Part shown: positions 1 to 33,547 of the stretch, in pieces
Layout of the letters: every line of letters starts with the position of its first letter
Position numbering within the stretch: position 1 is the first letter of the stretch
From: Betaproteobacteria bacterium
Lineage (GTDB): Bacteria; Pseudomonadota; Gammaproteobacteria; Burkholderiales; Usitatibacteraceae
Direction of reading: 5' to 3'
Assembly (NCBI GenBank): GCA_016790625.1
Contig: JAEUNB010000379.1
Location: 1-33,547, forward strand
Length of the DNA: 33,547 bases
The notes under the pieces: model-generated
Database searches by the model: none
What the model was told of the DNA's origin: nothing
What the model saw: only the letters and a program-made list of their open reading frames with translations
Program-made: the position numbers and the translations under genes

Positions 1-38
1 CGAAGGAGATTTATTCGCCGGCCGGCTGACCGGGGCGG

Positions 39-587
39 CTAGCGCCGCTCTTCCCAATCGACCACCGCCTCGCCTTCCAGCGCGATCAACAGCTGATAGC
101 GATTGCCATCGGGATGGTACTTCCACACCTCGCGGCGGCGTCCTTTGACGATGCGTGCGTCGATATCGGCGGGATTACCCAGCGAATCGATCAACTGGCC
201 CGCAGTTTGCCCGCGCCAGTAGAAGCCCATCACGATGCGCTCGACCAGATCGGCATCATTTTCATACTTGGTGATCAACTCGGCGCGGCGCAATCCGCGC
301 AGCCGTCGCAGCTCGGCGCGGCTTTTTTCCTCGACGCGATCGCGTGTCGAACGGCGGATGTCTTCCTCGATCTTTTCCGCCCGCGCGGTTTCCCGGCGAT
401 ACCAGACAAAGCCCAGCGCACCAACCACACTCAGCGCACCGATCCACATCAGCCAACCCAGCATCGGCATCGTCTGCACCATCAGCACCGCCCCCAATCC
501 ACCAAGCATGGCCGTCGTGACGACGCCACCAACAAACAAGGATGGAGCGGGTGTGTGCGACTCGGTTTGGATGACATCGTTCGGCAT
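39..587 (-). CDS. Two-helix membrane protein, hypothetical
   Basis: Predicted 182-residue inner-membrane protein of unknown function. Two hydrophobic helices are visible at about residues 17-38 and 42-62. A basic and acidic, probably helical stretch (about 65-105) follows, and the protein ends in a soluble domain. That end contains GQTAGQLIDSLGNPADID near residues 127-144 and then EVWKY; such 'G-x-L-G-x-P' plus 'W-x-Y' segments recall small SmpA/OmlA- or DUF2845-like folds, but I cannot assign a family with confidence. The ATG start is in frame with the first helix; no good ribosome-binding site is visible before it. It lies downstream of another minus-strand hypothetical gene with a 164-bp gap. 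Real coding is supported by the sensible membrane topology, which the antisense frames lack. Confidence 0.8.
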   Translation of the reverse strand: MPNDVIQTESHTPAPSLFVGGVVTTAMLGGLGAVLMVQTMPMLGWLMWIGALSVVGALGFVWYRRETARAEKIEEDIRRSTRDRVEEKSRAELRRLRGLRRAELITKYENDADLVERIVMGFYWRGQTAGQLIDSLGNPADIDARIVKGRRREVWKYHPDGNRYQLLIALEGEAVVDWEERR

Positions 588-751
588 GTTGAAAGGTTTC
601 GCGTCAGCGACACACCCGGCACCGCTTGCGGCAAAGATATTGCGCGGGTCCGGCAGTAAAAGTCCCCAGCAAAGGCATGGCCTGACCCCGCGCCGTGGAG
701 GAGGTCGCCGGGATCGGGTTGCGCCGATGCTGGGGGGTGATCACGCTCATG

Positions 752-1078
752 TCACGGTCCGCCGGAGAACGCCCATGACTGCTCGATGCATTCGTTCCAT
801 GCCTCGCGGATTTCCTCGATTGTTGGCTCCCGATCGCGTGGCAGCTTTGCGTCCAGACAGGCGGCGGCAGGTAGCGGGACCTGTATCGGTTGGGTGTCGG
901 TCAGGTCGCCGCTGGGCGTCAGGCGCTTGGCGCGCCGCGCATTCGCCAGGGCCATCGCCAGCGCCTCCCGCGCTGAGATACCCTGGCGCGCCTGCAGCGC
1001 CCTCGCCTGTTCAAGAATCCTTGTCAGCGGACTGGTTTCGCGTTGTGCGACCGGATGGGAAAATTCGCTCTCTTGCAT
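752..1078 (-). CDS. Short hypothetical protein
   Basis: Putative 108-residue cytoplasmic protein, not recognised. The start chosen is the ATG of MQESEF, with AGGG about 13 nt upstream. The frame stays open 50 codons further upstream, but that part crosses the A/T-rich palindromic intergenic region and reads as non-protein. The body has an amphipathic alanine/arginine-rich helix (LEQARALQARQGISAREALA) and an acidic C-terminus (IEEIREAWNE). A 100-codon antisense frame covers almost the same bases but is serine/arginine-rich and looks like a shadow. Function unknown; moderate confidence that it is translated. Confidence 0.5.
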   Translation of the reverse strand: MQESEFSHPVAQRETSPLTRILEQARALQARQGISAREALAMALANARRAKRLTPSGDLTDTQPIQVPLPAAACLDAKLPRDREPTIEEIREAWNECIEQSWAFSGGP

Positions 1079-1111
1079 AAGCGAATAATCCCTGCGCCCG
1101 GACACCCTGTC

Positions 1112-1129
1112 CCCACCTGAACAGGTGGG
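1112..1129. repeat. Perfect 8-bp inverted repeat, possible operator
   Basis: CCCACCTG and CAGGTGGG flank a 2-bp spacer in the 220-bp gap between two minus-strand genes, 34 bp upstream of the hypothetical gene starting at 1078. An A/T-rich tract (about 1130-1166) lies beside it. The tight symmetry fits a repressor operator. Read on the plus strand it could be a weak terminator stem followed by TTTT, but no plus-strand gene precedes it. Confidence 0.4.
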
Positions 1130-1298
1130 TTTTGGGAAAATTAACAAAAGATTTTTTGCCCGCCGGATAGCCCGTTTTAACAATAACTGAACGCAGACTC
1201 CCAGCGGAAAAATCAAAAACCCCAGCATTGGCGCGGCTTCACAGCCAAAAATGGCTGGAAATCCGCTCCAGTGCTAGGGTTTGTCTATCCGGTCGCGG

Positions 1299-1757
1299 TC
1301 AGGTCGCCTGCAAGGTGGAAGGCGCAATCTCGCAACCGCCAATCCGCCATTCCTTGTCCGCCTGCTTCTGCAGCGTGTACAGCGCCACTACCGCCTCGCC
1401 GTCGCGGGTGATGATGCGAAGCGGCTGGATGACCTCGCCGTCAATGATCGCGGCCTCAAGGAATTCGCGCGAGGTGTTCATGTACAACACGGAATAGTTG
1501 GCGCGCACCATTTCCATGAAGGTGCGCGAGGAGCCGAAATACTTGCGGATTTCCGGGGTCGAATAGGAGAACGCGCGGGTTTCGTCATTGCGCTCGAAGG
1601 CCTTGATCTGCAGGGTAATGACCAACTGGATCTTTTGCCGGTCCGAGGCGGAAAGCTTGTCGGGTTTGGCGGCAGTCGCCGCCGACGCGCCGGCTGAGGC
1701 AAAAACCAGCAGCGCCACCAAGAAAGCGCGAAACGACGCAAAGCGGATAATCTTCAT
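1299..1757 (-). CDS. Secreted DUF4864-like protein
   Basis: A 152-residue protein with an N-terminal Sec signal peptide: basic MKIIRF, a hydrophobic core to about residue 22, and a likely cut after ASA near residue 26. The mature part looks like a small cystatin/NTF2-type alpha+beta fold. The 'IKAFERNDETRAFSY-STPEIRKYFGSS' region, the later tyrosine-rich strand and the closing 'EWRIGGCEI' are typical of DUF4864 proteins as I recall them. The start at MKIIRF is preferred over an upstream GTG because it gives a clean signal peptide. It is divergent from the ECF sigma gene, with a 125-bp shared intergenic region, so it could be co-regulated. Molecular function unknown. Confidence 0.8.
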   Translation of the reverse strand: MKIIRFASFRAFLVALLVFASAGASAATAAKPDKLSASDRQKIQLVITLQIKAFERNDETRAFSYSTPEIRKYFGSSRTFMEMVRANYSVLYMNTSREFLEAAIIDGEVIQPLRIITRDGEAVVALYTLQKQADKEWRIGGCEIAPSTLQAT

Positions 1758-1833
1758 TGCCAAACCCGATGGTTCGATACCCACCGGATGGCAGGCCTGA
1801 AAATGACTTTACTCCGAACAATTTCAACCTGCT

Positions 1834-1862
1834 GGAACTTTTTCAGCCGCTGCCGGAAATAC
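1834..1862 (+). promoter_or_regulatory. Possible ECF-type promoter
   Basis: GGAACTT at 1834-1840 exactly matches the -35 element typical of RpoE-like ECF sigma factors. It sits just upstream of an ECF sigma gene, as expected for autoregulation. The -10 side (about 1857-1862, AAATAC) is a poor match, so this rests on the -35 only. It overlaps the nested palindrome described separately. Confidence 0.2.
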
Positions 1863-1880
1863 CGGCAACCTGCTGAAAAA
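1839..1880. repeat. Nested inverted repeat abutting sigma-factor start codon
   Basis: Outer arms TTTTTCAGC (1839-1847) and GCTGAAAAA (1872-1880) are perfect complements. Inside them TGCCGG (1851-1856) and CCGGCA (1862-1867) form a second perfect pair around AAATA. The whole 42-nt structure ends 2 nt before the ATG at 1883. No Shine-Dalgarno is visible there, so a transcript starting upstream would fold into a hairpin touching the initiation site. This may be translational control or a DNA operator. Confidence 0.5.
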
Positions 1881-1882
1881 TC

Positions 1883-2512
1883 ATGCCCTTGACCGATCCC
1901 TCCGAAGACCTGGCGCTGTTAAACGATATGCGACGCGGCAATGCTGCCGCGTTCGAAGCGCTGTACCGCCGCCACCAGGCGCCGCTATACCGGTTTGCCC
2001 TGCTGCGCTGCGACTCGGCCGACACTGCGGCGGACATTGTTCAGGAGATTTTTCTCGCACTGTTGTCCAATAGCCTCAAGTTCGATCCGACCCGCGGCGT
2101 GCTGCAGGGTTTCCTGTTCGGTGTGGCGCGCAATCTGGTACTGAAGCGCGAAGAAGCGCAGTACCGCTTCGTTTCCACCAGTCGCGACGACGAAGAAGGC
2201 GATAGCGCCGATGACGTACTGGACCCGGCGCCGCAACCGCAACAGCGCCTGCTCAATCAGCAGCAGGCGGAAACCGTGCGGCAGGCGCTGGCGCAGCTGG
2301 CACCGCACTATCGCGACGTGGTGATCCTGTACGAGATGCACGACCTCTCGTATGTGGAAATCGCGCAGATCTGCAATATCGACATCGGCACTGTGCGTTC
2401 GCGGCTGTCCCGCGCCCGCGCCAAGCTGGTGGAAATGCTGGAGAAAGACTTCCCCGAGGAAGCACCGACAACACGACAAACACACTCATCTCAACAGGAG
2501 GCAAGGCTATGA
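1883..2512 (+). CDS. RNA polymerase ECF sigma factor
   Basis: A 209-residue sigma-70-family factor that would direct core RNA polymerase to a dedicated promoter set. Region 2 lies at about residues 22-90 (AAFEALYRRHQAPLYRFALL, then DIVQEIFLAL and the region-2.4-like GVLQGFLFGVARNLVL). An acidic, glutamine-rich linker covers 100-125. Region 4 lies at about 128-182, with the helix-turn-helix LSYVEIAQICNIDIGTVRSR and SRARAKL. Length fits the ECF class. The ATG chosen sits 2 nt after a nested palindrome and lacks an evident ribosome-binding site. Its stop overlaps the next start by 4 nt, implying translational coupling to the probable anti-sigma gene. Regulon and inducing signal are not visible. 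Confidence 0.95.
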   Translation: MPLTDPSEDLALLNDMRRGNAAAFEALYRRHQAPLYRFALLRCDSADTAADIVQEIFLALLSNSLKFDPTRGVLQGFLFGVARNLVLKREEAQYRFVSTSRDDEEGDSADDVLDPAPQPQQRLLNQQQAETVRQALAQLAPHYRDVVILYEMHDLSYVEIAQICNIDIGTVRSRLSRARAKLVEMLEKDFPEEAPTTRQTHSSQQEARL

Positions 2513-3033
2513 ATACCAGCCCGCCCAACTCAACCAACGCCACCATCGTTACGCTGAACGCCGAACAGCAAAACCGGCTGGACGCAAATCTGGATTCGCT
2601 GCGCAGTGCCACCGAACCGATGGCGATGCCCGCTGCCTTCGAGGCCAAGCTGATGTCCGCTTTCAAAGCGCATCACGCCAAAAAGCGCCGCCGCGAAATC
2701 CTCGCGCAATGGTTCGCACCCGGCTTTGCACTGGCGGCCAGTGTCGGCATGTCGGCGTGGATGGTGCTGGCGCCGATGGCCCAGCCCGCACTTGATGCCG
2801 GCCCGGATGCGATGACCATGCTGGCCAACGCAGAAACACCATTTATCGCACTGCAGTCGCTGGAACAGATTGCGCTGGAACCGCAGCCGCGATTGATCGA
2901 AACCGCCGTACCGCGCATGTGGCTCGCCTCCTACGGCGTGCCGGTCAGCCCGGAAGTGGCCGGTGATTCACTGCGCGCCGAAATGCTCGTTAGCGCCAGC
3001 GGCCAACCCCTGGCGATGCGTTTCCTGCCCTGA
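2509..3033 (+). CDS. Probable anti-sigma factor, single-pass membrane protein
   Basis: A 174-residue protein with about 66 soluble N-terminal residues, one transmembrane helix (about 67-90, after the positive cluster KKRRRE) and about 84 residues predicted to be periplasmic. That topology, the ATGA overlap with the ECF sigma gene and a strong AGGAGG ribosome site 7-8 nt upstream all argue for a membrane-bound anti-sigma factor. I see no zinc-binding HxxxCxxC motif, so it is not a canonical ZAS-type anti-sigma. The role is inferred from position and topology, not from family recognition. Its partner gene at 3090 encodes an exported protein that could act as the sensor. Confidence 0.75.
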   Translation: MNTSPPNSTNATIVTLNAEQQNRLDANLDSLRSATEPMAMPAAFEAKLMSAFKAHHAKKRRREILAQWFAPGFALAASVGMSAWMVLAPMAQPALDAGPDAMTMLANAETPFIALQSLEQIALEPQPRLIETAVPRMWLASYGVPVSPEVAGDSLRAEMLVSASGQPLAMRFLP

Positions 3034-3089
3034 TGCTGCCCTGATTTTTACTGCTCACTCACAAAATCATCCCCGAAAAGGAGAACACC

Positions 3090-4298
3090 ATGAAATTCCG
3101 ATTGAACCCCATGCTGACCGCACTCATCGCCACCGGTGCCTGCGGTTTTGCCAACGCCGCCGCTGTGGTATCGGCCCCCGAAGTCCGCACCGAGAGCCGC
3201 ACCGTGATCGTCGATAGCGATGTGTCCATCCATAACGGCCAGGGTCATGCCGATGTTTTCATCACCCAAAGTGAACCTGGCAGCGCCAGGAAAGACGTGC
3301 GCGTTTTCACCTCCGGATCGGGCCAGCATTTCGCCTTTGCCGACATGCCGGATGTAAACGTGATCGTTTCCAACGCCATCTCCGAGGCCTTTTCACATTC
3401 CAGCAGCACGCCGGTGATCAAGAGCGTCAAGAACGCGCCTTACAGCGCTGAGGTGATTTCGGAAAAGGTGCAGATGCTGCCCGACGGCAATCAACTCACG
3501 CGCAAGATTTCCAGCATGTCGTACCGGGACAGCGCCGGCCGCACCCGTCAGGAAACGCGCGACGCGACCGGCGAAGTAAAGATCATTCACATCAACGATG
3601 CCATCGACGGATCACGCTACATCCTTTCGCCCGGCAAGAAGAGTGCAACCAAGATAACGTTGGATAAGGATCTGCAAAAACGGATTGAGGAAATCCGTGA
3701 GAAGGCCAAGGCAATGGCCAAGGAAGGCAAGGGACAAATCATTGAGCGCTCCTCGGCGCCCGGTGAGGAAATCATCGTCAAGCGCATCGAATCACCGGTC
3801 GGCGCCGATGGCAAGAAAGAGCTCCGCGAAGAGGTCAAGGTCAACGTGGTGCGCATGAGTGGCAACCCGAAAGTTGCGGTGGATGGTCAGGGCGCGATAC
3901 GCATGAGCGCCAACGCGGCTACGCTGCACAGCGAAATGCCGCAGCTGAGCGGGCTGATGAACTCTTTCCAGGACGTGAAGTGGTCGAGCAAGTCCACCAC
4001 CACGCAACTCGGCACCAGGGATTTCGATGGTGTCCGCGCTGAGGGTAAGAACGTGAGCTACACCATCCCGGCCGGCGAGATCGGCAACAAGAACCCCATC
4101 GTCGTCAGCACCGAGACCTGGTATTCGCCCGAACTGCAAATGACGGTTTACTCCAAAATCAGCGATCCGCGCGTGGGCGATTCGATCTATCGCCTCACCA
4201 ATATCAAGCGTGGTGAGCCGGCAGCGACGCTATTCATGGTGCCGGACGGCTATTCGGTCAAGGACACGCCGTCGATCGGTGTTCGCACCGCGAAGTAA
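3090..4298 (+). CDS. Exported hypothetical protein of the sigma operon
   Basis: A 402-residue protein with a clear signal peptide (MKFRLN, a hydrophobic core, and a likely cut after ANA near residue 24). It is preceded by AAGGAG with 7-nt spacing. The centre carries a segment of the type 'AEVISEKVQMLPDGNQLTRK ... YRDSAGRTRQE', seen in periplasmic proteins often encoded next to ECF sigma genes. A lysine/glutamate-rich helix (about 188-215) and a beta-rich C-terminus (about 290-400) follow. No enzyme motif or lipobox is visible. Its place as third gene suggests that it senses or responds to the stress controlled by the sigma factor. Function unknown. Confidence 0.85.
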   Translation: MKFRLNPMLTALIATGACGFANAAAVVSAPEVRTESRTVIVDSDVSIHNGQGHADVFITQSEPGSARKDVRVFTSGSGQHFAFADMPDVNVIVSNAISEAFSHSSSTPVIKSVKNAPYSAEVISEKVQMLPDGNQLTRKISSMSYRDSAGRTRQETRDATGEVKIIHINDAIDGSRYILSPGKKSATKITLDKDLQKRIEEIREKAKAMAKEGKGQIIERSSAPGEEIIVKRIESPVGADGKKELREEVKVNVVRMSGNPKVAVDGQGAIRMSANAATLHSEMPQLSGLMNSFQDVKWSSKSTTTQLGTRDFDGVRAEGKNVSYTIPAGEIGNKNPIVVSTETWYSPELQMTVYSKISDPRVGDSIYRLTNIKRGEPAATLFMVPDGYSVKDTPSIGVRTAK

Positions 4299-4341
4299 TT
4301 GCCGCAAGAAATTCTGAGTGTGAGTCGAGTTTGGCTCATTA

Positions 4342-4372
4342 GGCGCACCGCCTGCGGTGCGCCGTTTTTTTT
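4342..4372 (+). terminator. Rho-independent terminator
   Basis: A perfect 10-bp GC-rich stem (GGCGCACCGC paired with GCGGTGCGCC) is followed by G and eight T residues. It ends the sigma-factor operon 43 bp after its last stop codon. Its T-run overlaps the stop codon of the convergent CorA-like gene. Confidence 0.93.
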
Positions 4373-6038
4373 AAGGATCGGAAGCAATTCCTGCTGATGC
4401 GCGATCACGGCGCTCCTTCGCCAGTTCGCGCTTGCTGGAGTACCAGATCTGCCGGAAGGTGCTGAATTTCTCTTTCCAGGTCAGGCCTTCGCTGGACAGC
4501 GCTTCCATAAAGTTGGACAGCCGCCTCGACACCATCACCGTGTAGACACCCAGTGCTACAGTCGGGATGAAGACAATGAAGAAGATCATCGTCTTCTCCA
4601 AGGGTGGCAGATCTGCCTGACTGAAAATATTCATGCCGAGAAAACCCGTGGCTACGGTACCGACCATGCCGCAGGAAGACACCACCGTCAGGCGCATCGC
4701 GTTATCAGTTTGCTTGCGAGCGCGGTCTGCGTCGAGGTATTCGTTGATGTCGCGCGCCTCTTCACGCACTTCGTTGTAGAGCGCATCCGACCCCAACTGA
4801 TGACTCCAGCGACGAAAAAAATCACTGGCCTGCAACTGATTCGAGATTTCGTGAAACCAGTAGCGATGATTGAAGCGCAGGAACACTTCCAGCGTTTCGC
4901 GCACGTGCTTCTTGAACTGCTTGACCGACTCGAAATCGCGCACGTTGAGCCGCTCCACCGCGCGCGAAAAGCGGTTCGACAGCGACAGTAGCGACGCCTT
5001 GTGGAAATGCGCGATTAGTCCGATCTGGAAAAACTGGTGGCGGAACTGGCGTTGCAGGATATCGTTGGGACGGTTGCCAGTAATCATGGCAAAGCCCACG
5101 CCGCAAAAGATGTAACGCGTGTTCATCTCCGCTTCGGGATTGTCGGTATCCCAGTAACGGTCGTAGCAATACTCCTGCTCGAAGTTGCCGAGGAACCTCT
5201 CCGCATAAGGCAGGGTCGCGGAATCGCCCCACTTAGCGGCAAAACCGATGCGCACCATGTCACCGCGCGTCAACGCCATCGGATCGTCGAACGAGAGATA
5301 GCTCATCATCGGGATGCGCTTGTTCTCGATTTGGTAATACTTGATCACGCCGCCCGGCAGGTAAGCGGGAATCAGCGGTGAAAGAAAATACTCCCAGTGC
5401 AATGACAGCGGCGTCTGCCGCTGATTGCGTACGAGTTCGAGATATTTCTCGCGATCGCCGTAGTCCGACTTGGATAGCAACGACGGCTCGCCGGCGGTGT
5501 CAGCTCCCCAGAATTCGATGCTGTACAGACAGTGCGCGCCGCGTCCGTCAGCCTCCCATGCCGGCGGATAGGGCCGGCCGAAGCGATCAATGATATCGAC
5601 CGCAGTCTCCAGCGGAATATCCTGCCCCGACACCTCCAGCACCGCCAACGCAACATCGATATCGTAGAAAAAATAAAGCCGGGCACGCCGTACATCGAGC
5701 GAAATTTCTGCCGAGCCCGGCGCGGTCTGGATACGCACTTCCTTGATGTCGTGACGCTGAAAGGCATGCAAAGACGATTGTGCGCCTTTGCCCTCATCAC
5801 CCACACCATAGAGAAATCGCTGCACATAGGGCAGGAAATACACGAACTCCTCGTAGCCCGCCAGACAGGATTCGTCCTCGATCAGCAATGCATCGTCGAC
5901 AAACTTCCATGGCCCCGGCTTGCGTTTCAACATGTCCCAGTAGTGCGTGGTATCGCCACCGGCTTCCCGCCGCAGCGGGCGCAGCGTGATCGGCCACAGC
6001 AGCGTGTGATCGAACTGGCGGACGATTTTCTCGCTCAT
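4371..6038 (-). CDS. CorA-like membrane protein with large soluble domain
   Basis: A 555-residue protein with a soluble N-terminal region of about 445 residues and two transmembrane helices near the C-terminus (about 450-470 and 486-508). The first helix ends in G-F-L-G-M-N (GMN at about 468-470). This is the signature selectivity motif of the CorA divalent-cation channel family, and the short loop to the second helix also fits CorA topology. The soluble part is longer than in typical CorA (about 315 residues in total) and I do not recognise its N-terminal half. The helical segment at about 340-440 may be the CorA stalk. About 45 cytoplasmic residues follow the second helix, an extended tail for this family. 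The start follows the prolyl oligopeptidase stop by 9 nt, so the two are probably co-transcribed. Mg2+/Co2+ transport is an inference. Confidence 0.8.
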   Translation of the reverse strand: MSEKIVRQFDHTLLWPITLRPLRREAGGDTTHYWDMLKRKPGPWKFVDDALLIEDESCLAGYEEFVYFLPYVQRFLYGVGDEGKGAQSSLHAFQRHDIKEVRIQTAPGSAEISLDVRRARLYFFYDIDVALAVLEVSGQDIPLETAVDIIDRFGRPYPPAWEADGRGAHCLYSIEFWGADTAGEPSLLSKSDYGDREKYLELVRNQRQTPLSLHWEYFLSPLIPAYLPGGVIKYYQIENKRIPMMSYLSFDDPMALTRGDMVRIGFAAKWGDSATLPYAERFLGNFEQEYCYDRYWDTDNPEAEMNTRYIFCGVGFAMITGNRPNDILQRQFRHQFFQIGLIAHFHKASLLSLSNRFSRAVERLNVRDFESVKQFKKHVRETLEVFLRFNHRYWFHEISNQLQASDFFRRWSHQLGSDALYNEVREEARDINEYLDADRARKQTDNAMRLTVVSSCGMVGTVATGFLGMNIFSQADLPPLEKTMIFFIVFIPTVALGVYTVMVSRRLSNFMEALSSEGLTWKEKFSTFRQIWYSSKRELAKERRDRASAGIASDP

Positions 6039-6047
6039 GGCCGCACC

Positions 6048-8339
6048 CTATTTCAGCTGGAACGCCGGATCGCCAAACTGCCACAACAGGAAGGAGTAAA
6101 TGTCGGCCAGCTCGGCATTACGCTGATTGCGGCTGGAGCCGACACCATGGCCGGCATCGTAGTCCAATCTCAACAACACCGGATTGGCATCGTTCAGGTT
6201 TGCGGTCGCCGCCTGTAGCCGCGCCGCCATCTTGGCGGATTGCCACACTTCCACGCGTGGATCGTTGACGCCATGCATCAACAGTACCGACGGATATTTG
6301 ATGCCGTCCTTGACCTGATGCATCGCGCTCATCGCCAGCAAACCCTTGAAACCATCCTCGGTTTTCACACTGCCGAACTCCGGAATGTTGGGCGGACCAT
6401 TGGGCGTGAACTCGGCACGCAATGCATCGAGCACGCCAACCGCAGGCACTACTGCGGCAAACAAATCCGGCCGCTCAGTCAGGGCGCGCCCTACTGTAAT
6501 GCCGCCTGCGCTGCCTCCTTGAATTGCCAGTCTTTCCTTACGGGTGAATTTCCGTTCGATGACATATTCGCTACAGGCAATCAGGTCGCGCCAGGTATTC
6601 GGCTTGTTCAGCTTCTGCCCGCCCTTGTGCCACTCCTCGCCAAACTCGCCGCCGCCGCGCACGTGGCAGGTACCCAGAATGCCACCCCGCTCCAGCCATG
6701 CCAGCGCGGTCGGGTTGAAGGTCGGCGACTGTGTGATGCCGTACGCACCATAAGCGCGCAACAGCGTCGGGTTGGCGCCATTCAACGTTGTGCCACGTTT
6801 GTACATCAGCGAGAGCGGCACCTTGGTGCCATCCTTCGCGGTGACCATAAAGCGCACCTCATCGATATCGCCAAAATCCACTTTCGATTTCGGGTGCAGA
6901 TGGGTATCGATCAGGTTGCCGCTGCGTTCTTCGACATTCACGTAGCGCGGCGCCTCGGTCCAGCCTTCCAAGCGCAGCAGCGCACCGGATCGCTTGGGAC
7001 TTGTGATCATTTGCCGGATGGCGAGATCGAACGGCAGGCGTACAAACTCCAGCTTGCCACCGCTGAACACTGACTGGCTGAAATTGAGCCGCTGCAATCG
7101 ATCGATACCGCCCGACAGTTCGCGTATGTAGAGCGCATCAAGCGCAATGGCAATCTGCCGCACCACGGTATCGCCATGCGGCACGATGGTGGTTGCCTTG
7201 GAAAATTCCGGTGCGCGCAAGCCGGTACGAACCACCTTGTAACGCGGTGCATCCTTGTGCGTCAGCAGATACAGCGCGTGGTCGGTCGCTGCATAGGCCG
7301 TCACCTCGTCACGCGGATCGACGGCCTTCTTCCACGCCTGAGGCTTGTTGAATGCACCGGTCTGCGCGACGTAAATACTGATATCGTTCAAGTCACCGTG
7401 GCGAATCTTGCCAATCAGCGATTTGCCGTCGGCACTCATGCGCACGGCGGGAATGTCTATATCGGCGAAGCTGATCGATGCATCCAGCCCGCCGCCGAAA
7501 ATGGCTTCATCCTGCTCGATGGCCCGGCCGAGCAGATGGCGATAGACGATGCTGTTGAGATAGCGGTTCTTCGCCTCGCCGACTTTCATCGGCGGCAGGC
7601 GGTTGTAGAAAAAACCCTTGCCATCCGGTAGCCAGGTGGTCTCTTCCGCAAAACCGATGCGATCTATGACAGTACCGGTTTCACGGCCGGTCGCTACATC
7701 GACGATGCGCAGGCTGGTTTCCTCCGAGCCGCCAGCGGCGACGCCGACGGCGACGTGGCGGCCATCGGGTGCGGCGAGGAAAGAGTCGATTGCGTAACGC
7801 AGACCCGGCTGCGAGATGGTCGCCGGATCAAACAATAATCGCTCAACACCAGCAAACCCATCGCGCACATACAGCCGGCGCGATGCCTGGCCGGAAGCGA
7901 GCTTGAAATAAAACACGCGCGGGTTGGCCCCTTCGCCGGCGATTTGCACACCGCTGATTGCGTCACCGGCCTCGGACAAGACCGAAATGCGGTCGAACAT
8001 GGCCTTCTGTCCGGGGATCGCATCCAGCGCCTTGCGCGCAAACTCCCCCTGACCACGCATAAAGGCAACGACGTCGGGGTTCTTCACGTCTTCCATGTAC
8101 CGATACGGATCGGTCACCGATTGGCCGAAAAACGTTTCCACCACCGGTTTCACAGCAGCAACAGGAGGACGAGGTTTCTTTGGCGGCTCGGGTGGCGGTG
8201 GAGCGACAACGACAACCGGTTTGGGTGGCTCAGGCGGCGGCGGTGTGGCACACGATGCCAGGACCAACAAGAGGAACGACGCCGCGATAGCGCGCGCCTT
8301 CAACCAACTCCCGGACCAACGGTTTCCATCGTATTTCAC
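6048..8339 (-). CDS. Prolyl oligopeptidase (S9A), predicted lipoprotein
   Basis: A 763-residue serine peptidase of the prolyl oligopeptidase family, which cleaves short peptides after proline or related residues. A catalytic triad is visible: Ser in GGSAGG (about residue 610), Asp in GVNDPRV (about 693) and His in DAGHG (about 731). The beta-propeller precedes it at about 130-500. The start is a GTG preceded by GGAGGA with 7-nt spacing; the frame extends further upstream, overlapping the reductase gene, and that extension was not used. The N-terminus is a lipoprotein signal with lipobox LASC. A proline-rich tether (PPPPEPPKP and PPPPEPPKK blocks) follows, so the enzyme is probably anchored to a membrane on the periplasmic side. 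This differs from classical cytosolic prolyl oligopeptidase. Substrate specificity cannot be fixed from sequence. Confidence 0.95.
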   Translation of the reverse strand: MKYDGNRWSGSWLKARAIAASFLLLVLASCATPPPPEPPKPVVVVAPPPPEPPKKPRPPVAAVKPVVETFFGQSVTDPYRYMEDVKNPDVVAFMRGQGEFARKALDAIPGQKAMFDRISVLSEAGDAISGVQIAGEGANPRVFYFKLASGQASRRLYVRDGFAGVERLLFDPATISQPGLRYAIDSFLAAPDGRHVAVGVAAGGSEETSLRIVDVATGRETGTVIDRIGFAEETTWLPDGKGFFYNRLPPMKVGEAKNRYLNSIVYRHLLGRAIEQDEAIFGGGLDASISFADIDIPAVRMSADGKSLIGKIRHGDLNDISIYVAQTGAFNKPQAWKKAVDPRDEVTAYAATDHALYLLTHKDAPRYKVVRTGLRAPEFSKATTIVPHGDTVVRQIAIALDALYIRELSGGIDRLQRLNFSQSVFSGGKLEFVRLPFDLAIRQMITSPKRSGALLRLEGWTEAPRYVNVEERSGNLIDTHLHPKSKVDFGDIDEVRFMVTAKDGTKVPLSLMYKRGTTLNGANPTLLRAYGAYGITQSPTFNPTALAWLERGGILGTCHVRGGGEFGEEWHKGGQKLNKPNTWRDLIACSEYVIERKFTRKERLAIQGGSAGGITVGRALTERPDLFAAVVPAVGVLDALRAEFTPNGPPNIPEFGSVKTEDGFKGLLAMSAMHQVKDGIKYPSVLLMHGVNDPRVEVWQSAKMAARLQAATANLNDANPVLLRLDYDAGHGVGSSRNQRNAELADIYSFLLWQFGDPAFQLK

Positions 8340-8458
8340 GTTCCATTCCTCCGCGACGGGCCATCTTTTATTTGAGACCGTGACGCTAGCACGCGGCAAC
8401 ATGAAAAGGCAAAGAACGGCACCGCGTACGAATCTAATGCGGGCTTGTGACTGCCCGA

Positions 8459-9277
8459 TTACCAGTAGTTCTCGACGATGATATGTCCCGGCTCCAGGCG
8501 CCGGTTCATGCGGAACCCGCGCGACTTCAGCAACGCGCGCATGCCTTCGACCATTTCCGGATTGCCGCACAGCATGAAGCGGGAGCGCTCATCGCTCAGT
8601 GGCACACCCGCCGTCGCTTCCAGTTGGCCAGACTCCAGCAGCGCATTGATGCGGCCATGCAAGGCGCCGTGCAAGGTATCGCGCGTCAGCGTTTTGACGA
8701 AATGGAATTTCGCCATGCCGGTCTCGGCGTGTGCGGCGGCAAGTTGCTCCAGTTCCTCGGTGTAGCCCAGGTCATGACGTTCACGGACCGACAGCACCAG
8801 CACGATGTGCTCGAATTTCTTCCATACCGCCTCGTCGCGCAACATGGAAATGTAAGGTGCCAGACCGGTACCGGTACCCATCAACCACAAGTCCTGCTCG
8901 CGACCAGGCTGCTTGAAGCGGTCGACTGTCAGGAAGCCCTGCGGCACCGACTCGACCAGCATGGTGTCGCCGACATTGAATTTGCCAACGCGGCTGGAGA
9001 ATTCACCGGTGGGTACGACGACCAAAAAGAACTCCAGGAAAAGCTCATGCGGCGCCGACACAATGGAATAGGCGCGCCAGATGACTTCGCCGTTTTCCTT
9101 GCGCAGCCCAATGCGGGCAAATTGCCCCGGCGTGAAGCGATAATCCGGGTTACGGCGAATGCGGAACGACATCAGCGCGGGATTCCAGCGATGAACCCAG
9201 ACCACCGGCACTTCGTCGAATTTTGCGGAGGCTGGAGTTACGGGAACTGCCGACGGAGCGGCACGGGCTTCTGACAT
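8459..9277 (-). CDS. fpr: Ferredoxin--NADP+ reductase
   Basis: A 272-residue FAD flavoprotein that exchanges electrons between NADPH and ferredoxin or flavodoxin in the cytoplasm. The FAD-binding motif RAYS lies at residues 68-71 and the NADP-binding GTGTGLAP at 134-141. CGNPEM marks the C-terminal NADP subdomain. The protein ends in an aromatic ENYW tail, as in proteobacterial Fpr of the beta type. About 20 alanine/proline-rich residues precede the core; no later ATG exists before the FAD domain, so this start was kept although no good ribosome site is seen. It lies 119 bp upstream of the prolyl oligopeptidase on the same strand, and a shared transcript is possible. Confidence 0.95.
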   Translation of the reverse strand: MSEARAAPSAVPVTPASAKFDEVPVVWVHRWNPALMSFRIRRNPDYRFTPGQFARIGLRKENGEVIWRAYSIVSAPHELFLEFFLVVVPTGEFSSRVGKFNVGDTMLVESVPQGFLTVDRFKQPGREQDLWLMGTGTGLAPYISMLRDEAVWKKFEHIVLVLSVRERHDLGYTEELEQLAAAHAETGMAKFHFVKTLTRDTLHGALHGRINALLESGQLEATAGVPLSDERSRFMLCGNPEMVEGMRALLKSRGFRMNRRLEPGHIIVENYW

Positions 9278-9506
9278 CGGGACGACCGAATTTCTTAAGT
9301 TTGACGTTGAGATTAATAGTTTAGCAAATTACTCGGGATTCCGGGTTGCGCAATTGGAAGTTATCTGGGACAAAAGTGCCGAAATCGCCATTTGGCGCGG
9401 GTTTACAGATATTTTCGGCCTGGAGACCGCGCCAGTGCTTGAGTTTTATCATTCAGCCCTGCGACTGGCAGCACTCGAATGATCGGTTGACCGGGCTCGG
9501 GACAAC

Positions 9507-9532
9507 AAAAAACCCGCACGAGGCGGGTTTTT
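9507..9532 (-). terminator. Terminator of tRNA-His
   Basis: ACCCGC (9512-9517) and GCGGGT (9523-9528) form a stem around a 5-nt loop, with A/T runs on both sides. Read on the minus strand it has a T-rich 3' side, 11 nt after the tRNA 3' end. The symmetric A/T flanks could make it bidirectional. Confidence 0.85.
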
Positions 9533-9543
9533 CGTTTTGCATC

Positions 9544-9619
9544 TGGGGTGGCTGATGGGGTTCGAACCCACGACAACTGGAATCACAATCCAGGACTCTA
9601 CCGCTGAGCTACAGCCACC
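9544..9619 (-). tRNA. tRNA-His (GTG)
   Basis: A complete cloverleaf is readable on the minus strand. The acceptor stem is GTGGCTG/CAGCCAC. The D arm contains AGCTCAGCGGTAGAG. The anticodon stem CTGGA/TCCAG carries loop TTGTGAT, giving anticodon GTG. The T arm contains GGTTCGAACCC. The CCA end is encoded, and the extra G at the 5' end (position -1, opposite C73) is the histidine identity element. Confidence 0.98.
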
Positions 9620-9663
9620 ATTGTCCGCCTTCATCGACTGGCACCGATGCGAAACGGAACGGG

Positions 9664-9672
9664 ATTATAGCA
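9664..9672 (-). promoter_or_regulatory. Extended -10 promoter of tRNA-His
   Basis: On the minus strand TGCTATAAT gives a perfect -10 hexamer with the TG extension, about 45 nt upstream of the mature tRNA 5' end. The region at -35 spacing is a poor match, which is tolerated by extended -10 promoters. Confidence 0.75.
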
Positions 9673-9688
9673 AATCCTCTCCCATGGA

Positions 9689-9712
9689 CTGCATCTATTT
9701 GCACTGATGCAG
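9689..9712. repeat. Inverted repeat upstream of tRNA-His promoter
   Basis: CTGCATC and GATGCAG are perfect 7-bp complements around a 10-bp spacer. The site covers the -35 position of the tRNA promoter and lies 150 bp upstream of manC, so it could be a regulator site for either direction. Confidence 0.35.
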
Positions 9713-9772
9713 AGTACGTAGGAGGGCCGCCGATGTCGGGCCTAATGGCCGCATAGTAAGATTTCGCTTATT

Positions 9773-9807
9773 GATGCCGCGAGCAACCTACTTTTTACGG
9801 CGGCATC
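9773..9807 (+). repeat. Inverted repeat in manC leader
   Basis: GATGCCGC (9773-9780) and GCGGCATC (9800-9807) are perfect 8-bp complements around a 19-nt loop that contains a T5 run. The structure would form in the manC leader about 55 nt before the ATG and might tune expression of the polysaccharide operon. No promoter was recognised with confidence here. Confidence 0.4.
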
Positions 9808-9861
9808 CCGCAAAAGCAGGCGCAACGCCCCGGCAAACCACAACGAAAGCTAACCAGCCTG

Positions 9862-11301
9862 ATGAAACTGATTCCCACCATTCTGTGCGGCGGCGCCGGA
9901 TCGCGACTCTGGCCGGTCTCGCGCGAATCGCATCCCAAGCCGTTCATGCGCCTGGCCGACGGCCAGAGCCTGCTGCAGAAGGCTTTCCTGCGCGGCGCCG
10001 CACTGGCCCACGCGGCCGAGGTCGTCACCGTCACCAACCGCGAACTGTTTTTCAAGACCAAGGATGACTATCGCGAAGTCAACGCCAGCGACCTGCCGAC
10101 CTCATTCATTCTCGAACCCTTCGGCCGCAATACCGCGCCCGCCATTGCCGCAGCGGCACTGCAGGTGGCCCGTGTTCATGGCAACGAAGCGGTGATGCTG
10201 GTGCTGGCTGCCGATCACCTGATCGCCGATCAGGCGGCATTTGCCGACGCTGTCCGCCAGGCCATGACGCTGGCGCAGGCCGGCAAACTGGTGACCTTCG
10301 GCATCAAGCCCGACGCGCCCGAGACCGGCTACGGCTACATCCAGGCCGACGGCAATCGCGTGGTGCGGTTTGTCGAAAAACCTCCACTCGATAAGGCTAT
10401 CGCCTACCTCGAATCCGGTGACTACTTCTGGAACTCCGGCATGTTCTGTTTCACCGCCGGTACCGTGCTGCGCGAATTGGCTGCGCATTCGGCTGAAGTG
10501 CTTGCGGCCACGCGGCAATGCTTTGAGCATTCGTGTACGGCTGAAGGAGATTCGGTATCGCAGCTGGAGATGGACAGCGGCAGCTTCGCCGCCGTGCCGG
10601 ATATCTCGATTGACTACGCCATCATGGAGAAATCGGCCAACGTGGCGGTGGTCCCGTGCAAGATTGGTTGGAGCGACATTGGCTCATGGAGTGCGGTGGG
10701 CGATCTTTCCGCGCCGGACGCCAGCGGCAATCGCGTGCAAGGCGAGGCAGAGTTGCATGATGCCGCCAATTGCTACATTCAAAGTAACGACCGCATGGTC
10801 GGCGTAGTCGGCCTGAACAACGTCATCGTCATTGACACGCCCGACGCGGTGCTGGTTGCGGACCGCAGCCGCGCGCAGGATGTAAAGCACATCTACGCGG
10901 GACTGAAAGCCAAGGGCCACGAAAGCTATAAACTGCACCGCACCGTGCATCGCCCCTGGGGAACCTACACCGTGCTGGAGGAAGGCGCAGGCTTCAAAAT
11001 CAAACGCATCGAAGTCAAACCCGGCGCGTCGCTCTCCCTGCAGATGCATCACCATCGCAGCGAACATTGGATCGTCGTTAGCGGCATGGCCAAAGTGGTC
11101 AATGGCGACATGGAGTTGATGGTCAACAAAAATGAATCGACCTACATCCCCGCTGGCCACAAACACCGGTTGGAGAACCCCGGCGTCATCGATTTGATAA
11201 TGATCGAGGTACAAAGCGGCGACTATCTGGGTGAGGATGATATCGTTCGCTTCGCGGATATTTACGGACGAGTGGCTCCCAAGGCTGCATCGTCCAACTG
11301 A
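9862..11301 (+). CDS. manC: Mannose-1-P guanylyltransferase / mannose-6-P isomerase
   Basis: A 479-residue type II bifunctional enzyme making GDP-mannose. The N-terminal nucleotidyltransferase domain (about 1-290) has the sugar-nucleotide signature GGAGSRLWPVSRESHPKPF at 10-28 and FVEKP before DYFWNSGMFCF. A left-handed beta-helix-like linker follows. The C-terminal cupin phosphomannose isomerase domain (about 345-465) opens with RPWGTY and has metal-site residues in QMHHHRSEHW (394-403). Length is that of AlgA/ManC/CpsB proteins. It is the first gene of the plus-strand polysaccharide unit and feeds Gmd and Fcl encoded 7-10 kb away on the other strand. No strong ribosome site is seen before the ATG. 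Confidence 0.97.
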   Translation: MKLIPTILCGGAGSRLWPVSRESHPKPFMRLADGQSLLQKAFLRGAALAHAAEVVTVTNRELFFKTKDDYREVNASDLPTSFILEPFGRNTAPAIAAAALQVARVHGNEAVMLVLAADHLIADQAAFADAVRQAMTLAQAGKLVTFGIKPDAPETGYGYIQADGNRVVRFVEKPPLDKAIAYLESGDYFWNSGMFCFTAGTVLRELAAHSAEVLAATRQCFEHSCTAEGDSVSQLEMDSGSFAAVPDISIDYAIMEKSANVAVVPCKIGWSDIGSWSAVGDLSAPDASGNRVQGEAELHDAANCYIQSNDRMVGVVGLNNVIVIDTPDAVLVADRSRAQDVKHIYAGLKAKGHESYKLHRTVHRPWGTYTVLEEGAGFKIKRIEVKPGASLSLQMHHHRSEHWIVVSGMAKVVNGDMELMVNKNESTYIPAGHKHRLENPGVIDLIMIEVQSGDYLGEDDIVRFADIYGRVAPKAASSN

Positions 11302-11316
11302 TAACAGGAACCGGCA

Positions 11317-12639
11317 TTGGAAGCAGAAAATCGACCCGATCATTCCGGCGAGGCGCCGGCCGCTCATGCGGACCAGCCCGCGGCCACACACGACATGACG
11401 GCGAATCCGTCCGGCGAGAACCTGCCTGTCACCGGCAACCCGACTGCGGTTTCAACCGCACCGGCGGACACCGCAGTTGCCGCGCCGGAAGTTCAGCACA
11501 TTAGGCCGCATCAATTCGCCTCGCCACCGGTCTGGACCGAGCCGCCCAGGAAACGCTCGCGGTTCAACTGGATATTTCTTATCACGGTCGTGATTCCCAC
11601 CACGATTGCGACCCTCTATTACGGCCTGATTGCATCGGACATCTATATCTCGGAATCGAGATTCGTCGTGCGCAGCCCGCAGAGGCAAGTTCAGACCGGA
11701 CTCGCCGCGCTGCTGCAAGGTACCGGCTTTTCCCGCTCGCAGGACGACACTTATTCGGTGCATGACTTCGTGCTCTCTCGCGACGCGCTTACCGAGCTGG
11801 ACAAAAAGCTCGGCGTGCGAAAAGCCTACACCAGCCAGGACAACGATTTCATCAACCGTTTTCCGGGCCTCGACTGGGACGACAGCTTCGAGGCGTTTCA
11901 CCGTTACTACAAGAAACAGGTGTCGATCGACTACGACACGGCATCTTCAATCACCACCCTGAAGGTGCGCGCCTTCAGTGCGGAGACATCGAAAAATGTA
12001 AACGACCTGCTGCTGCAAATGGGGGAGCGGCTGGTCAACAACCTCAATGATCGCAGCCGTCAGGACCTGATCAAGACCGCCGAACAGGAAGTGCAAATTG
12101 CGGAGGAGAAAATCAAGAACGCCGCCACTGCGCTGGCCGGCTTCCGCAACACGCAAACCGTATTCGACCCCGAACGCCAATCCGCGCTGCAACTGCAGGG
12201 TGTGGCAAAGCTGCAGGAAGAATTACTGACAACGCAAGCGCAGCTGGATCAGGTGCGGAAGGTCTCGCCGAACAATCCGCAAATCGCGTCGCTCAACAGC
12301 CGCGTGGAAAATCTGAAGAATGCCATTGCCAACGAGACGGCCAAGGTTGCCGGCTCAAGCGGCTCGCTCACCTCGAAATCCGCTGCCTACGAGCGCTTCG
12401 CACTGGACAAAATATTTGCCGAAAAACAGCTCGCCGCAGCACTTACTTCCCTGGAAACGGCGCGCAGCGAAGCACAACGCAAGCAGCTGTATCTGGAACG
12501 CCTGGTGCAACCGAACTTGCCGGATAAGGCTACCGAGCCACGCCGCATCCGCGGCATCCTCATGGTGTTTCTTCTCGGCATGGTGAGCTGGGGTGTGCTC
12601 ACGTTGCTTGTCGCCAGTGTCAGGGAGCATGTGGACTAA
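11317..12639 (+). CDS. kpsE: Capsule export inner-membrane protein, KpsE/CtrB family
   Basis: A 440-residue polysaccharide co-polymerase-like protein that, in group 2-type capsule systems, links the KpsMT exporter to the periplasm and outer membrane. A long proline/alanine-rich cytoplasmic N-terminus (about 1-80) precedes transmembrane helix 1 (84-104). The family motif YISESRFVVRSP lies just after it. A periplasmic coiled coil spans about 255-345, and a second helix lies at about 412-432 near the C-terminus. The start used is TTG with AGGAA six nt upstream; an ATG 26 codons later has no ribosome site. It begins 15 bp after manC, and its stop overlaps the kpsM start by one base. The cytoplasmic extension is longer than I expect for KpsE. 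Confidence 0.93.
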   Translation: MEAENRPDHSGEAPAAHADQPAATHDMTANPSGENLPVTGNPTAVSTAPADTAVAAPEVQHIRPHQFASPPVWTEPPRKRSRFNWIFLITVVIPTTIATLYYGLIASDIYISESRFVVRSPQRQVQTGLAALLQGTGFSRSQDDTYSVHDFVLSRDALTELDKKLGVRKAYTSQDNDFINRFPGLDWDDSFEAFHRYYKKQVSIDYDTASSITTLKVRAFSAETSKNVNDLLLQMGERLVNNLNDRSRQDLIKTAEQEVQIAEEKIKNAATALAGFRNTQTVFDPERQSALQLQGVAKLQEELLTTQAQLDQVRKVSPNNPQIASLNSRVENLKNAIANETAKVAGSSGSLTSKSAAYERFALDKIFAEKQLAAALTSLETARSEAQRKQLYLERLVQPNLPDKATEPRRIRGILMVFLLGMVSWGVLTLLVASVREHVD

Positions 12640-13445
12640 TGAGTCTGCTGCGCTCTCCGGAGATTGTCGCTTTCCGGCGCTCATTGGCAGTTCAGCGCCG
12701 GGTGATCGGCGCACTGCTGATGCGGGAGGTCATCACGCGATTCGGGCGGGACAATTTCGGCGCAATGTGGCTGGTTTTCGAGCCCATGCTCTTCACGCTG
12801 GGAGTAGCGGCACTGTGGACGGCCGCCGCCATGAACCACGGATCGAGCATTCCCATTGTTGCCTTTGCGGTGACAGGTTATTCATCGGTATTGCTGTGGC
12901 GCAACTGTGCAAGCCGCTGCTCAATGGCCATCGAAGCCAACCTCAGCCTTATGTATCACCGCAATGTGCAAGCGATCGATGTATTTTTCACGCGCATTCT
13001 GCTGGAAATCGCTGGTGCAACCGCGTCGTTCATCATCCTTTCAGTCATCTTCATCGTCATCGACTGGATGACGTTTCCCGTTGATCTCGGTAAGGTGCTG
13101 GGCGGATGGCTGCTGCTAGCTTGGTTTGGCGCATCGCTGGCACTGCTGATCGGCGCAGGTACTGCTTACAGCCACGTGGTCGAGAAACTTTGGCACCCGG
13201 CGGCGTACCTGCTGTTCCCGATGTCCGGGGCGGCGTTCATGGTTGACTGGTTGCCGGACACGCTGCAACAGGTCGTTCTGCTATTGCCGATGGTGCACGG
13301 CGTGGAACTGCTGCGTGAGGGCTGGTTTGGCAATACCGTTCGTACCCACTATGACGCCGGCTACATGGCCACCTGCTGCCTCATCCTGACCTGGCTGGGC
13401 ATGCACTACGTACGCGAGGCGGGACGCAAGCTGGAGTCGCGATGA
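12639..13445 (+). CDS. kpsM: Capsule ABC transporter permease, KpsM/CtrC family
   Basis: A 268-residue ABC-2-type permease that moves lipid-linked capsular polysaccharide across the inner membrane. It has the family-typical N-terminus REVITRFGRDNFGAMWLVFEP followed by about six hydrophobic helices. It has no ATPase domain of its own and pairs with the ATPase encoded immediately downstream, with a 4-base ATGA overlap. Length matches KpsM/BexB/CtrC. The overlap with kpsE at TAATG supports the start. Confidence 0.95.
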   Translation: MSLLRSPEIVAFRRSLAVQRRVIGALLMREVITRFGRDNFGAMWLVFEPMLFTLGVAALWTAAAMNHGSSIPIVAFAVTGYSSVLLWRNCASRCSMAIEANLSLMYHRNVQAIDVFFTRILLEIAGATASFIILSVIFIVIDWMTFPVDLGKVLGGWLLLAWFGASLALLIGAGTAYSHVVEKLWHPAAYLLFPMSGAAFMVDWLPDTLQQVVLLLPMVHGVELLREGWFGNTVRTHYDAGYMATCCLILTWLGMHYVREAGRKLESR

Positions 13446-14125
13446 TTTCGCTCGAAAACATCGTCAAGGAGTACCACACCCGTCTTGGCCCGCGCAGAGT
13501 GCTCGACAATGTCAGTTTCCAGCTGGAGCGTGGCCGCAATATCGGAATTCTTGGCTGCAACGGTGCCGGCAAATCGACGCTGATCCGTCTCCTCAGCGGT
13601 GCCGAGCGACCAACTTCCGGGCGTATTCGCCGCGAGATGTCGGTATCGTGGCCGCTGGCATTTGGCGGCGCGTTCCAGACCCACCTGACCGGCCTCGACA
13701 ACCTCAAGTTCGTCTGCCGCGTTTATGGCGTCGATTACAAGCCGCTGGTGCCGTTTGTCGAGGAATTCACCGAGCTTGGCGTCTATTTTCGCGAGCCGGT
13801 GATGCACTACTCGCATGGCATGCTGACGCGGCTTGCGTTCGCCCTGTCGATAGCGATCGAATTCGATTGTTTTTTAATTGATGAGGCCATGGTAGTCGGC
13901 GACGTAAGATTTCACGAGCGCTGTCATGTCGAAATGTTCCACAAGCGCAAGGATCGCGCTTTCATCCTCGTGAGCCATGATGCCAATGTCATAAAGCTAT
14001 ATTGCGAACGCGCATCGGTCCTGCACGAAGGCAGGCTCTATCATTTCGACAATGTCGATGCTGCCTACGATTTCTATATGGACGAGCTCGGCATGCGCCA
14101 TGCCAAGAGAGTTATCGAAGTCTAA
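13442..14125 (+). CDS. kpsT: Capsule ABC transporter ATPase, KpsT/CtrD family
   Basis: A 227-residue ATPase that powers capsule export with KpsM. Walker A GCNGAGKST is at 38-46 and Walker B CFLIDE at 143-148, with the switch histidine in LVSHD (179). The signature loop is the degenerate YSHGMLTRLAFAL, as in KpsT (which has a YSxGM form), not LSGGQ. It ends shortly after the nucleotide-binding domain and so lacks the C-terminal glycan-binding domain of Wzt exporters. This favours capsule-type transport over terminus-recognising O-antigen transport. GGAG with 5-nt spacing precedes the ATG, inside kpsM. Confidence 0.95.
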   Translation: MISLENIVKEYHTRLGPRRVLDNVSFQLERGRNIGILGCNGAGKSTLIRLLSGAERPTSGRIRREMSVSWPLAFGGAFQTHLTGLDNLKFVCRVYGVDYKPLVPFVEEFTELGVYFREPVMHYSHGMLTRLAFALSIAIEFDCFLIDEAMVVGDVRFHERCHVEMFHKRKDRAFILVSHDANVIKLYCERASVLHEGRLYHFDNVDAAYDFYMDELGMRHAKRVIEV

Positions 14126-14128
14126 TTC

Positions 14129-15637
14129 ATGAAAAAACAACAACCCGCCATGCGCGTGCTGCTTGAAATGCGCCCCGCACTCGATGGACATGCAGGTATC
14201 CCGCAGGAAACCCGCCTGCTGTTTCGCGGCCTGCGATTGATAGACCGCGTGCACATATCCGGTCTCATTCAAAGCTACGATCACGTGCTCGCCAGAGGGC
14301 TGCCAGCCGATGGAACGGAAGGCGCCGCCATTCCAGCCCACGAAAAAATCAATCGTCTATCGCAGGTCGCAATCACACTCCGGCAGGATTCCAACAGGCC
14401 AGACCTGGACGTGTTCAACCCTGGGCGGCACGGCCGCCGGATGTTACTGCGCTGGCTAATCGGCATGCGCGAGGAATTGTCCCGATTCGATGCCACGCAT
14501 TTTGAGGACTTCATTTGGCGGAACCTTTTCGCGCGCACGCTTCACGCGGATGACTTCAATACAGTGGTCAAGGCGGAATTCCGCATTGCGCGCGTGCCGT
14601 GGAAATCCGTGCAATACCACGCCTTGCTTACGCACAAGCTGGGTTTCGTCATGTATCCGAAGCTGGACACGTCGGATTTCGATTTCATGATTGCGGAGAC
14701 GCCTTATCCAGGCATTGTCTCGCCGAACACGCACCTGATCGTGCGCTACCACGATGCGATTCCGCTTCTGATGCCACATACGATCGCAAATAAGGTTATT
14801 CACCAGGCCACGCACTATCACGCCCTGCGAAGTAACGTAAAGCACGGAGCCTTTTTCGCGTGCGTCTCCGAAGCCACTCGCAGAGATCTGATTTCCATCT
14901 TCCCGGAAGTCGCTGCACGATCGATCACCATTCACAACATGGTTTCCCATCACTACCATCCTGAAGACTCGTCTCCGGCACGCGTACCTGAAATTGTCAG
15001 GACCCGGCTGAACGATGGTATCAAGGCCACCGGCAAGGAGACCGCCGGCATCAATGTCGAAAATTCGAAAAACGTCCAGCCGTTCGACTATCTGTTGATC
15101 GTTTCCACCATCGAGCCGCGAAAGAACCACACTACATTGCTGGCCGCGTGGGAGCACCTGCGCGCGGACCAGTATCCGAATCTCAAGCTGGTCGTGGTCG
15201 GCATGCTCGGGTGGGACCATGAGCCGATCCTGAAAAAGCTTCGCCCGTGGATTGAGCGTGAACAGCTATTCGTGCTCGAGGATGTTCCATCGCCCGAACT
15301 GCGTGTGCTTTACAAGCACGCGCTTGCGACGGTCTGCCCAAGCTATGGCGAAGGATTTGACTATTCCGGGGTCGAAGCAATGCGGTGCGGTGGCGCCGTC
15401 GTTGCTTCGGACATACCAGTTCATCATGAGATATACGGTGATGCCGCCGAATTTTTCAGCCCCTATTCGACCGCGGAGCTGGTGACCGCGATCGATGCTG
15501 TGATCTCTCCGAACGCGCATCCGAGACGCTCCGAGCTCATTGCAAAAGGTGCGGTGGTTTCCAGCCAATACCTGCCCGAGAAAATTTTGCCGCAATGGCA
15601 AGACATGCTGCAAACACGATTAAATTTGCACGTATAG
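14129..15637 (+). CDS. Glycosyltransferase family 4
   Basis: A 502-residue GT-B-fold glycosyltransferase, predicted to transfer a sugar from a nucleotide donor to the growing glycan in the cytoplasm. The C-terminal donor domain has STIEPRKNH (about 325-333), then PSYGEGFDYSGVEAMRCGG with the E-x7-E catalytic/donor motif, and SDIPVHHEIYGDAA. The N-terminal acceptor domain is long (about 300 residues) and not otherwise recognised. It starts 3 bp after kpsT, so the same transcript is likely. Donor and linkage cannot be read from the sequence; mannose or fucose are plausible given the locus. Confidence 0.92.
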   Translation: MKKQQPAMRVLLEMRPALDGHAGIPQETRLLFRGLRLIDRVHISGLIQSYDHVLARGLPADGTEGAAIPAHEKINRLSQVAITLRQDSNRPDLDVFNPGRHGRRMLLRWLIGMREELSRFDATHFEDFIWRNLFARTLHADDFNTVVKAEFRIARVPWKSVQYHALLTHKLGFVMYPKLDTSDFDFMIAETPYPGIVSPNTHLIVRYHDAIPLLMPHTIANKVIHQATHYHALRSNVKHGAFFACVSEATRRDLISIFPEVAARSITIHNMVSHHYHPEDSSPARVPEIVRTRLNDGIKATGKETAGINVENSKNVQPFDYLLIVSTIEPRKNHTTLLAAWEHLRADQYPNLKLVVVGMLGWDHEPILKKLRPWIEREQLFVLEDVPSPELRVLYKHALATVCPSYGEGFDYSGVEAMRCGGAVVASDIPVHHEIYGDAAEFFSPYSTAELVTAIDAVISPNAHPRRSELIAKGAVVSSQYLPEKILPQWQDMLQTRLNLHV

Positions 15638-15651
15638 AAATCAGGATGCCT

Positions 15652-16413
15652 ATGAATACCGACTTGGCATGGGAGGAATGGGGGCGGCGGGATCCGTATT
15701 TTGGCGTCATTACCGATCCCAAGTTCAGATCAAAATCGTTGTCCGATGACGCAAAACGCGAATTTTTTGAATCTGGTCGGCTGCACGCGGAATACGTAAT
15801 GCAAATGATCCAGCAGCACATCGATCCCGCATTCAAACCTGCAAGGGTGCTGGATTTCGGTTGTGGTGTAGGCCGGTTGCTGTTGCCTTTCGCCGCCATG
15901 GCCAACGAGGTCGTTGGACTCGATGTGTCGCCCTCGATGCTGGAAGAGGCCCGGCGCAACTGTGAAGTACGTGGCATCGCCAATGCGAAACTACTTGTGT
16001 CTGATGATTTCTTGTCAGCACTCTCCGGCCGCTTTGACTTGATTCACTCGTTCATCGTCTTCCAGCACATTCCTCCGGAGCGCGGACGGATCATTTTGCG
16101 CAAGCTGCTATCGCATCTCGCGCCGGGTGGCGTAGGCGCGCTCCATTTCACGTATTCAAAAAGCCAATACAACGCCACGCATGGCGTTCCGCCGAGACCG
16201 ATTCCACCTTTGGTAGACGGGTCGCGCGCCTCGAATCCTGACACCGCATTGCCCGCCAACAGCTGCGCGGACCCGGAAATGCAAATGAATCCTTACAACG
16301 CGACCGAATTGCTCTTCATCACCCAGTCTGCTGGCGTATCCAGACTTCATGCCGAATTCACCGATCATGGCGGCGAATTGGGCATTTTCATGTTCTTTCA
16401 AAAACTCGCCTGA
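15652..16413 (+). CDS. Class I SAM-dependent methyltransferase
   Basis: A 253-residue Rossmann-fold methyltransferase. The SAM-binding motif I VLDFGCGVGRLLLP lies near residues 66-79, the acidic strand end VVGLDVSPSMLE follows, and FDLIHSFIVFQHI is the motif IV/post-II region. The start chosen is the second of two nearby ATGs because AGGA lies 5 nt before it; an upstream frame overlapping the glycosyltransferase was rejected. It is the last gene of the plus-strand unit, ending 7 bp from the convergent fusion gene. In this setting it probably methylates a sugar hydroxyl of the capsule, but the acceptor is unknown. Confidence 0.9.
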   Translation: MNTDLAWEEWGRRDPYFGVITDPKFRSKSLSDDAKREFFESGRLHAEYVMQMIQQHIDPAFKPARVLDFGCGVGRLLLPFAAMANEVVGLDVSPSMLEEARRNCEVRGIANAKLLVSDDFLSALSGRFDLIHSFIVFQHIPPERGRIILRKLLSHLAPGGVGALHFTYSKSQYNATHGVPPRPIPPLVDGSRASNPDTALPANSCADPEMQMNPYNATELLFITQSAGVSRLHAEFTDHGGELGIFMFFQKLA

Positions 16414-16420
16414 TGACCTT

Positions 16421-17770
16421 TTAGACGCGATCGTGTTGTCTCGGCAAATAGCCAAGCAAATTGGCATTTGTCGCCAATGACGTCCTGGACGCAACGAACA
16501 CTGCTCGAGTAAGCCCCACTGCGTTGGTCGCAGGCGCATCGGGCCAGACAAGAGGAAACTCTTCGTGAGCAGGCTGGGTGCGAGTCGCATAAACATGACC
16601 AAACAACGCGGAGAGCTTGTTCCAAACCCATTGCCTTGTGGGCCGACAGCCAGTGCCATGAAACGCTTGCGTGACATCGTCGCGAGACTCCGGCACCGGA
16701 TTCACGTTGACCCCATCACCGCAAGTAACACAAGTCTCCAGCACAAGGATGCCTTGGCAGTGGTCAGCCAGATAGGAGAGAACCCGTCCGGGATCAGTAA
16801 CGTGATAGAGAAGGCCATAACAATGAATCAAATCGAAGCGGCGGCTTAGCGATTCGGGCCGCTCCATATCCAGTACCTGTGTCGTGACACGCGCATCTTC
16901 GCAAAAGCGGCGCCGAAGGTAGTCCACATTCTCCGGCCGTGCATCGGTACTCAAGACATGGCAGTCGCGGTCCAAATAGAAACTGGTGTGATCGCCAATG
17001 CCAGCACCTACTTCCAGCACTTCGCGGTCGTACAGCGGGAGTCCCAACGACGACAAGTGCTCCAGCCGGCGTTGGTTATGCCGTAAATAGTGTTCGGAGT
17101 GAAAACTAGCCGCAACATCTACAGCCTTGGCCCTCTTGAACAACACATCATCATGTCCGCTGGACGGTTGCCATTGCGGCACGAATCCGGCTCGGTCCAG
17201 CCATTGGCACAGCTCATGCCAGCGCGCACCACCCTTATAAACCTCGACCAGACTGACTTCGCAAAAAATGGCAGCGCAGCTGGCCAAGGCGTCACCTGCC
17301 CCCTGCAAAGCAAGCAACTCGGCCCCCTGCAGATCCAGCACCCAAAAGTCGTACCCCGCGTGATCGACCCCGCTTCGATGTAACAGCGTATCGAGTCGAA
17401 TCGTCGGCAGGGTCAGTTTTGCCACCATAGCCAGCCCCAGTTCGGGCCACAGCGAATTCCTGCCGACGGCATGGTCCCCGAAGGCAAACAACGAGGACGA
17501 CACGCCTTCACCATTATTCGAGATGTGAAACTCACACAACTTGTTGTCACTGGAACTCAACAGGCCGCAAAGCCCCAGCTGCCGGGGGAAGGTACGCAGA
17601 CGCTCAACAAGCCTCGAGTGAATGTGCGGCAATGCCTCCACCCAAACCACCGGCTTTCCCTCAGCAGCATATATTTCGGCCTCATGGCCGAGATGCGCTC
17701 CCAGGTGCAGAACACCTCGGGCACTGGCAAGGCAGCTTTGATACTGCTTTTTGCGTTGTTCGGCGGTCAT
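16421..17770 (-). CDS. Fused FkbM + class I methyltransferase
   Basis: A 449-residue protein with two methyltransferase domains. Residues about 15-215 are FkbM-like: GVLHLGAHLGHEAEIYA as motif I, VWVEALP, and YDFWVLDLQGAELLALQGA in place of the usual 'kiDvEGaE-vLkGa'. Residues about 218-440 are a second SAM Rossmann domain: EVLEVGAGIGDHTSFYL at 250-266, STDARPENVDYLRRRF, and FDLIHCYGLLYHV. The ATG at 17770 is preferred to a TTG one codon upstream; no strong ribosome site is seen. It follows fcl by 42 bp and is the last gene of the minus-strand unit. Two methylations of one glycan, or one active and one regulatory domain, are both possible. Confidence 0.88.
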   Translation of the reverse strand: MTAEQRKKQYQSCLASARGVLHLGAHLGHEAEIYAAEGKPVVWVEALPHIHSRLVERLRTFPRQLGLCGLLSSSDNKLCEFHISNNGEGVSSSLFAFGDHAVGRNSLWPELGLAMVAKLTLPTIRLDTLLHRSGVDHAGYDFWVLDLQGAELLALQGAGDALASCAAIFCEVSLVEVYKGGARWHELCQWLDRAGFVPQWQPSSGHDDVLFKRAKAVDVAASFHSEHYLRHNQRRLEHLSSLGLPLYDREVLEVGAGIGDHTSFYLDRDCHVLSTDARPENVDYLRRRFCEDARVTTQVLDMERPESLSRRFDLIHCYGLLYHVTDPGRVLSYLADHCQGILVLETCVTCGDGVNVNPVPESRDDVTQAFHGTGCRPTRQWVWNKLSALFGHVYATRTQPAHEEFPLVWPDAPATNAVGLTRAVFVASRTSLATNANLLGYLPRQHDRV

Positions 17771-17812
17771 CAAGATGGCGAGCGTCTATCCACGTCTCGC
17801 CGCATCGAGTCG

Positions 17813-18784
17813 CTATCCACGAAAGCGATCTTGATTACCCAGGAACCACGCGTAAGCATCGCGCAAACCGTCCTCCAGGCCGATACTCGACTTCCAGCCA
17901 AGTGACTGGAGTCGAGAAACATCCATCAGTTTTCGCGACGTGCCGTCCGGCTTGGACGAATCGAACACGAGCTCACCGGTGAATCCAGTGACTCGAGCCA
18001 GTGTCTCCGCCAGCTCACGGATGCTGCAATCCACTCCGGTTCCTACATTGATATGCGACAACATGGGCTGCGTATGCTCGGCGTAGGTCTGCTGGCTCAA
18101 TCCCATCACATGGACGCAGGCAGCCGCCATATCGTCAACGTGCAGGAATTCGCGCATCGGCTTTCCGCTACCCCATATTACGACCTCATCAGCCCTGGAC
18201 TGAACCGCCTCGTGAAAACGACGCAGCAACGCTGGAATGACATGCGAATTCTCCGGGTGATAATTATCGTTCGGCCCATACAGATTGGTTGGCATCACCG
18301 AGCGATAGTCTCGGCCATACTGGCGGTTGTAACTCTCGCAAAGTTTGATACCCGCAATCTTCGCTACTGCATAAGGCTCATTGGTTGGCTCCAGCGCGCC
18401 TGTCAGCAGCGCCTCCTCTTTCATTGGCTGCACTGCATTGCGCGGGTAAATACACGATGAGCCGAGTAGCAACAACTTCTGCACGCCCGCCACGTGCGCA
18501 CAGTGAATGACATTGCACTGCACCAGCAGGTTTTCGTAGATAAACTCGGCTGGGTAGGTATTGTTCGCATGGATTCCGCCAACCTTGGCAGCGGCGACAT
18601 AGATGGCATCGAAACTCTGGTCGCGGAAGAACGTCTCCGTGTCGCTCTGACGCATCAGATCAAGCTCATCATGGGTCCGAGTGACGATGTTTGTAACGCC
18701 CATAGCCTCAAGGCGTCGCACGATTGCCGACCCCACCATGCCGCGGTGGCCGGCGACAAACACTCTTCCATCAACTTTTGCCAT
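17813..18784 (-). CDS. fcl: GDP-L-fucose synthase
   Basis: A 323-residue short-chain dehydrogenase that epimerises and reduces GDP-4-keto-6-deoxymannose to GDP-L-fucose with NADPH. The nucleotide motif GHRGMVG lies at 12-18, the diagnostic GSSCIYP near 108-114, and the catalytic Y-x3-K at Tyr138/Lys142 (EPYAVAK), with Ser109. [20 protein letters not shown] is typical of Fcl/WcaG. Length matches the family. It begins 2 bp after gmd, an arrangement found in many fucose loci. Confidence 0.97.
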
Positions 18785-18786
18785 TG

Positions 18787-19905
18787 TTAGCCTTCGACCG
18801 AAACAGGAACCTCGAATCCGTGCTTTCGCAGCAAGGCGTGGCGCTGGGCCTCCCTAAGGTCAGCCAACACCATCTCGGCACACATCTGTTGGACCGTGAT
18901 TTCAGGCACCCACCCCAACTTGGTCTTGGCCTTGGTTGGATCGCCCAGAAGGGTTTCAACTTCTGCCGGCCGGAAGTAGCGCTGGTCGATCTGCACAATC
19001 ACGTCCCCAACCTTCAGCGCCGGCGCCTTGTCGCCGCTGACCGCCGAAACCACACCTTTTTCATCTACGCCACTGCCTTCGAAGCGCAAGGTCAACCCCA
19101 ACTCGGCGGCAGCCATGCAAATAAAGTCACGTACCGAATACTGGACACCCGTGGCGATTACAAAATCTTCCGCTACGTCCTGCTGGAGCATCATCCACTG
19201 CATGCGTACATAGTCCTTTGCATGCCCCCAGTCGCGCAGCGCATCCATGTTTCCCATGAACAAGGATTTTTCGAGGCCCTGGGCGATATTGGCAAGGCCG
19301 CGAGTAATCTTGCGTGTCACAAAGGTTTCGCCGCGGCGTGGTGACTCATGGTTAAAGAGAATGCCATTGCACGCATACATCCCGTAAGACTCCCGGTAAT
19401 TCACCGTTATCCAATAGGCATACAGCTTGGCCACACCATACGGACTGCGTGGATAAAACGGTGTCGTCTCGCGTTGTGGAGTCTCTTGAACCAGGCCATA
19501 TAGCTCAGATGTCGATGCTTGATAGAACCGCGTTTTTTTCTCCAGTCCCAGCAGACGTATCGCCTCCAACAGGCGTAGCGTACCCATTGCATCGACATCT
19601 GCCGTGTACTCGGGCGACTCGAAGCTCACCGCCACATGCGACTGCGCGCCAAGGTTATAGACCTCGTCGGGCTGAATTTCCTGCATGATCCGTGTCAGAT
19701 TGGATGAATCCGTCAGATCGCCGTAGTGCAAGATGAATCGTTGATTGTCGACATGCGGATCCTGATAGATGTGATCGATACGCTGTGTGTTGAACAGCGA
19801 GGCACGCCGCTTGATGCCGTGGACCTCGTAGCCCTTTTGCAGCAGCAACTCGACCAAATAAGACCCATCCTGCCCTGTAACACCAGTAACGAGAGCTCTT
19901 TTCAT
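18787..19905 (-). CDS. gmd: GDP-mannose 4,6-dehydratase
   Basis: A 372-residue SDR enzyme making GDP-4-keto-6-deoxymannose from GDP-mannose. [10 protein letters not shown] at 8-17 is the NADP motif, STSELYG at 131-137 holds the catalytic Thr, and [10 protein letters not shown] gives Tyr156 and Lys160. The later [19 protein letters not shown] and LGNxDAxRDWG-like [17 protein letters not shown] are highly typical. GGATAG lies about 5 nt before the ATG. With ManC (plus strand) and Fcl (next gene) it completes GDP-L-fucose synthesis. A 107-bp gap separates it from the beta-helix gene upstream, so a separate promoter is possible, though I do not see a convincing one. Confidence 0.98.
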
Positions 19906-20012
19906 TTCTATCCGATCAATTTAGCTTCTGGTAAGTGCGATTCTGCGAACAGAACCGTGTCCGCTTCTTGCAAACATTTTAGTCGACAACCATCTAATGG
20001 CATCAAACTCGC

Positions 20013-22715
20013 TCATTCAACACGATTGCGCACCTCGATATCGTCCAGCCACGTTACAGCTTCTCCCGACCCATTCGAAACAAACCCGAGCCACTCGAGC
20101 GCAGTCCATTTGGCGTCGCGAAGAGGTAACGAATAGCTGCGCGCCGGTACACCTTCCTCTTCCACGGACAAAATCCATTGCCGGCCCGGCGCGTCACCCA
20201 GTGGCGCTGTCACGCTAAACACAATCCACTTTCCCGAAGGCACCGGCCCGAGGTCGCGGCCTCCAGCCGCCAGTTTGCCTGCCCGCACGGTGAACGATGG
20301 CCCTACTTTGTATGGCGTCGAAGCATCGCGCCACTCATGGTAGAAATTTCCTTGCACATCGAATGACGCTGCAAACCGAACGGTGGTAATGCCATTGCGA
20401 TGTTGCGGCCGGTAGTAGAAGAAGGGATCGTGATCATGCTTCAGGCCACCGACGTCAGTAACCTTAAGCGCTTGCGCTCCTGAATGGGCATTTTCGCGAC
20501 TGACTGCAATTGCATCTCCGCGCCCCTCGACGGAAACAACTGCAAAAGCCGGCTTGGTACCCTCGCGCTGAACTTCGAAACCCTCGACCAATTCCATGGC
20601 CGGCGGTGGTGGTTCCGGCACCGGTGTCCAGCTCTCCACGCGACTCCTTGATGTGCGTGGCGGGCCAGCATTGCGCGCGGCAGCATTCGCCTTGGCGATC
20701 TCGCCGAACCCCCTCTTTTTCGCCAGCGAAGCCTGCAGCACCCGGAAGTCGCCATTGGCCGGGCCGCGGAAGCCGGGGTCGGCCACGACAGATTGCTGAT
20801 CCTTGCCCGTCTCCTGCCACGCGGCAAACGACCGTCCCGCCCAGTCGATGGGGCGTTCACGCACGTCGAAGTAGATGTTGCGATCCATCACTACATTGCT
20901 GTCCGTCCATGTCCCACGCAGCATGGGCGCACCGTCGGTCACGACAATGTTGTCCTGAAACACAAACGAAACGTGATTCTCGGCCCGGGTCCGCTCCAGC
21001 TGCGCGTCCCGGCCCAAGGCAAACACGTTGTGGCGAATGAGATTGTCCCGGCCATAGTGTTGATGAAAGCCGCCCGAGTTGGTGCGATAAACGAGATTGT
21101 CCTCAAACAGCACTTGCGACGTTCCTTCATCCGCGTACAGGCCCCAGCCGCCACGTCCGTACTGGTCGTATGACATCACATCGTGAATCACATTGCCGCG
21201 AATTACTGTTCCCGGCGAAACGCCAAGTAAATAGATGCCCCCCATATCGCTGAGCCCGCCCTGACCGATGTGGTGGACATAATTGCCCTGAATCAGGTTG
21301 CCGGTCGCGACACTTTTGCCATACCCCCAGGTCCAGCCGACGCTGATACCGGTGTAATGGAAGTCGGTGATTTCGTTGCCTACCAGTCGGTTGTTGCCGG
21401 CGTGGCCAATCAGGACACCGACCGCGCCCGGATTCTCGCGGCCGCCGGCTTGAATCAGGTTACGCTCCACCGAGATGCCATCCGTCGAATTCTCGACCCC
21501 GGGCGCGTTGGTCGTCTCGCCGATTCGCACGCCACCGGCGCCAAGGTCCTCCAGCACAGACCCTGTGATTCGAGATGCATGCACGCCTCGTCTGAACCAG
21601 ACTCCATAGGCGCCGGTCTTGCTGATGCGCAGCCCTTCGAGCGCAATGCCTGAAGAATTTTCCACAATGATGGCTGCCGACGATTCAGCGGCAGCTTGCT
21701 GGCCCGCCGAACCGGCCGCGCCAAGCGGCTCCCCGGCATATTCGAATCGCAGGTTGCGGAGCGTTACATTTTTCGCGCCCTGGATGACCAGCCATTTGCC
21801 GACGACCGGCGCTACCACGTCGGCGTGCCGCATGTCTTCGCCAAGGCGCGGGAAGTAGTACAACCAGCCATCACGAGCAAGAAACCATTCGCCCGGCTCA
21901 TCGACCGCCGCAAGGTAATTGCCGATCTGGTAGCGCTGGTTGGGGCCGAAGTGAAAAAACGGCCATTGCGATTCAGTGCGCAGAAAGGCGATACCTGATG
22001 TTCGGTCAAATGATGAAACCCGATGGCGGGAAACAGACCACGAGTGCCAGGCAGTAATCTCGACGTCCTCAAGCTCCCCGGCCGGCATGCGATCGATTTG
22101 CTTCACTTCAGTCGCCGACATGCGAAACGCCTGGCGTGAAAAATCGCGCGGCGCAGACGACTGGGGGTCTTTCGCGTAGCCTACCGGCCCCGCCATATAG
22201 AGCCATCCGGCGTTCGGTGTTCGCGCGCGCTGCGCGCGCTTGCCGTTCACCCACAGTTGCTCGAAACGGAAATCCACTTTTGCACGCCAGATTCCACGCT
22301 CAAATTCTTGAAATCCGGAAATGCTGCGCCCGCCTAAGATGGTCGGGGCCGATTGGGGGTCAGCGCCAAGCATGGTCAAGCCTGAGTTACTTGCTGAAAT
22401 GACAATCCCATCTTTCAGCCGATAAGTGCCAGGCAAAAGCCTCAATTCACCCTGTGGGCACTGTTTGATCGCTACGGCGATGCTCGCAAAGGGCGCAACC
22501 CGTGTCCCGGAATCTGCATCGTTGCCAGTCGGCGATACCCATGCCAGACAGGAAGTCAGCGCGCAAGCGGGAAAAGAGGGTGCAGACAGAAGGATCGCTC
22601 TGCCTAACTGTTTACACAAGTCAAAAAAATCTGGTCGCGAGGTAATCGCGCTTGCCACAAATGAAGAAGGGGCTCGCGACTCCACCTTCCATTCATGTCG
22701 CGCTAAAGGCCGCAC
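20013..22715 (-). CDS. Exported parallel beta-helix protein, possible glycoside hydrolase
   Basis: A large (up to 900 residues) protein of the right-handed parallel beta-helix class. It opens with WVSPTGNDADSGTRVAPFAS near residue 59, the DUF1565-like start common in secreted beta-helix enzymes. Next come 'QLWVNGKRAQRARTPN' and many helix coils (about 300-600) such as NRLVGNEI, IQGNYVHHIG and VIRGNVIHDV. A beta-sandwich C-terminus (about 690-900) could bind carbohydrate. The architecture recalls GH141-like enzymes, some of which are alpha-L-fucosidases; that is a recollection, not a search result. The N-terminus is uncertain: the GTG at 22715 overlaps the upstream gene by 13 nt. A hydrophobic stretch with possible lipobox LTSC (Cys56) suggests a signal peptide that would fit better with a later start near residue 33 (TTG). 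Confidence 0.82.
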   Translation of the reverse strand: MRPLARHEWKVESRAPSSFVASAITSRPDFFDLCKQLGRAILLSAPSFPACALTSCLAWVSPTGNDADSGTRVAPFASIAVAIKQCPQGELRLLPGTYRLKDGIVISASNSGLTMLGADPQSAPTILGGRSISGFQEFERGIWRAKVDFRFEQLWVNGKRAQRARTPNAGWLYMAGPVGYAKDPQSSAPRDFSRQAFRMSATEVKQIDRMPAGELEDVEITAWHSWSVSRHRVSSFDRTSGIAFLRTESQWPFFHFGPNQRYQIGNYLAAVDEPGEWFLARDGWLYYFPRLGEDMRHADVVAPVVGKWLVIQGAKNVTLRNLRFEYAGEPLGAAGSAGQQAAAESSAAIIVENSSGIALEGLRISKTGAYGVWFRRGVHASRITGSVLEDLGAGGVRIGETTNAPGVENSTDGISVERNLIQAGGRENPGAVGVLIGHAGNNRLVGNEITDFHYTGISVGWTWGYGKSVATGNLIQGNYVHHIGQGGLSDMGGIYLLGVSPGTVIRGNVIHDVMSYDQYGRGGWGLYADEGTSQVLFEDNLVYRTNSGGFHQHYGRDNLIRHNVFALGRDAQLERTRAENHVSFVFQDNIVVTDGAPMLRGTWTDSNVVMDRNIYFDVRERPIDWAGRSFAAWQETGKDQQSVVADPGFRGPANGDFRVLQASLAKKRGFGEIAKANAAARNAGPPRTSRSRVESWTPVPEPPPPAMELVEGFEVQREGTKPAFAVVSVEGRGDAIAVSRENAHSGAQALKVTDVGGLKHDHDPFFYYRPQHRNGITTVRFAASFDVQGNFYHEWRDASTPYKVGPSFTVRAGKLAAGGRDLGPVPSGKWIVFSVTAPLGDAPGRQWILSVEEEGVPARSYSLPLRDAKWTALEWLGFVSNGSGEAVTWLDDIEVRNRVE

Positions 22716-24463
22716 CGAATCAGTACCCGCCGCGACGGCGCAACCGGCCGATCATACTCAACCACCTCTACTCTCGAGAAGAATTTTCGTAGCGACTTCA
22801 GGAAAGACTCCAGTGAGTACCCGGAAGGCAATGGACTGGGATAGTCGGCCTGAATATCCGCTGTCCCACCGAGCCCGTTCGGCATGAACTCGGTTATCAA
22901 TTGACCACGTGTCATGGAGGCGAGCTTCCGACTAATGTCGTCAAAGGATAGCCCCTGTGACAAGAACAAGTGATGCGTGAGCGCCAAACAAAGGACCAAG
23001 TCAGCTTCATAGGGCGTTTCCATAAAACTTCCGTGCGCAACTGAAACAGGTATATCGGGATGCTCCCCTAAAAAGGAGTAAAGCTTGTTTATCGACGCAT
23101 CATCCGTGTCAACTGCTATGCCGGCCTTTCCGCTTCGAGCGCAAAGTATGGTGAACAATCCGTCATTGGCGCCAATGTCGATGAAGCTGGCTGCCTGCAT
23201 GTCATCGGCCAGCGAGGCAACCACTTTGAAACGGGTGTCAGGATGGGCAGGTGCATAGGCTCCGCTCCAAGCCATGCCCAATTCATCTGCCGTTCGATAG
23301 TTCGACCAAAAATTGGAAACGTTTCCTACCTTCATCTCGTCAAGACCACGCCGCAATTTGGCGACAACGATCGTAATAGCGCGACGGTCCCGGCAATCTC
23401 GTCCGGAGAATTCTCGCTGATCGAATGATGGTTTGTGTCCCGAAAGAGACAACACGTCGCCAGCGCTCAAGCCCTCTGGTTGCATTGCCATCAGTTTTCG
23501 CACCTGATCGCGCTTTTCAGGATCTCGATAAATTACTTCTAGCGGATAGTAGAAACATTGCAGGAACTGCATGAAGCCAAACCAATCGTGCGGCTCAGCG
23601 ATAGAGCCGATATCCACCCAGCGCGGGCGACCAGCCTGAAATATTGCGAAATTACCGTAGTGGCCATCGATTAGTGTGTGAGTTGCGCGCAAATTGAGCG
23701 TCAACAGAGTTTCGTTTATGGAGACCCACACACTAGCAGCGTCCTGAAGTGCTGCAATCGGATAGTTGTGTGCTGACACATACCAGGGCGCGCCTTTTGT
23801 TCTGGCAATCTTGCTGTGCTTAGCATGGTCAATTTCCAAGAATTCATGCTTTGGTATCAGCCCTCGTTTCTCAAGTTCAACATAAACTCCCGCGTTTATC
23901 AGTTCGTCAACCTTTCGTGCCGCGTCCCTCTTTATAGCCCGCAAGAAATATCCATTGCGGTGGAAAACGCTGCCCAATGGGTCTTGGCCAGTGCCGAGCC
24001 AAGTAAGAACCGGGGCGGATATGCATGCCTCTTTAACCATAACACCCAGTTTTCGGGTGTCAGCAGATAGCCCGAACTCAGCAGGCGCTGATGGATTCGA
24101 AATATCGAATTCGATGATGACTTGATGCGACTCAATGACGTGATGCGGGATTGCCAACTCATGCCAAGCCTCTTCGCGCACCATCCAAGTTCCAACGCGA
24201 CACCCGTTTATCCTAATCGTTACAAGCTGGTGTTCGATGGAATTCTTGGGGCGAAACGCCATGCAGCGCATCCGCAAAAGCAAGTCCTGCCCGCGGTAGT
24301 CATCGATCAAAAAGGAAATCTCGGCCTTTGCATCGACGGTCCATCGATGGGCTGGTTCCTGCTGTGCCCACCCAAATCCCAAGTAAGCCGCAACGCTATT
24401 TTCCGAGGAGAACAGGAGCGGCGAACCAAGTTTGTAGATCGCGACTTCGCGGCTAGGTGACAC
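22703..24463 (-). CDS. Beta-sandwich / kinase-like / methyltransferase protein
   Basis: A 586-residue multidomain protein. Residues about 1-150 look like a beta-sandwich (W-A-Q-Q-E ... RW ... VTIRINGCRV ... FGLSADTRKLGVMV). Residues about 165-345 contain a kinase-like signature: DGHYGN (D266, H268, N271) and then WVDIGS (D284), which are reminiscent of the catalytic and metal loops of sugar-kinase-type folds. Residues about 420-586 form a SAM domain with FIDIGANDGLFTIL at 427-440. Proteins of this layout are related, as far as I can tell, to NoeA-type methyltransferases. The start is GTG with AGGTAG about 9 nt upstream. It follows the Gmd-like gene by 19 bp, and its 3' end overlaps the beta-helix gene. 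Activity is not assignable without structure comparison. Confidence 0.8.
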   Translation of the reverse strand: MSPSREVAIYKLGSPLLFSSENSVAAYLGFGWAQQEPAHRWTVDAKAEISFLIDDYRGQDLLLRMRCMAFRPKNSIEHQLVTIRINGCRVGTWMVREEAWHELAIPHHVIESHQVIIEFDISNPSAPAEFGLSADTRKLGVMVKEACISAPVLTWLGTGQDPLGSVFHRNGYFLRAIKRDAARKVDELINAGVYVELEKRGLIPKHEFLEIDHAKHSKIARTKGAPWYVSAHNYPIAALQDAASVWVSINETLLTLNLRATHTLIDGHYGNFAIFQAGRPRWVDIGSIAEPHDWFGFMQFLQCFYYPLEVIYRDPEKRDQVRKLMAMQPEGLSAGDVLSLSGHKPSFDQREFSGRDCRDRRAITIVVAKLRRGLDEMKVGNVSNFWSNYRTADELGMAWSGAYAPAHPDTRFKVVASLADDMQAASFIDIGANDGLFTILCARSGKAGIAVDTDDASINKLYSFLGEHPDIPVSVAHGSFMETPYEADLVLCLALTHHLFLSQGLSFDDISRKLASMTRGQLITEFMPNGLGGTADIQADYPSPLPSGYSLESFLKSLRKFFSRVEVVEYDRPVAPSRRVLIRCGL

Positions 24464-24482
24464 TGACTTCTACCTCGCTAGC

Positions 24483-25439
24483 TTAAGAATTGGATGCGTC
24501 GATGCGAAGCATTTTCTCCACGACAGATCGCATATTTGTGGCAGCGACCCAGCCCAACTGCTTGCGCGCTTTTTCCGGATCGCCCTGACTCTTGTCAATG
24601 TCTGTTGGACGGAACAGACTTTCCGAGCTATCCACGTAACGCTTCCAGTCAAGCCCGTTTGCGGCGAAGGCCGCTTCGACAAATTCAGCCAGCGTATGCG
24701 ATTCCCCGGTCGCGATCACGAAGTCGGAGGGGGAAGATTGCTGGAGCATTCTCCACATCGCATCGACGTATTCCGGTGCCCAGCCCCAGTCCCGTCGGAT
24801 ATCAAGGCGCCCCAGCGTGAGGCGCTCTGCGCTGCCGGCGGCGATGCGCCGGGCGGCCTGAACGATCTTCTGCGTAACGAATCGTTTGGGGCGAAGCGGC
24901 GACTCGTGATTGAAGAGGATGCCGGTACAGGCATAGAGCCCGTACGACTCGCGATAGTTCGTCACCAGCCAGTGCGCGGACGCCTTCGCCACCGCATAGG
25001 GGCTGCGCGGATAGAACGCAGTCTTTTCGTTGGCCGCGAGATCGCCAGTATCGCCGAAACACTCGCTGGATCCAGCGCTGTACAGCCGCATCGCTTTCTT
25101 TCGCAAGCGCATGACTTCGAGAATGTTGAGCACCCCGTTCACGACGCTGTCCAAGGTCTCTGCGGGCTGCTCAAACGACAGACCAACCGAGCTTTGGCCG
25201 GCCAGGTAATAAATCTCGTCGGGGTCGCTGCGCTCCACTGCAGTGAATACGCTCCTGAAATCATTTGGCGCCATCGACAGGACCGTGACCTTGCCCTCCA
25301 CTCCCAGCGATGCCAGATTGCCGAAGCTCGATACCTGCGCGTCGCGAGACGTACCCCACACCTCGTATCCCTTGCCCAACAAAAGCCGTGCGAGATACGC
25401 GCCATCCTGTCCGTTGACTCCACAAATCAGTGCTTTCAC
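24483..25439 (-). CDS. Second Gmd-like nucleotide-sugar SDR
   Basis: A 318-residue extended short-chain dehydrogenase related to GDP-mannose 4,6-dehydratase. It has GVNGQDGAYLARLLLGKGYE at the N-terminus, AGSSECFG in place of STSELYG, YPRSPYAVAK with the catalytic Tyr/Lys pair, [19 protein letters not shown], and GRLDIRRDWGWAPEYVDAMW. It is about 54 residues shorter than the gmd product at 18787-19905 and clearly diverged, so it is not a recent duplicate. The start is GTG with GGAG 8 nt upstream; a 58-codon upstream extension overlaps the glycosyltransferase gene and was rejected. It may be a dedicated dehydratase, or a reductase/epimerase such as one making GDP-rhamnose-type sugars. The exact reaction is uncertain. 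Confidence 0.9.
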   Translation of the reverse strand: MKALICGVNGQDGAYLARLLLGKGYEVWGTSRDAQVSSFGNLASLGVEGKVTVLSMAPNDFRSVFTAVERSDPDEIYYLAGQSSVGLSFEQPAETLDSVVNGVLNILEVMRLRKKAMRLYSAGSSECFGDTGDLAANEKTAFYPRSPYAVAKASAHWLVTNYRESYGLYACTGILFNHESPLRPKRFVTQKIVQAARRIAAGSAERLTLGRLDIRRDWGWAPEYVDAMWRMLQQSSPSDFVIATGESHTLAEFVEAAFAANGLDWKRYVDSSESLFRPTDIDKSQGDPEKARKQLGWVAATNMRSVVEKMLRIDASNS

Positions 25440-25458
25440 GCTGCTACTCCGCTGTCGG

Positions 25459-26610
25459 TCAAAAATCGACGCTTGCCTGTATTTCCCGCAACCGTCGCCA
25501 TTCGGAAAAGAAATCATCAAAGTCGCCGGATGCGTTGTGCTGGTGCAGCGCGCGCGCCTCCGCGCAGAACCGTTTCGCCATATCTGACCAGCGGAACTGC
25601 CTGGCCTGCACAAGCCCGCGTTGTTTCAACTCATCCCGGTAGTCAAGGTTTCGGATGTTGCTGATAGCTTCGCACATCTCTTCGACCGAGTAACCGCTGA
25701 CGGTGCACGCAGCATTGCCGGCGGCTTCGCCAAGCGAGCCGTAATGTGTCGTGATGACCGGGCAGCCCGAAGCCATTGCCTCAATCACAGGCATGCCAAA
25801 ACCCTCGTACAGTGACGGATATACCAGCGCTACGGCCCCGTTGTAGGCCAGCGCCAGCTCTTCATCGCTGAGTTCAGCGCGCATACACTTCACCCCCGCC
25901 GGCAAGCCGCGCAGGACTTCGGGCTCGATGTGTTCTTCCCCGCCAACGCAAAGAACATCGAAATCGGTGTCGGGCATACGTGCGAGCGCGTCGAAGAACA
26001 GCTTGCTGTTCTTGTAGCCGGTGTGCTGCACGCGGGCACCGACAAACAGAAAGTAGTCGCGGTGCAGGCCGATCTGCTCCCGTAGCTTTCGCACACGCTC
26101 CTGCGGATGAGACTTGAAAACGCCGCTATCCACACCGCAATGCGAGACCGTCACGGTGGTCGGATCAATTTCGGGATAAAACGCAAGCAGATCTTCGCGC
26201 GTGTTGTTAGAAATGCATAGATGCCGACGAGCAAAACTGATCGCAAGCTCCTTATCCATCCACGCACGCTGAGTCAGGTCGAAGCCGAACAGCTCGGGAA
26301 TCATGTCGTACACCATCAGCAACATCGGCGTTGACAGGGGGGTGGTGTAATAGGTCGATGTGAAAATATCGATGCCGTGAAAATCGCACATGCGCTGAAT
26401 GAGCGCGGAATCGCAAGCGCTGTGCTCCGATAGTTTGCGTGACGGGAATGGCACCAGCGTTGCGCCCTCGACCGCAGGGGCATCGCCGCGATCGAGTATG
26501 AAGACTTCCATCTCGGAGTCCGCTGCAACATAAGGAAGGATCGAGCGCCAGACCCGCGCGATCCCGCTGTTGTTCAACTGGAAAAAAACGCCATCGACAA
26601 GCAGCTTCAT
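25459..26610 (-). CDS. Glycosyltransferase family 4
   Basis: A 383-residue GT-B glycosyltransferase. The donor-site segment YPSLYEGFGMPVIEAMASGCPVI contains the E-x7-E motif, followed by YGSLGEAAGNAA. FVGARVQHTGYKNSKLFFDAL is the first beta-alpha unit of the C-terminal domain (a variant of the usual 'VG-x-x-xRKN' element). The N-terminal domain begins MKLLVDGVFFQLNNSGIARV, like mannosyltransferases of WbdB/WbaZ type. Its ATG overlaps the upstream gene's stop by 4 nt, so the two are probably translated together. The transferred sugar is not readable. Confidence 0.92.
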   Translation of the reverse strand: MKLLVDGVFFQLNNSGIARVWRSILPYVAADSEMEVFILDRGDAPAVEGATLVPFPSRKLSEHSACDSALIQRMCDFHGIDIFTSTYYTTPLSTPMLLMVYDMIPELFGFDLTQRAWMDKELAISFARRHLCISNNTREDLLAFYPEIDPTTVTVSHCGVDSGVFKSHPQERVRKLREQIGLHRDYFLFVGARVQHTGYKNSKLFFDALARMPDTDFDVLCVGGEEHIEPEVLRGLPAGVKCMRAELSDEELALAYNGAVALVYPSLYEGFGMPVIEAMASGCPVITTHYGSLGEAAGNAACTVSGYSVEEMCEAISNIRNLDYRDELKQRGLVQARQFRWSDMAKRFCAEARALHQHNASGDFDDFFSEWRRLREIQASVDF

Positions 26611-28460
26611 GGCTCGGCACCCGATGCCGCAGTTTGCGCGGCCGCTCTCTCGCGGATTGCCAACGCCCGCAATGCAAGCTGCGCCATCGCGTAGCGGTCA
26701 CCTGTGGCCGGCACAAATCCGCTCGCCAAGCCAAGCACTTCCTCCGTAAATTTCCCTTCAGGCATTACTACGTTTGGCGAAACCAGTTGACGAGCGTAGG
26801 TCCTCAAAATACGCCGTGACTCCTGTACCCCTCGAGTATCGGGCCGTGTGGAGATGCCGGCAGGGTTCTGGTAGTACACGACGTGAGGCTCATTGATCTT
26901 GAAGAAATTTTTTCCAGCAACAAGACAGCGCATCCAGAACTCGTAGTCGCCGGCGGACCGATAGGTGGTGTCGAAGTAGCCCATTTCATCGTGCAGGCGC
27001 TTGCGCCACATGGGCGCGTTGTGCGGGGAATTGAAATGCATCATGTTGTACGGCGTGACCTCGGGCAAGTCGCTCTTGTAACCAAACCGCGCAACTTCTT
27101 CGAACGTCAGGCCGGGGTCGAAAGAATAATAGAAATCCTGGTAAACCACGTCGACAAAATCGAGTGCATCGAGTGTCGCCGCCTGAATTGCCAGGGAATC
27201 ATGGCGCCGCAGGTCATCGAGGTTGGTGTTTGTCAGGTATTCGCCGCGTGCCAGCTTTGCGCCCGCGTTCCAGGCCTCATAGATACCGATGCGGTAGTTC
27301 ATGCGGCGATAGACGATGTTGCCGTGCTGCTTGCAGAATCGTTCGATGACCGCCGCTTCGTTCTCAGGTGAATCGGCGTCGATGATCACCAGCTCGCAAT
27401 GATCGCGGAAGCAGCTCTGCGATGTGATGTTGTCCATGAACTGCTCGATGAACTCTTCGCCCCGGTAGAGACTGGCGATCGCCGTCACCAGCGGACCCGG
27501 TGGCCGCTTGATCTCGAACAGTGTCTGGGAATGCGCCGGGGCCGCCTTTGTTCCGGCAGCACGCTCCGTGGCTAGCGCGGCACGACGCACATCCCAATCA
27601 TCCTTGCTCGCCTTCTTGCCGGTACCCATAATGTGGCAGCTGTGCGCATCGTGACCAGTGGTCGACGACCCGGCAGATTGCGCTACCGCCTCGGCGAAGA
27701 GGGCTGCCAGCATCTCGGTGCGAGTAAGTTCGCCCGCCGTAAGCCGGCGCTGCCAGTGACTGATCTCCCACGGTGTGCAGCCGCGACCGTGCACCACTTC
27801 GTAAACATGCTGCACGAATGCACCGTCGACCATATCTGGAAGCAACGTTGAAACCCGGCGGAGCCCTTCCGCTTCCGGGCTTGAATGCATGAGTGCCAAA
27901 AACTCGGGGAATGTGAGTCCATTGGCAAAGTTATTTTCCCAGATCGCAATTTCGGCATCACCAGGCTGACGTTTGACGCAAATCTGATAAACGAGGCCAA
28001 TGCTGTCCCGGATGGTAGTCACGCGAGTGACGGGCGCGTGACCAGGCGGCTCGGCCACCGGCGTATTTACGGCCCGCTGTCCGGGCAGCGAAGCGGTTGT
28101 GGCGGCCTCCTTGAACAAGCTGGCGCGCAGCCATGCAAGGTCGCGATGTGCAGCCACACTTCCTTCAATGTGACTACGCCGCCATAGCCGCACGGTTCGG
28201 TGAACAAAAAGATCGACTAACTTAGCCGCATGCGAACGCGCCGGATCGCGCAAAGCCGACATGATCGGCGGCTCGTCAGCCGCATACTTGCCGGCGGTCA
28301 GCACGGCGCTAACACCGTACAGGCACTGCGCCACTTCATCCGCCCGCATGCCGCGGATCGCGCGCAGGATTTGCGTACGTCCAACCCTCCCCTGGTTGGC
28401 GGCACGTGATTCAGACCACTGCGCGACGCCAGTGTCTTCCCATTCTGATTGTGAGTTCAT
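26607..28460 (-). CDS. DUF4214-like repeat / GT2 glycosyltransferase fusion
   Basis: A 617-residue protein (ATG at 28460; a TTG 15 codons upstream would overlap the preceding gene). The first 140 residues are helical and unrecognised. Residues about 152-257 hold two repeats resembling DUF4214 (IGLVYQICVKRQPGDAEIAIWE and FVQHVYEVVHGRGCTPWEISHW), a module often next to or fused with polysaccharide glycosyltransferases. Residues about 324-560 are a GT-A family 2 domain: LVTAIASLYRGEEFIEQF, ELVIIDADSPENE, then TNTNLDD as the likely metal-binding DxD equivalent. Further on is a GDYEFWMRCL acceptor/catalytic segment, close to the usual 'D-x-E-xW' element. The function is probably transfer of one sugar of the repeat unit. 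Confidence 0.87.
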   Translation of the reverse strand: MNSQSEWEDTGVAQWSESRAANQGRVGRTQILRAIRGMRADEVAQCLYGVSAVLTAGKYAADEPPIMSALRDPARSHAAKLVDLFVHRTVRLWRRSHIEGSVAAHRDLAWLRASLFKEAATTASLPGQRAVNTPVAEPPGHAPVTRVTTIRDSIGLVYQICVKRQPGDAEIAIWENNFANGLTFPEFLALMHSSPEAEGLRRVSTLLPDMVDGAFVQHVYEVVHGRGCTPWEISHWQRRLTAGELTRTEMLAALFAEAVAQSAGSSTTGHDAHSCHIMGTGKKASKDDWDVRRAALATERAAGTKAAPAHSQTLFEIKRPPGPLVTAIASLYRGEEFIEQFMDNITSQSCFRDHCELVIIDADSPENEAAVIERFCKQHGNIVYRRMNYRIGIYEAWNAGAKLARGEYLTNTNLDDLRRHDSLAIQAATLDALDFVDVVYQDFYYSFDPGLTFEEVARFGYKSDLPEVTPYNMMHFNSPHNAPMWRKRLHDEMGYFDTTYRSAGDYEFWMRCLVAGKNFFKINEPHVVYYQNPAGISTRPDTRGVQESRRILRTYARQLVSPNVVMPEGKFTEEVLGLASGFVPATGDRYAMAQLALRALAIRERAAAQTAASGAEP

Positions 28461-28474
28461 CCCTAGCTGTCTTG

Positions 28475-29848
28475 TTATTGCGGTGCGCCCTGCAACACAT
28501 ACCAATCATCCCACTGCGCCTCTTGCCGCGCGTAGCCCCTCGACTCAAGAAGACGGCGAATCGGTTCGCGTGTTTCGGAGAAGTTATGCTCCACTGTAAT
28601 GCATTGAATGCGCCAGCGCTCGAAGGGAAAAGCCCTGAGGATCTCGTACTCGCTGCCTTCGGTATCCAGGCTTAGGTAGTCGATCTCACGCGGCGCGCGA
28701 AATGATGTAAGCAATTCGTCGAGCGATGTCGTCTGCATATGCAACACCTTGCCCAGACTACGGAACGCCTGACGCTTGGCTGCATGGGTATCGTTCCCAG
28801 CAAAGTCGACGATGCCGCCATATTCGTCCGCAAGGATAAATTCCACGTCGCGTCCACTTTCCGCCGCCACGCACGCATCAGAAACGTGGCAGCGCCGGTT
28901 GCGCCGCAGCTGGGCGAAGAAATCCGGGTGAGGCTCAGCACAGATGCCCCGCCAATCGTAGCGGCGTTCCAGCAGATAGGTATTGCTGAGCAGGACGCCG
29001 TCGGTTGCGCCGAACTCCACGAAGTAGCCGCCTCGCTTGAAACCGGTTTGCTCCAATACCCACAGGTCCTGTCCAAGCTGCGAGGTAGACGCTTCACGAT
29101 CATCCGCCGGATTGCCGCCTGATGTGTAAAGCTGCTTGCGTTGCGCGGCCAGCGCGAGGCCGCCGCGAAGCAGTTCGATCTCGGCTTCTAGCATGCGAAT
29201 CCTGGCATCGTTGTCCGCCGGGCGCTCCGACAGGCTCGCGGCCTTCGCCAGTGATTTTTCCATCAGCGCCGCAGCGTCGGGCAAGAGGCCGAGCTTTGTC
29301 ACTTCACGCACCGAGCGGGCATGGCCCATTAGTTCGGCAGATCCGCCTGCCGATGCGCCAACCGACACTGCCTGCTCGAAGTGGCGTACCGCGCGGGCGT
29401 CCTGTCGGCTCAACGCCGCGGCGCGACCGAGCGTGTTGTGTACGCCGGCCACCAACACCTGCGCAAGCAGATCGCGGCGGCAACCCCACTGAATGGCCAG
29501 CCGGGCGGACTTGAGCGCATTGTCGTTTTCACCAAGCTGCTGCTGCGCAGCCGCCACCAGCAACGCCAGCCGGTCGCGGTCGGGATGATACCGCAAACGA
29601 TCCAGATCACATTTCGCCAGCGCCTCCCATTCACCGAAGAACCACTGCGTCTTTGCCTGAGACAGCGCCGACGCGTCGTAACCTTCGATCACCGGTAGTA
29701 ATTCGGATTCGTCGGTTCGAGTTGCCGTAGCTGCATCCGCAACATCAGCGTCCAGTTCCTGCACCCTCCGCTTTGCGGCGGAGGTACCAGACTTTTTGCG
29801 GACGGCCGGCTTGCGTTTGGCCGTCTTGCTTTCAGAATGCTTTTTCAC
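28475..29848 (-). CDS. FkbM methyltransferase with basic tail and helical repeats
   Basis: A 457-residue protein. The GTG start gives a lysine/arginine-rich tail (about residues 2-30, KKHSESKTAKRK...), then TPR-like helical pairs (about 60-200). The C-terminal FkbM methyltransferase domain (about 258-455) has QLGQDLWVLEQTGFKRGGYF, VEFGATDG (motif I), AEPHPDFFAQL, YLSLDTEGSEYEILRAF and a final ITVEHNF strand. The start overlaps the previous gene's end by 17 nt; a TTG nine codons upstream is less likely. FkbM enzymes methylate sugar or polyketide hydroxyls. The tail and repeats suggest docking to DNA, membrane or protein partners; the glycan acceptor is unknown. Confidence 0.85.
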   Translation of the reverse strand: MKKHSESKTAKRKPAVRKKSGTSAAKRRVQELDADVADAATATRTDESELLPVIEGYDASALSQAKTQWFFGEWEALAKCDLDRLRYHPDRDRLALLVAAAQQQLGENDNALKSARLAIQWGCRRDLLAQVLVAGVHNTLGRAAALSRQDARAVRHFEQAVSVGASAGGSAELMGHARSVREVTKLGLLPDAAALMEKSLAKAASLSERPADNDARIRMLEAEIELLRGGLALAAQRKQLYTSGGNPADDREASTSQLGQDLWVLEQTGFKRGGYFVEFGATDGVLLSNTYLLERRYDWRGICAEPHPDFFAQLRRNRRCHVSDACVAAESGRDVEFILADEYGGIVDFAGNDTHAAKRQAFRSLGKVLHMQTTSLDELLTSFRAPREIDYLSLDTEGSEYEILRAFPFERWRIQCITVEHNFSETREPIRRLLESRGYARQEAQWDDWYVLQGAPQ

Positions 29849-31985
29849 GCAGGACCACGTCCTTAATGAGATCAATCTGCGCTTCCGCCTTTACCAGCTC
29901 CTCGTCTAGCAAGCGCTGGCGGTAATCGAGTTCGCTACGCTCGGCTTCCAGCTGCGAAATGCGCGCGTTGCGCGCCTCTGCCTCGCCCAGCAGCTTCTCG
30001 ATGTGCGCGAGCCGCTCACGCGACACACGTGCATGCTCGTCGTGGTCGCGCGAGATGCGTTGCAGGCGATCAGAAAGCTCCTGTATCCCGGCCAATTCGG
30101 TCTGCTGGGCGGCTATGCGGGCGAGCGCCTGCGCGTTTTCCTCGCGCAGTTGCTCGACTTGCGCCATGCGCTCAGCGGACAGCCGCGCGTGCTCGTCACT
30201 ATCCCTCGCAATCCGCTGCAAGTTCGCAGCAAGTTCTGCGGCATTCGCACGCTCTGCTTCGTACGCTGCGAGGCCGCGCGAGACCTCTGCCTCCAGCAAT
30301 GCGGCGGATGCAATCGCGGCCGCCTTTTCGGCCTGCAAAGCCTCGACCTGCGCCAGCCGGTGCGCAGCCAGGTTCATCTGTTGCAAACGCTCCTCGGCCA
30401 GCTTCGCGTTCGTGGTCTCGTGCGCCGTCAACAACTGACTCTGGCTGGAAAGCGCCGTATCCAACGCTAACTTGCTTTCCAGGATTTGCTGCGCATGCGC
30501 ATGCTCGCTCGCGAGTCGCGAGGCAATGCCATCGCGTTCCAACACCGCGCTGGCCAGCTCGGCCTGCAGCGCACTGATGCGCTGGGCCGTTTCTTCAAGC
30601 GATTGCTCGCGTTGCCCGAGCGCCTGACGCACCTGCTCCAGTTCAGCCGTAGTGATGGCGGCTGCCTTTGCGGCTTCTTCTTTCGCAGCCTGGATCGCCA
30701 ACAATTGCGCCTGGAGGGATTCGATTTGCGATTTCTGCGCGGCCTTGTCGATGGCCGCAGTCTCGACCGCGCGGGTAAGCTCATCCAGCCGTGCCTGGCG
30801 CTGCGTCGCCTGTTGTATCAACTCCTCGCAGGCGCGATTGAGTTGCGTGACCTGATCTGCACGTTGGATTGCAAGTTCGGTTTGTTCCTGCGCGCCGCGC
30901 GACAGTTCGTCGATGCGCCCCTGCTGCTCGGCGATGCGGTTTTCCAGCCGCGCCTGAATCTGGGCGGCTTGCGTCAGGGACGCCTTGCTCTCGGCCAGTT
31001 GCAAGGCCTGTAGAAGGGCTTCATCGTCATGCTCGCGCGTTTGCCGCTCAAGCTGAGCACGTAACGACGCGATGTCAGCTTCCAGCCCTGTTCTAGATCG
31101 GTTGAGTTCTGCGACTGAAGCGACGTAGGCAGCAATCCCCTGCTCCTGGTCACGGCTCAGTTGTACCAGCGCTTCGGTCCTGGCCTCGCTGATGGCCAAG
31201 CGCTCGCTCGCTTCGCTCAGCTTAGCCGTTGTCGAAGCAAGCATGGCCTCGGCTTCCGCCCGCGCAAGCTCGGACGCACTTTCACGCAACGGTGCGCCCT
31301 CGTCAGGAAGCGGCTTTACCGCCGGCTGCGTTCTGCTCCATTCACGCACATAGATCGCCGTGGCAATGGCGGGCATACGCTCTTCAACACGGGTAACCGA
31401 GCGAAACCCCAAACCACACAGGTAGTCGTCCACCTCAGCCGCGCCGGCGCCGGCGAGATTTGGCCCCCCTGCAAGCAACACCCGGGCAAGTACGACATCG
31501 CAATTGGCGAGGTGACCAGCGGCCCCCTGCAACACTGGAAGCGCCGGAAGACAATCAGCCACAAGCCAATTGAGCGTGTCCGCAGGCCAGTCTGCATCGG
31601 CCAACGTGGCGTCTATCGTCGTCATTGACAAAGTGCGCCGCTCGCGCGCGCGGAGGTTTCGCCAAAGAAACGATAGCGATTCGGGCTCAATCACGCTGCT
31701 TTCGTTGGGGTTGGTTGCAACATAAAACACTTGCTCACCCGACGCGGCGCCAACAAGTGCATTGCGCGCCATCCAGCCCTCACGCGGCCCGATCGAATCG
31801 GGCAGTTTTCGCGCCAATCCGGCATCGGCTTCCAACAGCATCAGGCGCGGCACACCCCACTGTGCGTAGCGGCTCGCCGCAAAGCCACTTCCAGCCCCGA
31901 CATGCACAACACTTTCAGCGGGGAACAGTACGCTGAGGTGATTCAACCAGCTCTGCAGTTCGGCGCTTGATTGTGTCAGTGTCAT
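29832..31985 (-). CDS. FkbM-like domain plus very long coiled coil
   Basis: A 717-residue protein. Residues about 1-210 look like a degenerate FkbM/SAM domain: SVVHVGAGSGFAASRYAQWG as motif I, LMLLEADAG, then TTIDATLAD and LNWLVADCLPALPVLQGA where FkbM proteins carry the 'D-x-E-G' acidic pair. The catalytic quality is doubtful because that acidic pair is missing. Residues about 225-700 are almost continuous heptad-like helix rich in Ala, Gln, Glu and Leu with few prolines or glycines, so a long coiled coil is predicted. The ATG at 31985 is preferred over a 26-codon upstream extension that overlaps the preceding gene. It could be a spacer, scaffold or chain-length ruler. Confidence 0.83.
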   Translation of the reverse strand: MTLTQSSAELQSWLNHLSVLFPAESVVHVGAGSGFAASRYAQWGVPRLMLLEADAGLARKLPDSIGPREGWMARNALVGAASGEQVFYVATNPNESSVIEPESLSFLWRNLRARERRTLSMTTIDATLADADWPADTLNWLVADCLPALPVLQGAAGHLANCDVVLARVLLAGGPNLAGAGAAEVDDYLCGLGFRSVTRVEERMPAIATAIYVREWSRTQPAVKPLPDEGAPLRESASELARAEAEAMLASTTAKLSEASERLAISEARTEALVQLSRDQEQGIAAYVASVAELNRSRTGLEADIASLRAQLERQTREHDDEALLQALQLAESKASLTQAAQIQARLENRIAEQQGRIDELSRGAQEQTELAIQRADQVTQLNRACEELIQQATQRQARLDELTRAVETAAIDKAAQKSQIESLQAQLLAIQAAKEEAAKAAAITTAELEQVRQALGQREQSLEETAQRISALQAELASAVLERDGIASRLASEHAHAQQILESKLALDTALSSQSQLLTAHETTNAKLAEERLQQMNLAAHRLAQVEALQAEKAAAIASAALLEAEVSRGLAAYEAERANAAELAANLQRIARDSDEHARLSAERMAQVEQLREENAQALARIAAQQTELAGIQELSDRLQRISRDHDEHARVSRERLAHIEKLLGEAEARNARISQLEAERSELDYRQRLLDEELVKAEAQIDLIKDVVLREKAF

Positions 31986-32004
31986 GGCGTCGATTCCGTC
32001 CCGA

Positions 32005-33547
32005 TCAGACAATCTGGTGCAATTCAATCGACCGCACGCGCACCGCGAGGACGCGCGAATCATCGGAGCCGTGCTCCACAGGCGAGATCAATCGCGGAAA
32101 CCGGAACTGAAACTCCCACTCACTTCCCGGAGGCACCTGCTCAGAGGAAAAACGTGAGCGCACGATCGCAACCACGCCTTCGCCATCAAAGGTCACGACG
32201 AGCGGCATACCGTTGATGCTCAGCTGCATGCCGTTGAGTATGTCCACGGCCTTGGCATCGACGATATCGATCGTCACGCCGTACTCTCCGGCTTTCAGGG
32301 CAGCAACGCGTAGCGTACTCAGCCGGTCCGGTCCGGCCCAGCGCCCGTCGTGCTCGGCGTAGTACCAGTTTTCGCCATCGATTTCGCCAGTAAGGTCGAT
32401 AAAGGCTTCGGTCTTTTGGTAAAGCGGGGTATACGCCTCTGATGAACGAGTCAGAGGTTGCTCCAGCCGGTCGAGCAGTTGCTGGTTCTCGGTCGTGTAG
32501 TGCATCAGTTCATCCTGCATCTGATGCAGTTGCAATAGCAGCAATTCGTTTTCTTCCGTCAGGCGTCCCATTTCAGCTTTCAGCGGCGCTAATTCTCCGT
32601 TTGCATCCGCAAGCTCGCCGCGTGTTTGCAGGACGACGGTTTCCAATTCACCTACTTTGGCTAAAAGCCCCGATTCACGCGCCAGCCATTCGGCGTCACG
32701 TATTTGCGCGGACGCATGCATCGCTGCTACTTGCTCGCGTAGCACACCGAGATCGGTCTCCTTAAGTGCGCACAGTTGACGGCTCTCGCCCAGCGCGCTG
32801 TCTGCCTCGGCTATTCGCCGGCCCAGATTGCGAAATTCTCGCCAAGCTGCGAGAGCTTCCGTGCTTTCTGCCGTCAGAAGGGCACCATCGAGATCCGCCG
32901 CACTATCGAGTTCCCGGAACAATTCTGCTGCGGCACTTGACTCACCGACGAGTGGCCGTGCGAGCGTTGCGCGCACAGCGCCCGCTTCGATGCCGGCGTC
33001 TGCCGCGAATCCGGCGGGCAGCTGCAAATCCAGCCCCAATTTCGGATTGATTGCCTCCAGGAATTTCGCAGGCGAGCACCGCGCTGCATCACTATTGATC
33101 AGCACGCATCGATCACTGTGCCGATGATAGAAACGCAGTAACTCGTCATTCTCCCGAGACCACTTCTTGAGGAAAGATTCGCATTGGCTTGCGGACATTT
33201 CACCGTCCGCCATTGCGATCCCGAGCGCGTGCTCAGGGGATGCAAAGGTCAGCACGAATCGAACTTGCGAATCGAACGCCGCCCAAAAATCCATGGTCCA
33301 CAGGTTGCGCGCGTCTGCCCAGCCCCATGCAGGAAAGGCGAGATTGGAGACAAACAGATCGGCCGCCAGTTCATGCCATAGCTTGCCTGGCGCCAATTGC
33401 GCGCCAACACTCTCACCATCGAGATCAAGTTCGTGCGCCGCAAACATCTCAGCAAGAAAGTCGGAAGGCGACAAGCCGCGCTGCCGTGATGGCCGGGGGT
33501 TCTCGATACCCGCGTGGCAAAGCAGTTGATGCATCTGGTGAAGGCCC
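32005..33547 (-). CDS. Sulfotransferase-like / coiled coil / beta-sandwich protein (5' end missing)
   Basis: The frame is open to the right edge of the window, so the true start lies outside; 509 residues follow the internal ATG at 33534. The visible N-terminal part resembles sulfotransferase-family proteins: WGWADARNLWTMDFW and VRFVLTFASPEHAL (compare 'GWKDPRtcltLpfW'), then a CVLINSD segment. The P-loop would be upstream, outside the window. A coiled coil covers about residues 215-365 and includes ENELLLLQLHQMQDELMHY, a segment I have seen in other glycan-transferase fusion proteins. The last 124 residues form a beta-sandwich with RWAGP, LSINGMPL and DDSRVLAVRVRSIEL, resembling the N-terminus of the 22703-24463 product. 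The true sulfotransferase activity is unproven. Confidence 0.8.
   Translation of the reverse strand, partial: GLHQMHQLLCHAGIENPRPSRQRGLSPSDFLAEMFAAHELDLDGESVGAQLAPGKLWHELAADLFVSNLAFPAWGWADARNLWTMDFWAAFDSQVRFVLTFASPEHALGIAMADGEMSASQCESFLKKWSRENDELLRFYHRHSDRCVLINSDAARCSPAKFLEAINPKLGLDLQLPAGFAADAGIEAGAVRATLARPLVGESSAAAELFRELDSAADLDGALLTAESTEALAAWREFRNLGRRIAEADSALGESRQLCALKETDLGVLREQVAAMHASAQIRDAEWLARESGLLAKVGELETVVLQTRGELADANGELAPLKAEMGRLTEENELLLLQLHQMQDELMHYTTENQQLLDRLEQPLTRSSEAYTPLYQKTEAFIDLTGEIDGENWYYAEHDGRWAGPDRLSTLRVAALKAGEYGVTIDIVDAKAVDILNGMQLSINGMPLVVTFDGEGVVAIVRSRFSSEQVPPGSEWEFQFRFPRLISPVEHGSDDSRVLAVRVRSIELHQIV

Follow-up and report, generated by a model that had tools for sequence, protein, structure and literature searches.

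A coiled-coil rod with a methyltransferase-fold head belongs to a conserved two-gene module for glycan assembly

The window, the whole stretch of 33,547 nucleotides analysed here, is an entire contig from the assembly (4.1 Mb, 88.6% complete) of a Betaproteobacteria bacterium placed in the class Gammaproteobacteria, to which Methylotuvimicrobium buryatense also belongs, and one of its genes (29832-31985) encodes a 717-residue protein, referred to here as the rod, in which a methyltransferase-fold head is joined to a very long coiled coil. We find that the rod is genuine and forms, with the product of the gene immediately upstream (32005-33534), a conserved two-gene module for glycan assembly; the protein encoded at 22703-24463 is not supported as its partner. 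A possible role for the rod is that of a spacer or ruler while the sugar chain is built. To our knowledge it is not known how Kps-type ABC-exported capsules reach a defined chain length, and we know of no terminator described for capsules exported by KpsMT. The Hib capsule is one example of a KpsMT-exported capsule without a known terminator (PMC11231755). A widespread gene pair in which rod length varies between conserved ends is a candidate for capsule length control, and the natural repeat-number variants present in harmless environmental bacteria make this candidate directly testable.

Both strands of the locus encode methyltransferases, glycosyltransferases and sugar-nucleotide enzymes, and the plus strand also encodes an exporter. 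The features relevant here are as follows.

11317..12639, plus strand: KpsE-type export protein (BexC/CtrB/KpsE family)
12639..13445, plus strand: KpsM-type ABC-2 permease
13442..14125, plus strand: KpsT-type ATPase, 227 aa, lacking a C-terminal carbohydrate-binding domain
28475..29875, minus strand: TPR-like helical N-terminus followed by an FkbM methyltransferase (Methyltransf_21); downstream of the rod gene and overlapping its stop
29832-31985, minus strand: rod, an open frame that starts with the ATG at 31985 and encodes 717 aa
31335..31985, minus strand: class I (FkbM-like) methyltransferase-fold head, aa 1-217 (structure model, motifs, homologue alignment)
29907..31289, minus strand: coiled coil, aa 233-693 (proline-free, hydrophobic period of 3.5 residues)
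29835..29906, minus strand: conserved C-terminal tag DEELVKAEAQIDLIKDVVLREKAF, aa 694-717 (homologue alignment)
32005..33534, minus strand: conserved partner, directly upstream of the rod, its 5′ end cut by the contig end
32461..32583, minus strand: segment ENELLLLQLHQMQDELMHY of the partner coil, carrying the motif QLHxVQEELE

The mechanical start of the rod reading frame is at 32063, and we prefer the ATG at 31985 because homologues align from that position. Searches of Pfam, NCBIfam and PHROGs with the protein return coiled-coil noise or one weak unnamed match, and for the head there is no match in Pfam; the window protein fails to reach the gathering cut-off of the FkbM family (PF05050), and some homologues score weakly, among them L012 with an E value of 2.6e-4 (score 21.6, cut-off 22.7). 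The structure model of the head is nonetheless confident, with pLDDT mostly about 90 and a few blocks near 80, and it matches both COMT (Z 15.5) and the FkbM methyltransferase 2py6 (Z 14.5, rmsd 2.6 Å over 165 aligned residues), other class I methyltransferases scoring equally well. The methyltransferase-like head recognised in the sequence-only reading is thus borne out as a class I fold. Fourteen aligned heads keep GAGxG, WL..DC.PA, E95, W108, R168 and P205, and the SAM motif, VGAGSG in the window, is conserved in nearly all homologues; however, where FkbM enzymes, including the one encoded at 28475-29875 of the window, have DxEGxE, the head has an invariant DCxPA. Because of this combination SAM binding by the head is likely whereas ordinary FkbM catalysis is uncertain. 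In one homologue (G392) the coil and the tag are kept but the SAM motif is gone, which rules out methylation as a general function.

The coil, proposed earlier to be about 475 residues long, is a genuine heptad coil of about 480 residues: hydrophobic periodicity at exactly 3.5 residues has a power of 19.8, compared to a maximum of 8.0 among 300 shuffles, and proline is absent from residue 233 to residue 717. The proposed span of roughly 70 nm also holds arithmetically, at 1.5 Å for each of the approximately 480 residues from the head end of the coil to the tag, if the helix is continuous. A nearly unbroken helix is not borne out: the AlphaFold2 model has two helices, at residues 254-456 (203 residues) and 494-713 (220 residues), with pLDDT below 50 at residues 457-493 (about 30507-30617) and mostly 50-70 in the rest of the coil, and there are local shifts of the heptad register. 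Residues 457-493 nevertheless show a heptad-like pattern of their own, so we do not regard the break, possibly an artefact of modelling, as proven.

Sampling of 369 genomes of the class yielded three further head homologues, and a scan of GTDB contigs with a profile built from a three-row head alignment yielded twelve loci. In E. coli there is a plasmid copy (pAL.H8), with DNA-level matches on 76 chromosomes. No head homologue was found in 27 other genomes of the family, which argues that the gene is accessory there, and no phage homologue of the head was found; FkbM matches without a coil on Azospirillum plasmid H2, and a candidate in G357, have different architectures and were set aside. The coil between the conserved ends varies from about 125 to 535 residues across the relatives, and a member truncated by a contig end has at least 123. 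This variation is well illustrated by three Comamonas proteins whose heads are 79-86% identical and whose coils are about 177, 361 and 533 residues. In several relatives the coil is encoded by a DNA tandem array, often of near-identical repeats corresponding to whole heptads; no such array was found in the rod coil of the window.

Methylotuvimicrobium buryatense 5G coil: 126 bp, 5.8 copies, without indels
Comamonas testosteroni JL40 coil (KpsMTE locus): 126 bp, 8.7 copies, without indels
G041 coil: 105 bp, 8.0 copies, without indels
Another array: 189 bp, 2.1 copies, without indels
Another array: 84 bp, 4.1 copies, with a few indels
Other arrays: 180 bp, 2.5 copies, and 96 bp, 3.2 copies, neither a whole number of heptads

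Members of the rod family end in one of two ways, with the tag KAEAQIxLIKDxxLRE or with a second methyltransferase. The tag is present in the rods of the window, Legionella, Methylotuvimicrobium, Azotobacter, Methylovulum and Methylococcaceae, and in degenerate form in Edaphobacter, with coils of about 128 to 480 residues; the second methyltransferase is found in E. coli, Oxalobacteraceae, Comamonas and Corticibacter, with coils of 155 to 533 residues. Searching with a tag profile shows that the tag also ends other coil proteins of glycan loci, in G041 and G392, and is carried by a sulfotransferase-like protein of G276. Its helical moment is low (0.24), and membrane insertion through the tag is not favoured as it is not strongly amphipathic. 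A Methylotuvimicrobium sulfotransferase-like protein (L039, 13101-14753) ends in a near-copy of the rod tag (RAEAQIELLKDLLI), which hints at a docking site in common with the rod.

The partner gene lies directly upstream of the rod in 15 further loci, including E. coli, Comamonas, Legionella, methanotrophs and others; the same partner family, with its QLHxVQEELE coil motif, precedes the rod in the E. coli and GTDB loci, in G315 and, in a degenerate form, in G392. The E. coli pair consists of a homologous head with a homologous partner immediately upstream, the latter labelled in RefSeq as a DUF8374-containing protein. The partner is laid out as a sulfotransferase-like head, a coil and a C-terminal beta-sandwich, the N-terminus of the window copy being missing at the contig end; these fold labels are tentative because the structural matches, to sulfotransferases and to carbohydrate-binding beta-sandwiches, are weak. 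Sequence distances between partners correlate with those between heads (r 0.52, 6 of 2000 permutations). The coil lengths of rod and partner do not correlate (rho 0.19, p 0.60, 10 loci), a link that had looked suggestive with eight loci having vanished with ten. In G041 the partner motif, a repeat coil and the tag occupy a single reading frame, and in G204 the motif is fused to an O-methyltransferase of the type that ends the E. coli rods; both fusions argue that the pieces of rod and partner act together.

How might such a pair function? The reading we prefer, which we regard as standing at about an even chance, is that the rod is the long spacer arm of a two-protein module with which the cell assembles, in the cytoplasm, a polysaccharide for export, in this locus a capsule that leaves through KpsE/M/T. 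The FkbM-like head would bind SAM at one end of the rod, perhaps to methylate the chain, and the C-terminal tag would dock at the other end to the assembly complex, with the partner encoded upstream, or a site beside it, as the likeliest target. As in the WbdD ruler, the coil would then fix how far the head stands from the docked tag, and gain or loss of repeat units could make the coil longer or shorter. The variation of coil length between conserved ends strengthens the spacer reading, and KpsE, KpsM and KpsT genes adjoin most of the rod-family loci. We also count in its favour the recurring gene pair with its correlated distances, the fusions in G041 and G204, the repeat-built coils, the coiled-coil protein that follows kpsE in E. 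coli K96, and the TnSeq result on kps-locus genes given below. We count against it the 180 and 96 bp repeat periods, the lack of an array in the window coil, the uncorrelated coil lengths of the partners, the lost SAM motif of G392, the failure to find KpsE in G276, G041 and G315, genomes that carry the module or its relatives, the possible polarity of the TnSeq insertions, and the fact that no chain terminator is known for KpsMT-exported capsules.

Several of these same observations would also fit a plain scaffold, with the pair of coiled-coil proteins keeping glycosyltransferases and modifying enzymes close to the exporter and with a coil that measures nothing, its length drifting neutrally by repeat slippage. 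Repeat periods that are not multiples of seven residues, the degenerate G392 head and the presence in E. coli K96 of a coiled-coil protein without a methyltransferase head, located after kpsE, all point this way; however, long coils are nearly proline-free in most homologues and the ends are sharply conserved, including the invariant DCxPA site, and while we consider a scaffold a real possibility we lean against it. An ordinary modifying methyltransferase, with the head methylating internal capsule sugars and the coil serving for oligomerisation alone, is improbable: the class I fold, the retained GAGxG motif and the other FkbM methyltransferases of the locus agree with it, but the loss of DxEGxE does not, and this reading gives no account of why the coil is so large and variable.

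A further alternative, raised in the sequence-only reading, is a split ruler of the WbdD type in which the 22703-24463 protein caps the chains and the rod sets the distance. WbdD of the O9a form has a kinase next to its methyltransferase, and the O8 form has no kinase; the WbdD rulers use Wzt-type carbohydrate recognition, with the C-terminal domain of Wzt reading the cap. In such O-antigen systems of Klebsiella and E. coli a coiled-coil ruler is part of the terminator (PMC3482155, PMC11231755). In the 22703-24463 product (minus strand) a beta-sandwich-like N-terminus is followed by a kinase-like central part (DGHYGNFAIF..RWVDIGSI) and then by a methyltransferase at the C-terminus. This product lacks a coil and has its domains in reverse order relative to WbdD; a full-length relative is present on the deltaproteobacterial plasmid CP026659. 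Its methyltransferase part is weakly similar to WbdD (E 0.06) and it is encoded in the same locus as the rod. However, its relatives occur in none of the rod-bearing loci, and among the 369 genomes those that have one (G088, G167, G202, G209, G316) include none with the rod or its partner, the window's own excepted. Moreover, the Wzt carbohydrate-binding domain (PF14524) has no match in the 88.6% complete assembly and is absent from the KpsT protein. The proposed pairing is thus not supported, a split ruler is highly improbable, and a termination-and-recognition cycle of the WbdD type is unsupported, in contrast to a spacer role.

The analogy with WbdD itself fares better, if incompletely. The rod, too, combines a methyltransferase fold with an extended coil, and resembles WbdD (E. 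coli O9a/Klebsiella O3) and the Klebsiella O4, O7 and O12 terminators in that a catalytic-fold domain, a methyltransferase in WbdD, ends a long coil, in its ABC-transporter-dependent glycan locus and in its conserved C-terminal end (PMC3482155, PMC11231755). In rulers of the WbdD type the C-terminus serves to recruit the polymerase or to associate with the membrane; at this position the rod has the conserved tag with its low helical moment. It differs in having no kinase domain, the head being one class I fold that runs straight into the coil; in that this head is FkbM-like and not of the WbdD type, a phmmer search of PDB, WbdD included, giving no WbdD match up to E 1; in that a neighbouring gene always codes for a second coiled-coil protein; in an exporter of the KpsMT type without a carbohydrate-binding domain; and in a coil about twice as long as everything C-terminal in WbdD from residue 460 to residue 708. 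Where the coil is encoded by tandem repeats, as in many relatives, the length of a ruler, and with it that of the capsule chains, could shift by whole units. That the methyltransferase-headed coil is a chain-length ruler for KpsMT-exported capsules, measuring the growing chain and changing by repeat units through recombination, nevertheless seems doubtful to us.

That putative methyltransferases in many group 3 capsule clusters of E. coli differ in the length of their coiled coils has already been published, with no function assigned, in a 2026 typing study that treats this variation as not expected to be critical (PMC13171606), and a SAM-dependent methyltransferase follows region 1 in these clusters (PMC10433991). 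By description and position these proteins probably correspond to the head and pair described here; the E. coli forms analysed here have short coils and end in a second O-methyltransferase, and the window form ends in the tag. We found no description of the rod and partner pair, the tag or the tandem-repeat coil in the open-access library searched. TnSeq has indicated that all but two kps-locus genes are needed for capsule, with polar effects possible (PMC13410964). KpsC and KpsS (PF05159) were not found in the source genome, making a beta-Kdo lipid linker doubtful here, with the caveat that the assembly is 88.6% complete.

Genes of the 28475-29875 type recur after the rod gene in a Methylococcaceae MAG, and the TPR part is also found in Legionella and Azotobacter; behind rod genes this part turns up joined to various C-terminal enzymes (a sulfotransferase in G041), as an exchangeable adaptor would. 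A repeated module, WYLxxYPDVxxxGxxPLxHYxxxGxxEGR, adjoins coils in three settings, the coil protein of K96, G041 and the G392 partner (L042, 21618-22631 and 22648-22788; L037, 10154-11821). Elsewhere in the window, 16421-17773 (minus strand) encodes a 450-residue fusion of two methyltransferase domains, FkbM and Methyltransf_12, and 20013-22715 (minus strand) a 900-residue right-handed beta-helix protein with matches to Beta_helix, GH141_M and, weakly, the pectate lyase PelN, possibly a polysaccharide lyase or hydrolase acting on the product of the locus.
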